A stretch of DNA of 64,000 bases from Carnobacterium pleistocenium FTR1 (GTDB lineage Bacteria > Bacillota > Bacilli > Lactobacillales > Carnobacteriaceae), in the NCBI RefSeq assembly GCF_000744285.1, contig NZ_JQLQ01000002.1, positions 1,426,001 through 1,490,000 of the forward strand, read 5' to 3'. Numbering within the stretch: position 1 is the stretch's first letter; the number at the start of each line of letters is the position of its first letter. Below, piece after piece: positions 1 to 64,000 of the stretch. The notes beneath the pieces were generated by a model. The model searched no databases, had not been told where the DNA came from, and saw only the letters and a program-made list of their open reading frames with translations. The position numbers were made by a program, and so were the translations under genes.

Positions 1-328
1 TTACAAAGTTGCTAATCTGCCTCTTCTACCAGAAGCACACATTCCTGAACAAATTTTTCAAGTAGATCCTAAAAAAATAGTTGGTTTAACAAGTGATAGA
101 AAAGCGCTAAATTCTATTCGTCGAGAACGAATGTTAACTTACGGAATGAATCCTGATACAGAATATTCTAAGTTAGACCGAATTGACAGAGAATTGACTT
201 TTGCAAAAGACTTGTATGAAAAATTAAATTGTTTAGTGATCAACGTTTCAAACAAATCGATTGAAGAGACAGCCGCAATTATTATTAATACCCTCCAAAT
301 AGAACACAAGCATCATGAGCAAAACTGA
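1..328 (+). CDS. Pyruvate,phosphate dikinase/PEP synthase regulatory protein (DUF299), 3' part
   Basis: The reading frame is open from base 2 and stops with TGA at 326-328, so about 108 C-terminal residues are seen; the 5' part lies outside the window. The segment reads through LPLLPEAHIPEQIF, then VDPKKIVGLTSD and RRERM, which match my memory of the C-terminal half of the PpsR/DUF299 kinase-pyrophosphorylase family. These enzymes switch PPDK or PEP synthase on and off by ADP-dependent phosphorylation and phosphate-dependent dephosphorylation of a threonine. The nucleotide-binding P-loop is in the missing half, so activity cannot be judged. A terminator follows directly and the next gene is convergent. 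Confidence 0.8.
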   Translation, partial: YKVANLPLLPEAHIPEQIFQVDPKKIVGLTSDRKALNSIRRERMLTYGMNPDTEYSKLDRIDRELTFAKDLYEKLNCLVINVSNKSIEETAAIIINTLQIEHKHHEQN

Positions 329-360
329 TGTCTATAAACTAAAGCACTATCTTCAAAATA

Positions 361-405
361 AAGAGATTAAATCAAGGAATTCAACCCTCGATTTAATCTC
401 TTTTT
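361..405 (+). terminator. Rho-independent terminator after the DUF299 gene
   Basis: A 12-bp perfect stem (AGAGATTAAATC at 362-373 with its complement at 390-401) encloses a 16-nt loop and runs into a T tract. It separates the plus-strand DUF299 gene from the convergent TPM gene. A wider inverted repeat, CTAAAGCACT (339-348) and AGTGCTTTAG (439-448), brackets it. Confidence 0.85.
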
Positions 406-468
406 AATTTTGTCATCTTTCAGATGAAACGATTGAGAAGTGCTTTAGTTCAACTAAGGAATCTGACT

Positions 469-1299
469 TTAGAACCCTCGACTTGATCCGCCACCACCGG
501 ATCCACCGCCGCCTCCGAAGCCGCCTCCGCCTCCGCCGCCAAAGCCACCGCCGCCAAAACCGCCGCCGCCACGGCTTCCGCCGTACATGCCAAGCAATAA
601 AGGCCACAAGCTACCTCCTCGTCTTCCTCTTCCACCACCAGATCCGCCGCCAAAAAAGATACTAGCAATAAAGAAGACTAAAACTACGATTAGAATAGCT
701 GGAAAACCACCATCTCCATCATCCTCATAGTCAGTTGGGTCTACAGTATAACCTGAAAAAATCGTGTCATTATCGTACTGATACTCTTCATTAACTTTTA
801 CGGCTGTTTCAGTAAAGATACTTTTCAATGCTGTATCGTAATCATCATTTGATAAGGCATCAATATTCCGATCTAAGATAGCTCCAGTCCCGCTATCCGT
901 CAAGGCACCTTCTAAACCATAACCAATTTCAAAACGAATTTCCCGCTCTTCAGCAGATAAAAGAATCAAGACTCCATTATCCAAATCGGAACTTCCAATT
1001 TCCCATTTTTCAAATAACTCTACAGTGTACTCTTCGATCGTAACACCCTGTAAGCTATCTACAGTAGCCACAACTACTTGTGGTTGCTCATTGGTATCTT
1101 CGTAATGCTTATTGACATCAATGATAAATTGTTCTGTCTCATCAGAAAGTAAATTTGCTTCATCATAGACATAAAATTCGTTAGAAGCTTCTGGATAATC
1201 GACTGCTGCCTCAACAGATAGAGGGAAAATAATCAAAAGCAATAAACCAAAAGAAAGAGCCAATAAACGTAAAACTGAAAATCGATTCACTTTTTCCAC
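469..1299 (-). CDS. TPM-domain membrane protein with Gly-rich tail (YgcG-like)
   Basis: A 276-residue protein with an N-terminal signal or anchor segment, a TPM (phosphatase-like, PF04536-type) domain opening at FYVYDEANLLSD and containing DNGVLILLSAEEREIRFEIGYGLEG-type sequence split over that region, a second hydrophobic segment, and a tail of almost pure Gly/Ser/Phe. I chose GTG at 1299 because a strong AAGGAGGG (1307-1314) sits 7 nt upstream; an ATG at 1353 would overlap lemA and has no such site. It lies just downstream of lemA, the usual LemA-TPM pairing, which suggests a joint envelope role. The function is not established. The Gly-rich tail resembles that of many YgcG proteins and may be disordered. 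Confidence 0.85.
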   Translation of the reverse strand: MEKVNRFSVLRLLALSFGLLLLIIFPLSVEAAVDYPEASNEFYVYDEANLLSDETEQFIIDVNKHYEDTNEQPQVVVATVDSLQGVTIEEYTVELFEKWEIGSSDLDNGVLILLSAEEREIRFEIGYGLEGALTDSGTGAILDRNIDALSNDDYDTALKSIFTETAVKVNEEYQYDNDTIFSGYTVDPTDYEDDGDGGFPAILIVVLVFFIASIFFGGGSGGGRGRRGGSLWPLLLGMYGGSRGGGGFGGGGFGGGGGGGFGGGGGSGGGGSSRGF

Positions 1300-1333
1300 T
1301 GATTTCCCTCCTTGTGTATTAGATGTAATCAGC

Positions 1334-1921
1334 TTATTCCTCATTGTTATCAAAATCTACTTCTGGCGCTATTTCAGCACCTTCAACTGCTTCAAAGTAA
1401 GGTTTTTCTGAGAATCCAGTTATTCCGGCTATAATAGATCCAGGGAAACGGTTTACACGGTTGTTGTACCCTTGTACTGTCTCATTGTATCGTTGTCTTT
1501 CAACTGCGATACGATTTTCTGTGCCTGCTAATTCATCCATTAACGCCGTTACGTTTTCGTTGGATGTTAATTCTGGATAACTTTCAACAACAACTAATAA
1601 ACGAGATAAAGCTGAGTTCATTTCATTATTAGCTTCTACTTCTTCTTCCATGGAACCTGCACCGCTTAGTGAAGCACGGGCATCTGCAATCGCTGAAAAT
1701 ACTTCTTGTTCTTGGTCCATTGCTCCTTGAACTGAATTGACTAAGTTCGGGATCAGATCATTCCTACGTTGCAATTGCGATTCAACTTGTGACCAAGCAA
1801 GATTCACATTACTTTCTTCTTGAATCAATCTGTTGTATGAACTAATTAAGGGAACTGCAATAATTAATACAGCTATAATAATCCCAATGATTATTTTTGT
1901 ACCACTTTTCATGTTTTTCAT
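1334..1921 (-). CDS. lemA: LemA family protein
   Basis: A 195-residue protein with one N-terminal transmembrane helix (residues about 9-27) followed by a helical LemA domain; SYNRLIQEESNVNLAWSQVE and RRNDLIPNLVN are hallmark LemA sequence. The charged C-terminus ends in acidic residues. LemA proteins are membrane anchored with a short outside N-terminus and a cytoplasmic helical bundle; their biochemical job is unknown. The gene overlaps the upstream alternative start of the TPM gene and is separated from the GTG start I prefer by 34 nt, so the two are probably co-transcribed. A site with AAGGATG precedes the ATG. Confidence 0.92.
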   Translation of the reverse strand: MKNMKSGTKIIIGIIIAVLIIAVPLISSYNRLIQEESNVNLAWSQVESQLQRRNDLIPNLVNSVQGAMDQEQEVFSAIADARASLSGAGSMEEEVEANNEMNSALSRLLVVVESYPELTSNENVTALMDELAGTENRIAVERQRYNETVQGYNNRVNRFPGSIIAGITGFSEKPYFEAVEGAEIAPEVDFDNNEE

Positions 1922-2081
1922 GTGTCATCCTTCTTTCTTAATTTATTCTAATGCAATTAGTATACTTTATTTCATTAATTAGCACATCCGTCTAAAGGAT
2001 GAAAACTTTAGCTTTTCAACTCTTTATTAACTCAATTATGACATAAAACTCGAGTTATAGGAAATGATAAAAACAAGTAAA

Positions 2082-2114
2082 AGGAGAGAAAGAAAAACAG
2101 CTTCTTTTTCTCCT
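2082..2114 (-). terminator. Terminator downstream of nfo
   Basis: A 13-bp stem (2082-2094 with 2102-2114, one G-T pair) closes a 7-nt loop. Read on the minus strand it is followed by a T-rich run, and it lies 19 nt past the nfo stop codon. Confidence 0.75.
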
Positions 2115-2132
2115 ACACGATTATTTTTTATA

Positions 2133-3035
2133 TTAGTAACCTACCTGATTCAAGATATCTTCGAGTAGATTTGGATTAAAAGTTTGTTCTTTTAACATTT
2201 TAATTTCATAACCATAAGGCGCTTTTTTATCTTTCTTGTCTTCTCCTACATACGGAGTTTCTAATATCTTAGGTAAGGCTGTTAATTGAGGATGATGGAC
2301 AACTTTATTTAAAGCGTCAAACCCAATTGTTCCAAAACCAATATTCGCATGGCGATCTTTATGACTACCTTGCAAGTTTTTTGAATCATTCACATGGATC
2401 ACTTTAAGACGGTCCAATCCTATGATCTTATCAAACTCATTCAAGATGCCATCAAAATCTTCTTTCATATTATAACCAGCATCGTTTATATGACAAGTAT
2501 CCATCGTTACAGATAGTTTATCATTTAAGGTTACTCCCTCAATGATTTTTGCAATTTCTTCAAAGCTTCGTCCAATTTCAGTTCCCTTACCAGCCATAGT
2601 TTCTAAGGCAATTTGTGCTAATTGATCTTTATGAAGCACTTCATTCAACCCTTTTACGATGTTAGCAATCGCAGCATCTGCTCCAGCGCCAACATGTGCT
2701 CCTGGATGCAATGTGATTTGTCTTGCACCTAGCGCTTCTGCTCTGACAATTTCAGCCCTTAAAAATTCGATTGCAAAAGAAAAGTTTTCAGGTTTGACTG
2801 TATTTCCTAAATTGATAATATAAGGAGCATGAACAACCATATGTGATAAATTATTTTTCTCCATGAATGATGTACCTTGAGGAATATTCATATCTTCAAC
2901 TAATTTACGTCTTGTATTTTGTGGGGCTCCAGTGTATATCATAAATGTTTCAGCATTGTAACTGGCAGCATCTTCCGCAGAACCTAGCAACATTTTTTTT
3001 CCACCCATTGAAACGTGCGAACCTAATAAAACCAT
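2133..3035 (-). CDS. nfo: Deoxyribonuclease IV (AP endonuclease)
   Basis: A 300-residue TIM-barrel enzyme of the Nfo/AP endonuclease 2 family, which cuts the DNA backbone 5' of abasic sites in base excision repair using three metal ions. Signature segments are [12 protein letters not shown] at the N-terminus, the LHPGAHVG metal motif, ALETMAGKG, the [11 protein letters not shown] motif, IHVNDSKN and [12 protein letters not shown] near the end, so all His/Asp/Glu metal ligands appear present. Length is normal for the Firmicutes form. The ATG is preceded by TAGGAG. The gene follows sppA-RDD in the same direction with an 86-nt gap; co-transcription is possible. Confidence 0.96.
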
Positions 3036-3121
3036 CTTTTTTCTCCTACTCTTAACCGTATTTCTTTTTATTCTAATCTAATTGATTTAAAAGAACAACC
3101 TAGATTCAGCTCATTTATTTT

Positions 3122-3898
3122 CTATTGTTCTTTTAGAGAAAGCTCACTTGCCCGAATCAAATTTTCTGAAACAACGGATGTATCACTGAAGAAATCAGCT
3201 AAATGCTGTTTTTCATGAGTGAACAGTACCATTAAATAAATAAAGGGGAATGTTTTCAGAATATAGCGGCCAAAGCATTCACGAATTAGTACCGTTCCCC
3301 AACTTAACGTTTCTTCTTTAAAACTGATTACGCGAATTCCAAAAATTATTTTTCCAATTGTTTGTCCATTTGTCAGTTTTGTTAAGACAACAAAATAAAG
3401 AAGATATACACCTAACTTGCTTAATGAAAAAGCTGAGAATGATTCCTCACTAAGTGGATAACGCAATACTAAAAATAGCGATTGAACAATTAATCGATTT
3501 ATACTCCAGATAACAAGCACATCAATCGAAAAAGCAAACACTCGCAGCCAAAAGCCTACATAAAAAAATGAAGGGAAATTGTGAAACGGTTTTTGCTGAC
3601 GCTCTTCTTCTTTTTGTTTTTCTTGCCAATACTTTCTTCGAGCATCTCTAAGATTTTGTGGACTTGTTGGTTTTTCCTCTTTAATTTTTGTTTCCTCTAA
3701 AGAAGATTTAAAATCACTCTTATCTGAAAAAATTGGTTCATTCTTTTTTTCTGCTAGTTTCTTTAAACGTTTTACTTTTTCAATTTCCGCTTCTTCAATC
3801 GCTAATGTTTTTTTAAATTCATTTAAGTCTATTTCTTTTGTGTCGTCTTTTTTTGGTTGTACCGTTTTTTGTTCATTCTCTTCAGGAGTTTTAGTCAT
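3122..3898 (-). CDS. RDD family membrane protein with long charged N-terminus
   Basis: 258 residues. The first 110 or so are highly charged and rich in Lys/Glu, predicted coiled coil or disordered. The C-terminal half is an RDD domain: the first helix carries the Arg and Asp typical of the family (FWLRVFAFSIDVLVIW), followed by a second helix (GVYLLYFVVLTKL) and the NGQTIGKIIFGIRV motif. The gene starts one nucleotide after the sppA stop, with its GGAGG inside the sppA end, so the two are tightly coupled. RDD proteins are often linked with ion transport or membrane stress, but the role here is not known. The acidic-basic N-terminal extension is unusual for the family. Confidence 0.85.
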   Translation of the reverse strand: MTKTPEENEQKTVQPKKDDTKEIDLNEFKKTLAIEEAEIEKVKRLKKLAEKKNEPIFSDKSDFKSSLEETKIKEEKPTSPQNLRDARRKYWQEKQKEEERQQKPFHNFPSFFYVGFWLRVFAFSIDVLVIWSINRLIVQSLFLVLRYPLSEESFSAFSLSKLGVYLLYFVVLTKLTNGQTIGKIIFGIRVISFKEETLSWGTVLIRECFGRYILKTFPFIYLMVLFTHEKQHLADFFSDTSVVSENLIRASELSLKEQ

Positions 3899-3899
3899 G

Positions 3900-4937
3900 T
3901 TATTGGCCTCCGTAATAGTACATCATCTTTGGAGAATCCGCTGTTCCGATCACAGACATTAATTTTTCTATCTCTGACTCTGCTGTTCCACCTGTTTGAA
4001 ACAGGTTACTTGCTGTTGCACTAAATAAAGAGGCAAAAGATAAAGAAGGATTTTGGTAACTGAAAATCTCTGCATCTTTTAAATCATAGTCTTCTTGAAT
4101 CGCTTCAAGAGCGTCTTCTTGGTACCCAATCTCATCAACTAACCCGTTTTCAACGGCTTGAGCTCCATCATAAATACGACCGTCAGCTAAATTCCTGACC
4201 ACATCTTCTTCCATGCCGCGTCCTTCGACAATGATCTCTACAAATCGATTATACGAAGTATCTACCATAGTTTGCAAAATGGCTTCATCTTCTTCAGTCA
4301 TTGCACGAGTTGTAGAACCGATATCTTTAAATTCGCCACTTTTAATCGTCGTGTCATCCACACCGATTTTTTCAAATAATTCAGTGAAATTGGTTCCAGA
4401 CATAATGACCCCGATTGATCCGGTTAATGTTTCTTCAGAAGCAAATATTTTTTCTGCTGAAGCGGAAATATAATACCCTCCACTAGCAGCCATACTGCCC
4501 ATAGAAACATAGATGGGTATTTCTGTTTCTTGTTGAATAGCACTCAATTTGTCTTTGATTTGAGCACTCTCATACGTTCCGCCACCTGGAGAATTAACCG
4601 ATAGAATAATGCCTTTGATTGTATCATCAACTAAAATTTGCTCTAATTGTTGTAAAAAGCCAGCATGATCGTACGCTGAATCTCCAGTCAAACTAGTTGT
4701 TTGTCCACTTAAAATAGTCCCATCTACAGATAAAACAGCAATTCGGTTTGAACTATCCCCAGCTGTTACTAGGTTTTCTTCTAAAGTAGTTGTGCCCAGT
4801 AAGCCCATAAGACTATCGCTTACTGATTCCGTAGTTTCTTGCTTTTGTACCATATAAGAAAAATAATTACTGAAAAATAGTGAGAAAATAAAAATACCAA
4901 GCGCAACCCCTATTGCAGACCATCTTTTTGCATTCAT
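3900..4937 (-). CDS. sppA: Signal peptide peptidase SppA
   Basis: A 345-residue member of peptidase family S49 of the short Gram-positive type. Residues about 7-28 form a membrane anchor; the protease domain lies outside the membrane and degrades cleaved signal peptides. The segment SVNSPGGG forms the oxyanion part, Ser152 in MAASGGYY is the expected nucleophile and Lys199 in the KSGEFKD motif the expected general base. The C-terminal region is longer than in minimal homologues. The downstream RDD gene begins one base past the stop, so the pair forms an operon. In Bacillus subtilis sppA also has a membrane-associated partner gene downstream (known for that species, not shown here). Confidence 0.94.
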   Translation of the reverse strand: MNAKRWSAIGVALGIFIFSLFFSNYFSYMVQKQETTESVSDSLMGLLGTTTLEENLVTAGDSSNRIAVLSVDGTILSGQTTSLTGDSAYDHAGFLQQLEQILVDDTIKGIILSVNSPGGGTYESAQIKDKLSAIQQETEIPIYVSMGSMAASGGYYISASAEKIFASEETLTGSIGVIMSGTNFTELFEKIGVDDTTIKSGEFKDIGSTTRAMTEEDEAILQTMVDTSYNRFVEIIVEGRGMEEDVVRNLADGRIYDGAQAVENGLVDEIGYQEDALEAIQEDYDLKDAEIFSYQNPSLSFASLFSATASNLFQTGGTAESEIEKLMSVIGTADSPKMMYYYGGQ

Positions 4938-5082
4938 ATGTAAACCCTCCTTGAATTTTCTTCCTTATTCTATTTTGACAAAATTGAATATGAATAACAA
5001 GTTATATTTCTATATTGTCTATTTTTTCCGGTAAAAAAATGATTTAACAAGTATTAGTGGCCCAATAAACAAAAAAACACAG

Positions 5083-5114
5083 AAAAATACGCAGGCAAAT
5101 CTAGTTTGCCTGCG
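5083..5114 (-). terminator. Terminator of the hisS-aspS operon
   Basis: A perfect 10-bp stem CGCAGGCAAA / TTTGCCTGCG (5090-5099, 5105-5114) with a short loop; on the minus strand it leads into a T-rich run. It lies 34 nt past the aspS stop. Confidence 0.88.
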
Positions 5115-5147
5115 CTCTTTACTGTCCAAAAAGGAGTCTTTTAAAGA

Positions 5148-6917
5148 CTAATCTTCAATTTTTGTTGTATGAATAGACAATTCACTTAGTTGTGCTTCAC
5201 TCACTAAACTAGGAGCTTCTGTTAATGGATCAGTCGCTCTTCCGTTTTTAGGAAACGCAATTACTTCACGAATATTTTCTTTGCCCGCAAGCAACATCGC
5301 AAAACGATCAAGTCCTAATGCAATTCCACCATGTGGCGGGAAACCATACTCTAACGCATCTAATAAGAAACCAAATTGTTCTTCGGCTTCTTCTTTTGAA
5401 AAGCCTAACGCTGCAAACATTTTTTCTTGTAAATCGCGTTTGTGGATTCTGATCGATCCTCCACCTAATTCATAGCCATTTAATATAATATCGTAGGCTT
5501 GAGCATACACTTTTCCAGGATCTGTTTCCAATAAATCGATATCGGATTCTTTTGGCATAGTGAATGGGTGATGTGCAGCGGTGTAACGCTCTGCTCCATC
5601 ATCATACTCCAATAATGGCCAGTCAACGATCCAAAGGAAGGCGTATACTGATTCATCAATTAGTTCTAACTCTTTACCTAACTTCGAACGCAAAGCTCCT
5701 AGTGAATCGTGGACAACTGATTTTTTATCTGCCACAAACAACAGTAAATCACCAGGTTTTGCTTCCATTTTTTCAATCAAGGCTTCTGAATCGTCTTTAA
5801 AGAATTTAGCGATTGGTCCTTTTACCCCATCTTCTTCAACTTTTAACCAAGCTAGGCCTTTTGCACCATAAACCGAAACAAATTCGCCTAATGCATCAAT
5901 ATCTTTGCGAGAATAGTTGCTTGCAGCTCCTTTAGCATTAATGGCCTTTACAGCTCCACCATTTTCAATTGCTCCACTAAAGACTTTGAAACTAGATTCC
6001 TTAACAAGTTCACTAACATCTACTAATTCCAATCCAAAACGGACATCTGGCTTGTCGCTACCGTAACGACTGATTGCTTCATCGTAGCCCATTTGTTGGA
6101 ACGGCAAAGTCAATTCAACACCTTTTGTATCTTTCAATACTTTGGCTAACAATTCTTCAGTAAACGATTGAATTTCTTCAGGTTCTAAAAAGCTCGTCTC
6201 GATATCGATTTGTGTAAACTCAGGTTGACGGTCTCCACGTAAATCTTCATCTCTAAAACAACGAACGATTTGATAATACCGGTCAAATCCAGCACCCATC
6301 AAGAGTTGTTTGAATAATTGTGGTGATTGAGGCAAGGCATAAAAATGACCTGGATGTACACGAGAGGGCACAAGATAATCTCTAGCGCCTTCTGGAGTTG
6401 ATTTTGTTAAATAAGGTGTTTCAGTATCAATAAATTCATGGTCATCTAAATAATGACGAATAGATTTTGTCATTTGATGACGTAAAATCATGTTTTGAGT
6501 CATTTCTGGACGTCTTAGATCCAAATAACGGTATTGCATTCTCTTATCATCTGATACTGCTACCCCATCTTCAATGTAAAAAGGCGTTGTTTTCGATGTG
6601 TTTAAAACGGTCACTTCATAGGCTTCTACTTCAAGCTCACCGGTTGCAATATTTTTGTTTACGACTGATCTATCTCGTTCAACAACTTTTCCTTTTACTT
6701 CAAGAACATACTCACTACGAATATCTTCAGCTTTAGCCAAAGCTTCTTTTGAAAAAGTGGGATTAAAAACGATTTGAACGATTCCTTCACGGTCACGTAA
6801 ATCAATAAAAATTAAATCCCCTAAGTCTCTTCTTTTTTGTACCCATCCTTTTAATACGATCTCTTGCCCTAATAAATCGCGCGAGATTTTCCCACAATAT
6901 TCTGTTCTTTTTCCCAA
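5148..6917 (-). CDS. aspS: Aspartate--tRNA ligase
   Basis: A 589-residue class II aminoacyl-tRNA synthetase of the bacterial AspRS type. The N-terminal OB-fold anticodon-binding domain ([25 protein letters not shown] region) is followed by the catalytic core: [11 protein letters not shown], motif 2 [16 protein letters not shown], a GAD insertion domain in the middle, and motif 3 [15 protein letters not shown]. The start is TTG with GGAG about 9 nt upstream. It lies 31 nt after hisS and shares its T-box leader. Whether it charges only tRNA-Asp or also tRNA-Asn cannot be told without knowing whether asnS and gatCAB exist elsewhere. Confidence 0.97.
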
Positions 6918-6948
6918 TTATTCCAGCTCCTATCCTTAATCGTTCGTT

Positions 6949-8274
6949 TTAATCTTCTTTATTGAAAAAATCATTAAAAGCTGTCATATCTGCTATTTTT
7001 AGATTAAATAATTTTTCGAAATCTTTGTAGATCTCTGCTAATGAAACACTTGATTCTTTTCCAGTTTTCATCACTTTAAAATTTGCTTCTTTTCTTTCTA
7101 ATTCTGCATCACCTAAAGTAATGACCACTTTAGCCTTTAATTTTGACGCTGTTTTAAATTGCCCTTTTATTTTACGGTTCATATAATCGCGGTCAGCAGA
7201 TAATCCTGCTCCACGAATCGCTTGAACAATTTTAAGCGATTCAAGGTTAGTTGCTTCCCCTAACCCAAGCACATAAACATCGACTTCATGCGTATCTGGT
7301 ATCTCAATTTCTTCTGCTTCTAGAGTCATCATTAAACGCTCTAACCCTAACGCAAAACCAAAACCAGGTGTAGCTGGTCCGCCAATTTCTTCTACTAATC
7401 CATCGTAACGTCCGCCAGCACAAATAGTTGTAATTGCGCCAAATCCTGGAGCATCACTCATAACTTCAAAAATCGTATGTGTGTAATAATCTAATCCTCT
7501 AACCATGTTAGGGTCTATTACAAAAGGAATGTTTAAAGCCGTTAACATCTCTTTAACAGATTCAAAATGTTCTTTTGAATCTACACTTAGATAATCTAAA
7601 ATAGATGGAGCCTTTTCTACGATTTCTTTATCTTTTTTATCTTTGCTGTCTAAAACACGTAAAGGATTTTTGTGCAGACGTGTTTGCGAATCTGAGCTTA
7701 GTTCGTCAAAATGAGGCTCTAAATAAGCAATAAGTGCTTCTCTATAAGCTAAACGACTTTCAGCATCACCTAATGAATTGATTACTAATGTCAATTTTTC
7801 TAATCCCAATTCTTCAAACAAGGCCATTGCAAGAGCCATTGCTTCTACATCTGTTGCAGGATTCGTACTGCCAAAAACCTCAACACCTAGTTGATGAAAT
7901 TGTCTCATCCTGCCACCTTGGGGACGTTCATAGCGGAACATTGGACCTTTGTAATACACTTTATACGGTTTATTGTGTTCTGGACCAAATAATTTGTTTT
8001 CAACAAATGCACGCACAACAGGAGCTGTTCCCTCTGGACGAAGCGATATATGCCGATTCCCTTTATCATAAAAATCATACATTTCTTTTGAAACGATATC
8101 GCTTGTTTCTCCTACTCCGCGAGAAAACAAATCATAACTTTCAAAAATAGGGGTTCTTATTTCCCCAAATTGATAGTCTGCTAATACCATCTTCAAAATT
8201 TCTTCAACGTATTGCCATTTTCTTGCTTCTTCTGGTAATAAATCAGCTGTTCCCTTAGGTTTTTGAATCGCCAT
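6949..8274 (-). CDS. hisS: Histidine--tRNA ligase
   Basis: A 441-residue class II synthetase. It opens [14 protein letters not shown]; motif 2 appears as [11 protein letters not shown] and the [21 protein letters not shown] segment; the histidine-binding motif is [11 protein letters not shown], and motif 3 is [13 protein letters not shown]. The C-terminal anticodon-binding domain runs from about residue 330. Length is a little above the usual 420-430 because of a short C-terminal tail. It is the first gene of a hisS-aspS operon behind a T-box leader, the standard arrangement in Bacilli. The ATG is preceded by AAGGAG. Confidence 0.97.
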
Positions 8275-8321
8275 TCCTCAACACTCCTTATTTTCTACAA
8301 TTGAAATTTATAAAAAAACGC

Positions 8322-8560
8322 AAAAAAAGTCCTTATTCTGAATAGAATAAGGACGAATGAATTTTCACTATACGTGGTACCACCTTTATTTGAAAGCTAA
8401 GCTTTCCTCAACGATTAACGCTCGTAACGTAGCAGCTTTTCACTGCTAACCCTCAAGAATGTCTTTCAGTTTATTCTACGGGAATTTCTTTCAGCCAAAG
8501 GAAATTCTCTCTATTCACACGCTAGAACTACTTACTTTTTCTTTCATTGGGTATTTCATA
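8322..8560 (-). promoter_or_regulatory. T-box riboswitch leader of hisS-aspS
   Basis: Read on the minus strand the leader contains the T-box sequence AAGGTGGTACCACG (8373-8386), which base pairs with the uncharged tRNA acceptor end. It is followed by an intrinsic terminator with an 11-bp stem (8329-8339 with 8344-8354) and a run of seven T. Upstream lies a long stem I with a distal hairpin. The most likely specifier is GAC (Asp) at 8461-8463, inside GACATTC, followed by a purine as is typical; CAT (His) overlaps it by one base. Uncharged tRNA is expected to favour the antiterminator and read-through into both synthetase genes. The T-box itself is unmistakable; the specifier is inferred. Confidence 0.93.
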
Positions 8561-8570
8561 TAATAATACA

Positions 8571-8599
8571 ACACTACAAGAAAGTATAACCATTGTCAA
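8571..8599 (-). promoter_or_regulatory. Promoter for the T-box leader
   Basis: TTGACA (complement of 8594-8599) with a 17-bp spacer to TAGTGT (complement of 8571-8576). The -35 is perfect but the -10 is poor; the position just upstream of the T-box leader fits. Confidence 0.45.
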
Positions 8600-8666
8600 G
8601 ACTAGAAGAACTAAAAAGACTGGTTCTTTTGGTCACTAAAAAAAACAGAGGAATATTAGGATTTAA

Positions 8667-8696
8667 TTGCATATTAAAGCGTAACATTGTTATAAT
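8667..8696 (+). promoter_or_regulatory. Promoter for the SH3b amidase gene
   Basis: TTGCAT (8667-8672), 18-bp spacer, TATAAT (8691-8696), about 50 nt ahead of the coding start. It is divergent from the hisS leader promoter. Confidence 0.6.
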
Positions 8697-8748
8697 TAGA
8701 GAATACATATAATCTAACGTTGATTGCGTTTTCGCAATTAAGAAAGTA

Positions 8749-10077
8749 GTGAACCTATCAGTGGAAAATAAATTGACATTAAAGAAACCAAAAAAAATTG
8801 TTTCATTGTTGCTCATTGCCTTATTTATCGGGTTAACCGCTTTTGCTACAGTCGTCCTTGCTAATCAAGGAACGATCAAAGTCGATGCAAGTGTGGTCAA
8901 TGTTCGAACGGGGCCAGGTCTATCTTATGACATTATGACCCAAGTTACTGGTGGAGAAAAAGTCACCATGTTATCAGAGGAAAATGAGTGGTACAAAGTA
9001 CGTTTGAGCAATGACCAGATTGGCTGGATAGCGAGTTGGCTCATTGAGAATACCGAGGTAAGTGCTGCAACCAATAAAATGGGAATCGTTACAGGTCAAG
9101 AGGTAAACATTCGTACTGAAAGCAATATTAACTCTGATATTCTTGGAAAAGTAACAAATGGGACGGAGTTGACCGTTCTGTTTCAACAAGAAGGTTGGAC
9201 TCAAGTTCAATACAATGGACAAGTTGCTTGGATAAGTTCTGATTTAATTGAAATTTCCGAAACTGCAACTGAAACAACGACTGTTGCGGTTGCAAAAGAC
9301 GATTCTGCAACAATTCAAACAGTTACAACTCGTAGTGCTGGTACAAATATCCGAAATAGTGCTTCAATCAGCAGTTCAGTTGTCGAAACTGCTGAAAAAG
9401 GTGAAAGTTTCAATTACCTTTCTACAGAAGGTGATTGGTATCAAGTAGAATTACCGGATGGCCAAACAGGTTACGTAGCCAATTGGGTAGTAGACTTATC
9501 AGCTGACCAAACACCTGCTCCCACAGCTAGTGTCACTTCATTAGCAGAAGCTACTATTGTCATTGATGCAGGACACGGTGGAAATGATCCCGGCGCTTTA
9601 GCAAATACTTTTCTCGAAAAAGAAGTCACTTTAAGTACGGCTAAACTGGTTGCTAATCGATTGCGTGATGCTGGAGCAAATGTTATTTTGACTCGTTCAG
9701 ATGATGAATTTCTTAGTTTAGATGAGCGAACGGTTATCAGTAATCAATCTAATGCAGATGTATTTATCAGTTTACACTATGATTCAACTGAAACTGCAAA
9801 CGAGATCAGTGGAACTACAACCTATTATTACCACGATAAAGACATTCCTTTAGCTGAAATTATTAGTACCAATTTCCAACAAAATGGTATATTGCCTAAT
9901 AATGACATCCGCTTTGGCGATTTCTATGTCACAAGAGAAAATACTCAAGCCGCGATTTTGATTGAATTAGGCTATCTAAATAATGATGTGGACCAACTCA
10001 CGGTCAATTCATCCACTTATCAATCATCTGTGTCTGAAATCATTTATCAATCATTAAACCAGTATTTTATCCCATAA
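8749..10077 (+). CDS. N-acetylmuramoyl-L-alanine amidase with three SH3b domains
   Basis: 442 residues. After a signal or anchor segment (about residues 18-39) come three bacterial SH3 repeats, each with the VNVRTGPG/VNIRTES/TNIRNSA signature, at roughly 45-105, 115-172 and 195-250. The C-terminal Amidase_3 domain starts at IVIDAGHGGNDPGA and contains DVFISLHYDS and AAILIELGYL, giving the zinc-binding His/Glu/His and catalytic Glu of family PF01520. It cleaves the bond between MurNAc and the stem peptide; SH3b repeats anchor it to the wall. I keep GTG at 8749; a second GTG at 8761 is also possible because neither has a good ribosome site. It is one of few plus-strand genes here and is monocistronic. 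Confidence 0.93.
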   Translation: MNLSVENKLTLKKPKKIVSLLLIALFIGLTAFATVVLANQGTIKVDASVVNVRTGPGLSYDIMTQVTGGEKVTMLSEENEWYKVRLSNDQIGWIASWLIENTEVSAATNKMGIVTGQEVNIRTESNINSDILGKVTNGTELTVLFQQEGWTQVQYNGQVAWISSDLIEISETATETTTVAVAKDDSATIQTVTTRSAGTNIRNSASISSSVVETAEKGESFNYLSTEGDWYQVELPDGQTGYVANWVVDLSADQTPAPTASVTSLAEATIVIDAGHGGNDPGALANTFLEKEVTLSTAKLVANRLRDAGANVILTRSDDEFLSLDERTVISNQSNADVFISLHYDSTETANEISGTTTYYYHDKDIPLAEIISTNFQQNGILPNNDIRFGDFYVTRENTQAAILIELGYLNNDVDQLTVNSSTYQSSVSEIIYQSLNQYFIP

Positions 10078-10079
10078 TT

Positions 10080-10131
10080 AAAAAGAGAACGACCAGTAGG
10101 AATCACTACTCCTACTGGTCGTTCTCTTTTT
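10080..10131. terminator. Bidirectional terminator between the amidase gene and dtd
   Basis: A perfect 22-bp inverted repeat (10080-10101 with 10110-10131) around an 8-nt loop, with A-run on one side and T-run on the other. It serves the two convergent genes. Confidence 0.95.
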
Positions 10132-10142
10132 CTAGCCTTTTT

Positions 10143-10589
10143 TTAATGTTGCTTGCTGTCGATTATAATTGTGACTGGACCATCATTTAAAAGTGAAACT
10201 TGCATATCTGCACCGAATATTCCTGTTTGAACATTTAGACCGGCTGCTTTTAATTGAGCGTTGAATGCATCGTAAATTGGAATGGCTGTGTCTGGTTTTG
10301 CAGCTTTGGTAAAACTTGGGCGGTTTCCTTTTCTTGTATTAGCATATAGTGTGAATTGAGAAATAGAAAGAATTTCTCCACCAACATCTTCTATGCTTAA
10401 ATTCATTTTCCCTTGAGAATCTTCAAAAATACGCATTTTTCTGATCTTGCGTACTAGGTAATCGATGTCTTCTTTTTGATCTTCTTCTTCTATCCCAACT
10501 AACAATACCAATCCATGAGAGATTTTACCCACAATCGCTCCTTCGATACTAACACTTGCTTCTTTGGTTCTCTGAATAACGATTTTCAT
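10143..10589 (-). CDS. dtd: D-aminoacyl-tRNA deacylase
   Basis: 148 residues from the ATG at 10589, the usual family start [20 protein letters not shown] lies 9 nt upstream. A longer frame begins 33 nt earlier but has no support. The DTD signatures are present: [17 protein letters not shown], which holds the catalytic SQxT motif, and the cross-subunit GPVTI motif near the C-terminus. The enzyme removes D-amino acids (and glycine) from mischarged tRNA. It follows relA in the same direction, the common rel-dtd arrangement in Firmicutes, although a hairpin lies between them. Confidence 0.96.
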
Positions 10590-10626
10590 TTTTACGGACC
10601 ACCTTAAAAATTTTGATTTCAACTAT

Positions 10627-10675
10627 AAAAAAAAACAGAAAATTGTCTCAAAAGACAGACAACTTTCTGTTTTTT
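10627..10675 (-). terminator. Terminator-like hairpin between relA and dtd
   Basis: An A-rich/T-rich stem built on AAAAAACAGAAA and TTTCTGTTTTTT with an inner TTGTCT/AGACAA section. On the minus strand it ends in a T run 12 nt past the relA stop; it may only partly stop transcription into dtd. Confidence 0.65.
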
Positions 10676-10687
10676 AATCACTATTGA

Positions 10688-12898
10688 TTAGGATGACATT
10701 CTTTTTACATTGTAGACATCAGGAATAGATTTAATCTTTTCAACGATTTTATCTAGTTGATAGATATTTTGAATGCCCACTGTTAATGTAATAGTAGCCA
10801 TTTTATCATTATCTACTTTTCCATTTACATTATTTAAATTTTTTGTCATACTATTCACAACTTGTAAGACTTCGTTTAATAAACCAGAACGATTATAGCC
10901 AATAATTTGTAATTCAGCATTATAATCTTGGCTTTTAGACGTAGCTTCTTCCCATTCAACTTCAATTAAGCGATTTTCTGCATCTTTTGCTACAAGGACA
11001 TTAGGGCAATTCTTTCGGTGAATCGAAACGCCTCGCCCTTTTGTAATGTATCCAACGATTTCATCACCTGGTACAGGGTTACAACAGCGACTAATGCGAA
11101 TAAGCAAATTGTCGATTCCTTGAATGACAATACCGCCTTCGTGTTTTACCTTGATCTTCTCAGGCTCTTTTTTAGTTTTCGCTTCACTTGATGTAACTTC
11201 TTGGACTTTCTTTTCATTTTCTCGCTCTTTGCGTTCTTTTTCCGTTAAGCGATTAGCGATTGCAAGAGCCGTTAATTCACCAAACCCTACTGCAGCAAAT
11301 AAATCATCTTCTGTTGTAAAATTGAAGCGTTCTAAAAGCATCTTCACATTAGTTTTCGTCAAGAAATTTTTAGGCTGGAATTGCATGTCATGCAATTGCT
11401 TTTCAAGCATATCTCGGCCTTTTACAATATTAGCTTCGCGATCTTGCAGTTTGAAGAAACGTTTGATTTTATTTTTGGCTTTGCTAGTGGATACTAAGTT
11501 GATCCAATCTCGGCTTGGTCCGTATGAATTTGTAGACGTCATTATTTCAATGATATCTCCCGTTTTCAATTTATAATTTAAGGGAACAATTTTACCATTT
11601 ACTTTAGCACCAATTGTCTTATTGCCTATTTCTGTATGGATATTAAAGGCAAAGTCTAACGGACCGGCTCCAGAAGGTAATTCGCTGACGTCTCCTTTTG
11701 GTGTGAAAACATACACTTTATCTTTGAAAATATCTTCTTTAACACTTGCCATAAAATCACTAGCATCTTTTGAATCATCTTGTAAATCGATAATATCACT
11801 AAACCAGGCTAATTTATTGCCTTCTGGATTGCCTTCAACTTTTTTAGTGATACCTTCTTTGTATGCCCAGTGAGCTGCAACCCCATACTCAGCAACTGCA
11901 TGCATTTCTTTTGTCCGAATTTGAACTTCTATAGGTTTACCATATTGTCCAATAACCGTAGTGTGGATCGATTGATACATATTTGCTTTTGGCATAGCAA
12001 TGTAATCTTTAAATCGACCGGGCATTGGTTTCCACCGGGTATGAATTGCTCCTAATACAGCATAGCAATCCTTTATTGAATCCACAATGACACGAATCGC
12101 TAATAAATCATAAATTTGATCAAATTGTTTTTTCTGATCGCGCATTTTGCGATAGATAGAATAAATATGTTTCGGTCTACCCGTGATATCTGCCGATATG
12201 TTTAATTCTTCAACGGATTCTTGAATTTTTGAAATGGAGTCAGAAATATAAGCTTCTCTTTCTTCTCTTTTAGAATTCATTAAATGAACAATGCGATAAT
12301 ATTGTTGCGGGTTCAAATAACGCAAGGAAGTATCTTCTAATTCCCATTTAATTAAATTAATCCCTAATCGATGAGCCAGCGGTGCATAAACTTCAAGTGT
12401 TTCATTTGCAATTTGTCGTTGCTTTTCGGGTCTATGAAATTTTAGTGTCCGCAGATTATGCAAACGGTCAGCTAATTTAACCATGATCACTCTTAAGTCT
12501 TTTGCCATTGCCAACAACATTTTACGGTGATTTTCTGCTTGTTGTTCTTCATGTGATTGAAATTTTATTTTCCCTAATTTGGTAACACCATCTACAAGCA
12601 TAGCTACTTCAGGAGAAAATTCTCTTGAAATATCTTCAAAGGTATATTCAGTATCTTCTACAACATCATGAAGAAATCCGGTTGCTACTGTTACAGGATC
12701 CATTTTCAATTCTGCTAAAATACCAGCAACTTGTATCGGATGGATTATATACTGCTCACCTGATTTTCTGAACTGGTCCTTATGAGCATTTGTGGCAAAA
12801 TCACAAGCCTTTTTGACAAAAGCCACATGACTGCTATTCATATAAGTAACGGTTAAGGCAATTACTTCTTGTGCAGTATAATCTTTATTTTTGGGCAT
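10688..12898 (-). CDS. relA: Bifunctional (p)ppGpp synthetase/hydrolase Rel
   Basis: 736 residues, the full length of a Rel (RSH) protein. Domain order: HD hydrolase with H77-D78 in FLHDVVEDTEYTF, synthetase domain with YRKMRDQ, YDLLAIRVIV and the KANMYQSIHTTV segment, a TGS domain (VYVFTPKGDVSELPSGAGPLDFA), then a zinc-finger/helical region with SRCCNPVPGDEIVGYITKGRG split motif, and a C-terminal ACT domain. Both the hydrolase HD pair and the synthetase core look intact, so it should make and degrade (p)ppGpp in response to amino-acid starvation on the ribosome. It has its own promoter and a structured leader. Confidence 0.97.
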   Translation of the reverse strand: MPKNKDYTAQEVIALTVTYMNSSHVAFVKKACDFATNAHKDQFRKSGEQYIIHPIQVAGILAELKMDPVTVATGFLHDVVEDTEYTFEDISREFSPEVAMLVDGVTKLGKIKFQSHEEQQAENHRKMLLAMAKDLRVIMVKLADRLHNLRTLKFHRPEKQRQIANETLEVYAPLAHRLGINLIKWELEDTSLRYLNPQQYYRIVHLMNSKREEREAYISDSISKIQESVEELNISADITGRPKHIYSIYRKMRDQKKQFDQIYDLLAIRVIVDSIKDCYAVLGAIHTRWKPMPGRFKDYIAMPKANMYQSIHTTVIGQYGKPIEVQIRTKEMHAVAEYGVAAHWAYKEGITKKVEGNPEGNKLAWFSDIIDLQDDSKDASDFMASVKEDIFKDKVYVFTPKGDVSELPSGAGPLDFAFNIHTEIGNKTIGAKVNGKIVPLNYKLKTGDIIEIMTSTNSYGPSRDWINLVSTSKAKNKIKRFFKLQDREANIVKGRDMLEKQLHDMQFQPKNFLTKTNVKMLLERFNFTTEDDLFAAVGFGELTALAIANRLTEKERKERENEKKVQEVTSSEAKTKKEPEKIKVKHEGGIVIQGIDNLLIRISRCCNPVPGDEIVGYITKGRGVSIHRKNCPNVLVAKDAENRLIEVEWEEATSKSQDYNAELQIIGYNRSGLLNEVLQVVNSMTKNLNNVNGKVDNDKMATITLTVGIQNIYQLDKIVEKIKSIPDVYNVKRMSS

Positions 12899-12972
12899 CT
12901 TGTCACCTTCTTTTCATTTATCACTAATTAAGTCTTATGCTCGATTTCAGTTCAAATCAATGAGTATAAAAT

Positions 12973-12993
12973 AAGCACTCCAACTGAGTGCTT
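12973..12993 (-). promoter_or_regulatory. Hairpin in the 5' leader of relA
   Basis: An 8-bp stem AAGCACTC/GAGTGCTT with a 5-nt loop, followed on the minus strand by TTATTTTAT. It starts about 15 nt after the predicted transcription start and lies 75 nt before the relA ATG, so it may act as an early attenuator or a 5' stabilising hairpin. The role is inference. Nothing else stands out between 12899 and 13100. Confidence 0.5.
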
Positions 12994-13013
12994 CAAATAC
13001 TGATTCACCCTAC

Positions 13014-13042
13014 ATTATACTCATATTAGAGATAAATTTCAA
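13014..13042 (-). promoter_or_regulatory. relA promoter
   Basis: TTGAAA (complement of 13037-13042), 17-bp spacer, TATAAT (complement of 13014-13019). It lies between the deoC terminator and the relA leader hairpin. Confidence 0.75.
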
Positions 13043-13105
13043 TACTAATAGAAAAATCAAATAAAACAGTCTTTATTTTTACTTTTGTAAATTATTCTAT
13101 GAAAA

Positions 13106-13139
13106 AAAGAATAAAAGTCGCTTCAGACTCCTATTCTTT
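13106..13139 (-). terminator. deoC terminator
   Basis: Outer stem AAAGAATA/TATTCTTT (13106-13113, 13132-13139) with an inner AGTC/GACT section; followed on the minus strand by a T run, 46 nt past the deoC stop. Confidence 0.75.
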
Positions 13140-13184
13140 CTAGCTTATTTATTCAGTTTGCTGGTTATTTTGACTTGAATTTAT

Positions 13185-13835
13185 TTATCCGTTTACGATT
13201 GCTAAGCCATTTGAAGATCCCAAACGAGTAGCTCCTGCTGCGATAAATTGTTTAGCATCTTCTTGTGTACGAACACCGCCACTTGCTTTAACACCCATAT
13301 CAGGTCCTACAGTTGCGCGCATCAATTTGATATCTTCAAGTGTTGCTCCTCCTGTTGAAAAACCAGTAGATGTTTTCACGAAATCAGCTCCAGCTTTTTT
13401 AGCCAGTTCACATGCACGTACTTTTTCTTCATCAGTCAATAAGGCTGTTTCAATGATTACTTTTGATAATGCCTTTCCTTTTGAAACAGCTACAACACTT
13501 TCAATATCGCGTTGAACTAAAGCGTCATTTCCACCTTTAAGAGCACCGATGTTGATGACCATATCTACTTCAGTTGCACCATTTTGAATCGCATTTTCTG
13601 CTTCAAAAGCCTTTACTTCAGATGTATTAGCTCCTAAAGGAAAACCAATGACTGTACATACTCTTACGTCTGTACCCTTAAGTAATTCTGCCGCTTTTTT
13701 AACCCAAGTTGGGTTTATACAAACGGACATAAAATCATACTTGGCTGCTTCTTCACAAAGCGTTTTGATTTGTGCTTCCGTTGCTTCTGGTTTTAATAAT
13801 GTGTGATCAATTGTTTTATTTAATTCGACTGTCAT
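13185..13835 (-). CDS. deoC: Deoxyribose-phosphate aldolase
   Basis: A 216-residue class I aldolase that splits 2-deoxyribose-5-phosphate into glyceraldehyde-3-phosphate and acetaldehyde in deoxynucleoside catabolism. The start [11 protein letters not shown], Asp91 in [10 protein letters not shown], and Lys154 in FVKTSTGFS (Schiff-base lysine) are all present, as is the phosphate-binding VKASGGVRT loop. Length is standard. It stands alone here, without pdp, deoB or a DeoR regulator beside it. The ATG has a weak GAGGG site. Confidence 0.97.
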
Positions 13836-13873
13836 ATTATATCCCTCTTTCTTATCTTGATGATAGCATTTTC

Positions 13874-13902
13874 ATTATACTCGATTTTTTGGTTCGGAGC
13901 AA
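13874..13902 (-). promoter_or_regulatory. deoC promoter
   Basis: TTGCTC (complement of 13897-13902), 17-bp spacer, TATAAT (complement of 13874-13879), in the gap between rsmE and deoC. Confidence 0.65.
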
Positions 13903-13912
13903 AAGAAATTTC

Positions 13913-14674
13913 TTACTTATCCATTAACTCAAAGTGGTACGAAGCCGCTGCTAATGCATATAGTGGAGCGGTTTCTGTTCTTAAAATTCTTGGGCCCAAT
14001 GCACAAGGCAAAAAGCCATTCTGAATGAATGCATCTACTTCATCTTTAGATAGCCCACCTTCAGGACCAAAAATAATGAGTAACTTCCCGCCAATAGGCA
14101 GCTGCTTTAATCCTTTAACAAAATTTTGATCTTCTCCTACTTTAGCACTTTCTTCATAAGCGACTAAACAGACATCAAAGTGTTCTTTCATCTCAATCAG
14201 CTGCTTTACCGAAGCAAGTGGCTGAAGTGTTGGAATTTTTGTGCGATGCGATTGTTCAGCTGCTTCTTGTGCAATTTTTTGCAACCGCTCAATTTTTTTA
14301 ACGGCTTTTTTGGCATCCCATTTTGAAATTGAGAACGACCCTGCAAAGGGAATAAACGCACTTGCACCTAATTCTGTTCCTTTTTGGACAATCAAATCTA
14401 ACTTATCGCCCTTAGGAAGTCCACTAGCAATCGTTACCTCAATTGGCAATTCTTGTTGTCTAAGATCATCTTCGACCCAACTTAAAAGAACTCTTTTCTC
14501 TTCAATTGCATTGATTTTGGCAATAAAAGCTTTCTGATCTTTTGTTACCAGGTACACACGATGATCGACTTTCATCCGCATCACTTTTATCATATGGTGA
14601 AAACTGTCTCCATCAATTGAAATAGTTTGATTTTGATAATCTGTTAAATCTTCGTTTAAAAAATAGCGTTGCAT
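13913..14674 (-). CDS. rsmE: 16S rRNA (uracil-1498-N3)-methyltransferase
   Basis: 253 residues with the N-terminal PUA-like domain (QRYFLN start, HHMIKVMRMK) and the C-terminal SPOUT trefoil-knot domain: KGDKLDLIVQKGTELG, IIFGPEGGLSKDEVD and LGPRILRTETAPLYAL are diagnostic RsmE motifs. It methylates U1498 of 16S rRNA with S-adenosylmethionine. The gene begins on the base after the prmA stop codon, so the two are translationally coupled. It ends the mpg-DUF3013-prmA-rsmE cluster. Confidence 0.97.
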   Translation of the reverse strand: MQRYFLNEDLTDYQNQTISIDGDSFHHMIKVMRMKVDHRVYLVTKDQKAFIAKINAIEEKRVLLSWVEDDLRQQELPIEVTIASGLPKGDKLDLIVQKGTELGASAFIPFAGSFSISKWDAKKAVKKIERLQKIAQEAAEQSHRTKIPTLQPLASVKQLIEMKEHFDVCLVAYEESAKVGEDQNFVKGLKQLPIGGKLLIIFGPEGGLSKDEVDAFIQNGFLPCALGPRILRTETAPLYALAAASYHFELMDK

Positions 14675-15628
14675 TTATTCATCCTCCGCTAATGGTTTTT
14701 GAGCGACAATGCTGCACCAGTCTTTCATTTGTTGTACTTGGATGATCGTAAAGCCTTGTTTCTTTTGTTCAGAAAGAATAAGCTCTTTTTTATCCTCGAT
14801 GATTCCTGAAGTTAAAAATAGACCGCCTGGTTTCAACACTTCAAAAGCTTCCGGTATAAGTGGAATGATGATTTCTGCTAAAATATTGGCTACTACGATA
14901 TCAGCTTCGATCGTTACACCTTTCAGCAAATCATTGGCTTTTACAATAATATCTGTAGCGTAATCATTCAACTCAATGTTTTCAACGGCTGCTTTTACAG
15001 CCACATCATCTAAATCATAGGCATGAACATGCTTGGCACCTAAAGCTTTACTAGCAATACTTAATACACCTGAACCTGTCCCTACATCTAAAATGGTTTC
15101 ATCGCCACGAATATACGTTTCAAGAGCTTGTAAAGAAAGCATGGTTGTTGGATGAGTACCTGTACCAAAAGCTAAACCAGGATCTAGGCGTATCACACGT
15201 TCATCCGGATGCTGTAGCTCATACTCTTCCCAGCTTGGAACGACCGTTAGAAAGCGCGTTACTTGCAAAGGATGGTAATATTTTTTCCAAGCCGTAGCCC
15301 AGTTTTCTTCCGCAACTTCATCTACTTTCACACTATTTGGTGCAATATCTAAGCCGAATGTTTTGAGTTCATTGATTCTAAGTTTAATGTTTGGAACCAA
15401 TTCAGGTAAAAATAGCGTATCTGGAAAATAGGCTTTTATGATCACCCCTTCTTTAGAAAAATCCGCTTCATCTAATGCCCATATTTCACCAAATCCATCA
15501 TCAGGATTATTTAAAAAATCTTGTCTATCTTCAATAGCTACTCCTTGGGAACCTGATTCAATAAGAATATTCGATACAGCTTCTACAGCTTCATTTGAGG
15601 TTTGTATTTGTAATTCAATCCACTTCAT
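14675..15628 (-). CDS. prmA: Ribosomal protein L11 methyltransferase
   Basis: 317 residues, a class I SAM-dependent methyltransferase. It begins KWIELQIQTSNEAVEAVSNIL, an N-terminal L11-binding domain, and carries DPGLAFGTGTHPTT, the SAM motif ILDVGTGSGVLSIAS and the DIVVANILAEII motif, all typical for PrmA, which trimethylates L11 at several sites. The pair prmA-rsmE is common across Firmicutes. The ATG at 15628 is preceded by a weak TGGAGG within 10 nt. No deviations are seen. Confidence 0.96.
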   Translation of the reverse strand: MKWIELQIQTSNEAVEAVSNILIESGSQGVAIEDRQDFLNNPDDGFGEIWALDEADFSKEGVIIKAYFPDTLFLPELVPNIKLRINELKTFGLDIAPNSVKVDEVAEENWATAWKKYYHPLQVTRFLTVVPSWEEYELQHPDERVIRLDPGLAFGTGTHPTTMLSLQALETYIRGDETILDVGTGSGVLSIASKALGAKHVHAYDLDDVAVKAAVENIELNDYATDIIVKANDLLKGVTIEADIVVANILAEIIIPLIPEAFEVLKPGGLFLTSGIIEDKKELILSEQKKQGFTIIQVQQMKDWCSIVAQKPLAEDE

Positions 15629-15674
15629 CTTGTTGCTTTACCTCCAATTAATCATTCATTTAGTTGTGACTAGT

Positions 15675-16169
15675 TTAGTACTTTGGATAAGAAAGTTTTT
15701 CTTCGTTATAACGATTGATATCTTTTAATGTTTTGATTGTTCCATCAAAATTGGTATCGTTCCAGTTTAATTCAAATTCTTCGATTGTTGGGTCAGTAGC
15801 AAAATCTAACAAATCAGATTGTCCTTCTGTTACAACGATACGCAGTGTTTTTAAAAGTGCATCAATATATCCTTTTTCGATACCTATTTTAAAATCAACC
15901 GGGAAGGCTTTTAAGTAGTTATCCATTTGAATTTTTGATTTTTTAGGATCAAAAAGGCAGATAGCATCTTCAAATTGAATAATATCGCCTTGAGCTGTTG
16001 TTCCTTCAATGTCTTCAATCACAATATTTTCTTCATTTTTTTCAGCGAAAATCGAAAAATAAACTTCAATCGCGTGCTGTTTTTTATCCCATTCTAATTT
16101 CCAATCAAATTCAAAGTCATTTTCTTCTAACGCTTCGCCTAAATAATCTAATACTGATTCTTGTGCCAT
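15675..16169 (-). CDS. DUF3013 family protein
   Basis: 164 residues from the ATG at 16169, chosen because GGAGGCGG lies 5 nt upstream; an upstream ATG at 16289 would overlap mpg by over 100 nt and encodes an unlikely basic start. The protein is acidic, soluble, without signal peptide or membrane segments (QESVLDYLGEALEENDFEFDWKL at the start is split here by motif only). From memory it matches DUF3013, a Lactobacillales family usually beside prmA; no function is known. It sits 14 nt after mpg and 46 nt before prmA. Confidence 0.75.
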   Translation of the reverse strand: MAQESVLDYLGEALEENDFEFDWKLEWDKKQHAIEVYFSIFAEKNEENIVIEDIEGTTAQGDIIQFEDAICLFDPKKSKIQMDNYLKAFPVDFKIGIEKGYIDALLKTLRIVVTEGQSDLLDFATDPTIEEFELNWNDTNFDGTIKTLKDINRYNEEKLSYPKY

Positions 16170-16183
16170 TATTTCCGCCTCCA

Positions 16184-16807
16184 TTAGTTGATTGGTTCTT
16201 CCCAACCAAAATCTGTTTCTATTGCACCTTTTTTTCTTGATACATATGGATTTCCTACTACAGTATATCGGAGCAGTGCATCCGTCCATTCGCCTTTATT
16301 GGGGACGCCTATTCTAGGAGATGATTGAATTTTTTTAGGTGTTTTCCTTGTAGCTATATCTATGAGCAAAGGCGATTCTGCAACGGATGTCCCATCATCC
16401 AATTTAGTGATATCCATTGCCTTAGTTAGTTTTCCGGGTCCATCTGTTACTGCAAAGCCAACCTTTCCTCTTCTTTCAGACATTAGTGTTACACCTTTTA
16501 AAGGCTCAATAGCGCGTATTAAAATGGCTTCTGGTACCCCTTTTTCTTGAACAACTACATTTAGCATTAAGTGCGTGTGCATGCTGTAGACATAAATTGT
16601 TCCAGGTTCTTTATACATAGAGTCCAGACGAGGAGTCCTTTTTAAGCCATAACTATGAGCAGCTTCATCTATCTCACCTAAATAAGCTTCTGTTTCTACG
16701 ATCCAACCAGATGTCACCCCTTCATCTGTTTCTTTGATAACCAAACAACCAAGTAAATCTTGCGCTATTTCTTCCGTTGTTTTTGTTTGATCTGTCCAAA
16801 AATTCAA
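16184..16807 (-). CDS. mpg: 3-methyladenine DNA glycosylase (AAG/Mpg type)
   Basis: 207 residues. VETEAYLGEIDEAAHSY holds the catalytic Glu and the nearby Asp/His, followed by YKEPGTIYVYSMHTHLMLNVV, the DNA-intercalating Tyr region of the AAG fold, and PEAILIRAIEP and GPGKLTKAM at the 3' part. It excises alkylated purines as the first step in base excision repair. The start is TTG with AGAGGA upstream; no ATG exists nearby. It opens the operon with DUF3013, prmA and rsmE. Confidence 0.95.
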   Translation of the reverse strand: MNFWTDQTKTTEEIAQDLLGCLVIKETDEGVTSGWIVETEAYLGEIDEAAHSYGLKRTPRLDSMYKEPGTIYVYSMHTHLMLNVVVQEKGVPEAILIRAIEPLKGVTLMSERRGKVGFAVTDGPGKLTKAMDITKLDDGTSVAESPLLIDIATRKTPKKIQSSPRIGVPNKGEWTDALLRYTVVGNPYVSRKKGAIETDFGWEEPIN

Positions 16808-16954
16808 ATGTATTCCTCTTTCTAGTGTATTTCATTTTTAGTGACTAATGCTTCATTTACTAGTATACAATAAAAGAACCCTTAGATAAAAAGAAACTCA
16901 TTTCAGCTAAAGATATTTTGAAAACTAACCGGATGCCATGATCAGAAAAGAGGA

Positions 16955-17056
16955 TGGAAATCTGTTTATTTTACAAAACACGTGACTCTCTACAAACAAA
17001 CCCACTTATTCCAGAAGAATTTTTTTAAAATCACCCACATCATTTGACTTAGAGCC
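16955..17056. repeat. Degenerate copy (D) of the dispersed intergenic repeat
   Basis: The stretch from about 16990 follows the distal half of the repeat consensus (CTTATTCCAGAAGAATTTTTTT, shortened, and CATTTGACTTAGAGCC at the end), but lacks the 45-bp segment with the first CACTATTTG box. The 5' part, from about 16955, is only weakly similar. It lies between the exporter terminator and mpg. The rest of the 16808-17061 gap shows nothing recognisable. Confidence 0.5.
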
Positions 17057-17061
17057 AATTA

Positions 17062-17106
17062 AAAAAGCCTTATTGACGACGATTATCGTCTTCAATAAGG
17101 CTTTTT
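17062..17106 (-). terminator. Terminator of the marR-ABC exporter operon
   Basis: A long stem AAAAAGCCTTATTGA with TCAATAAGGCTTTTT and an inner GACGA/TCGTC helix; ends in a T run on the minus strand 25 nt past the last exporter gene. Confidence 0.9.
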
Positions 17107-17130
17107 AGTCGCTTGACCTAAAACGTACTG

Positions 17131-19020
17131 TTAGTCCATCTCAAATGCACCAGTGTACAATTGGTAGTATTCTCCTTTTTGAGCAATCAACTCTTCATGA
17201 TTTCCTCTTTCGATAATGCGTCCTTGATCCATGACCATGATCGCATCAGAATTGCGTACAGTTGATAGGCGATGGGCAATCACAAATACCGTTCTGCCTT
17301 TCATCAATGCGTCCATTCCGCTCTGTACAACCCTCTCCGTACGCGTATCAATACTAGACGTCGCTTCATCAAGAATCAGCACTGGAGGATTCGCTACAGC
17401 TGCTCTAGCGATTGCCAATAATTGTCTTTGGCCTTGTGAAAGCGAACCGCCATCCCCAGTTAACTCTGTTTCATACCCGTGTGGCAATTGTCTGATGAAA
17501 AAGTCAGCATTGACCAGTTTTGCCGCCGCTTCAATTTCGTCATCTGTAGCATCTAAACGGCCGTAACGAATATTATCTTTAATGGTTCCTGAGAACAGAT
17601 GCGTATCTTGTAATACAATACCTAAAGATTTTCTCAAATCATCTTTCTTGATATTTTTAACATCGATGCCATCGTAAGTGATGGTTCCTTTTTGAATATC
17701 GTAGAAGCGATTGATCAAGTTGGTAATAGTTGTTTTCCCAGCTCCAGTTGCTCCAACAAACGCAATTTTTTGACCTGGTTTTGCAAATAAATCAATGTGA
17801 TGAAGGATCGTTTTATTGGCATTATAGCCAAATGTTACATCTTTAAAACGCACATCACCCGTTGATTCTGTATACATAGCTTCATTAGTCGCCGTTGGTT
17901 GTTTCCAAGCCCATTGACCGGTACGTTGAGCAGATTCTTCGATTCTTCCGTCAACTTGCTTAGTAATATTTACTAACTCGATCGTTCCACTATCTTCTTC
18001 AGGTTTTTCATCCAATAAATTGAAAATACGTTCTGCTCCTGCTAGCGACAAGATGATCGCATTAAATTGTTGCGAAATTTGTGCTACAGGCATGGTGATA
18101 CTTTTGGTGAACTGAACAAAAGATGCGATACTCCCTACTGTTAAAACCGTAAGTCCTGTAATCGAAAGAACAGATCCTATGACAGCTGTTAATAAATACA
18201 TAAAGTTTCCTATATTTCCCATGATCGGCATTAAAATATTTGCATACGTATTTGCTTTTGTAGCATTTTCTCTTAACACTTCATTTAATTCATTAAAATC
18301 AGCAATTGCTTTTTCTTCATGATTAAATACTTTCACAACCTTTTGGCCTTCAATCATTTCTTCTACATAACCATTCAACGTTCCCAATGCAGCTTGTTGT
18401 ATTGAGAAGTAACGGCCACTTTTACTACCAATTGTACGAATGACCAGGATCATTATCCCTAACATACTTAAAACAACTACGGTCATTGGTATATTAATAA
18501 TAAACATCGCAATAATGATTGATAAAATCATAACCAACGCCGAAAATATTTGTGGAATCGATTGGCTGATCATTTGTCTTAACGTATCTGTATCATTCGT
18601 GTAATGACTCATAATATCGCCCGTTGCATTGCTATCGAAATAACGGATAGGCAAAGATTCCATATGCGTAAACATTTCATCTCGGATATCTTTTAAGATT
18701 CCCTGTGATACAGTAACCATTGTGCGATTAAAAATGTAAGTGAAGAGTGCACCAGTCAAATACAACAGCGCCATTAAACCGATAATGCGTGCTAAACCCG
18801 AGAAATCAGGTGTTTCTTGAGTAAGAAGCGGAGCAATGTAATCATCAATCAGCGTTTTCGTAAAACTGATCCCAATCGCATTGGTAGCTGCACTAATGAT
18901 GATACTGACAATTACGATGATGATCCGTAATTTATACTGCTTAGTCGTCGCGTAAGAAAGAATTCTTTTAAATATTTTTAATGGACTAACAGTTGGTTTC
19001 GTGATTGGTTTATTTTTCAA
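17131..19020 (-). CDS. ABC exporter, canonical half (LmrD/BmrD-like)
   Basis: 629 residues: an N-terminal ABC_membrane domain with six helices (about 35-330), a 60-residue insertion and then the ATPase. Walker A is GATGAGKTT, Walker B VLILDEATSS with the catalytic Glu, H-loop IAHRLSTV. The signature is LSQGQRQ rather than LSGGQ. Together with its partner this asymmetry identifies a heterodimeric type IV exporter, as in LmrCD or BmrCD, usually multidrug or lipid transporters. It overlaps the partner gene by 11 nt (19010-19020). Substrate cannot be told from sequence. Confidence 0.92.
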   Translation of the reverse strand: MKNKPITKPTVSPLKIFKRILSYATTKQYKLRIIIVIVSIIISAATNAIGISFTKTLIDDYIAPLLTQETPDFSGLARIIGLMALLYLTGALFTYIFNRTMVTVSQGILKDIRDEMFTHMESLPIRYFDSNATGDIMSHYTNDTDTLRQMISQSIPQIFSALVMILSIIIAMFIINIPMTVVVLSMLGIMILVIRTIGSKSGRYFSIQQAALGTLNGYVEEMIEGQKVVKVFNHEEKAIADFNELNEVLRENATKANTYANILMPIMGNIGNFMYLLTAVIGSVLSITGLTVLTVGSIASFVQFTKSITMPVAQISQQFNAIILSLAGAERIFNLLDEKPEEDSGTIELVNITKQVDGRIEESAQRTGQWAWKQPTATNEAMYTESTGDVRFKDVTFGYNANKTILHHIDLFAKPGQKIAFVGATGAGKTTITNLINRFYDIQKGTITYDGIDVKNIKKDDLRKSLGIVLQDTHLFSGTIKDNIRYGRLDATDDEIEAAAKLVNADFFIRQLPHGYETELTGDGGSLSQGQRQLLAIARAAVANPPVLILDEATSSIDTRTERVVQSGMDALMKGRTVFVIAHRLSTVRNSDAIMVMDQGRIIERGNHEELIAQKGEYYQLYTGAFEMD

Positions 19021-20746
19021 CTATCGTCCCTCCCTTTACTTGAGAATCATATACTTCTTTATAGATTGTATTGTTTTTTAGTAATTCTTCATGTGTGCCA
19101 ATTCCGTTGATTTTCCCTTCATCTAATACGATGATGCGGTCAGAATCTTGAATAGATGAAATACGTTGCGACACAATAATCTTCGTTGTATTCGGAATTT
19201 CTTCTATAAATGCCTTTCGAATATAGGCATCTGTTTTCGTATCCACAGCACTTGTAGAATCATCTAGAATTAGAATTTTAGGTTGTTTTAATAAAGCACG
19301 TGCGATCGTTAACCGTTGTTTTTGACCACCAGATACATTTGAACCACCTTGATCTAGTACCGTTTCATAAGCATCTGGAAAAGATTGCACAAAATCATCT
19401 GCTTGAGCTAACTTAGCGACACGTCGAATTTCTGCCTCAGATGCTTCTTCATCTCCCCATTTCAAATTGGTACTGATCGTTCCGGAGAATAACGTATTTT
19501 TTTGCAATACCATTGCAATTTGATCACGCAACGTTACTAAATCGTACTCCTTCACGTTACGTCCTGAGACATAGACTTCTCCTTCAGTCGTATCATACAA
19601 CCTAGGAATCAGTTGGATCAGTGAAGTCTTACCACTACCTGTTCCACCAATGATCCCAATCGTTTCACCAGATTTGATTGTGAAATTAATCTGACTCAAA
19701 TCGGACTCTTCGGATAGTTCATTGTATTTAAATTGAACGTTTCTAAACTCAATGTCCCCATTTTCAATGGTGGTGATTGGGTTCTTAGGATTCGTTAAGG
19801 TTGCTTTTTCTTGCAAAACTTCAGCAACCCGCTCTACTGAAGCTTCAGAAATTACGATCATAATAAAGATCATCGAAATCATCATAATACTGCTTAAGAT
19901 TTGCATCATGTATGTGATGAAACTTGTTAATTCACCCGTACTCATTGTTCCACCAACAACATACCTTGCTCCAAACCAATAAACAAGAAGTAAACTAGAA
20001 TAAATGGCAATCTGCATAATCGGAGCATTAAGAGCCGTAATTTTTTCAGCCTTTGTAAATAAATCTTTGATATCTGAAGAAGCTACTTTAAATTTTTCGA
20101 TTTCTTTCTCTTCACGAACAAATGATTTTACAACGCGTACGCCGTTAATGTCTTCTTGTACGGTTTGATTTAATCGATCATATTTTTTAAAAACCGCAAT
20201 AAAATAAGGATGCACGCGGTAGATAAGGGCAATTAAAATAAAGCCTACGATGGGAACGATGACTAAAATCGTTAAAGATAATTTCAAATTCGTATAAGCT
20301 GCCATCGCAAAGGCAAAGGCGATCATGAAAGGTGCTCGAATAATCGTTTTTAATACCATTTGAAAAGCCATTTGGATATTTGTAATATCTGTTGTAAGCC
20401 TCGTGATCAAGCTGGATGAGGAATATTTATCAATATTATCAAAAGCAAATGTTTGAATATTTTTGTAAATATCTTGGCGAAGATTCGTTGAAAATCCCAC
20501 TGCAGCGTCCGCAGAAAACTTTCCGCCTAATACTCCAAGCAGCATAGAAAGACACGCCAATGCAAACATTAGTGACCCTATTCTCAAAACATAATTGAGA
20601 TCCCCTGCTATTAATCCGTTATCAATGATTTTTGCCATGAGAAAGGGGATAAAAATCTCAACAGCCACTTCCAATGCCATAAATAGCATCGTTAAATATG
20701 AAGGTTTCTTGTATTGTCGCAGTGATTTTATTAACGTTTTATACAT
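19010..20746 (-). CDS. ABC exporter, degenerate half (LmrC/BmrC-like)
   Basis: 578 residues with six membrane helices followed by an ATPase: Walker A GGTGSGKTS, signature VSGGQKQR, and Walker B ILILDDSTSAVD, where Asp replaces the catalytic Glu. The H-loop is also altered: VSQRISSI has Gln instead of His. So one of the two ATP sites in the dimer should be non-hydrolysing, while this subunit contributes an intact signature to the partner's site. It begins 18 nt after marR and is coupled to the second half by overlap. Expression is probably drug or stress induced via MarR. Confidence 0.92.
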   Translation of the reverse strand: MYKTLIKSLRQYKKPSYLTMLFMALEVAVEIFIPFLMAKIIDNGLIAGDLNYVLRIGSLMFALACLSMLLGVLGGKFSADAAVGFSTNLRQDIYKNIQTFAFDNIDKYSSSSLITRLTTDITNIQMAFQMVLKTIIRAPFMIAFAFAMAAYTNLKLSLTILVIVPIVGFILIALIYRVHPYFIAVFKKYDRLNQTVQEDINGVRVVKSFVREEKEIEKFKVASSDIKDLFTKAEKITALNAPIMQIAIYSSLLLVYWFGARYVVGGTMSTGELTSFITYMMQILSSIMMISMIFIMIVISEASVERVAEVLQEKATLTNPKNPITTIENGDIEFRNVQFKYNELSEESDLSQINFTIKSGETIGIIGGTGSGKTSLIQLIPRLYDTTEGEVYVSGRNVKEYDLVTLRDQIAMVLQKNTLFSGTISTNLKWGDEEASEAEIRRVAKLAQADDFVQSFPDAYETVLDQGGSNVSGGQKQRLTIARALLKQPKILILDDSTSAVDTKTDAYIRKAFIEEIPNTTKIIVSQRISSIQDSDRIIVLDEGKINGIGTHEELLKNNTIYKEVYDSQVKGGTIVEK

Positions 20747-20764
20747 TATTAAACTTCTCTCCTT

Positions 20765-21211
20765 TTAATCAAGCGAATGCGCCTGCTCCATTAAAGCATA
20801 TATCCGGTAAATCGTTTTTATCGTCAAACGAATATCTTCTTCCGGAATATCTTTTAAAATTTGACCATTTTTATAGTGAAAGTCATACACAATTTCTTGA
20901 TGCAACAATAACCCTTTTTCGGTTAATCGAATATTTACTACTCGCTTATCTGCTGCATTCGGTTCTTTTTTGATGTAACTTAACGTTTCTAGCAAAGCGA
21001 TGTTTTTCGTAATACTGGGCAGCGTTAAACCAATTTCCTCAGCAACGTCACTTACACGCACTTCCGTTAATTTTTTTGACAAATTGTACAAGGTTTTAAT
21101 AATATAAATATGTCTTTTTTGTATTTCCGGAGGCGGTTCAGGTAAAAAACGTAACGTTTGTTTTGCGTTCAAACAGGCATCAATATATTCCTCAGATAGT
21201 TTACTATCCAT
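20765..21211 (-). CDS. MarR family transcriptional regulator
   Basis: 148 residues with a winged helix-turn-helix: VSDVAEEIGLTLPSITKNIALLE is the recognition region (described by its ends VSDVAEEIG and SITKNI) and KRVVNIRLTEKG the wing. It dimerises through N- and C-terminal helices as usual. It is the first gene of a marR-ABC-ABC operon and a palindromic operator overlaps its promoter region, so autorepression released by a ligand, with co-induction of the exporter, is the likely control. The ligand is unknown. A GGAGG site lies upstream of the ATG. Confidence 0.9.
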   Translation of the reverse strand: MDSKLSEEYIDACLNAKQTLRFLPEPPPEIQKRHIYIIKTLYNLSKKLTEVRVSDVAEEIGLTLPSITKNIALLETLSYIKKEPNAADKRVVNIRLTEKGLLLHQEIVYDFHYKNGQILKDIPEEDIRLTIKTIYRIYALMEQAHSLD

Positions 21212-21238
21212 TACTCTTTCCTCCTTAAATTAAATTAC

Positions 21239-21269
21239 CTAATATAATTACCACAGGTAACTATATTAG
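21239..21269. promoter_or_regulatory. Palindromic MarR operator
   Basis: CTAATATAATTACC (21239-21252), 3-nt centre, GGTAACTATATTAG (21256-21269): 14-bp arms with one mismatch. It sits 27 nt upstream of marR and contains TATA-like elements that probably form the -10, so binding would block the promoter. Confidence 0.75.
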
Positions 21270-21275
21270 CAAAAA

Positions 21276-21311
21276 AAAGAATAAATAGATAGTGAAATCT
21301 ACTTATTCTTT
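21276..21311 (-). terminator. Terminator of the aldo/keto reductase-SDR unit
   Basis: 15-bp arms with one mismatch (21276-21290, 21297-21311), loop of 6 nt, followed by eight T on the minus strand. Confidence 0.85.
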
Positions 21312-21360
21312 CAAAGTAATTTTATGAGAACGATTTAATTTTTTTTAATTTGATAGTTGT

Positions 21361-22218
21361 TTAACTTTTATTTTTTTTGCCTAAGCCGGTTAAAAATTTG
21401 ACCGTTTTAGGATCAGAATGAGAGAAAAACAAACTTTCTTTTTGATTCAATTCTAGAATCGTAGCCATATCTTCATCCGTTAATGAAAAATCAAAGACAT
21501 CAAAATTTTGGATCATGCGTTCCTTTGTGACTGTTTTCGGAATGACAACAATACTGCGTTGAATCAAATAACGTAAAGCTACTTGAGCTACGGATTTACC
21601 GTATTTATCTCCAATTTCTCGCAATGTTTCATTGTTAAAGAAATCATTTCTACCTTCAGCAAACGGTCCCCAAGATTCAATTTGAGTGTTGTATTCTTCC
21701 ATAATTTTTTGAGCTTCCACTTGTTGGTTAAACACATGTGTTTCTACTTGGTTTACCATTGGTGGGATTTCACTGAACTCAGAAATATCAATAAATCGAT
21801 CTGGATAAAAATTGCTTACCCCGATAGCTTTTAATTTCCCAGCTTTATAGTATTCTTCCAACGCACGGTAAGTACCGTAATAATCATTGAACGGTTGGTG
21901 GATCAAAACGAGGTCTAAATAGTCTGTTTGTAATAACCGCATTGATTCATCAATAGAAGCTTTAGCCTTTTCATAGCCAGCATTTGAAATCCATACTTTT
22001 GTGGTAATGAAGAATTTTTCTCTTGGGATCCCACTGTTTTTAATAGCATTCCCAACAGCTGACTCATTTCCATAAGCTTGCGCAGTATCGATAGAGCGAT
22101 ACCCTACCTCAATGGCTTCACTTACCACCCGTTCGCATTCTTCTAAATCATCTACTTGGTATACTCCGTAACCTAAAATCGGCATTTTTATGCCATTAGC
22201 TAATGTAACAGTTTCCAT
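21361..22218 (-). CDS. Aldo/keto reductase (AKR5-like)
   Basis: 285 residues, a TIM-barrel NADPH-dependent oxidoreductase reducing aldehydes and ketones, with the tetrad Asp44, Tyr49, Lys74 and His107 (DTAQAYGNE, TTKVW, LIHQP) and the C-terminal cofactor motif IPKTVTKERM. It resembles the 2,5-diketo-gluconate reductase/YvgN-type group. It lies 89 nt after the SDR gene with only a weak hairpin between, so it probably shares the SDR's MerR-type promoter. The likely role is detoxification of reactive carbonyls; the substrate is unknown. A clear AGGAGG precedes the ATG. Confidence 0.9.
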   Translation of the reverse strand: METVTLANGIKMPILGYGVYQVDDLEECERVVSEAIEVGYRSIDTAQAYGNESAVGNAIKNSGIPREKFFITTKVWISNAGYEKAKASIDESMRLLQTDYLDLVLIHQPFNDYYGTYRALEEYYKAGKLKAIGVSNFYPDRFIDISEFSEIPPMVNQVETHVFNQQVEAQKIMEEYNTQIESWGPFAEGRNDFFNNETLREIGDKYGKSVAQVALRYLIQRSIVVIPKTVTKERMIQNFDVFDFSLTDEDMATILELNQKESLFFSHSDPKTVKFLTGLGKKNKS

Positions 22219-22307
22219 ATTTAGTGCCTCCTATAAATTTTATCGATTGATTAATTGCGTAACAAAAACCTATCAGAGATGCAAAACTTTAAAAAGTTTT
22301 TATAGTG

Positions 22308-23045
22308 TTACCTCTCTTGCTTAGTTGGACGGATGATCACTTCATTCCAAGTAGCATCTTCGGGCAAATCAATCGCTTGTTTGATCGTTAAAGCTACCCG
22401 ATTAGCAGAGATGCCATAGGCTTTATAAAAGTCTTCAAAGTTACTTTGGAATTCTTTATCTGTCACTGAACTTAATAATTCTGTATTGATCGCACCTGGC
22501 GAGATAATCGTTACACGGATATTTGATCCATCTTGCGCAGCTTCTTCTCGTAACGATTCACTGATAGCACGAACAGCCCATTTAGTGGCAGAATAAACCG
22601 CACTACCTGCATGAGCCATATGTCCTGCGACTGAAGAGATATTGATGAATTGACCAGCTTTTTGCTCTTCCATATACGGAAGGGCAGCCCCGATACCATA
22701 TAACGTTCCTTTGATATTGATATCGATCATAGCATCCCAGTCTTCAATTTTCTTTTGTTTCAGTAACGATTGGGGCATGATACCTGCATTGTTTACCCAA
22801 ACATCGATTCGGTCGAATTTATCTACTGCTAATTTTGCCAAAGCTTCTACTTGGTCAGCTTTTGTAACATCTGTGACTGCATAAACAGCTTCTCCACCTA
22901 ATGCTTCTACTTCTTTAACGATTTCTTGTAATAAGTTCTCACGACGAGCACCTAAAACTAATTTGGCCCCATCTTTTGCCATAATCAAGGCCGTTTCTTT
23001 TCCAATACCGCTTGATGCTCCCGTAATAACAATAACTTTTGACAT
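22308..23045 (-). CDS. SDR family oxidoreductase
   Basis: 245 residues of classical short-chain dehydrogenase. Cofactor motif TGASSGIG at 8-15, NNAG at 85-88, catalytic Ser137/138, Tyr151 and Lys155 (YSATK). The Arg residues after the second strand (GARR) favour NADP(H). It resembles YdfG/serine-dehydrogenase-like SDRs that act on small hydroxy acids or aldehydes, but the substrate is not identifiable. It is preceded by a MerR-type promoter and followed by the aldo/keto reductase. Confidence 0.9.
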   Translation of the reverse strand: MSKVIVITGASSGIGKETALIMAKDGAKLVLGARRENLLQEIVKEVEALGGEAVYAVTDVTKADQVEALAKLAVDKFDRIDVWVNNAGIMPQSLLKQKKIEDWDAMIDINIKGTLYGIGAALPYMEEQKAGQFINISSVAGHMAHAGSAVYSATKWAVRAISESLREEAAQDGSNIRVTIISPGAINTELLSSVTDKEFQSNFEDFYKAYGISANRVALTIKQAIDLPEDATWNEVIIRPTKQER

Positions 23046-23165
23046 TTATTTTCCTTCTCTCATAAATAATTACCTGTTTTTCTTTATATAACGCCGACTG
23101 ATACCCTCTTTAATGCCTTCAATGCTACCTATCATAACCTCCTCTTTTATTTAAATGCTAATGAC

Positions 23166-23196
23166 AGCATACAACTTAGAGTTCACTCTAAGTCAA
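23166..23196 (-). promoter_or_regulatory. MerR-type promoter with operator upstream of the SDR gene
   Basis: On the minus strand TTGACT (complement of 23191-23196) and TATGCT (complement of 23166-23171) are 19 bp apart, the long spacer of promoters activated by MerR-family proteins. The spacer holds a palindrome with 9-nt arms ACTTAGAGT/ACTCTAAGT (23174-23193), close to sites reported for AdhR/NmlR-type aldehyde regulators. No MerR gene is in this window. The remaining gap to 23367 shows nothing clear. Confidence 0.78.
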
Positions 23197-23367
23197 TAAA
23201 AGTGAATCAGAAAATAATCAAACTAATCCATGGATTTTTTGATCCACTCAGTCCATTTACAAAATAAATAGATGCTGGCTATCTTTTTAGCATTACGGTC
23301 TTCTTGCCATTACGCTTGTTGACTTTACCTTAGTTCATTTCCCTTACTTTCACACGTTAATCATTTT

Positions 23368-24348
23368 TTATGAGAAGCCGACAATGTCATGTGGAATATA
23401 CGGTTCTTCTAGAAAACTGATATCTTTTTGGGTAAGTTTAAAATCAACTGCAGCAACGGCCGTTTCAACATGTTCAAGTTTCGTTGCTCCAATGATCGGT
23501 GCTGCCACTCCCTCTTTTTGCAAAAGCCAAGCGAGTGCCACATGTACTCTACTAACATCGTAACGTTCCGCTAACTGCGCAACTCTTCCAATAATTTCAC
23601 TATCTTGATCAGCTGTTTTATCATATTTAAGACGCGCGATTTTATCTGTTTCTGTACGTTTGGTTTGAATAGATAAATCTCGAGTCAATCGTCCTGAAGC
23701 TAAAGGACTATAGGGTGTCAAAGAAATACCTTCCGATAAACAATAAGGTAACATTTCGCGTTCTTCTTCACGGTAGATCAAATTTAAATGATCTTGCATA
23801 GAGATAAATTTGGTCCACCCATTCTGTTCTGCAATATTTTGTGCCTTTTGAAATTGCCAAGCGTACATCGAAGACGCTCCTATATACCTTGCTTTGCCAG
23901 CTTTTACAATATCATGCAAGGCTTCCATCGTTTCTTCAATCGGTGTATTGTAATCCCAACGATGAATAATATACAAATCAACATAGTCTGTCTGCAACCG
24001 CTCTAAACTTTGGTCTATTTGAGAAAGAAGAGCTTTTCTTGAAAGTCCTCCGCCGTTTGGACCATCAAACATTTGTCCATGAACTTTTGTTGCTAATACG
24101 ATTTCATCTCGGTTCGCATAGTCTTTTAATGCTTGGCCTAAAATTTCTTCGCTTCTTCCAAGTGAATAGATATTTGCTGTATCAAAAAAATTGATTCCAA
24201 GATCCAACGCTCGTTTAATGATTGGACGACTTTCAGCTTCATTTAGTACCCATTTGTGAATCCATTTTTCTGGATCCCCAAAACTCATGGCCCCAAGACA
24301 AATTTTTGAAACATCCATACCTGTATTTCCTAATTTTGTATATTCCAT
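23368..24348 (-). CDS. Aldo/keto reductase (YajO/Tas-like)
   Basis: 326 residues, longer AKR of the YajO/YakC kind. Tetrad Asp56, Tyr61, Lys88, His129 (FFDTANIYSLGRSEE, LATKVHG, YIIHRWD); the ending IIGATKLEHVE is the usual cofactor-binding segment. It starts after a GGGG site and has its own MerR-type promoter, so it is probably induced with the neighbouring SDR/AKR pair. The substrate cannot be told. Its stop lies far from the SDR promoter (172 nt), and no terminator is clear between them. Confidence 0.9.
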   Translation of the reverse strand: MEYTKLGNTGMDVSKICLGAMSFGDPEKWIHKWVLNEAESRPIIKRALDLGINFFDTANIYSLGRSEEILGQALKDYANRDEIVLATKVHGQMFDGPNGGGLSRKALLSQIDQSLERLQTDYVDLYIIHRWDYNTPIEETMEALHDIVKAGKARYIGASSMYAWQFQKAQNIAEQNGWTKFISMQDHLNLIYREEEREMLPYCLSEGISLTPYSPLASGRLTRDLSIQTKRTETDKIARLKYDKTADQDSEIIGRVAQLAERYDVSRVHVALAWLLQKEGVAAPIIGATKLEHVETAVAAVDFKLTQKDISFLEEPYIPHDIVGFS

Positions 24349-24454
24349 TTTTTTATCCCCTTCACGAATGATTAAATCCCTTCTTACATTATTTCTACTT
24401 AATTGCTGAACACTTTAATTAAAATTATTTTACTAAGTTCATTACTTATCTATT

Positions 24455-24485
24455 AGGATACACCTTTGAGTTAACTTCAAGTCAA
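24455..24485 (-). promoter_or_regulatory. MerR-type promoter with operator upstream of the second aldo/keto reductase
   Basis: TTGACT (complement of 24480-24485) and TATCCT (complement of 24455-24460) are again 19 bp apart. The spacer carries CTTTGAGT-TA-ACTTCAAG (24464-24481), an imperfect version of the palindrome before the SDR gene. Confidence 0.72.
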
Positions 24486-24576
24486 GTAAAAACAACTTTT
24501 TTTATGGAGATCCCTGGAAAAAACGACTTGCGTTATAAAAATTTTCTCCAGATCTAATTTTTTTGAGAGTGTTCGC

Positions 24577-24605
24577 TTTACAAAACGAACACATGTTCGT
24601 ATAAT
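24577..24605 (+). promoter_or_regulatory. SOS promoter with LexA (DinR) box
   Basis: TTTACA (24577-24582), 17-bp spacer, TATAAT (24600-24605). Inside the spacer, next to the -10, is CGAACACATGTTCG (24586-24599), an exact match to the Gram-positive LexA box CGAAC-N4-GTTCG. An extra GTTCG lies at 24571-24575. DNA damage should derepress the operon that follows. Confidence 0.92.
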
Positions 24606-24625
24606 GAAAATAGAAAGGAGGGGTT

Positions 24626-25927
24626 ATGATGGAATTCAATTATGTTGAAGAAAAAAGCAATGATATTTTTTGCATCGATGTTAAATCATTTTACGCTTCT
24701 GTCGAATGTGTGGAACGTGGTTTGCATCCCCTTAAAGCATTACTTGTTGTCATGAGTAATGCAGAAAATTCTGGTGGTTTAGTGTTGGCTGCTTCACCTA
24801 TGGCCAAAAAACTATTAGGTATTAGTAACGTTTCTCGAAAGTGGGAGATCCCTCCTCATCCTGATTTGATCATCGTACCACCTAGAATGAGCTTTTATAT
24901 TGAAAAAAACACTGAAATCAACGATATTTTTCGTAAGTACGTTTCCGATGAAGATTTACATATTTACAGTATTGATGAATCATTTGTATCCGTTAGGGGG
25001 AGTTTAAAACTTTTCAAACGAAAAACTGCTTATGATATGGCCAGAATGATGCAATACCATATTTTCAAGAAAACCGGTTTATACGTAACGATTGGCATTG
25101 GCGATAATATGCTAATGGCAAAACTTGCTTTAGACAATGAAGCCAAACACAATTCAGATTTTATCACCGAATGGCGGTACAAAGACGTTCCTAAAACCGT
25201 CTGGAAAATTGAACACCTGACAGATATGTGGGGTATCGGAAGTCGAACCGAGAAACGATTAAATAGTTTAGGAATTAAGACGGTCTATGATTTAGCTCAC
25301 GCAAACTTCTATCAATTGAGAGATTCTTTAGGTCTTATTGGCGAACAACTTTATGCTAACGCTTGGGGCATCGATCGCAGCGACATTAGAGATTCGTATC
25401 GACCATTAGAAAAAAGTTACGGGAATTCCCAGATTTTAAAAAAAGATTATTTTAAAAGACAAGAAATTAAGATTGTTATCCGTGAAATGGCAGAACAAGT
25501 TGCTACTCGAATTAGAAAGCATCATTGTCAAACTGGATCTATCAGCCTCTCCATAAGTTACTCTAAGTATGAAGAACAATCTGGCTTTTCTCGCCAGTTA
25601 AAGATACCAAGTACTTCTAATACAAAAAAGCTCGTTGATTATTGTTTTGAAATTTTTAATAAGTATTACGAAGACGATAAAGCTGTGCGGCATATAGGCA
25701 TCACGTATTCAAAATTAGTCTATACGAGTGATATCCAATTGGATTTATTTGAAAATCCTACTGAACAAATTACAAATGAAAAATTAGATTTGCTAGTGGA
25801 TAAAATAAGAGATAAATACGGTTTTCAATCATTAGTACATGCTAGTAGTCTTATGGATGGCGCAACAGCTATCAACCGCAGTTCTCTTGTTGGTGGTCAT
25901 GCTGGCGGAATGGAGGGTATACAATGA
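24626..25927 (+). CDS. uvrX: Y-family DNA polymerase, UvrX/UmuC type
   Basis: 433 residues. The catalytic palm shows Asp18 in CIDVKSFYASVE and the Asp117-Glu118 pair in YSIDESFV; the thumb has WGIGSRTEKRLNSLGI helix-hairpin-helix sequence, and a little-finger domain follows. It belongs to the UvrX/RumB-like translesion polymerases carried on Gram-positive phages, plasmids and chromosomal islands rather than to housekeeping DinB. A LexA box controls it, and a very strong AAAGGAGGGG precedes tandem ATGs (24626 and 24629). It overlaps the YolD-like gene by 4 nt. It probably gives error-prone bypass after damage. Confidence 0.9.
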   Translation: MMEFNYVEEKSNDIFCIDVKSFYASVECVERGLHPLKALLVVMSNAENSGGLVLAASPMAKKLLGISNVSRKWEIPPHPDLIIVPPRMSFYIEKNTEINDIFRKYVSDEDLHIYSIDESFVSVRGSLKLFKRKTAYDMARMMQYHIFKKTGLYVTIGIGDNMLMAKLALDNEAKHNSDFITEWRYKDVPKTVWKIEHLTDMWGIGSRTEKRLNSLGIKTVYDLAHANFYQLRDSLGLIGEQLYANAWGIDRSDIRDSYRPLEKSYGNSQILKKDYFKRQEIKIVIREMAEQVATRIRKHHCQTGSISLSISYSKYEEQSGFSRQLKIPSTSNTKKLVDYCFEIFNKYYEDDKAVRHIGITYSKLVYTSDIQLDLFENPTEQITNEKLDLLVDKIRDKYGFQSLVHASSLMDGATAINRSSLVGGHAGGMEGIQ

Positions 25928-26295
25928 ATTATTTAAATAAGGAATACCACGATCGTGGCATAAAGAAATGGGCAGGGTTCTATTTATCAGAACATACAGC
26001 TGTACAAGAAAAATTGACAAACGAAAGACATGAGGTCAATCCTCAAAAACAACAAATGGATCCACAAGAAATTGCTTCAGTAGTGAATGAATCTATCTTA
26101 AAAAATAAATCCATTGCAATTCAAATCGAAGCAGTCGATCAAAATGGCTGTTATAAAGATGATGTTGTTGGTCTTATTGTTGGTGGAGATGAATTGGGTA
26201 TCTATGTAAATGATACAAAAGTTGATTTTGATGAGATTCGCAACATTCAATTTATTAGTCTAAAAAAATGGACTCATCTTACGGATTATAATTGA
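25924..26295 (+). CDS. YolD-like family protein
   Basis: 123 residues, start ATG overlapping the polymerase stop in ATGA. The N-terminal YHDRGIKKWAGFYLSEHT is the YolD-like (PF08863) signature and the C-terminal part is a small beta-rich domain. YolD proteins are regularly encoded directly downstream of Y-family polymerases, as with uvrX-yolD in SP-beta, and are thought to be functional partners analogous to UmuD; the mechanism is not known. The gene is translationally coupled and under the same LexA control. Confidence 0.88.
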   Translation: MNYLNKEYHDRGIKKWAGFYLSEHTAVQEKLTNERHEVNPQKQQMDPQEIASVVNESILKNKSIAIQIEAVDQNGCYKDDVVGLIVGGDELGIYVNDTKVDFDEIRNIQFISLKKWTHLTDYN

Positions 26296-26314
26296 CATGA
26301 ATGGAGGGAAAATT

Positions 26315-26626
26315 ATGAACACCACTATGATTACCGGAAAAGTTGATTCAGATGTTAAAGTGCTCAATACAAAAAACGGCACACCACTATGCAGATTCAC
26401 TCTACTATCAGATGGCCGTAAATATAATTGTCTGGTTGCTGGTAAAAAAGCTTTTGGCTTTGTTTATGAGGTGCAACTAGGTTCAGAAATTAAGATTGAA
26501 GCAGTCATTAATAATCGTAATCAATTAGTCGTACAAAAATTTAACGTATCAAATCCTCCAAATTATCTTAGCCAGGCATTTGATTACAAAGGCCATCGGA
26601 TGCCTCATAAGAAAGTATTATTTTAA
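26315..26626 (+). CDS. Small OB-fold, single-stranded DNA-binding-like protein
   Basis: 103 residues from the ATG at 26315, selected for the GGAGGG site 6 nt upstream; the frame is open 18 nt further. The pattern TTMITGKVDSDVK, then TPLCRFTLLSDGRKYNCLVAGKKA, and a later LVVQKFNVS resembles an SSB/OB-fold with a shortened core and no acidic C-terminal tail for partner binding. It is the third gene of the SOS operon, 19 nt after the YolD-like gene. A role in assisting the translesion polymerase on ssDNA is inference. Confidence 0.7.
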   Translation: MNTTMITGKVDSDVKVLNTKNGTPLCRFTLLSDGRKYNCLVAGKKAFGFVYEVQLGSEIKIEAVINNRNQLVVQKFNVSNPPNYLSQAFDYKGHRMPHKKVLF

Positions 26627-26653
26627 TGATTATCTTAATAATCCACACTGAAA

Positions 26654-26701
26654 AGCACCCCTAAAAAGATTAGATTTCACTCTAACCTTTTTAGGGGTGC
26701 T
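26654..26701. terminator. Strong hairpin between the SOS operon and the small minus-strand gene
   Basis: AGCACCCCTAAAAAG pairs with CTTTTTAGGGGTGCT, and an inner TTAGA/TCTAA helix extends it. The plus side lacks a T run, while the minus side has TTTT, so it mainly ends the 47-aa gene but can serve both. Confidence 0.8.
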
Positions 26702-26725
26702 ACCTGTTTGGATGTATATTTTTAA

Positions 26726-26869
26726 TTATAAGCCCGTTTGCTTATTAAAAATCTTTGGACCTTTTCGCATATTTTTAAAATCATTTTTTGGCGCGTTGGC
26801 TTGTTTAGACTTTCCGCCACCTTCTTGTTTCTTTTTAATTAACTCTAACATTTTTTCTTTTGAGTTCAC
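26726..26869 (-). CDS. Small basic protein of unknown function (47 aa)
   Basis: GTG start with AAGGTGGTG upstream; the stop TAA lies 24 nt before the terminator. The product begins NSKEKMLELIKKKQEGGGKSK, described here as a Lys-rich amphipathic start, then a Gly-rich link and NAPKNDFKNMRKGPKIFNKQTGL at the end (quoted only to show the Asn-Lys richness). No membrane segment or signal. I recall similar tiny proteins in enterococci and carnobacteria without a known role. The ribosome site, codon use and terminator make it a believable gene. Confidence 0.6.
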   Translation of the reverse strand: MNSKEKMLELIKKKQEGGGKSKQANAPKNDFKNMRKGPKIFNKQTGL

Positions 26870-27129
26870 TTTTCACACCACCTTGTTCCTATTAATACAC
26901 ACTCTACGTGCGTTGAGAGGTTGTAAATAATTGCTTGATTAAAGGAAACTTCTTTTTCCGTTTTTTCAATCCATCTTCACAATAATTGAATTTACATTCT
27001 CGAATAATAATACAGGATAAACCTTGAAGTAACAAACAAAATATTTTTATCAATTGATTACTCTACAATATTTTTAATACAATTTTTGAAGTGCTATACT
27101 CTAATGTGGTACTAGCAATGAAAATAGAT
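26870..27129. other. Intergenic, no recognisable gene
   Basis: AT-rich stretch. A possible -10 TATACT occurs near 27093-27102 ahead of the decayed gene at 27130, but no convincing -35 or ribosome site is present. Confidence 0.4.
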
Positions 27130-27475
27130 AAGCTTCTTCACGATCTTCCGTTACACAAAGCGATACATCGAATTCTGATAAACAAAGTGAATCACCAAGC
27201 TCAAATAGCTTGGAAGAACACGCAGAAAGTACTCCAAGTACATCTGAAAGTATCGTCAATGCTGAAAAAGAAGCTTTTATTCTAATAAAGAACAACCTGG
27301 AAATTGGAATTGAAGCCGATAGTGCAAACATCGTCTATGAAGTTTTAGAATCAGGTGGAGACCCTTCTAATTTGAAATTAATAAGCTAATCCTTACAATA
27401 GTAAGAAGGTTTTGGAACTGCTGGTACATATAAAATTTATAAAGATGGCACTTATGAAGAACAACCAAACTAAAT
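27130..27475 (+). pseudogene. Decayed secreted/lipoprotein-like gene
   Basis: One frame reads a Ser/Thr-rich linker (SSRSSVTQSD, then SPSSNSLEEH), followed by a folded-looking stretch VNAEKEAFILIKNNLEIG and VYEVLESGGDPSNLK, which ends at a stop near 27388. The same frame resumes after three stop codons with GTAGTYKIYKDGTYEEQPN and a final TAA at about 27472. Neither a start codon nor a signal sequence is left at the 5' end. It looks like the C-terminal half of a Ser-rich surface lipoprotein that has lost its start and been interrupted. The family is not recognised. Confidence 0.5.
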
Positions 27476-27507
27476 CAATCACTAGGTAAATTAACCAATA
27501 GATTCAT

Positions 27508-27537
27508 CGACTGCCTTGCATTTCATGTGCGAGGCAG
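27508..27537 (+). terminator. Hairpin after the decayed lipoprotein-like gene
   Basis: ACTGCCT at the left pairs with AGGCAGT at the right across a short AT-rich loop, followed by TTTACTATTT. Imperfect inner stem. Confidence 0.5.
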
Positions 27538-27602
27538 TTTACTATTTCATTGTAAATATTCTTTAAACTAACAATTTCATTATCAATTACTACACTAATG
27601 AA

Positions 27603-27662
27603 TTAATTTAATATAAAAAACGATTCCAAAAGGAGTATTAAAACTCTATAGTTATACATCAT
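27603..27662 (-). pseudogene. Remnant of a small hydrophobic (holin-like toxin type) peptide gene
   Basis: A very strong ribosome site AAAGGAGGGAG precedes ATGATG; the frame gives a 19-residue hydrophobic peptide (MMYNYRVLILLLESFFILN) and then stops. A one-base shift after LLL would give FG followed by further hydrophobic residues, which is what short type I holin-like toxins of Lactobacillales look like from memory. So this may be a frameshifted relic or a very short membrane peptide. No antisense RNA promoter was confirmed. Confidence 0.35.
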
Positions 27663-27794
27663 ATTTCTCCCTCCTTTCTGGTGCCTATATCAGAAAGCAC
27701 TCTCAACTCGATGTAGTTAGCCTACTAGAAAATACACACATAAAAGAACGGTTTGTACGATACGCTTTTGACACTAGATAGGAACTATTTCACG

Positions 27795-27977
27795 TCACCT
27801 CTCTGCATTTATGTTGATCTCAATCCCCATTGAATCGTTTGTTACAACACTAATCTTCGAAAAATCATAGTTATTAGATATTTTATGTACTAAAGTAGGT
27901 ATTTTTCTATTTTCAGATACACAATGTGCTTTTATAGTGCTAAAATCAATTATATAAAAGACGTTATATATATGCAC
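27795..27977 (-). CDS. Unidentified short ORF, possibly a remnant
   Basis: A 60-codon frame with a GTG start and no good ribosome site. The frame stays open about 40 nt upstream with a hydrophobic stretch (FISAVCVFANS) but no start codon, so the ORF may be the tail of a truncated secreted protein. No family is recognised, and there is no terminator or operon context. Confidence 0.2.
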   Translation of the reverse strand: MHIYNVFYIIDFSTIKAHCVSENRKIPTLVHKISNNYDFSKISVVTNDSMGIEININAER

Positions 27978-28111
27978 ACTATTAGCAAATACACATACGG
28001 CTGATATAAATTAACTAACACAGAAAAGATATAGAACACGAGCCAGAATAATTTTCTGAGAAAAAATGTCATACATAAACACAGTGAAAGTAACATTATG
28101 GAGGTTCTTTA

Positions 28112-28483
28112 ATGGAAAGGTTTATAGATGTTTTATCATTAATCGCTATTCCAATTTTGCTGATATGGGCTTTGATTTCGTTTATTAAGTACAAAAACAA
28201 TAAACCAGAATGGATCAATCCACTAGGTAATGCTTTAATGTTCGCTTGGATATTATTTGCCGATTTTGATTCAAATTGGATTTTCTACTCAGGTTTGTTG
28301 TCATTGTTTTTTTCACTTTTTCTTTACCATATTGTTAAAAAATACAAAATGGGACTCAATATGTTTAATCCGGCTGATACTTCTAAGAAAACAGCTAAAT
28401 TATACCAAATCACTCTCTATTCATTTCCAATAATGATTCTACTCTTGATTTCACTTTATTTTATACTTCCTCAAAAACAGTAA
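28112..28483 (+). CDS. Small integral membrane protein, unknown
   Basis: 123 residues with about four hydrophobic segments (residues near 7-24, 39-52, 58-75 and 99-117), separated by basic loops, and a GGAGG site 7 nt before the ATG. No conserved domain is recognised. It sits in the accessory patch between the SOS operon and the Zur-type cluster, upstream of a SHOCT-type protein on the same strand, but 150 nt separates them. The strong initiation signal and intact frame support a real gene. Confidence 0.65.
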   Translation: MERFIDVLSLIAIPILLIWALISFIKYKNNKPEWINPLGNALMFAWILFADFDSNWIFYSGLLSLFFSLFLYHIVKKYKMGLNMFNPADTSKKTAKLYQITLYSFPIMILLLISLYFILPQKQ

Positions 28484-28636
28484 GAACAACTAGGGTTTCC
28501 TTCTCTTATTTTGAAAACAACAGAAACGGCACTCCTATATATCCTTTAACCAAGCTGCCTGGTGATTTAAAATAATTTTTAAATTTTTTTCTTTTAAATA
28601 ACGAATGTGTCAAAAGAAAACATTGGAGGGAATCAA

Positions 28637-29305
28637 ATGACTGTGGTTAATAAATCATTATTACAGATCAAAAATGGACGACAAAAAGTTGGTATTAGTT
28701 TTGCTGGTTTAGGAGAAATGAAGCAAAATGAAGATGGTTTAGTCTTTTTCAATAAAAAGGATCCTGTTTATTTTGAATTACTTGAATACGTCTTTGATGG
28801 GCCCATCTACAATACTGTTGTTGAATCAAAACAGCATAGGATGTCTGTTACCAACGAAAAAAATAAATCAAAGAGAAAAGCTAAACTGAAAAAAATTATT
28901 GGTGGAGCAATTTTAGGCACGATGGTATTCCCAGGTCCAGGTACAATAGCAGGTGCCTATGCCGGAGGACGAAGTAAAGATAAGAAAAAAGATAAAAATA
29001 ATTCAGTTACAGAAGATAATATTCAGTATGTTAAAACAAAAAAACTAGTAGAAGTTCCTGGCACAGCTACGTTAAAATTTAGAAACGTAACAAATTCAGA
29101 AGAATTCAGCATACAAATTATTTGTAATTCTTCTAAAAATGCTCAATTAATAAACTTTAAAACTACAAAATCTAAATCTGCCTCTCTTGTGTCGAATTAT
29201 AAAAGTAATATTGAACAAATAAAAGAATACAAAGAACTTTTAAATTTGGAAATTATCAATCAAGAAGAATTCAACAAAAAGAAAGTAGAGCTATTAGACC
29301 TATAA
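28637..29305 (+). CDS. Glycine-zipper protein with C-terminal SHOCT domain
   Basis: 222 residues from the ATG at 28637, which has GGAGGG 6 nt upstream (an upstream start at 28607 has none). N-terminal beta-rich region; a Lys-rich stretch (residues about 78-92), then a glycine-zipper-like hydrophobic segment GGAILGTMVFPGPGTIAGAYAGG split by Pro; a second beta region; and at the end IEQIKEYKELLNLEII with QEEFNKKK, a SHOCT (short C-terminal) domain. Such proteins are poorly understood and common in phage or mobile contexts. Function unknown. Confidence 0.75.
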   Translation: MTVVNKSLLQIKNGRQKVGISFAGLGEMKQNEDGLVFFNKKDPVYFELLEYVFDGPIYNTVVESKQHRMSVTNEKNKSKRKAKLKKIIGGAILGTMVFPGPGTIAGAYAGGRSKDKKKDKNNSVTEDNIQYVKTKKLVEVPGTATLKFRNVTNSEEFSIQIICNSSKNAQLINFKTTKSKSASLVSNYKSNIEQIKEYKELLNLEIINQEEFNKKKVELLDL

Positions 29306-29513
29306 ATATAGATATGTACCTAATCGTTTAATACAAAATTAAATAAAACTATTAGTGACTAATAACTAAAATACTTATGACATTTTTTCAAACTATTTTT
29401 ATTGTGAATATGGCTAATTTGACTATATTTTTCAACTTAATTTTTAATAAAGGTCATAATAATTCGTAATTCTGATATTGTGTGCAATACTCCTAGAAAG
29501 GAGATGTAATAAC

Positions 29514-29757
29514 ATGAAGTTAGTTATTACATTTATTAATGGAGAAGAACTTGAACTAATTGAGTCTTCTATTTCTTAATGGTTACGTGAATACACATAA
29601 GCAAAATACAAAAAATGGACTCGAAAAAATGTTTTCAAACTCATTTGATGGTTTGCATACAGATGTTTTTTCTTTAATCGCTATAAGTACACTTCAATTA
29701 GGGTATGCTAGTTTAATTAATGAAGCAGATTGGATTACAGTAGGAAAAGATATTTAA
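29514..29757 (+). pseudogene. Small gene broken by a frameshift
   Basis: AAGGAGATG and an ATG at 29514 begin MKLVITFINGEELELIESSIS, 21 codons, then TAA at 29577. Another frame, open from 29560, continues for 65 codons to TAA at 29755-29757 with plausible protein sequence. A shift of one base near 29560-29577 would join them into about 80 residues. No family is recognised. A terminator follows at 29830. Confidence 0.5.
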
Positions 29758-29829
29758 TTCGCTACTTTTTATAAAACTTCATCGATTAAATCTATTGCAC
29801 GAAAATTACTATAACTCTAATTATTAAAT

Positions 29830-29868
29830 AAAAAGCACCCAAAAATTTAACTTTTCGGGTGCTTTTTT
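29830..29868. terminator. Bidirectional terminator
   Basis: AAAAAGCACCC (29830-29840) pairs with GGGTGCTTTTT (29857-29867), and the inner A/T strands extend the stem. Eight T follow on the plus side and an A run precedes, so it can end the broken gene on the left and the 40-aa gene on the right. Confidence 0.85.
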
Positions 29869-29936
29869 TTGTGTTCTTAGTTAGAATCAACTAATTTTTA
29901 TCTAGCTTGATCGTACATTCGATGCAGAATAAAAAT

Positions 29937-30059
29937 TTATTTAATTCCTTTTTTTCTTCTTTTATCATCTAAAATAATTTTCAATGCACGTTTCTTTGTT
30001 TTTATATTTGGACTTTTCATTCTTCGTCTAGCACTCGCTAAATCTTCTTTTTCAGACAT
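29937..30059 (-). CDS. Small basic peptide (40 aa), putative metal homeostasis protein type
   Basis: ATG at 30059 with AGGAG upstream; 40 codons to TAA at 29937. The product is strongly basic: SEKEDLASARRRMKSPNIK followed by TKKRALKIILDDKRRKKG. From memory it resembles tiny Lactobacillales proteins annotated as putative metal homeostasis protein. Its position downstream of rpsN in a cluster with a Zur-like operator fits that label, but no function is proven. It lies 108 nt from rpsN and ends 69 nt before a terminator. Confidence 0.6.
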   Translation of the reverse strand: MSEKEDLASARRRMKSPNIKTKKRALKIILDDKRRKKGIK

Positions 30060-30167
30060 CCTATTTTCTCCTAATCTTTAATTTCATTAAATATGGCTAA
30101 CTAGTAACTGTTTATATCTTCTAGTTGATGCCGTTTTTTATTTAATAGTTTACTAAAACCTAAAGTA

Positions 30168-30437
30168 TTACCAGCTGGCTTTTTTTACACCGGGTATAAG
30201 TCCAGCATGAGCCAAATTTCTGAACGTAATTCTTGATATGCCGAATTTGCGCATGTAACCTCTTGGCCGACCATCTGTAAGATCACGATGATGTAAGCGA
30301 GTTGGTGAAGCATCGCGAGGCAACTTCTGTAAAGCTGCATAATTTCCATCTGCTTTTAACTCTTTTCGAATAGCAGTATATTTTTCAACTGTTGCTTGTT
30401 GGCGTTTATGTTTTTCAATTTTACTTTTTTTAGCCAT
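30168..30437 (-). CDS. rpsN: 30S ribosomal protein S14, zinc-independent form
   Basis: 89 residues, the long S14 type without the CxxC-x12-CxxC zinc ribbon of the 61-residue housekeeping form. Characteristic segments are [49 protein letters not shown] and the end [11 protein letters not shown] (named as landmarks only). In Bacilli such C-minus copies are non-essential paralogues made under zinc limitation. No own Zur-like site is visible in the 92 nt upstream, so it may depend on transcription from rpmG through the flavoprotein gene. Confidence 0.93.
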
Positions 30438-30529
30438 TATTCATTTCCTCATTTCCTATTTATCTAACATTCAGTACCTAAAAATTGATAAACCAATAGA
30501 GCCATTTTATAATCAATGATCTTTATTTC

Positions 30530-31435
30530 TTATACATTCGTAATAAAGTTCCCAAAAGCAATCTCTTTTACGATTCCGGATGCTACTTTACTTCCGGAAC
30601 TTGCTGAGTGAACGAGTTGTTCTCCAAATGTTGCATTACTATCTCCAGCTGCATAAACATTTTTGAACGATGTACTTCCAAATTCATCCGTTTGAATTCT
30701 GCCTGCATCGTTTAATGTTATCGAAAGATTTTTAGTAAAAGCCAGATTCAATTCAAACCGAGGTATTAAAAATCCTCCATAAACTTCTATAGATTGACTG
30801 TTGTGTAAATTGATTTTACCTTTACTTTCCTTTTTTTCAATGGATTCAATTTTATCCTCAAACAATTCAATCTTATTTTTGGAAAGAATTGATTTAATAG
30901 AATCAGCAACTTTCATACCATTTGTTAAAACAGTTAATTGTTTGCTCCAATGAAAAATCATTGTTGAAAAATGTAATAAGTGTTCTTCTTGTTCGACAAT
31001 GATAGCTAATTTCTGATCCTTCAACTCCCAACCATCACAAAAAGGACAGTTAAAAAATAAATCGCCATATACTGACTCTAACCCTTTAACAGTAGGAAGA
31101 GTTTCTTTTAAGCCTGTTGCTAAAATAATTCGTTTTGTTTCAAATTTATTTTTTAGCGTTTCAATGATAAAAAAAGAACGTTGATCAGAAATATCGGCAA
31201 CAGTGTCAGATATCAGTTGAATATTTGAGTATTTCAGGAGGTCTTTTTTTGCTTTTTCTCTAATAGTGAATGGAGATAAACTGTCATTCGTGATAAATCC
31301 ATGCGATTCATTTGTTACTTTATTACGCGGGTCGTTATTGTCAATCAAAAGAACATTAAGTTTGGCTCTTCCTAAAACAAGTGCTGCACTAAGACCTGCA
31401 GGGCCTCCTCCAATAATCACGCAATCGTATACCAT
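30530..31435 (-). CDS. Thioredoxin reductase-like NAD(P)/FAD-dependent oxidoreductase
   Basis: 301 residues of the TrxR fold: N-terminal FAD motif IIGGGPAGLSAALV, redox pair CPFC at about residue 137 (CPFCDGWE), and the C-terminal YAAGDSNATFGEQLV FAD motif. The NAD(P)H-binding region lacks a clean GxGxxA/G and reads IIVEQEEHLLHFS, so the NADPH specificity is unclear, unlike true TrxB. It may reduce another thiol partner. It lies between rpmG and rpsN on the same strand and may be part of their operon. The ATG has AAGGAG 8 nt upstream. Confidence 0.85.
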   Translation of the reverse strand: MVYDCVIIGGGPAGLSAALVLGRAKLNVLLIDNNDPRNKVTNESHGFITNDSLSPFTIREKAKKDLLKYSNIQLISDTVADISDQRSFFIIETLKNKFETKRIILATGLKETLPTVKGLESVYGDLFFNCPFCDGWELKDQKLAIIVEQEEHLLHFSTMIFHWSKQLTVLTNGMKVADSIKSILSKNKIELFEDKIESIEKKESKGKINLHNSQSIEVYGGFLIPRFELNLAFTKNLSITLNDAGRIQTDEFGSTSFKNVYAAGDSNATFGEQLVHSASSGSKVASGIVKEIAFGNFITNV

Positions 31436-31594
31436 AAATTTCTCCTTTTTATAAACAGTTTGTATGATCCGTACTTTCTACTTTATGGCCTTATTGCAAC
31501 TCTAAGTTTGCATTTACAAAAAAGATAAATTGGATTTATGTATAAGAAAAAAAGACTTGTACATAACAGCATAAAAATTCTATAACTAAGTGAA

Positions 31595-31744
31595 CTACCG
31601 AGTTTCTTTATACATAGTTTTCTTTCTTAATTTAGGAGAGTACTTCATTAACTCTAACCGTTCTGGTTGAGTTCGTTTATTTTTAGTTGTGTGATAATTC
31701 CTCTCACCTGTTTCAATACATTCAAGTATCACTTTTACTCGCAT
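31595..31744 (-). CDS. rpmG: 50S ribosomal protein L33, zinc-independent form
   Basis: 49 residues, too short for most gene finders. MRVKVILECIETGERNYHT then TKNKRTQPERLELMKYSPK and RKKTMYKETR match L33. It has a single Cys (residue 9) instead of two CxxC pairs, so it is the C-minus type that needs no zinc. ATG at 31744 has AAAGGTGG upstream. It sits directly behind a perfect Zur-like palindrome and is the first gene of a probable zinc-starvation cluster. Confidence 0.9.
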   Translation of the reverse strand: MRVKVILECIETGERNYHTTKNKRTQPERLELMKYSPKLRKKTMYKETR

Positions 31745-31760
31745 ATATGGTCCACCTTTC

Positions 31761-31791
31761 TTTTTAAAACGTAATGATTACGTTTTAAAAA
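31761..31791. promoter_or_regulatory. Zur-type operator, perfect 31-bp palindrome
   Basis: A perfect inverted repeat with 15-nt arms around a single central G (31776); the core CGTAATGATTACG equals the TCGTAAT-N-ATTACGA type Zur box known from Bacillus and other Firmicutes except for the flanking pair. It overlaps the -10 of the promoter at 31788-31793 and ends 16 nt before the rpmG start codon. Zur with zinc would block transcription. Confidence 0.9.
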
Positions 31792-31817
31792 TAGCACAGT
31801 TTAATAATCCCGTCAAC
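31788..31817 (-). promoter_or_regulatory. Promoter of the rpmG zinc-sparing cluster
   Basis: TTGACG (complement of 31812-31817), 18-bp spacer, TATTTT (complement of 31788-31793). The -10 lies at the edge of the Zur box. Confidence 0.7.
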
Positions 31818-31920
31818 TTAAATATCTAAAAGAACATTATTTTTTAATTTGAGCATCCATTTAAAGTGATACCTACCTTACAAATTTGCAACATAATTTT
31901 TATTTCAAAAAAAAATAAAG

Positions 31921-31960
31921 CTTCCGTTAAAAATAGTATAGAAATTATTTTTAACGGAAG
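31921..31960 (-). terminator. Terminator downstream of the LysR gene
   Basis: 15-bp stem CTTCCGTTAAAAATA/TATTTTTAACGGAAG with a 10-nt loop; on the minus strand it is followed by GC and a T-rich run. It lies 180 nt past the LysR stop. The stretch 31961-32143 holds nothing else that I recognise. Confidence 0.75.
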
Positions 31961-32143
31961 GTTATCAAAAGGATGCCTTTATGTATAAGAATTAATGTTT
32001 AATTTTAAATACCCGGAATTTTAAATTTAAGGATTTTTAATTCACTAGAAAAAAACTTGTGCAATATGCACTCGGTTAACTATGGAGTAAACTAAGGTAC
32101 CTCCGATTGTAAAATCAATTTTCAAATTTTATTTTTTATTTGT

Positions 32144-33022
32144 TCATTCTATTAATTTTAAAAACTTTTCTATTGTTTCCACTTCTCTTAACTGAATTCT
32201 TTTCAAATAAATCAAATAAAACGGATGGACTACATTAAAATCACTTAACGGAATCTTTTTTAAGATGCCGTTTTTCAGTTCTTCCTCAACAGCTTTTCGA
32301 TACACAAAAGTAATACCTAAATTTTTTTCCACCAGTTTTTTTATTGCACCGATACTTCCAATTGTCATAACTTTTGAAAAACTATCTAAATGGACTCCTT
32401 TATTTTTTATGGCTGCTTCAAAAATACGCCGTGATCCAGATCCCTCTTCACGCACCAAAATCGTCGTAGAAAATAAGTTATTTATGCTTTGTTCTTTTTT
32501 CCATAAAGAGCATTTCTCAGAACAGACCGCGATAAATGGTTCCTCAGCAATCTTTTGAAATTCAAATACAGATTGATTGAATTCTCCTTCCACAAGTGCA
32601 AAATCGATTTTCCCATGTTCCAATAGTTCGATTAAGTGTTGAGTGTTGTCCATTACCATCGAAATATCATGTGTTGGGTATTGATTTAAATACGACTCAA
32701 TGATGTCCGGCATCATATATTCCCCGATTGTCAAAGAAGCTCCAAATGTAAGAGTAGTGCGTTCTACAGTAGAGGCCAATTGTTTTTGTACTTTACTGAT
32801 CTCTCTTTGCAGCAAATAAAGATCCTTTTGCAGTTGCTTGCCTTTAGCTGTTAAGGATAGTTGTCTGTTTTCATAGCGAATCAGTTCGACTCCTAATTCC
32901 TGTTGCAAATATTGGATGTGTTGAGTGACAGCGGGTTGAGTAATGTGCAGTCTTTTGGCTGTTGCTGTGTAATTCATTTCTTCTGTCAGCTTAAGAAACA
33001 TTTGGTATCGGTAATCTAGCAT
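32144..33022 (-). CDS. LysR family transcriptional regulator (CysL/YeiE-like)
   Basis: 292 residues from ATG 33022, chosen for GGGGGTG 6 nt upstream; the ATG 18 nt earlier lacks a site. N-terminal helix-turn-helix (FLKLTEEMNYTATAKRL and TQPAVTQHIQYLQQELG are the recognition region), then a LysR substrate-binding domain (FGASLTIGEYMMPDII, FALVEG, REEGSGSRRIFE). The FGAS and EEGSGSRR motifs are those of the CysL/YeiE subgroup, often divergent from a YeiH-type transporter, as here. The ligand is unknown, possibly sulfur or anion related. Confidence 0.9.
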   Translation of the reverse strand: MLDYRYQMFLKLTEEMNYTATAKRLHITQPAVTQHIQYLQQELGVELIRYENRQLSLTAKGKQLQKDLYLLQREISKVQKQLASTVERTTLTFGASLTIGEYMMPDIIESYLNQYPTHDISMVMDNTQHLIELLEHGKIDFALVEGEFNQSVFEFQKIAEEPFIAVCSEKCSLWKKEQSINNLFSTTILVREEGSGSRRIFEAAIKNKGVHLDSFSKVMTIGSIGAIKKLVEKNLGITFVYRKAVEEELKNGILKKIPLSDFNVVHPFYLIYLKRIQLREVETIEKFLKLIE

Positions 33023-33038
33023 TTCAAACACCCCCTTC

Positions 33039-33053
33039 ATAAGGTTATCTTAT
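33039..33053. promoter_or_regulatory. LysR-type operator candidate (ATAAG-N5-CTTAT)
   Basis: ATAAG-GTTAT-CTTAT fits the T-N11-A inverted repeat used by LysR proteins. A second weaker dyad (TTATATGATAA) lies near 33095-33105. Both are in the 115-bp divergent gap. Confidence 0.55.
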
Positions 33054-33137
33054 AAAGATATAATAAATGATTATTTTATTTTATACAAATTACCTTATAT
33101 GATAATCCTATAAATAAAAAATTGGAGGAGGTATAAT

Positions 33138-34112
33138 ATGTATCCTCAAATGAAAAATAATCGTTCCATCTTACCTGGTTTAATGATCAGCGTCATAATT
33201 TCATTCATTAGTCAGTATTTAACCAATTTTATACCGAACATAGGTGCAGCATTGATTGCCATTTTTTTAGGAATCCTTCTAGGAAACACCTTTTTGAACA
33301 AACCTTATTTAAAAAGAGGAACTAAATTTTCTGAAAAAACACTCTTAGAATGGTCGATTGTATTAAATGGGATGATTTTAGATTTTCAGATCATCAAGCA
33401 AGTTGGTTCTACCGGGTTTATCTTTGTGATTCTCCAAATGATCTTGACGATATTATTTGCTTATTGGATTGGTCGAACTATGAAGTTCAATAAAAAGATG
33501 TCTTTATTGATGGGTACAGGTAACGCAGTATGTGGCTCTTCTGCTATCGGAACCGTTGCTCCGGTGATTGAAGCTGATAAGAAAGATAAAGCCATGTCTA
33601 TTACTATAGTCAATGTCATCGGTACGATATTGATGGTCTTATTGCCTATCCTCTCTTCTATTCTGTATCAAAATGAAGTCGTTCAAACATCTGCTTTGAT
33701 CGGAGGAACGGTCCAATCTATAGGACAAGTCGTTGCTTCAGCAAAGCTGGTCAGCGTCGACGTAACCAATTTGTCCATTGTCTTTAAACTCATGAGAGTT
33801 CTCCTCATTGTTGGTGTAGCCTTATGTTTCAGCAAATTAAATACCCAAGAGGAAGAATCGCTATTTTCTAAAACGACTACTAGCTCAACTTCTGAAGTGA
33901 AAAAGAATGCTAGTCTAATGACTGTTCCTTGGTTTATTATCGGCTTCTTCATTTTGTTCGTGCTTAGAAGCTTTCTGCCTTTGCCTTCCCTCATGATTCA
34001 CAGCTCGGAAGTCATCAGCAATCAATTTGAGATCGCTGCTTTAGCTGCAATTGGATTACAGGTCAAGTTCTCAGATATCTTAAAAGAAGGACCTCGAACT
34101 ATGCTGTATTGA
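33138..34112 (+). CDS. YeiH/UPF0324 family membrane transporter, C-terminally truncated
   Basis: 324 residues with about nine predicted helices, GTGNAVCGSSAIGTVAPVI (the family hallmark) near 136-154 and LIGGTVQSIGQVVASA near 200. It resembles putative sulfate or anion exporters of the YeiH family. The last region AALAAIGLQVKFSDILKEGP is followed by RTMLY and then a stop, where homologues usually have one more helix (about 20-25 residues). Immediately downstream lies the end of a different gene, so the truncation is a deletion scar. GGAGG precedes the ATG. Function may be lost. Confidence 0.85.
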   Translation: MYPQMKNNRSILPGLMISVIISFISQYLTNFIPNIGAALIAIFLGILLGNTFLNKPYLKRGTKFSEKTLLEWSIVLNGMILDFQIIKQVGSTGFIFVILQMILTILFAYWIGRTMKFNKKMSLLMGTGNAVCGSSAIGTVAPVIEADKKDKAMSITIVNVIGTILMVLLPILSSILYQNEVVQTSALIGGTVQSIGQVVASAKLVSVDVTNLSIVFKLMRVLLIVGVALCFSKLNTQEEESLFSKTTTSSTSEVKKNASLMTVPWFIIGFFILFVLRSFLPLPSLMIHSSEVISNQFEIAALAAIGLQVKFSDILKEGPRTMLY

Positions 34113-34323
34113 TGGACTGTTGTATAATTATTTTTATGATTACCTTAAACAACATCAAGCAGAAAATTTCTATTTGTTTACCGACAATTCTTCTGATTAT
34201 CAATACTATGAACACAAAGGTCTATCCCGCGTAGCTGAGAAAAAATATTATTGGGAACCAGGAAATAATGATACTTTAGAAATTTACTATCTATATGAAG
34301 GAACACTAAACTTATCCGACTAA
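34113..34323 (+). pseudogene. GNAT N-acetyltransferase, 3' remnant
   Basis: A frame open from about 34120 (TTG) to 34323 encodes YNYFYDYLKQHQAENFYLF, then TDNSSDYQYYEHKGLSRVAEKKY and a C-terminal YYLYEGTL, the end of a GNAT acetyltransferase with its final strands. No N-terminal acetyl-CoA motif precedes it. It joins the truncated yeiH-like gene a few bases earlier, so a deletion between the two genes created the junction. Confidence 0.7.
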
Positions 34324-34580
34324 ACGAATTAACCGTTCCAGTTCAAAGTTTATTTTATGAATATATGAATGACATACAAGCAGTTGAGTTGATTCGTCAT
34401 CTACAACTTTCTTATGCTCCACATGTGTTCGATCGAATACTTTTTTACCTCATAGCGTTAATTTTTCGTAACCTTCGATTTCCATATAAATTCCTCTTGC
34501 ATTCATATAGCTTGTTCCATTTGCGTACCCTTAATATAACAATAATCCGGCCATTCCGAAATTTATACGCATGTGAACAA
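34324..34580. other. Decayed intergenic stretch
   Basis: No intact gene. A plus frame reads VPVQSLFYEYMNDIQAV... and a minus frame reads GIYMEIEGYEKLTL then a stop and HVEHKKVVDDESTQ; both are broken, so I cannot tell which strand held a gene. Confidence 0.35.
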
Positions 34581-34583
34581 AAA

Positions 34584-34611
34584 AGCCCAGAACCACAAAG
34601 GGTTCTGAGCT
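34584..34611 (-). terminator. Terminator of the FAD/NAD(P)-binding protein gene
   Basis: AGCCCAGAACC and GGTTCTGAGCT form a stem with one mismatch and a 6-nt loop, followed by six T on the minus strand; 16 nt past the stop codon. Confidence 0.85.
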
Positions 34612-34626
34612 CATTTCATTGTTAAA

Positions 34627-36126
34627 TTATCGTTCGTCCATAAACGCTTTTGCTGTATATTGGGCTTGCTGAATCGTTTGCCCGGCATCATTATTCTCAT
34701 GTTGTGTTCCACCAATTAATAGACCGAGGAAGAATAAATTATCCATACGTCCATATTGTTGGTTAATCACACGACACTGTGGCCAATCGACTAAGATAAA
34801 TTTCCCATTCACATGTGGCATAATTAAGCGGCGATGGAACAGATTTTTAATTAACTCAGAGTGTTTAGTCAGTATTTCAATATTGTTTATAAAACCTGTC
34901 GCGTTAACGACAATATCAGCTTCGGCTTTGCTATCCTCCGTCACAAATTGGAAGCGTCCATTTTCTAAAACATTTACTTCTTTTAAACCAGCAACGGTTT
35001 CTACTTTACCCGCATCGATTAATTCAAATAACCACTGATAGCTGTAATAAGGTACTTTCGTTTTGAAAAACAACATAATCTGATGATAGTTTTTCATATA
35101 CTTTTGTTGGTCTTCACCTGACAATGCATTATATAAATGCGGAAGATTTGGAACAGAATTAGCCGCGTATTTCTGAACAGCTGCCAATTCCTGGTCTTTC
35201 ATATCAAATGCTTTGCGGAAAACGTCTAGCGTTCCTGATTTATAACGATTATAAACTGCCATAGGCTCAGCATTCTCTTGTTTTAAATCATCTTTAATCG
35301 TATCGAGTATGACTTGGAGCGGAATAAACCCACCGTGTACTTCTTTTTGTTCTTCCACCCAATCTTTTGTTAAATGATATGTAAAATCATCCTTCTCATA
35401 AGGAATAGCTACACAGTAAAACGGTTCTTTTAAATCATAAAATGTTAGAGGTTGCTCTAATTCATAATTTGACATGAAGAAACGCATCAAGTCAACACCT
35501 GTAGCACCACTTCCAACAACTGAAATCTTTTGATTATTGTCAAAATTTGCCAATTTTTCTTTCATTGGGTAAGGGTTATGAATATAATTTTCAGTACCTT
35601 TTAAATCATAGAAATCATTGTATTCAGGATGTCCGACTGAAAAGAATACCGCATCATAGACACTATCTTGCCAGCCGTCTTCCGTTTTAATACGGTACAC
35701 AAAATTGCCGTCTTGTGTGTCATCTGCTGGTTCTTTTGTTGCAGCATCTAGCACTTCAACGTCAACAACAGTATTTTGAACGTGGCGTACTTGTTCGTGC
35801 GTATAGAATGGGGAAAAGCGCTCCACTAAATATTTTCCATAATGTGGCCGTGAAACGAGTTGCTCAAAATTCGTTGGTTCTTTAAAATGACGTTCTAACC
35901 ATTCCGTAAAATCTAATTCATTATTTTCATCCACACTCAACACATCCGAAGAGGTGTTTAACATAATTGATTCGTCATCAGTTGGTTCATAAGGTAATCC
36001 TGAGCCTAGAGACTGACGGGGTTCATAGACATCAATTAAGTCATCCGCTTGGAAATTCGGATGGGTTATTAAACTTTTTAATACATTGGAACCAGAAATT
36101 CCAGCTCCTACAATAGCAATATCCAT
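34627..36126 (-). CDS. FAD/NAD(P)-binding protein (FAD-NAD(P)-binding, PF13454 type)
   Basis: 499 residues. N-terminal dinucleotide fold GAGISGSNVLKSL, then GSGLPYEP, a second GSGATGVDLMRFF nucleotide site at about residues 203-215, and VVNATGFINNIEI near the end. These are marks of the large uncharacterised FAD-NAD(P)-binding family related to HpnW/monooxygenase-like proteins. It has no signal peptide. Substrate and role are unknown. It is flanked by a terminator on each side, so it is monocistronic. Its origin may be recent, since the neighbours are housekeeping genes, but base usage looks ordinary. Confidence 0.8.
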   Translation of the reverse strand: MDIAIVGAGISGSNVLKSLITHPNFQADDLIDVYEPRQSLGSGLPYEPTDDESIMLNTSSDVLSVDENNELDFTEWLERHFKEPTNFEQLVSRPHYGKYLVERFSPFYTHEQVRHVQNTVVDVEVLDAATKEPADDTQDGNFVYRIKTEDGWQDSVYDAVFFSVGHPEYNDFYDLKGTENYIHNPYPMKEKLANFDNNQKISVVGSGATGVDLMRFFMSNYELEQPLTFYDLKEPFYCVAIPYEKDDFTYHLTKDWVEEQKEVHGGFIPLQVILDTIKDDLKQENAEPMAVYNRYKSGTLDVFRKAFDMKDQELAAVQKYAANSVPNLPHLYNALSGEDQQKYMKNYHQIMLFFKTKVPYYSYQWLFELIDAGKVETVAGLKEVNVLENGRFQFVTEDSKAEADIVVNATGFINNIEILTKHSELIKNLFHRRLIMPHVNGKFILVDWPQCRVINQQYGRMDNLFFLGLLIGGTQHENNDAGQTIQQAQYTAKAFMDER

Positions 36127-36370
36127 TGTTATCCTCCTATAACTACAAAACTAATCCACCTAATTATACCTGAATAATTCATACTTTTAAATATCAAGTT
36201 ATTTTAGTCGTTATTTTTCAATTTCGGATCGGTTTATCGAAATTAAAATGTTTTTATCGATTTTCAAAGCTAAAGAAAATTTTTTTGTCTCATCCCACGA
36301 ATTTTGATTTTGGTTCAAAACAAATGGTACGCAAGAAATTAACCACACTGTATGCCAAGAGACTAAAAAA

Positions 36371-36396
36371 CAGCGTGAGTCCGTTGCCTCACGCTG
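36371..36396 (-). terminator. lepA terminator
   Basis: CAGCGTGAG (36371-36379) and CTCACGCTG (36388-36396) form a 9-bp stem with an 8-nt loop, followed by six T on the minus strand. The rest of the gap back to 36127 shows nothing recognisable. Confidence 0.88.
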
Positions 36397-36422
36397 CCTA
36401 AATCAGATTTTATTTTTAACTA

Positions 36423-36458
36423 AATTTAGCTCATCCACACCATTTGACGAAAAGCCAA
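36423..36458. repeat. Short remnant (E) of the dispersed repeat
   Basis: CTCATCCACACCATTTGACG followed by AAAAGCC matches the terminal 36 bp of copies A-C. The rest of the element is absent. An 11-bp direct repeat (GGTAGGCAAAT twice, 36467-36488) follows it. Confidence 0.6.
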
Positions 36459-36539
36459 TTTATTTTGGTAGGCAAATGGTAGGCAAATCATTATATCAAG
36501 TCATAAAATTTCCAATAAAACTACTGTTATATCAACAAT

Positions 36540-38363
36540 TTACTCGTCATCCATCTTAAGAACAGACATGAACGCCTCTTGCGGAACTTCTACTGATCCG
36601 ACTTGTTTCATTCGTTTCTTACCAGCTTTTTGTTTCTTCAATAGTTTTTGACGACGGGTTACGTCACCACCATAAAGTTTCGCTGTAACGTCTTTACGTA
36701 AAGCTTTGATGTTTGAACGCGCAACGATTTTTTGTCCGATTGCTGCTTGAACAGGAATTTCAAATTGGTGTCTTGGAATAATTGTTTTTAATTGATCAAC
36801 GATTGCTTTTCCTCGGTGGAAAGCAAAGTCTTTATGCACGATAAAGCCTAAAGCATCTACTTTTTCGCCGTTCAATAATATATCCATCTTAGACAAGTTA
36901 CTTTGTTTGTAGCCAATCAATTCATAATCTAAAGAAGCATATCCTTTAGTACTTGATTTTAATTTATCAAAGAAATCATAGACGATTTCTGATAGTGGAA
37001 TTTCATAAACCACGTTTACGCGGTTATCATCAAGGTACGCCATCGTTAAGAAGTCGCCACGTTTGCGTTGTGAAATTTCCATTACAGCTCCGACATAGTC
37101 GTTTGGAACCATGATCGTTGCTTTTACGTAAGGTTCTTCAATCGATTCGATCACACCTGGTTCAGGCATTTCAGCTGGGTTAGCTACGATTTTTTGTGTG
37201 CCATCCGTTAAGTTTGCGTGATAGATAACGGATGGAGCTGTTGTGATCAATTCTAAGTTGAATTCACGCTCAAGGCGCTCTTGAATCACGTCCATGTGTA
37301 ATAGGCCTAAGAATCCACAACGGTACCCAAATCCAAGCGCTTGAGAGGTTTCAGCTTCAAATTGCAGTGCTGCATCGTTTAATTGTAATTTATCTAACGC
37401 GTCTCTTAAATCGCCATAACGAGAAGAATCAATTGGGTACATCCCACAATAGACCATTGGCGTCATTTTACGGTACCCTTTTAATATTTCTGTAGCAGGA
37501 TTATTTGCTAGCGTAATGGTATCTCCAACTCGAGTATCTTGGACAGTTTTGATATTTGCAGTAACGTATCCAACATCCCCAACCATTAGAAATTCGCGTT
37601 TGATTGCTTTAGGTGAAAAGACCCCTACTTCAGCTACTTCAAACGTTTTTCCGTTACTCATCAACTTCATGGTATCTCCAGGTTTGATCATCCCTTCCAT
37701 CACACGAATATTCAATACCACTCCACGATAAGCATCGTAAACTGAATCAAAGATTAACGCTTTTAAAGGATTATCTGTATCGCCTACTGGAGCTGGAATT
37801 TTTTCAACGATTTGTTCTAAGATTTCTTCGATCCCAATACCTGCTTTAGCACTTGCAAAAACAGCTTCACTAGCATCGATCCCGATAACATCTTCTATTT
37901 CCGCACGGACACGTTCTGGATCTGCCGCAGGTAAATCAATTTTATTGATTACAGGTAAGATTTCAAGATCATTATCTAGCGCTAGATAAACGTTCGCTAG
38001 CGTTTGGGCTTCGATACCTTGTGCTGCATCAACAACTAGGATAGCTCCTTCACAGGCTGCTAAACTTCTTGAAACTTCATACGTAAAATCGACGTGTCCT
38101 GGTGTGTCGATTAAATGTAGGGTGTACGTTTCGCCATCTTTTGCAGTATAGTTCAATTCAATTGCATTTAATTTGATCGTAATGCCTCGTTCACGTTCAA
38201 GATCCATTGAATCCAATAACTGTGCTTGCATATCGCGATCAGCAACGGTATTCGTCATTTGCAGGATACGATCGGCCAAAGTTGATTTCCCATGGTCAAT
38301 ATGGGCAATAATAGAAAAGTTTCGAATACGTTTTTGTCTTTCAATTAAGTCATTTTTATTCAT
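36540..38363 (-). CDS. lepA: Elongation factor 4 (LepA)
   Basis: 607 residues, a ribosome-binding translational GTPase that resets or helps assemble translation complexes. G1 [14 protein letters not shown]2 GITIK, G3 DTPGHVDF, G4 NKIDLP and G5 SAKAG are all present, followed by EF-G-like domains and the LepA-specific C-terminal domain ([22 protein letters not shown] region). Length is standard. It has its own promoter; the upstream gene in this direction is dnaJ, with a terminator and repeat copy A between. Confidence 0.98.
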
Positions 38364-38410
38364 TTAGTCGTGCCTACCTTCTTTATTTATTCCGAAAAGT
38401 GTCATTGTAA

Positions 38411-38439
38411 ATTATACCAGTGAAACCCCTGAATTACAA
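38411..38439 (-). promoter_or_regulatory. lepA promoter
   Basis: TTGTAA (complement of 38434-38439), 17-bp spacer, TATAAT (complement of 38411-38416) with a TG just before the -10 (TGGTATAAT). Confidence 0.75.
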
Positions 38440-38479
38440 TAAACTTAGAGGGAACCAGCTTTTAAGGAGATAATTTTTT

Positions 38480-38764
38480 AGTGTTGCTAGATTTAATTCA
38501 ATCACTCACCCAAAAATTCTGAAGGAATAGGATTTGCTTGTAGCCGTGTATTGGATTCAATGCGAATAGCAGCGCATTACCGCTTCAGCGATTACGCGCT
38601 GCTGAGGCTTGAAAACCTTAAGACTGTGGTTTTCAGGCTTCAGGTGGTCCCATGGCTTCACAAGCAAAACCGTTTATTCCATAAGAAATTTTTTTGAAGC
38701 ATCAACACTATTTGTCCTATACCCATTTTTGGTAAGACTTGTCCACACTATTTGACGAAAATCC
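38480..38764. repeat. Dispersed intergenic repeat, copy A (full length)
   Basis: About 285 bp between the dnaJ terminator and the lepA promoter. It starts AGTGTTGCTAGATTTAATTC and ends CACACTATTTGACGAAAATC. Internal marks shared with copy B: GGAATAGGATTT, TGTAGCCGTG, two hairpins (AGCAGCGC/GCGCTGCT at 38568-38603 and GGCTTGAAAACC/GGTTTTCAGGCT at 38606-38639), CCATGGCTTCACAAGCAAAACC, TTATTCCATAAGAAATTTTTTT, and two CACTATTTG boxes 44 bp apart. It contains no coding frame. Confidence 0.88.
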
Positions 38765-38777
38765 CTTTAAGCCAAAA

Positions 38778-38805
38778 GAAAGCCTAAGCTAGTGCTTAGG
38801 CTTTC
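38778..38805 (-). terminator. Terminator of the hrcA-grpE-dnaK-dnaJ operon
   Basis: GAAAGCCTAAGC and GCTTAGGCTTTC form a 12-bp stem with a 4-nt loop; the minus strand continues with TTTT. It lies 26 nt past the dnaJ stop. Confidence 0.88.
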
Positions 38806-38831
38806 TCTATACTTTATTTAAAAAAGTCAGT

Positions 38832-39992
38832 TCATTTCCTTTTCTTATCTGCCTTAAAAGCATCTTTTACTTTATCAAAAATAGAACCATCTTGTTCTTC
38901 AACTTCCATGCCACTAGCTTTAGCAAATTGTCTCAACAAGTCTGTTTGTTCTTTTGATAGATTCTTCGGAGTGACCAATTTAATTTTTATATGTTGATCC
39001 CCAGTGCCTGAACCACGTAATTTTGGTGCTCCTTTGCCTCTCAGACGGAAATTCGTTCCTGTTTGTGTTCCAGCAGGTATTTTTAATTTCACTTTACCAT
39101 GAACAGTCGGAACTTCAACTTCATCCCCTAATGAAGCTTGGACAAAATTAATTGGCAATTCGTAATAAATTTCTGATCCATTTCGTTCAAATTGATTGCT
39201 GGCTTTGACACGGAAAACAACGTATAAATCTCCGTAAGGTCCGCCATTTTTTCCGGCTTCTCCTTGTCCATTTAAGCGCATTTGATTTCCATCTTCAACA
39301 CCTGCAGGGACAGTTACTTTAACTGTATGTTTGTCTTTCGTATGTCCAGAACCATGACATGTTGGACAATGTTCTTTAATTTCTTTACCTGTACCATGAC
39401 AAACATCACAGGTTTGACGAGTCATTACTCGACCCAGTGGTGTATTCCGTTCAACATTTAATGAACCTGTACCATGGCATCGAGAACACGTTACCGGGCT
39501 GGTGCCTGGTTTAGCTCCATCACCGTGACATGTTTTACATTCTTCTTCACGATTGTAACTGACCGTTGTTTCTTTACCAAAAATGGCTTCTTCGAATTCT
39601 AGATTCACTGAGTACTGTAAATCTTCTCCTTGACGAGGAGCATTTGGATTTTGTGAACGACCGCCACCAAAGAATGATTCAAAAATATCTTCAAAGCCAC
39701 CGCCGCCAAAGCCGCCGCCTCCGAAGCCACCGCCGCCATAACCGCCGCCGCCACCTGCTCCAAAGTTTGGATCTGTACTTGCATGACCATATTGATCATA
39801 AGCTGCACGTTTATCCGCATTACTTAATACTTCATAAGCTTCCGCAACTTCTTTAAATTTATCTTCAGACCCAGCTTCTTTATTGATATCTGGATGAAAC
39901 TTCTTTGATAATTTTCTATACGCTCTCTTTATTTCTTCATCAGAAGCACCTTTTGATACGCCTAATACTTCGTATAAATCTCTTTTAGCCAT
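38832..39992 (-). CDS. dnaJ: Chaperone protein DnaJ
   Basis: 386 residues, the class I DnaJ. J-domain at 1-70 with the HPD motif (FHPDINK), Gly/Phe-rich linker of repeated GGGGF units, a zinc-finger domain with four CxxCxGxG repeats ([32 protein letters not shown]), then the C-terminal substrate-binding domains. It stimulates DnaK ATPase and delivers clients. It follows dnaK with 135 nt between and a weak hairpin, in the usual operon. No anomalies. Confidence 0.98.
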
Positions 39993-40070
39993 GATTTCCC
40001 TCCATCGTTACGAATAACAGTTTTTTAATGTATCCTCAAATTCGCCTTAATGAGCATAGCATATCTAGAA

Positions 40071-40104
40071 GAAAAAGCCAAAAGCAATTTGCCTCGGCTT
40101 TTCT
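40071..40104 (-). terminator. Hairpin between dnaK and dnaJ
   Basis: GAAAAAGCC and GGCTTTTC form an imperfect stem followed by T-rich DNA on the minus strand. It probably attenuates rather than ends transcription, since dnaJ has no evident own promoter. Confidence 0.5.
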
Positions 40105-40127
40105 CTTCCACCCTTTAATGTTAAAGA

Positions 40128-41981
<1,854 letters not shown>

Positions 41982-42014
41982 TTATTTATTATTTTTTAAA
42001 ACATGTTTTAATCT

Positions 42015-42593
42015 TTATTGAGCAACGATAACCATTGCTGGGCGTAATACCCGTCCTTTTAAATCATACCCTTTTTGTAAAACTTGTACAACTATTTCAC
42101 TTGTTTGACCTTCTTCAACCGGAACTGTTTGAACAGCCTGATGGAAGTTTGGATCAAAATGTTCATTTAGTGGGTCGATAATTTCGATCCCTTCACTTTT
42201 TAGTGCCGTGTTAAGGGTATCTTTAACCATTTCGATTCCTTTTTTCAAGCTTTTCCCTTGCTCATCTGTCACTTCAATTGCTATAGCTCGTTCTAAGTTA
42301 TCAATAACGGGAAGCAATTCAGTTGCTAAAGATTGAGCACGGAATTTAGCCGCATCTTCACGTTCTTTTGCATTACGTTTTTGGATATTTGCCATTTCAG
42401 CTTGTACACGCAAATATTTATTTTCCATCTCTTCTAAAGCTTTTTTCGCTTCAGTAAGTTCATCCACTTCTGGTTGGTCAACTTCTACAGATTCAGTCGT
42501 TTCTTCGGGTTTAATTACCGTTTCTTCTACTGATTCTGTTGTGGGTTCTTTAACTTCTTCTTGTTCTTGCTTCTTATCTTTATTTCTAGACAC
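42015..42593 (-). CDS. grpE: Nucleotide exchange factor GrpE
   Basis: 192 residues. A long acidic, poorly conserved N-terminal region (about 1-55) is followed by a coiled-coil helix (EEMENKYLRVQAEMANIQKRN) and the beta domain GIEIIDPLNEHFDPNFHQAV that contacts the DnaK ATPase domain and speeds ADP release. The usual ending is PAMVIV plus two residues. It lies 19 nt after hrcA and 48 nt before dnaK in the heat-shock operon. Confidence 0.97.
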   Translation of the reverse strand: MSRNKDKKQEQEEVKEPTTESVEETVIKPEETTESVEVDQPEVDELTEAKKALEEMENKYLRVQAEMANIQKRNAKEREDAAKFRAQSLATELLPVIDNLERAIAIEVTDEQGKSLKKGIEMVKDTLNTALKSEGIEIIDPLNEHFDPNFHQAVQTVPVEEGQTSEIVVQVLQKGYDLKGRVLRPAMVIVAQ

Positions 42594-42612
42594 ATCAACA
42601 GCTCCTTTTTGA

Positions 42613-43650
42613 TTAATCTTCTACAGAATCATAGTAGTCGATTATTTTTTTTGAAAGCTCATTTCGAAATACATCCACAAGTCCAATCATTTTTGAATAA
42701 GGCATATTTGTTGGACCTAACAATGCAATAACACCTGAACTGTATCCTTCAATGTCATAGCTTGCCGTAATTAAGCTGAACTCATTGAAAAGCTCATTGT
42801 TTAACTCCGTACCAATTTTCACGGTAATTCCAGTAGTACTCGGAATTACTAAGGAAGATAAGTCATGAGTCCCATCCATTAACGAATAAATAGACTTGAA
42901 TTTTTCGACATTCAATTCATTCGAAAAATCTAATATATTCATTCTTCCACCGACATGCATCCTATCTTGTCCAGCTTTCAAAAAGACTGTTTCAAAGATA
43001 TCCAAGATTCCTTCATTTGTCTTAACATACTTATTAAGTAGTAAAGGAATTTCGGTTTTCAGCCTTTTAAATACCTCCAATAACGGAAGACCAACTAATT
43101 GTTCATTAAAGATACGAACAATTTTTTCCAACTCATTAACATCCATCGATTTTGGGATAGTCACTATTTGGTTTTCGACATGGCCTTTATCTGTAACTAA
43201 TATAGCCATGACTTGATACTCATTTAATGGTACCAAACGAAACCCGGTTAGAATACTCTCTTTGATTTCAGGACCTAATGTGATTGCTGTGTAACTGGTC
43301 AACTGAGAAAGCAATTCAGCCGATTGGAAAACAATCTCATCCAACTGTCTAAACTGATTTCCTAAAGCATTTTTTATAACTGCAAGTTCTTTTTTCTGAA
43401 TCTTTACTGGATGTACCAGATAGTCTACATAAAAACGATAGCCTTTTAGTGAAGGAACGCGACCTGATGAGGAGTGTGTTTTTTCAATGAAGCCTAAATC
43501 TTCAAGACGTCCCATCTCAATACGAATAGTTGCTGAACTAAAATTTATTTCAGCTTCATTCATCAAAGTTTTAGATCCTATGGGTGTCTCGTGTGAAGTG
43601 TATAAACGAATGATAGATTTTAAAATTAAAATCTGTCTTTCAGTTAACAT
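42613..43650 (-). CDS. hrcA: Heat-inducible transcription repressor HrcA
   Basis: 345 residues. N-terminal winged helix (LTERQILILKSIIRLY, SATIRIEMGRLEDLGFIEKTHSSSGRVPS region by landmark) binding the CIRCE element, then the GAF-like dimerisation domain with the C-terminal SGVIALLGPTNMPYSKMIGLV motif, the place where GroEL is thought to assist folding. It is the first gene of the operon and sits 18 nt downstream of the CIRCE site, giving autorepression. Start codon ATG at 43650. Confidence 0.97.
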   Translation of the reverse strand: MLTERQILILKSIIRLYTSHETPIGSKTLMNEAEINFSSATIRIEMGRLEDLGFIEKTHSSSGRVPSLKGYRFYVDYLVHPVKIQKKELAVIKNALGNQFRQLDEIVFQSAELLSQLTSYTAITLGPEIKESILTGFRLVPLNEYQVMAILVTDKGHVENQIVTIPKSMDVNELEKIVRIFNEQLVGLPLLEVFKRLKTEIPLLLNKYVKTNEGILDIFETVFLKAGQDRMHVGGRMNILDFSNELNVEKFKSIYSLMDGTHDLSSLVIPSTTGITVKIGTELNNELFNEFSLITASYDIEGYSSGVIALLGPTNMPYSKMIGLVDVFRNELSKKIIDYYDSVED

Positions 43651-43667
43651 GTTGCCTCACCTCTTTT

Positions 43668-43694
43668 TTAGCACTTGAAACTATTGAGTGCTAA
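43668..43694. promoter_or_regulatory. CIRCE operator
   Basis: TTAGCACTT-N9-GAGTGCTAA, the CIRCE consensus TTAGCACTC-N9-GAGTGCTAA with one mismatch in the left arm. It lies between the hrcA promoter and its ATG. Confidence 0.96.
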
Positions 43695-43704
43695 TACATT
43701 TATT

Positions 43705-43733
43705 AATTTACCAAATATAACTGTTCCTGTCAA
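43705..43733 (-). promoter_or_regulatory. hrcA operon promoter
   Basis: TTGACA (complement of 43728-43733), 17-bp spacer, TAAATT (complement of 43705-43710). The CIRCE box follows 10 nt downstream. Confidence 0.72.
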
Positions 43734-43818
43734 TAATTTTTGCTTACTTTTTTGACTAATTTTGACGTTTAGCCAAAACACTGATTTTCCGCTTGATTTA
43801 TTCAATTTTACCCTAGAA

Positions 43819-43860
43819 AAAAAGTATTAAAAATGAACTAACTCATCTTTAATACTTTTT
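43819..43860 (-). terminator. argGH terminator
   Basis: AAAAAGTATTAAA and TTTAATACTTTTT with an inner ATGA/TCAT helix; ends in T-rich DNA on the minus strand about 90 nt past the argH stop. Confidence 0.85.
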
Positions 43861-43952
43861 CTTAATTATTTAGGGGTTAAAATTTTAAAACTATTTAAAA
43901 CTAATGGATGAGTTGAATCAACTACATACATTTCCTGATGAGACAAGTAATC

Positions 43953-45332
43953 CTAATTTAACGGCAACTCTACTTTTGCTTTTTCTAGTTCAATTCTTAT
44001 TTGTGCAAAACCAGTACCACCTAAAGAATTTCTGCGTTCAACCGCTACGCGAGAGTCTAACAAAGAATACACATCTTCTTGAATAATAGGAGCTGCTTCT
44101 TGAAAATCAGCTAATGAAATATCTTGTAAATAGCTGCCATTTTTCAAACATTTCAAAACAAGTTTTCCAACTATTTCATGCGCTTCTCTAAATGGAACAC
44201 CCTTAGAAGCAAGGTAATCGGCTAACTCAGTTGCATTGGAAAAATCTTTTTTTGTCGCTTCATTCATTTTTTCTTCATGCACGACCATATCTTCCAACAT
44301 ACCAGCAAAGATAGCCAAACAGTCTTTAACGGTTTTGACGGTGTCAAACATACCTTCTTTGTCTTCTTGCAAATCCTTATTATAAGCTAATGGCAAACTT
44401 TTCATAACCGTCAATAGTGAAAATAAATTACCATATACTCTGCCTGTTTTACCACGAATCAATTCTGCCATATCTGGATTTTTCTTTTGCGGCATAATCG
44501 AGCTGCCTGTTGAGAAAGCATCCGTTAAACTAGCAAATTGATACTCATGACTTGTCCAAAGAATCATCTCTTCGCAAAAACGTGAAAGATGCATCATTAA
44601 TATACTGCTGTTCGATAGAAATTCTAAGATGAAATCACGATCACTCACAGCATCCATACTATTTGAATAAACCGAACTAAAACCTAATTGTTCAGCAGTA
44701 TACAAACGATCAATTGGAAAAGTCGTTCCTGCTAAAGCCGCTGCTCCTAGTGGAGAACAATCAATGCGTTTCAGACTATCTTGATATCTTTCTAGATCAC
44801 GTTTAAACATATTGTAATATGCCAACAAATGATGTGCAAAAGAGATCGGCTGTGCATGTTGCAAATGCGTATATCCAGGAATAATCGTTTCAACATGTTT
44901 TTCTGCTTTTATCAGAATGACTTTTTCTAAATCTATCAGAGATTCAGAAATTTCGCCAACTTGACCTTTCAAATAAAGATGCATATCAGTGGCTACTTGA
45001 TCATTCCGGCTTCTTGCAGTGTGTAATTTCCCTGCAACCGGACCAATCTCTTTATGGAGAAGCGTTTCAATATTCAAATGAATGTCTTCATTTTCAATAG
45101 AAAATACCAGCTCTTTCTTTTGAGCTTTTCCCAAAAGAATTAACAACCCTCTGACGATTTCATCTGCTTCTTCTTGAAGAATGATAGATGTCTTAGCTAA
45201 CATTTTGACATGCGCTAAACTTCCCGTAATGTCTTCTTCAGCTAAAACTTGGTCTACTTCAATCGAAGCACCAAATTCATCGATCCATTTTTGATTTTCT
45301 CCTTCAAAACGGCCGCCCCATAATTTTTTCAT
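43953..45332 (-). CDS. argH: Argininosuccinate lyase
   Basis: 459 residues, a fumarase/aspartase superfamily enzyme. It cleaves argininosuccinate to arginine and fumarate. Landmarks: KLWGGRFEG start, [13 protein letters not shown], the signature loop [12 protein letters not shown] with the catalytic Ser, and [22 protein letters not shown]. Length is normal. It follows argG with a 42-nt gap, the last two steps of arginine synthesis. No other arg biosynthesis genes are in the window, so the upstream part of the pathway may be elsewhere or missing. Confidence 0.97.
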
Positions 45333-45374
45333 AGTAGTTATCCCATCCTTACCTAAGTGTACGTTCTCTATCGC

Positions 45375-46589
45375 TTACTTATTTTTGATTGCATCCTTTG
45401 GTTTATTAACTTCTGCATGAACTTTTGTTGGCAGACCCCATAATTTAATGAATCCAACAGAAGCTTCTTGATTAAATGTATCTGAAGAAGTGTACGTTGC
45501 TAAATTTTCATCATAAAGTGAATTTGGTGATTTTCTACCTTCCACAATTGCATGTCCTTTAAACAATTTCACCCGTACAGTTCCATTTACATACTTTTGA
45601 GTCGATTTCAAAAAGGCAAGCAAGCTTTCGGTTAATGGGTTATACCATAAACCGTTATAGATCATTTCTGTTATTTTTTGTTCAATAATCGGTTTAAAAT
45701 GAGCTACATCTTTAACAAAAGTCAAATCTTCTAATTCTTTATGAGCTGTCATAAGTGTTACTGCTCCAGGAGCTTCATAAACCTCACGCGATTTGATTCC
45801 GATCAATCTATTTTCGATATGATCGATCCGTCCAACTCCATGCTTGCCAGCAATGCTATTCAGCTGTTGAATCAAATCGGATAACTCATATTTTGACCCA
45901 TCAAGAGCTACCGGGACACCTGCAACAAATTCAATTTCAATCATTTCAGGAGTATCTGGCGTATTTTCTAAACTTGCTGTTAAATCATAAGCTACTTCCG
46001 GTGGTGCGATCCATGGATTTTCTAAAACGCCACATTCATTGCTTCTTCCCCAAAGATTTTGATCAATAGAGAAAGGATTATCTAGATCAATTGGAACTGG
46101 AATAGCATGTTCAATAGCATATTTGATTTCTTCTTCTCTTGACCAAGTCCAATCACGAACAGGTGCAAGTACTTTTAATTGAGGAGCTAAAGAATGGATA
46201 GCTACTTCAAAACGAACTTGATCATTCCCTTTTCCTGTACAACCATGTGCTACCGCTACTGCTTTTTCTTTTATGGCTACTTCAACAAGTTTTTTTGCAA
46301 TCAGTGGACGAGACAACGCTGAAATTAATGGGTATTTACCTTCGTAATACGTATGCGCTTGTAAAGCAACTAATGCAAATTCATTTGCAAATTCTTCTTT
46401 AGCGTCAATCGTATATGAAGCAGAAGCGCCAATTTTTACCGCTTTTTCTTTAATGAACTCTAAGTTTTTTCCTTCTCCAACATCTAAACAACAAGCGATG
46501 ACCTCATACCCTTCATCTATCAACCATTTAATGGATACTGAAGTATCCAATCCTCCTGAGTAAGCTAAAACTACTTTTCCTTTATTCAT
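45375..46589 (-). CDS. argG: Argininosuccinate synthase
   Basis: 404 residues, ATP pyrophosphatase family: [15 protein letters not shown] is the P-loop-like start, then [21 protein letters not shown] and [20 protein letters not shown]. It joins citrulline and aspartate using ATP. Length matches the type I family. It is first in the argGH operon and has ArgR-like half sites upstream. GAGGTG precedes the ATG by a little more than the usual distance. Confidence 0.97.
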
Positions 46590-46618
46590 AAAAACACCTC
46601 ATCCGATTAATTTTATTG

Positions 46619-46656
46619 CATGAATGTATCCTAACATGGCAAAAAGATTAAAACAA
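46619..46656 (-). promoter_or_regulatory. argG promoter with ArgR-like half site
   Basis: TTGTTT (complement of 46651-46656), 17-bp spacer, TAGGAT (complement of 46628-46633). TGCATGAATGTAT around 46617-46629 resembles an ARG box; a second such stretch, TTTATTCATAAAAAATGTAT, lies at 46731-46750. Both are weak matches. The remaining gap to 46810 shows nothing else. Confidence 0.4.
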
Positions 46657-46810
46657 GCACAAAATGTTTTTTTATGCTTTTTTTTGTATTTTTTAGCTTA
46701 TATCTGAAATTAAGTTGTATATTATACGTGTTTATTCATAAAAAATGTATATAAAGTATAATTTTGAAAAACAAACAGCTTATTGTTTTATCATTTTTAA
46801 GCAAAAAAAA

Positions 46811-46832
46811 ACAAGAAACAATTGTTTCTTGT
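46811..46832 (-). terminator. Terminator of truB-ribF
   Basis: A perfect 22-nt palindrome ACAAGAAACAATTGTTTCTTGT, with nine T on the minus strand right after it. If it ends the truB-ribF transcript, repeat copy B is transcribed as its 3' untranslated part. Confidence 0.8.
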
Positions 46833-46890
46833 CTAAGATATTCGGTTACTTTTGAATAAATCGTTTAATTCGGGTTTATAATTTTTAAAA

Positions 46891-47160
46891 TTGATAGATT
46901 TAATTCAATTACCTACCTAAAAACACTAGAGGAATAGGATTTTCATGTAGCCGTGCATTGAATTCAATGCGATTAACAACAGCACGTTAACGCACTGTTG
47001 AAGTCTGAAAACCTTAAGACTGTGGTTTTCAGACTTTAAGTGGTCCCCATGGCTTCACAAGCAAAACCGTCTATTCCATAAGAAATTTTTTTGACGTATA
47101 AACACTATTTGTCCTATATCCACTTTTGGTAAGACTCATCCACACTATTTGACTAAGAGC
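46891..47160. repeat. Dispersed intergenic repeat, copy B (full length)
   Basis: About 270 bp. It ends CACACTATTTGACTAAGAGC, 2 bp short of the ribF stop codon. It shares the marks listed for copy A. The second hairpin is perfect here: AGTCTGAAAACC/GGTTTTCAGACT (47002-47013, 47024-47035). A perfect palindrome GCATTGAATTCAATGC is at 46955-46970, imperfect in copy A. The first hairpin CAACAG/CTGTTG differs in sequence from that of copy A but is in the same place. Confidence 0.88.
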
Positions 47161-47162
47161 TT

Positions 47163-48125
47163 TTAATCTTTCGGTGGTAAGTCCTTATTTTTTTCAAAAA
47201 AAGCGGCAGTATCCAATTCATCTTGTTTAAGTTGAGCGACTAAGGCATCAATCGAATCATATTTTTCTTCATCTCGTAAATAATCATACCAAAATACCGT
47301 TACTTCCTCGCCGTAGATATCATCACTGAAATCGAGGATATACACTTCTACTGTTAACGGGCGGTTTGGTTCAAACGTCACATTGTGTCCAATTGAAGCC
47401 ATTCCACTATAGGCTATTCCGCCTACTAAAATTTCAACAACATATACCCCTTTACGAGGCAGTTTAACAAAGTTCTCAATCTCAATATTCGCTGTTGGAA
47501 AGCCTAACAACCTTCCTCTAGCATCTCCATGTACGACTCTTCCAGGAGTAGCATAGGCATAACCTAAGAGATTATTAGCAACAGCCATATCTCCTATTTC
47601 TAAAGCCAAACGAATACGTGACGAACTGATTTTTTCTTCTTGTAATTTTTGTTCTTCTATCACTACTACCTCAAAACGATTGTTGGCGTAGGTTGGTAAA
47701 TGAGCCATCGAAGCGACTTCTTTTTTACCAAAAGTATAATCGAAACCCGCTACAACGGTTTGTGCATGTAATCCAACAATATATTGATCTACAAAATCTT
47801 GTGGATTCAATCCAGCAAATGCAGATGTAAAATCTACTTCATAAAGATAATCAACACCAATTTTCTCCATCAATTGTTCTTTACGAGAAACAGTCGAAAG
47901 ATATTTATGTTGATCAGGATTTAATTTTTTAAAAACGATCGAAGGATGTTGATTAAACGTCATAACAGCTAATTTAAAATTATTTTTATCAGCAATACTT
48001 TTTGCTCTGCCGATTACTTCTCGATGACCTCTGTGTACACCATCAAAAAAACCTAAAGCTAACACTACTTTGTCTTCAGGAATTTCATTTGCTCGATACG
48101 GATGGTGCAGTTTAATGATTTCCAT
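47163..48125 (-). CDS. ribF: Bifunctional riboflavin kinase/FAD synthetase
   Basis: 320 residues. N-terminal FMN adenylyltransferase domain with LGFFDGVHRGH (nucleotidyltransferase HxGH-like), and SSSRIRLALE, then the C-terminal riboflavin kinase domain: GRLLGFPTANIE (FPTAN) and GVYVVEILVGG. Together they turn riboflavin into FMN and FAD. It is 15 nt downstream of truB, the usual truB-ribF order. No internal anomaly. Confidence 0.97.
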   Translation of the reverse strand: MEIIKLHHPYRANEIPEDKVVLALGFFDGVHRGHREVIGRAKSIADKNNFKLAVMTFNQHPSIVFKKLNPDQHKYLSTVSRKEQLMEKIGVDYLYEVDFTSAFAGLNPQDFVDQYIVGLHAQTVVAGFDYTFGKKEVASMAHLPTYANNRFEVVVIEEQKLQEEKISSSRIRLALEIGDMAVANNLLGYAYATPGRVVHGDARGRLLGFPTANIEIENFVKLPRKGVYVVEILVGGIAYSGMASIGHNVTFEPNRPLTVEVYILDFSDDIYGEEVTVFWYDYLRDEEKYDSIDALVAQLKQDELDTAAFFEKNKDLPPKD

Positions 48126-48140
48126 AGTGTAAAAACTCCT

Positions 48141-49058
48141 CTATAAATTATTCCGTAACACTTTGATTGGCTTTAAATAATCTGCTTTTTGCGGGTGAAC
48201 AGCATAAATACTAACTGCTTTTTGCAAATAAGTAAAGACTACTGGCATAGGTAAATCAGCTGGAATGGTATCAATTGGCAACACCGCACCGTCTTTAACT
48301 TTGTTCCATAAAGGTTCATCAATAGCGAATGAAGCCAACTCTTTCAAACCAAATTCTAAAGGAAATAAAGCTTCTTCGATTTCTTCTTGTTCCATTTTTT
48401 CAGCAACTTGGGCTAACGTTAAACAGTCACTCGCTTTAAACGTTCCGCTAAGTATACGTGTTAAATCAGACATATGAGCTGGATACCCAAGTTTTTTACC
48501 TAAATCTACAGCTAATGTGCGAACATAAGTCCCTTTTCCACAAGCTACCTCAAATTTCCAAGAAACGGTTCCGGTTTCTTTATCGATAACTATATCTGAT
48601 GTTCGTTTAAATTGCTTTATATCTGCAATTCGTTCTGGTCGTTCAACAGTTTCGCCAGCTCTAGCATACTCATATAATTTTTTTCCATTTACTTTTACAG
48701 CTGAGTACATTGGTGGAATTTGAGTGATTTTTCCTTCCATGTTTTTCATAGCCGCATCAATAGCAATTAGTGTTGGTATTTCTTGCACTTCGACTTGCTC
48801 AACGATTTCACCGCTGCGGTCCTCTGTGGTTGTTGAATAGCCAAGTGTAATTTCGCCTATGTAACCTTTACCTGTTTCCATCATATATTCCACAACTTTT
48901 GTAGCTTTTCCAACACAAATAGGCAATACACCGTCGACATCTGGATCCAAAGTACCTGTATGTCCAATTTTTTTTGTTTTTAATATTTTTCTAAGTTTAA
49001 ATACACAATCATGGCTAGTCATGCCACGTTCTTTCCATAAAGGGAGAATACCTTCCAT
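48141..49058 (-). CDS. truB: tRNA pseudouridine(55) synthase
   Basis: 305 residues from ATG 49058. An upstream ATG at 49079 is in frame, but the promoter -10 at 49094-49099 would leave it almost no leader, and family members start near MEGILPLWKERGMTSHD. Catalytic Asp38 is in GHTGTLDPDVDGVL; also present are KVVEYMMETGKGYIGEI and the GTYVRTLAVDLG motif, then a PUA domain. It makes pseudouridine-55 in the T loop of tRNAs. Forms an operon with ribF. Confidence 0.95.
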   Translation of the reverse strand: MEGILPLWKERGMTSHDCVFKLRKILKTKKIGHTGTLDPDVDGVLPICVGKATKVVEYMMETGKGYIGEITLGYSTTTEDRSGEIVEQVEVQEIPTLIAIDAAMKNMEGKITQIPPMYSAVKVNGKKLYEYARAGETVERPERIADIKQFKRTSDIVIDKETGTVSWKFEVACGKGTYVRTLAVDLGKKLGYPAHMSDLTRILSGTFKASDCLTLAQVAEKMEQEEIEEALFPLEFGLKELASFAIDEPLWNKVKDGAVLPIDTIPADLPMPVVFTYLQKAVSIYAVHPQKADYLKPIKVLRNNL

Positions 49059-49093
49059 TACTTGATCCCAACCTTCCATTTTTCAACTCTTCA

Positions 49094-49123
49094 AGTATAC
49101 CACAATTTCAGAAAATTCGTCAG
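49094..49123 (-). promoter_or_regulatory. truB-ribF promoter
   Basis: CTGACG (complement of 49118-49123), 18-bp spacer, TATACT (complement of 49094-49099) with TG before the -10. Confidence 0.6.
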
Positions 49124-49190
49124 TCACTAAAAAAGACAAAACCCTAAATTCCGCTAGTTTTCAATTGGAAATTTGCTGTTAAATAGGGTG

Positions 49191-49500
49191 CTTTAGGAGA
49201 ATTATAAATGGGACTATTAAAACAGTGAAAGAGTCTACCTCTCGATTATCCAAAAAAGAATTAGACAACTAAGCGATTATGTTTGTACTTTTAGCCACAA
49301 TATTAGGATATCTACATTATGATGACATTTCTCTTTTTAATGCGGAGTTCTATACGTGATAAATGAAAGCCTAGATTGTCCTAGTCCCCTCAACCGTTTA
49401 TTAGCCAACCAACAGAAGGTTTATACTTAATTAGGAGTAGCCAACACCCTTATATCTATTTAATTTTAGGAGTAAAAAAGAGACTTAAAAGTTCAATTTT
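49191..49500. other. Intergenic stretch with a possible decayed membrane protein
   Basis: On the plus strand one frame reads SKKELDN, a stop, then AIMFVLLATILGYLHYDDIS and LFNAEFYT before more stops, like a membrane protein fragment with one premature stop. No start or ribosome site is obvious. Nothing else is recognised between the truB promoter and the DUF421 pseudogene. Confidence 0.3.
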
Positions 49501-49550
49501 TTCATTATCTGATATAGGAAAAGGATTGAAAAATTTCTTCCCGACCCTTT

Positions 49551-50104
49551 TCATTTTAAATATTTCCTGATCTCTCCTTCATAATCTAGACTCACATCTG
49601 TAACAACTGAGAGATTTCCATTAGATTCTAGCACTACCGCAAAAACCTTATCTGAAGAACATCTAGCTTGGGTTCGAATAGCAGCATAAATATCTTCTTT
49701 AGTTACTCGACTTTTTTCATGCTACTTTCTAAGAAATCACCTTCTAAAAATAAAACTTTTGGAGGCGGGTTGATAAATTTTGAAAAAAAAGACCATTTAC
49801 TAATGATTTTTGAAACGAAAAATTGCAAGAATAAAAGTACTATAATAGCTGAAAATCCATTCACTATAGTCACGTCTTTTAAAATCATAGTAGATGATAT
49901 GGTTGATCCTATCGTAAACGAAGTGATCATATCCTGAATACTCATGTTTGAGACACTTCTATTTCCAAAAATCCTTAAGCTGGCCATTAACAATATGAAA
50001 GTTATAATTGTTGAAAAAATGATTCTAATAATTGGTGTCCAACTATCAAATAAAAGTTTTGGTATTCCTATTTCTGTTTGGATAGTTATCAAAAAATCCG
50101 ACAT
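49551..50104 (-). pseudogene. DUF421 family membrane protein, frameshifted
   Basis: The first 133 codons (stop at 49703) give three membrane helices and SIQDMITSFTIGSTISSTM, the DUF421/YetF family start. After the shift the second frame continues SRVTKEDIYAAIRTQ, then SDKVFAVVLESNGNLSVV and ends at 49551, the typical cytoplasmic part. The break is in an A6 run (49712-49717): one extra A would restore a roughly 184-residue protein. So it is a single-base deletion, a sequencing error or slippage site. CCTCC-type ribosome site is present upstream (minus strand GGAGGATG). Confidence 0.82.
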
Positions 50105-50166
50105 CTAACATCCTCCTTTAAGTAGTCAGTGTAGATAAAAAGTTAAAGAGTAAAGAATTCAAATAA

Positions 50167-50211
50167 AGGATAAAACATACAAACAAAAATCAGTTGTATG
50201 TTTTATCCTTA
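50167..50211 (-). terminator. Terminator of the polysaccharide deacetylase gene
   Basis: A perfect 17-bp stem (50167-50183 with 50195-50211) around an 11-nt loop; minus strand continues TTTATTTG. Confidence 0.85.
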
Positions 50212-50234
50212 CATTATTTTATTGCCTAGCATTG

Positions 50235-51416
50235 TCAAATTGTGGGGATTTTTAAAACTTGACCAACTTTTATTATATTTGCACTAGCCAATTTGTTTAC
50301 TGTGACGATCGATTGAACGGTCACACCATATCTTTTAGCAATACTGTAAAGAGTATCACCAGACTTAACCGTGTAATTAACGGTGGTTGGTACCGGTTTG
50401 GGAACAGTCGTTCCTGTTTTAGCAGGAATCTTTAGGATTTGGCCGATTTTTAGGATATTAGGATTGGTCAATTTATTGGCCGACACTAACTGTTGAACGG
50501 TTACGTTATATGACTTAGCAATCTTGGTTAAGGTATCACCTGCTTTGACGGTATAGTTAGTAGTCGGAATAATAAGAAGTTGGCCGACACGAATCACGTT
50601 TATATTGGTTAATTTATTAGCTGTTGCCAATTGTTGAACAGTTACTCCGTAAAGACTGGCAATTTTAGTTAAAGTCTCACCGGATTTAACAATGTGTTGA
50701 CCGCTAGTAGCTGTTTGTGTGCTAGTAGACAACATTTGCCCGATTGTAACGAAGCTGTATCCTTTAGCCTTCAATTGGTTGATCATATTTTGGAGTGCTC
50801 CTGGGGTACCTGTAGCACCTTCTCCTGCATGCATCAAAACAATCATTCCTGGAGTTGCGTTATTTACAACTTTACTCGTGATTGCGCTAGAAGAGACCCC
50901 TTTCCAATCGACTGTATCAATTGTCCAACCAATCGTTTTTGTATAGCCTAAATTACCAACTGTTAACAATGAAGTTGCATTCATTGAGCCAAAAGGTGCA
51001 CGAAAATAGGGTTTAGTAGTCTTTCCACTAATCTTTTTAATAACAGCTTCCCCTTTATCTAATTCCGTTTTGATCTGAGCTGCACTTATTTTAGTAAAAT
51101 CAGGATGAGAATATGAGTGATTGCCAAATTGATGACCTTGGTCAGCAATATTTTTGATTAATTGCGGATGATTTTCTGCTGCTTTACCAGTAACGAAAAA
51201 AGTAGCTTTGATTTTATTCGTGTTTAAGATCTGTAGAATTTTAGGAATATTTTTACCATCTGAACCATCATCAAACGTAAGAGCGACTATTTTAGATGTT
51301 GTATTCCCTTTAGTTATATATTGAGAGCTGGCAGCAGTGACCGGTAAAGCGAAAGTTAAACTGAATAAGAGCATGAGTGTCAGTAGAAGACTAGCCAATC
51401 CAATTCTAAACCGCAT
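50235..51416 (-). CDS. Polysaccharide deacetylase with three LysM domains
   Basis: 393 residues from ATG 51416 (AAGGGGTGAG 5 nt upstream). Signal peptide about 1-29 ending TAASS. NodB domain at about 45-235: VALTFDDG with the catalytic and metal-binding Asp pair, HSYSHPD with the two metal His, then RAPFGS and DTVDW. Three LysM repeats follow (about 245-290, 293-337, 349-393), each VKSGETL/VKAGDTL/VKSGDTL. It is a secreted, peptidoglycan-bound deacetylase; whether it acts on GlcNAc or MurNAc in peptidoglycan (PgdA-like) or on other chitin-type glycans is uncertain. Confidence 0.93.
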   Translation of the reverse strand: MRFRIGLASLLLTLMLLFSLTFALPVTAASSQYITKGNTTSKIVALTFDDGSDGKNIPKILQILNTNKIKATFFVTGKAAENHPQLIKNIADQGHQFGNHSYSHPDFTKISAAQIKTELDKGEAVIKKISGKTTKPYFRAPFGSMNATSLLTVGNLGYTKTIGWTIDTVDWKGVSSSAITSKVVNNATPGMIVLMHAGEGATGTPGALQNMINQLKAKGYSFVTIGQMLSTSTQTATSGQHIVKSGETLTKIASLYGVTVQQLATANKLTNINVIRVGQLLIIPTTNYTVKAGDTLTKIAKSYNVTVQQLVSANKLTNPNILKIGQILKIPAKTGTTVPKPVPTTVNYTVKSGDTLYSIAKRYGVTVQSIVTVNKLASANIIKVGQVLKIPTI

Positions 51417-51573
51417 GTTACTCACCCCTTTATTTTTTAAAGTAAGTTTTTTCAATGCATTTTCACTTTAGGTTCCTAGCTCTCCTTTCACTCTTATTAT
51501 ACCACCTCAGACAATTATTTAAACTTTAATGGACTTCTCTATTTATTGTATTTTACTTTTTCTAGTTAAAAAA

Positions 51574-51601
51574 AACCCCCAAAAGTTACCCTTTGGAGGT
51601 T
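51574..51601 (-). terminator. Terminator of the rimP-rbfA operon
   Basis: AACCCCCAAAAG and CTTTGGAGGTT form a stem with one mismatch; eight T follow on the minus strand. It lies 16 nt past the rbfA stop. Confidence 0.88.
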
Positions 51602-51616
51602 AAAACGAGATTTTTA

Positions 51617-51964
51617 TTAGTCTTTATTTAAATTACGCAACAATTCATCAATACGATTTCCATATTCAACAGATTCATCACGTTCAAAACTTATTTCTGG
51701 TGTTTTATAAAGCGTCAAACGCTTGCCTAATTCACTTCTAACTAAGCCAGAAGCTTTATCTAATCCTAATTGCGTTTTTTCACGGTCACTAGCTTTATCA
51801 GATAAAATACTGTAGAAAACAGTTGCTTGTTGAAGATCACCGGTTACACGTACGTCGGTTATATTTACATCAGCAACTCGGGGATCTTTCACACGTTTCT
51901 TCAAGATATCATTTACTTCTCTTTGAATTTCTTGTGAAACACGTCCAATTCTGTGATTTGCCAT
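51617..51964 (-). CDS. rbfA: Ribosome-binding factor A
   Basis: 115 residues, KH-like fold, with [14 protein letters not shown] at the start and the [26 protein letters not shown] region. It binds 30S subunits and helps mature the 16S rRNA 5' end, important at low temperature. It closes the rimP-nusA-ylxR-ylxQ-infB-rbfA operon, 23 nt after infB. Confidence 0.97.
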
Positions 51965-51987
51965 GTTTAACCCTTCTTTCTTACGTA

Positions 51988-54372
51988 TTACTTACGTTTA
52001 ATTTCAACCATTTCATAAGCTTCAATAACATCATCCACTTTAACTTCGTTGTAATCTTTGATCATAAAGCCACATTCAAAACCTTTTTTCACTTCTTTAG
52101 CGTCATCTTTAAAGCGTTTCAAACTTGCCAATTCGCCTTCGAAGATTACGATATTATCACGAACTAAGCGGATACCGCTGCTACGTTTGATAGTACCATC
52201 TGTAACAAATCCACCAGCAATCGTACCAACTTTAGATACTGTAAATGTTTCACGAACAACAACTTGTCCGGTTATTTTTTCTTCGTATTCAGGGTCTAAT
52301 AGACCTTTCATAGCTGTTTCAATTTCATCAATTGCATTGTATATGATACGGTGCAAACGAATATCAACTTGTTCTTGATCAGCTTGAACTCTAGCTTGTG
52401 GAGTTGGACGAACATTAAAACCAATAATGATAGCATTACTTGCAGCTGCTAAAGTAACGTCACTTTCATTAATTGCTCCGACTGCAGTGTGAATCATTTT
52501 CACACGTACGCCTTCTACATCAATTTTTTGTAAACTTGAAGCTAATGCTTCTGCAGAACCTTGTACATCTGCTTTTATAATAACATTGACTTCTTTTAGT
52601 TCTCCTTCTTGCAAGCTAGAGAATAAATTGTCGATCGTTACACGATTCGTTACTGAACGTTGCTCAGCCATTGCTTTCTTCTCACGTGTTTCTCCTGCTG
52701 CACGAGCAGTTTTTTCATCTTCAAAGACAACAAACTGATCTCCTGCTTGAGGAGCAGTATTCAATCCTGTGATTTCAACTGGAGCAGAAGGTCCAGCATG
52801 TTTTACGCGACGACCTTTTTCGTTTACCATTACACGAACACGTCCGTAAGTATTTCCGACTACGATTGGATCTCCTACGTTCAATGTTCCCCCTTGAACA
52901 AGCAAGGTTGCAATTGGACCTTTTGATTTATCTAATCTTGCTTCAATAACTGTACCGATTGCTAAGCGTTTAGTATCTGCTTTTAAATCTTCAACTTCAG
53001 CAACAAGTAAAATCATTTCTAGTAATTCTTCTAAGTTTTGTCCTAATAATGCTGAGATTTCAACGAATATAGTGTCTCCGCCCCATTTTTCTGGAACTAA
53101 ACCATATTCAGTTAATTCTTGCATTACGCGTTCAGGATTTGCATCCGGTTTATCAACTTTGTTGACCGCTACGATAATTGGAACTTCTGCGGCTTTAGCA
53201 TGATTGATAGCTTCAACTGTTTGCGGCATAACGCCATCATCTGCAGCTACAACGATAATTGTGATATCCGTTACATCTGCTCCACGAGCACGCATTGTTG
53301 TAAACGCAGCATGACCTGGTGTATCCAAGAAAGTAATGATTTTTCCATCAACATTGACTTGATAAGCACCAATATGTTGTGTGATTCCGCCGGCTTCGCC
53401 TTGCGTTACTTTCGTATTTCTAAGGGTGTCTAACAATGTTGTTTTACCATGGTCAACGTGTCCCATGATTGTTACGACTGGTGGACGAGCCATAAGATTT
53501 TCTTCAACAACTTCTTGATCAAAATAAGCAGTTAAATCAGAAACGTCTACTTGAACTTTTTCTTCTGTTTTAATGCCATATTCTTCAGCTAGCAATTCAA
53601 TAGCTTCTTTACCTAGACTTTGATTTAAAGTTGCTGCAACACCTAGCATGAATAGTTTTTTGATGATTTCAGCAGGTTCACGGTAAATCTTTTTAGAAAT
53701 ATCTGCTACAGTCATACCATCTGTATAAACAAGTATTTCTGGCAACTCTCTAAATTTACGAGCTACAGGAGGTGCAACAGGTTTAGTTTCACCTTTCTTA
53801 CCTTTTCTCTTACGTTTATTAAATCCACCATGCGTTCCTACGCTTCCACGATTGAAAGGTCTGTTACCTGAGCGTTTACTCTTATTGACCCCTTGTGCGG
53901 CGCGTTGTGGTGTTTGACCAGTTGCCCCTGTTTGAGCAGCTGGAGCATTTGTTGCTGGTTTGTTTGTTGCAGCTGGTTTGTTTGTTGCTGCTGGTCTGCT
54001 TGTTGCAGCTGGTTTGTTTGTTGCTGCTGGTTTGTTATTAGTTGTTGTTGGTTTATTTGTACTAGTTTGATTTTCTTTCGCCGCTGGACGGCTTGGTTGA
54101 TTGGATTGATTCTTCTGATTCGTTATAGGATTACCACCTTTTTGATTTTTTATATTTGAAGTACCTGTTGATTTTTCTTGGACACTCTTACTAGGAGCTA
54201 CACTACTTTTCTTATCTGAAACAAAAAAGCTATTTAGCTGTTCAACTTGTTTATCTTCCATTGAAGACATGTGACTGTTGTAGTCAATGCCAAGTTGTTT
54301 TGCTTTATCAATAACACTTTTAGTTGGTACATCTAATTCTTTGGCATATTCATATACACGTTTTTTAGCCAT
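51988..54372 (-). CDS. infB: Translation initiation factor IF-2
   Basis: 794 residues from ATG 54372 (GGAGGGG 6 nt upstream). N-terminal IF2_N segment ([21 protein letters not shown] region), a long disordered linker with five tandem PAATNK-type repeats (about residues 112-142), a second IF2_N, then the GTPase: [16 protein letters not shown] (G1), [17 protein letters not shown] (G3), NKVDKPD (G4), and beta-barrel and C-terminal fMet-tRNA binding domains. It places initiator tRNA on the 30S subunit. Confidence 0.97.
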
Positions 54373-54387
54373 GATATTCCCCTCCAA

Positions 54388-54693
54388 TTAAATTGATAAT
54401 AATTCTCGGAATTTTTTTCCAAAGCCATTATCCGTGATGGTACAAATTGTTCGTTCTTTTCCTATTGCTTGGCTTAACTCACTTCTCGTAAAGTGAATTA
54501 TAAAAGGAATATGATAATAATTGCATTTATCCGAGATTTTTTTCTTAGTATTTTCACTTGCATCAGTTGCTACAATAACAACTTTTGCAGACAAATTTCT
54601 AATTTCTTTTAGACTTAAATCTTCTCCAGTTGTAAGCTTTCCAGCTCTAATTGCCATGCCTAAAAGATTTAATACCTTTTGTTCTTCTATCAT
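54388..54693 (-). CDS. YlxQ-type L7Ae-like RNA-binding protein
   Basis: 101 residues of the L7Ae/L30e/S12e fold: LNLLGMAIRAGKLTTGEDL with the KTV-type RNA-binding lysine region, VVIVATDASENTKKKI and ITDNGFGKKFRELL. In Firmicutes ylxQ lies between ylxR and infB; a K-turn binding role is inferred from the fold. It overlaps the ylxR end by 4 nt (ATGA) and precedes infB by 15 nt. Confidence 0.9.
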   Translation of the reverse strand: MIEEQKVLNLLGMAIRAGKLTTGEDLSLKEIRNLSAKVVIVATDASENTKKKISDKCNYYHIPFIIHFTRSELSQAIGKERTICTITDNGFGKKFRELLSI

Positions 54694-54974
54694 AAACTCA
54701 TCCTAGCTTTTTGATGCGTAACATAATCCAATAATTCTTGGTAAAAAACATCACTTAGAGCTGTACCTAATACTTTATCAAGCACATGTTTGTCCCATGC
54801 AGATTGTACGATATCAGGTTCAATCGAGACATAAGCTCCTCGCCCAGGCAATTTTCCACTTGGATCGATAGATACATGATTTTCTTTATTGATAACAATT
54901 CGAATCATCTCTTTTTTAGGCTTCATTTCATTAGAAACGATGCATTTTCGCATAGGAATTTTACGTTTTGGCAT
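54690..54974 (-). CDS. YlxR family protein
   Basis: 94 residues from ATG 54974; an upstream GTG would add three residues, but AGAGGTG is best placed for the ATG. It carries KIPMRKCIVSNEMKPKKEMIRIV and DPSGKLPGRGAYVS (GRGAY), the DUF448/YlxR hallmarks, thought to bind RNA or nucleoid DNA. Conserved in the nusA operon. Confidence 0.9.
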   Translation of the reverse strand: MPKRKIPMRKCIVSNEMKPKKEMIRIVINKENHVSIDPSGKLPGRGAYVSIEPDIVQSAWDKHVLDKVLGTALSDVFYQELLDYVTHQKARMSL

Positions 54975-54989
54975 TATCTTCACCTCTTG

Positions 54990-56267
54990 TTAGTCTTCCA
55001 GGTTATCTCGTTCTTCAGCTAATTCAATCAATTCTTCAGTTGCTTCAGCATCTAAATTTCCTTCTTCAACGTCAGCATCGATTGAGATTTCGTCAAATTG
55101 AGTATCTAGATCTTCAACAGATTCAATGATTTCTTCTTCATTCATTTCTTGTTCTTGACTATCAATAGCTTCAATGACTTCAGCATACTCAACATCTTTT
55201 TCTAATCCAACTTCTTCTTTAGCCATATTTATAGCTGCCATATCAGTTTCAGATTTAATATCGATTTTGTATCCTGTTAGTTTAGCCGCTAATCGAGCAT
55301 TTTGACCTCGTTTACCAATAGCAAGAGACAGCTGGTAATCTGGTACTACTACCAAACAGCTTCCGGCAGCTTCGTTAAACGTTACACTGACGACTTGAGC
55401 AGGATTTAACGCATTTCCAATATAAGTTGCAGGATCAGCATTCCACTCTACTATGTCCATGTTTTCGCCTTTTAGCTCATTCACAATAGCCTGTACACGT
55501 TGTCCTTTAGGCCCAACACATGTACCAACTGGATCAATGTGTTCATCTCTAGAACGAACAGCTACTTTAGCACGATCTCCAGCTTCTCTAGCAATCGAAA
55601 CGATTTCGACAACTCCATCATAAATTTCAGGAACTTCTTGTTCAAATAGACGTTTCAATAAATCAGGATGACTACGACTAACGAAAATCTGTGGTCCTTT
55701 TGACGTATTTTCAACTTTTGTTACGTAAACTTTTATACGATCATGAGGTTTGTAAACTTCATTAGGTATTTGTTCTTGTTTAGATAAGACAGCTTCGATT
55801 TTCCCTAAATTAACATAAATATAACGGTGATCTTGTCTTTCAACAATACCTTGCATGATGTCATTTTCATAAGCAATGAACTCATTGTAGATAATATTTC
55901 TTTCAGCTTCTCGTACACGTTGCATGATTACTTGTTTAGCTGTTTGAGCAGCAATTCTCCCGAAGTCTTTTGGTGTTACTTCAAAACGAATTTTATCGCC
56001 TAACTCATAGGCTTTATTTAATTCCAAAGCTTCTGCAATGCTTACTTCCAAACGAGAATCATAAACGACATCTGCAACTTCTTTAACAGAATAAACATGA
56101 ATATTCCCTTTTTTTAAATCAAATTCAACCTCAACGTTTTGTGCTTGATCATAATTTTTTTTGTAAGCTGAAATTAAAGCAATTTCTAATGCTTCAACAA
56201 CGAATTCCTTAGAAATTCCTTTTTCTTGTTCTAAAGCATCAAGAGCATTTAACATTTCTTTGCTCAT
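54990..56267 (-). CDS. nusA: Transcription termination/antitermination factor NusA
   Basis: 425 residues from ATG 56267 (AGGAGAG upstream); the family start is SKEMLNALDALEQEKGIS. NusA N-terminal domain, S1 domain around 135-200, KH1/KH2 with SRSHPDLLKRLFE and GTCVGPKGQRVQAI, then LVVVPDYQLSLAIGKRGQN. The C-terminal tail is strongly acidic (Glu/Asp/Ile rich, about residues 355-425). Firmicutes NusA lacks the AR repeats, as here. Works with RNA polymerase in pausing and termination. Confidence 0.97.
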   Translation of the reverse strand: MSKEMLNALDALEQEKGISKEFVVEALEIALISAYKKNYDQAQNVEVEFDLKKGNIHVYSVKEVADVVYDSRLEVSIAEALELNKAYELGDKIRFEVTPKDFGRIAAQTAKQVIMQRVREAERNIIYNEFIAYENDIMQGIVERQDHRYIYVNLGKIEAVLSKQEQIPNEVYKPHDRIKVYVTKVENTSKGPQIFVSRSHPDLLKRLFEQEVPEIYDGVVEIVSIAREAGDRAKVAVRSRDEHIDPVGTCVGPKGQRVQAIVNELKGENMDIVEWNADPATYIGNALNPAQVVSVTFNEAAGSCLVVVPDYQLSLAIGKRGQNARLAAKLTGYKIDIKSETDMAAINMAKEEVGLEKDVEYAEVIEAIDSQEQEMNEEEIIESVEDLDTQFDEISIDADVEEGNLDAEATEELIELAEERDNLED

Positions 56268-56302
56268 TTTTAACTTCTCTCCTATCTCTAACAATCATTT
56301 AA

Positions 56303-56776
56303 TTAAAATTGAATGGCTCTTCTAGCCTTTGCAACAATTTTTCGGTTTATTTCGATATCTTTTACTCTCGTTTTAACGCGAATAGTCAACGTCAACGTTT
56401 CATCATTCACTTCTTTTAGTATGCCTTCATATGTTTTTTCATCATCTATTGGTTCATATAAAGAGACATGAATGTATTCTCCAACTGCGTTTATATAATC
56501 TTCTTCTTTTTTTAGTGGTCTTTCAGCTCCAGGTGATGAAACCTCCAAAAAGTATGCTTGCGGTATAGGATCTGGGCTAATTCCATCCATTCGTTCACTT
56601 ATTTGTTCGCTAACTAATGCGCAATCTTCTAAATCAATTCCTTCAGGTTTGTCAATATAAACGCGTAAGAACCAATTCTTGCCTTCTTTGATAAATTCTA
56701 TATCTGCTAATTCAAACTGATTTCTTTCAACAATAGGTTGCACGATTTCAGTTACTGCTTCTATAACATTACTCAA
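56303..56776 (-). CDS. rimP: Ribosome maturation factor RimP
   Basis: 157 residues of the YhbC/RimP family; FELADIEFIKEGKNWFLRVYIDKPEGIDLEDC region in the N-terminal domain, VSSPGAERPLKKEEDY in the linker and an SH3-like C-terminal domain. It supports 30S assembly. It is the first gene of the nusA-infB operon. A GGAGG site is just before the ATG. Confidence 0.96.
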   Translation of the reverse strand: MSNVIEAVTEIVQPIVERNQFELADIEFIKEGKNWFLRVYIDKPEGIDLEDCALVSEQISERMDGISPDPIPQAYFLEVSSPGAERPLKKEEDYINAVGEYIHVSLYEPIDDEKTYEGILKEVNDETLTLTIRVKTRVKDIEINRKIVAKARRAIQF

Positions 56777-56821
56777 CTTTTTCGCCTCCTTATAGTTAGT
56801 TTTCTAACTTACTGCCGAAAA

Positions 56822-56845
56822 AGAGTGAGCGTTACCGCTCACTCT
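56822..56845 (-). terminator. polC terminator
   Basis: AGAGTGAGCG/CGCTCACTCT with a 4-nt loop and T5 on the minus strand, about 135 nt past the polC stop. Confidence 0.88.
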
Positions 56846-56979
56846 CAACAGAATATCTAAATCCAAATAAATAATACCATAAAACCGAGTATTAAGCAAC
56901 AAAACACCATTAAATAAGTCTTTCCAGTTGCTTTTCAGCTTAAAAAGTATTCCAGCTTAGCTAGTTAGAAAATAAATAA

Positions 56980-59900
56980 TTAAAAGAGATCAAATAAAGA
57001 CAATTGATTTTCATCAGGTAATCCTTTTAATACTCCATTCTCATCTAGATATTCAATAACAGTTTTAGAAACTTTTCCTCTTTTAGCTAAGTCCTCTTTT
57101 GAAAGGAACGGTTTATCATTTCTCGCTTCAATAATTTGCTTGGCGACATTGGCTCCCAAGCTGGGTACCGTTCTAAAAGGGGCAATAAGTGAATTCCCTT
57201 CAATCACAAAATCGGAAGCATCTGATTTTGCTAAATCTACCATTTTAAAATTAAATCCCCGTTCAACCATTTCATTACTTAATTCCAAAACAGTTAAAAG
57301 ATTCTTTTCTTTAGTTGAAGCATCTAGCCCTTTATCAGTGATTTCTTTCATTTTTACTTTTATGCTTTCTTTCCCTTTCGCCATAGCTACTAAATCAAAG
57401 TCATCTGCACGTACGGAAAAGTAAGCAGCATAATAAAGAATTGGAAAATGAACTTTGTAATACGCTACACGTAAAGCCATCAGCACATAAGCAGCCGCAT
57501 GGGCTTTAGGAAACATGTACTTGATTTTCAAACAAGATTCGATGTACCACGTTGGTATATTTTCATCGCGCATCGCTTTTTGCCAATCATCCGGAATTCC
57601 TTTTCCTTTACGCACGGATTCCATAATTTTAAAAGCTAACCCATCTTCTAAACCATTATGGATCAAATAAACCATAATATCATCACGACAACCGATTACT
57701 TCTGACAAAGGAATATCATTCATCCGGATCAACTCTTCCGCATTTCCTAACCATACATCCGTTCCATGTGACAATCCTGATATTTGCAACAATTCAGCAA
57801 ACGTTGTCGGCAACGTTTCTTCTAACATTCCTCTTACAAAACGCGTACCAAATTCTGGAATACCTAGCGTACCTGTTTTCGATTGGATTTGCTCTGGGGT
57901 TACGCCAAGAACTTCAGTACCACCAAAAATCTTCATTACTTCCGGATCATCGGTTGGGATCGTTTTAGGATCGATCCCAGATAGATCTTGCAGCATTCGA
58001 ATAACGGTTGGATCATCATGACCCAGTATATCTAATTTCAAGACATTATCATGAATAGAATGAAAATCAAAGTGAGTCGTTTTCCATTCTGAATCTTGTG
58101 CATCAGCTGGAAATTGAATAGGCGTAAAGTCATATACATCCATATAATCAGGGATAACGATAATACCGCCGGGATGCTGACCGGTGGTCCTTTTAACTCC
58201 TGTAAATCCTTTTGCTAAGCGATCGATTTCTGCAGCACGTAAGGTTAAACTGTTATCGCGTTCATACCCTTTTACATAACCAAAAGCCGTCCTATCCGCT
58301 ACGGTACCTATTGTTCCAGCACGAAATACATTTTCTTCACCAAATAATTCTTTTGTGTAATTGTGTGCCTTAGATTGGTAATCGCCTGAGAAATTCAAAT
58401 CAATATCTGGCACTTTATCCCCATAAAAGCCTAAGAAGGTTTCGAATGGAATATCATGTCCATCTTTATGCAGACGGGTTTCACATTCTGGACAATTTTT
58501 ATCCGGAAGATCATAACCTGAACCCACTGATCCATCAGTAAAAAACTCAGAATACTGACAATTAGGGCAACTATAATGTGGCGGCATAGGATTTACTTCT
58601 GTGATTCCAGTCATTGTTGCGACGAAACTAGAACCAACGGAACCTCGAGAACCCACTAGATAGCCATCTGACATACTTTTATGAACCAATTTTTGCGAAA
58701 TCAAGTAAATAACCGAAAAACCATTTCCGATAATACTGTTCAATTCTTTTTCGATTCTTTTTTCAATAATTTCTGGTAGTGGATTGCCATATAATCGATG
58801 TGCTTCATCATAACTCAATTGACGTATTTCATCTTCTGATCCTTCAATTTTAGGCGTATAAAGATCTGTTTTCACTGGTGTAATGGAATCATCCACCATA
58901 TCCGCAATTTTATTGGTATTTTTGACTACAATTTCTTGAGCTGTCTCTTCTCCTAAGAATGAGAAAGATTCGAGCATATCTGTTGTCGTTCTAAAATGTA
59001 CTTCAGGTAACTCAGATCTATTCAAAGGATTCGCTCCACCTTGGGAATTGACCAGTATTTTACGGTAGATACGGTCTTCAGGATTCAAATAGTGAACATT
59101 TCCAGTTGCAACTACTGGAATATCTAGCTCCTTACCAATTTTAACCAGATTACGAATGATTTCTTCCAAATCTGATTCATCTTTCACTAACTCTTTTTCA
59201 ATCAACGAAGCATAAACTTCCTTTGGCATAACTTCAATGTAATCATAAAATTTCGCTTTGTTTTTTGCTTCATCATACCCTTTTTGCATCATGGCTTCAA
59301 AAACTTCTCCTTGGCTGCATGCTGTTCCAATAATTAAGCCTTCTCTAAGTTTGTTTAATTCAGAGCGTGGCAAACGTGCCGTTCGAAAGAAATAATCAAC
59401 CATAGATGAAGAAATCAGTTTAAAAAGATTTTTTAACCCTGCTTGAGAAGTCGCAATAATGGTTGCATGAAATGGCCGAGCTCTTTTATAAGTATCGCCT
59501 TCTCCAATATGATCATTCAACTGATCATGATAATGCATATCATGCTCTTCTCTAGCCTCTTTTAGAAAAATCCAGCACAACTGTCCCGTTGTTTCAGAAT
59601 CATAAATAGCCCGGTGATGTTGTTCTAGATTAATGCCATATTTTTTTGCTAATGTATTCAAACGATGACCCTTAAATTGCGGATGTAGATAGCGTGACAA
59701 TTCCAACGTATCAATGACCGGATTTACAGCATCCGGTATGTTGTATTTAGCATTACTCGTATTTAAAAATCCCATGTCAAAACTGGCATTATGTGCAACT
59801 AGAATAGATTCTCCAGCAAAAGCTTTAAATAAAGTCAAAACTTCTTCTTCAGATTTTGAACCATGAACCATTTCGTCGGTAATACCGGTTAAATTGATTG

Positions 59901-61320
59901 TAGTTTGCGATAACGGATGACCAGGGTCAATAAATTGTTCAAATGACTCAATGATATTTCCTTTATGCATTTTAACTGCAGATAATTCAATAATGGAATT
60001 GTATACAGCTGAAAGACCGGTCGTTTCTACGTCAAAAACAACGTACGTAGCATCAGTCAATTCAATATGTTCAGCATTATATGCAATCGGTACACCATCA
60101 TCAACAATATTAGCTTCAATTCCATAAAGAATCTTTATCCCATTCTTTTGACCTGCATGAAATGCATCTGGAAATGATTGAGCACCAAAATGGTCCGTTA
60201 TTGCAACTGCTTTATGTCCCCATTTAGCCGCTTGATCGACTAGATCTGTAACAGTATCAATTGCGTCCATTTGACTCATATTGCTATGCAAGTGCAACTC
60301 TACACGTTTATTGTCTTCAGGGGCTGTATCTTTACGTGATTCATGTTCCCATTCAGTAATATCTTGCGCATTTAATACTAAATCTCGCATAAAATTATCT
60401 TCTTGAACGCTTCCTCTTGCTCGGATCCACATCCCTTTTTTGATTGCTGCAAAGGCTGCTTCGTCCTCAGGAGTGTTCGAAAATTTCTTCACTGAAAAAG
60501 AAGACGTATAGTCAGTCATTTTTAAAATCAGCAATTGTCTTTCAGATCTTAATACGCGTACCTCAACATCAAATACATACCCTTCAATGCTTACACGACG
60601 CTCTTCTTCGATAATTTGATCCATCGGTTTAATTTCTTCTTTTGCTGTGATTTTCCGTCCTAAAACGACCAGCCCTTTATGCGCTTGAACTTGATTTTTA
60701 TTTTGTTTTTTTTCTTGTTCGGCTTTTTGAATATTTTCATTCGCCCGAATTGCCAATAGTGTTTCTGATTCTTCTTTTTTTATTTGGAATTCTGCTATTT
60801 TTTTCAAATGTGCTTCTTCATCAATAACTGGCTCAATTTTAAATTTTGGAAATCCCAAAGAAACATACGCATCTTCAACAGGAGGCAGGTACTGATTCAT
60901 TAAATGACTTTTTACAATTTCATTTTCAACATGAAATTGAATTTTTTTCCCGTTTAAAAGTGGAAACTGCTCTCTGAAGGGTTTGTCACAAATCGGTGAA
61001 GAGACTGTACTTAGCTTGACTGCAGCAGACCAATAATGTTCCAATTTTTCAATTGTTAGCACTGGCTGCAAGGTTTCGATAGTTACTTGGACGCTTGCAA
61101 TTGAATGAAAAGCCAACTGCATTTTTTCTGAAAGATTTTGATAGATTTCAAAAGGTAAAATATCTTGGAATTGCAAATGAAAATTCCAAGATTTTGATAG
61201 TTTATGAACGGTGACTTTTAAAATCTTTGCTTGCGAAAAATATTCTTTATAGCGCTCTTCATGCTGCAAACCTACTTGTTCCAGTAATTTTTGAAATAAT
61301 TCTTCTTGGTTTAAACTCAT
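56980..61320 (-). CDS. polC: DNA polymerase III subunit alpha, PolC type
   Basis: 1446 residues, the Gram-positive replicative polymerase. OB fold near 240-330, PHP domain at about 335-420 with [11 protein letters not shown] and AITDHFGAQ; an inserted DnaQ-like 3'-5' exonuclease at about 425-590 ([31 protein letters not shown]); the rest of PHP, then palm with [11 protein letters not shown], fingers, zinc-binding CPNCQ and CPECET pairs, and the C-terminal tau/clamp-binding end NQLSLFDLF. All parts look intact. Probably transcribed from a promoter whose -35 lies in repeat copy C. Confidence 0.98.
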
Positions 61321-61350
61321 GAGAAGCTCCTTTCACTTGCTAAGATACAT

Positions 61351-61379
61351 CTAATATAGTGTTGCTAAATTTAATCCAA
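61351..61379 (-). promoter_or_regulatory. Possible polC promoter built on repeat copy C
   Basis: TTGGAT (complement of 61374-61379, inside the repeat end), 17-bp spacer, TATTAG (complement of 61351-61356, just outside). It points toward polC, 31 nt before the start codon. No other promoter-like sequence is seen closer. Confidence 0.5.
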
Positions 61380-61570
61380 TTACTCACCCAAAAATTCTGG
61401 AGGAATAGGATTTACTTGTAGCCGTTCATTAGATTCAATGCTTCAAATAGATCCCCCATGGCTTCACAAGCAAAACCGTCTATTCTATAAGAAATTTTTT
61501 TGGATTACAAACACTATTTATGATATACCCACTTTTGGTAAAATTCATCCACACCATTTGACGAAGAGCC
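61357..61570. repeat. Dispersed intergenic repeat, copy C (core deleted)
   Basis: About 215 bp between the proS terminator and polC. Both ends match A and B (TAGTGTTGCTAAATTTAATC at one end, CACACCATTTGACGAAGAGC at the other), as do GGAATAGGATTT, TGTAGCCG and CCATGGCTTCACAAGCAAAACC. The roughly 80-bp double-hairpin core is replaced by a short TTCAAATAGATCCC stretch, so this is an internally deleted copy. Confidence 0.85.
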
Positions 61571-61586
61571 AAACTAAACAATTGCA

Positions 61587-61632
61587 AAAGGAGTGCAGAC
61601 AAGTGTAGGAACGTACTTGTTTGAACTCCTTT
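61587..61632 (-). terminator. proS terminator
   Basis: AAAGGAGT/ACTCCTTT outer stem and ACAAGT/ACTTGT inner stem with mismatched loops between; TTTTGC follows on the minus strand. Confidence 0.75.
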
Positions 61633-61653
61633 CACAGTAGTATTTTTGTGCGA

Positions 61654-63363
<1,710 letters not shown>

Positions 63364-63418
63364 TTACTATCTCCTTTTTGATACGTTAAATTCATTTTCG
63401 TCTTATACTTAATCGTTC

Positions 63419-64000
63419 TTAATTAAAGAAATACGTTTGGATATCATTCCATGTAACTAATACCATCAGCAATAGTAACAAACTGATCCCAATTAAAGTA
63501 ATGATACCTTCTTTTTCTTCACTTAATGGTTTTCTTCGGATACCTTCTACGATGTTTAATAGCAATTTCCCACCATCAAGACCTGGGATAGGCAACATAT
63601 TGACGATCCCTAAATTAATACTTAAAACCGCTAGCCAATTGACCACGCCTATAAGTCCCACTTGAACCACTGATTCTGTTGTTGCATAAATAGCAACCGG
63701 ACCACCGAACATATCAATTGAGAAGCCACTTGTAAACATTGAACCAAGTATTGTAAATAATTGCGTCATCAAAGACCAAGTTTTGGAAAAACCAAAACTG
63801 ATTTTATCCCATAATGAAGTTTTCAACACATTTTGGACACCAATTTGACCGACTTCTGTCCCGTCTGTTGCTTCACTAGCAACGGGTGTTATTGGCACTA
63901 TTTTCTCAGTTCCATCCGTTGATTCAATGTAGAAAATCAATTCGTTTTCAGGATTAACTCGAATAATTTCCACCATTTCAGGCCAGTTAGTAATTTTTTC
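63419..64000 (-). CDS. rseP: RIP metalloprotease RseP/RasP, C-terminal part
   Basis: The frame is open to the right window edge, giving the last 193 residues. The visible part starts inside the PDZ region (EIIRVNPENELIFYIES), then an amphipathic loop and membrane helices with VVNWLAVLSINLGIVNMLPIPGLDGGKLLLN (the NxxPxPxLDGG motif, here NMLPIPGLDGG, carrying the second zinc ligand Asp). The N-terminal HExxH half is outside the window. It is a site-2 intramembrane protease for anti-sigma factors and signal peptides. Confidence 0.94.
   Translation of the reverse strand, partial: EKITNWPEMVEIIRVNPENELIFYIESTDGTEKIVPITPVASEATDGTEVGQIGVQNVLKTSLWDKISFGFSKTWSLMTQLFTILGSMFTSGFSIDMFGGPVAIYATTESVVQVGLIGVVNWLAVLSINLGIVNMLPIPGLDGGKLLLNIVEGIRRKPLSEEKEGIITLIGISLLLLLMVLVTWNDIQTYFFN

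What the first reader, a model, noticed from the sequence alone, without database searches (positions are those of the whole stretch)
38560..38640. Compensatory differences in the hairpin core of copies A and B
In the same place both copies carry a hairpin around the loop TTAAGACTGT. Copy A pairs GGCTTGAAAACC with GGTTTTCAGGCT (G-T pairs at two positions), copy B pairs AGTCTGAAAACC with GGTTTTCAGACT (all Watson-Crick). A C-G pair in one is a T-A pair in the other, with both bases changed. The preceding stem (AGCAGCGC versus CAACAG) has changed fully in sequence but still folds. This is what selection on structure, in RNA or in a transposition substrate, would leave.
Basis: partly seen in the sequence, partly recalled or inferred. 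Interest (0 to 1): 0.6.

Follow-up and report, generated by a model that had tools for sequence, protein, structure and literature searches.

The report
Jumping element with conserved RNA fold
The hairpin belongs to a small transposable element, present in dozens of copies in this Carnobacterium genome, whose core keeps the same RNA-like fold in many lactic acid bacteria while its sequence changes; it has the ends of ISL3 transposons, matched no family in the Rfam library, and what the fold does is unknown.

Summary
The hairpin lies in an interspersed element: copies A (38466-38764), B (46872-47160) and a core-deleted C (about 61346-61571). The genome (genus Carnobacterium) gave 41 aligned copies and up to 91 model hits. 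The ends are those of ISL3-family transposons (36 of 37 left-end bases shared with autonomous elements of the same genus); 9 of 31 copies keep an 8-bp target duplication (0.5 expected); four same-genus genomes show the empty site for copy A. So it is an ISL3-type MITE. Its interior folds into a conserved four-helix core. A competing pairing of the same bases, and the neighbouring stem, do covary. The core occurs in 42 of 395 sampled Lactobacillales genomes; in 25 diverse rows, 51 of 55 pairs show two-sided changes. In one genome it sits inside full ISL3 transposons, behind the transposase gene on the same strand. No Rfam 15 family matches. Selection on the fold is well supported; RNA is likelier than DNA but unproven, and its job is unknown.

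The parts
38466..38764 (+). Copy A, whole element from left to right terminal repeat; between dnaJ (38832-39992, -) and lepA (36540-38363, -)
   Evidence: alignment of 41 genomic copies; empty site in same-genus genomes
38512..38691 (+). Structured core of copy A (helices P1-P4)
   Evidence: z -6.45; R1 193.6 bits, but copy A was among the model's training rows
38568..38603 (+). Helix P3 of copy A: AGCAGCGC (38568-38575) with GCGCTGCT (38596-38603)
   Evidence: covarying helix
38606..38639 (+).
   Evidence: present in sequence and in MFE; no excess covariation
38615..38645 (+). Family-conserved hairpin P4 ('b') in copy A: ACCTTAAG with CTTCAGGT, one mismatch in this copy
   Evidence: 24 both-side cells versus 7.2 expected
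46872..47160 (+). Copy B, whole element; between ribF (47163-48125, -) and argG (45375-46589, -)
46919..47088 (+). Structured core of copy B
   Evidence: z -5.11; R1 121 bits, also a training row
47002..47035 (+).
61346..61571 (+). Copy C, a third copy not in the finding; P2-P4 deleted, outer stem kept (core remnant 61390-61497); between proS (-) and polC (-); left end approximate
   Evidence: R1 77.2 bits, not a training row; sequence
38777..38806 (-). Hairpin and T-tract read by eye as the dnaJ terminator, about 10 bp from the right end of copy A
   Evidence: same hairpin at the empty site of G001

Best explanation
Copies A, B and C are non-autonomous ISL3-family transposable elements (MITEs of about 250-300 bp). 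ISL3 transposase supplied in trans recognises their two slightly different terminal repeats, moves them and leaves an 8-bp duplication, in gaps between genes (shown: ends, duplications, empty site; inferred: mobilisation in trans, since this genome has no ISL3 transposase match now). Between the ends each carries a conserved folded module: a long closing stem P1, a short helix P2, hairpins P3 and P4, and conserved unpaired stretches (AUGNGAAUUA, UUUGAAGCU, GAGAC, GGCUC, CGGU, by eye). Selection keeps this fold while replacing the helix sequences (shown by covariation). In one Lactobacillales genome the module lies in full ISL3 elements right after the transposase gene, in sense, so the functional form is most likely an RNA read in the transposase direction, acting in cis for the element (transposase or message binding, or making the insertion tolerable). 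Transcription and the exact job are inference.
For: 41 copies aligned from the own genome; up to 91 distinct R1 hits (92 rows, one a minus-strand duplicate). 8-bp flanks match in 7 or 8 places in 9 of 31 copies with both ends located, against 0.49 expected and at most 5 in 2000 re-pairings. Left 37 bp of copy L036 matches autonomous ISL3 elements of G001 and G005 (same genus) at 36 positions. Of 25 distinct autonomous elements with ends found (G001, G005, G012, G017), 23 have an exact 8-bp duplication. Empty site for copy A in G001, G003, G004, G005. Covariation: 72 both-side cells versus 23.1 within the genome; 419 versus 89.5 in A2; 406 versus 121 with 51 of 55 pairs changed on both sides in A3. 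On a MAFFT alignment of 106 rows, 8 of the 10 best-scoring column pairs of 15753 are among the 62 structure pairs (hypergeometric 2e-18). Core inside ISL3 elements of G103, after the transposase ORF on its strand: 5 of 5 elements searched.
Against: Under a harsh tree-aware null only 2 of 62 pairs pass E<0.05. A2 and A3 were fitted to the model, and the 62 pairs were predicted on the same alignment by a program that rewards covariation, so none of these tests is fully independent. G.U over A.C events (159 to 113) would point to an RNA, but unpaired columns show the same C-to-T bias, so the strand is not settled that way; the reverse strand also folds well (z -6.21). The sense-strand transcript would run against the neighbouring gene in 37 of 41 copies. 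The 1.5-kb ISL3 elements of the same genus that I compared lack the core, and of 63 loci searched only the five of G103 are shown to contain it, so it is not a general ISL3 part. No transcript data.
Confidence: 0.68

Rival explanations
1. The fold matters as DNA: single-stranded or cruciform DNA of the element is what the transposase or a host factor recognises, and no RNA is made.
For: Both strands fold well; compensatory Watson-Crick changes are common; the G.U excess is weak and confounded.
Against: ISL3 transposases are DDE enzymes acting on double-stranded ends (recalled); autonomous 1.5-kb ISL3 elements with the same ends move without the core; conserved unpaired stretches look like those of structured RNAs (by eye); in G103 the core is in sense behind the transposase gene.
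Confidence: 0.18
2. The structured core acts on the host side: as a 3'-UTR, insulator or small RNA that makes insertions behind genes harmless or useful, and this, not mobility, keeps the fold.
For: Right end faces a gene's 3' end in 37 of 41 copies, by simple ORF calls; 22 versus 2 among co-directional gene pairs. Genomes without a PF01610 match keep 88, 41 and 14 cores; in two of them the 6 and 5 sampled cores are 85 and 89% alike while flanks are near the random level.
Against: The insertion at dnaJ-lepA is variable between same-genus genomes; the orientation bias could come from target choice; autonomous ISL3 elements are also often near terminators.
Confidence: 0.2
3. The matching changes in the arms arise by template switching in quasi-palindromes, not by selection.
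For: Hairpin arms such as P3 are sometimes long, perfect and wholly new (L053).
Against: The arms of P2 (50-63 alignment columns apart) and P1 (about 114-186 apart) also covary; unpaired motifs are conserved at the same time.
Confidence: 0.06
4. Two independent insertions of unrelated hairpins.
For: None found.
Against: A and B align over most of the element, 81-92% in three blocks, and with 39 further copies.
Confidence: 0.01

Closest known systems
ISL3-family MITEs and insertion sequences (DDE_Tnp_ISL3, PF01610)
   Same: Asymmetric GG(C/T)T..-type ends, 8-bp duplications, multicopy, no ORF in the MITE
   Different: Carries a covarying four-helix core that the compared ISL3 elements of the same genus lack
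Mobile/repeat sequence candidates such as MRSC-65-2 (PMC11109978, passages read)
   Same: Structured motif in dozens of copies per genome, sometimes near transposase genes, RNA or DNA form undecided
   Different: MRSC-65-2 has over 20,000 representatives in diverse phyla and a UYCCGG repeat; all hits here were in Lactobacillales. Whether this equals one of the other 249 candidates of that class could not be checked
Lacto-int and Transposase-resistance motifs (PMC2864571, passages read)
   Same: Listed there for Lactobacillales and phages, and for several phyla, as ambiguous RNA candidates
   Different: Listed without an Rfam number, so the Rfam search may not cover them; I had no alignment to compare with
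BOX, ERIC, RUP and Correia-type small mobile repeats (recalled; start of the abstract of PMC2229807 seen)
   Same: Short intergenic mobile repeats, some with RNA-like folds
   Different: Other ends and sequences (recalled); not compared here
IS110 bridge RNA and IS200/IS605 omega RNA (recalled)
   Same: Structured noncoding module inside a transposon next to the transposase gene
   Different: Those elements lack the 8-bp duplication and ISL3 ends and use other enzymes; no guide segment was looked for here

Membership tests
ISL3-family MITE | Terminal repeats matching an ISL3 element | tested here: met
   36 of 37 bases at the left end (L036), 22 of 25 at the right end (L018) of the best of 6 copies compared
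ISL3-family MITE | 8-bp target duplication | tested here: met
   9 of 31 copies at 7 or 8 of 8; 23 of 25 autonomous elements exact
ISL3-family MITE | Short, multicopy, no transposase | tested here: met
   41 copies; no ORF of 80 aa or more in A or B
ISL3-family MITE | Empty site in relatives | tested here: met
   copy A only: empty in 4 of 5 same-genus genomes; the fifth (G002) has an independent insertion
ISL3-family MITE | Mobilised by ISL3 transposase | not testable with these tools
   no PF01610 match in the own genome; matches in 11 of 18 family genomes
Any Rfam 15 RNA family | Covariance-model match | tested here: not met
   none over the gathering score in the window copies; best sub-threshold hit on copy A is mir-15, 26.3 bits against 57.3 needed; none on the core in 12 diverse loci at E 0.01
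IS200/IS605 or IS110 with guide RNA | No DDE-type terminal repeats, no 8-bp duplication (recalled) | tested here: not met
Structured RNA (functional) | Covariation beyond chance | tested here: met
   weaker under the tree-aware null, 2 of 62 pairs
Structured RNA (functional) | Transcribed | not testable with these tools
   no expression data

The most novel reading that the evidence does not exclude
The core is a new class of structured RNA that is a working part of a DDE transposon: it acts with the ISL3 transposase (binding it, bridging the ends, or guiding insertion next to terminators), and MITEs keep it for that reason.
Probability: 0.12. Interest if true: 0.92.

Novelty: new variant of a known kind. 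Interest (0 to 1): 0.66.

Why it matters
MITEs are usually described as bare ends with filler (recalled). Here the filler holds a conserved fold found in 20 of 80 sampled Lactobacillales genera, unmatched in Rfam 15, and present inside complete ISL3 elements of one genome right after the transposase gene. That makes a plain question testable: does a DDE transposon use, or carry, a structured RNA? Several genomes give dozens of natural variants to test with.

Tried and rejected
G.U versus A.C polarity as proof of an RNA strand: 108 to 83 cells in the own genome, 159 to 113 events in 106 sequences, but unpaired columns show C-to-T at 0.25 and G-to-A at 0.12, so I do not use it. Derivation of the core from the Carnobacterium ISL3 elements: only the ends match. 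Terminator targeting: a simple scanner found a terminator on some strand within 70 nt in 18 of 26 ISL3 rows (two rows, both negative, are the same element; in L166 the element sits in a MITE core), and in left-in/left-out/right-in/right-out 10/12/6/5 of 31 MITEs, against 28 of 600 random 80-nt windows per strand that include coding sequence: suggestive, not a rule; the low right-in count does not explain the orientation bias. 8-bp duplications for the sampled copies of G187, G083, G310, G062, G378 and G392: no consistent one; their ends are unresolved. Core next to transposases elsewhere: of the 58 non-G103 loci searched (some cut by contig ends), four have a core nearby; in L265 and L280 it lies outside the element by its end sequence, in L276 outside by eye, in L283 undecided. 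No plasmid match for copy A; one partial match (27% of the query) in an Aerococcus record for the G103 core. Literature: eight searches; judged by titles and abstract starts, none of the listed papers is about an ISL3 MITE with a conserved RNA; most subscription papers are not held.

Full report
What is there. The hairpins of copies A and B exist as described. Both lie in one interspersed element. The own genome is in the genus Carnobacterium: G005, placed in the same genus, has the contig lengths of C. jeotgali MS3. A DNA search of the own genome gave 42 rows, one a 39-bp fragment; 41 copies were aligned. A covariance model of the interior found 92 rows in the genome, one of them a minus-strand duplicate and some weak, and a third, core-deleted copy C in the window. 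Gene names are my reading of the translations.

It is a transposable element. The left end (GGNTNTATAATTTTTAGTGT...) and right end (reverse complement GGCTCTAGGTCAAATAGTGTGG...) are asymmetric repeats. In 31 copies with both ends located, 9 have flanking 8-mers that match in 7 or 8 places, against 0.49 expected and at most 5 in 2000 re-pairings; ten copies had no recognisable right end. Autonomous ISL3-family elements of about 1.5 kb in four other genomes of the family have ends of the same type; of 25 distinct ones with ends found (4 of 30 loci fetched had none, one was a duplicate), 23 have an exact 8-bp duplication. The left 37 bases of MITE copy L036 match two of them at 36 positions; the interior gave only short chance-level matches. 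The own genome has no PF01610 match. At the lepA-dnaJ gap four same-genus genomes have the empty site and G002 has an independent insertion of the same orientation. Most simply, copy A arrived after these species split.

The fold. RNAalifold on the interior gave a closing stem P1 and helices P2, P3, P4. Within the genome, 72 cells have both sides of a pair changed against 23.1 in shuffles, 0 of 500 reaching it. In A and B taken alone the MFE contains hairpin 'a', and a crude local classifier called 36 of 41 own copies 'a', so an alternative fold in Carnobacterium copies is quite possible. It is not what the family conserves: at least 75% of 'a' forms in 0 of 36 rows of other genera, of 'b' in 33 of 36.

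Wider evidence. R1 found the core in 13 of 59 genomes searched, the own genome among them. R2, made from the 73-row alignment A2, found it in 42 of 395 genomes of the order, own included, 20 of 80 genera. In 398 genomes sampled from the class it was in 4, all of the same order; the output does not say how many of the 398 lie outside the order. A pattern scan of named genomes hit Carnobacterium, Desemzia, Pisciglobus, Enterococcus aquimarinus, a Tetragenococcus MAG and a Streptococcus. On A2, 49 of 55 pairs have two-sided changes and 419 such cells against 89.5; on A3, 25 diverse rows, 51 of 55 pairs and 406 against 121. Both alignments were fitted to the model. On a MAFFT alignment of 106 non-redundant interiors, 8 of the 10 strongest column pairs of 15753 belong to the 62 pairs of the structure; those pairs were predicted on the same alignment, though the same helices came out of the 41 own copies before. 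A harsh tree-aware null leaves 2 pairs, both in P3, with E below 0.05. By eye, P2 changes from UUCAA/UUGAA to UGCAA/UUGCA in Desemzia and to other pairs in further genera.

Link to complete transposons. Among the other 58 loci of that search none was shown to contain it; four have one nearby. Hence the module can travel in full ISL3 elements but many do without it. MITEs may be deletion products of core-bearing elements, or the G103 element may have picked the core up; the data do not decide.

Placement. With the element read in the model's direction, the gene on its right runs towards it in 37 of 41 copies, and among co-directional neighbours 22 against 2; genes were called as ORFs of 80 aa or more, and the adjacent pair L015/L015b shares its neighbours. 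The three window copies agree. The cause is open: target choice near terminators (copy A sits next to what looks like the dnaJ terminator) or loss of the other orientation.

Persistence without a transposase. G187, G083 and G096 have no PF01610 match but 88, 41 and 14 cores. In G187 and G083 the 6 and 5 sampled cores are 85 and 89% alike while flanks fall to near the random level within 20-40 bases, with only inner remnants of ISL3-like ends by eye. Either the core is kept for its own sake there, or it moves by ends I could not define.

What is known. No Rfam family matches. A published screen (PMC11109978, passages read) has a class of 250 mobile/repeat candidates; its main text has no match for Lactobac-, Enterococc- or Carnobacter-, and supplement look-ups are capped at zero here. 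PMC2864571 (passages) lists a Lacto-int and a Transposase-resistance motif without Rfam numbers, which I could not compare. The passages of PMC9208149 concern ISL3 placement in general, not such an RNA.

Verdict. Ordinary part: an ISL3-type MITE. Unusual part: a strongly covarying core in many Lactobacillales, unmatched in Rfam. RNA is the likelier form; function is not shown.

Noticed in passing
window 61346-61571: Third copy C, with P2-P4 deleted but P1 kept, again with its right end facing a gene's 3' end (proS).
   Followed up: yes
L151-L158 (G001): Several copies stand in same-direction tandem pairs about 240-264 bp apart; by eye the two members of a pair resemble each other closely, as if duplicated or homogenised.
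   Followed up: partly
L166 (G001:C4 near 2442847): An autonomous ISL3 element has inserted into the core of a MITE copy, with an exact 8-bp duplication.
   Followed up: no
G187, G083 (L216-L221, L240-L244, L291-L316): Dozens of cores with ends at the base of the stem, no consistent duplication in those sampled and no PF01610 match in the genome; how they spread is unexplained.
   Followed up: partly
106-row alignment, columns 66 and 120: The second strongest column pair of all is not in the drawn structure (next to P2); may be a shifted or tertiary pair.
   Followed up: no
L184 (G002, lepA-dnaJ gap): Independent insertion of the same element in the same gap and orientation as copy A, but upstream of the dnaJ terminator.
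   Followed up: yes
right end TTTGAC and left end TATAAT of the element: If the ends were joined in a circle they might make a promoter-like -35/-10 pair; not tested.
   Followed up: no
window 8346-8556 (-): T-box leader (Rfam RF00230, 98.7 bits).
   Followed up: no
L245 (G103:C1:400500-405000): One core-bearing ISL3 element is interrupted by another ORF of about 400 aa that looks like a transposase.
   Followed up: no
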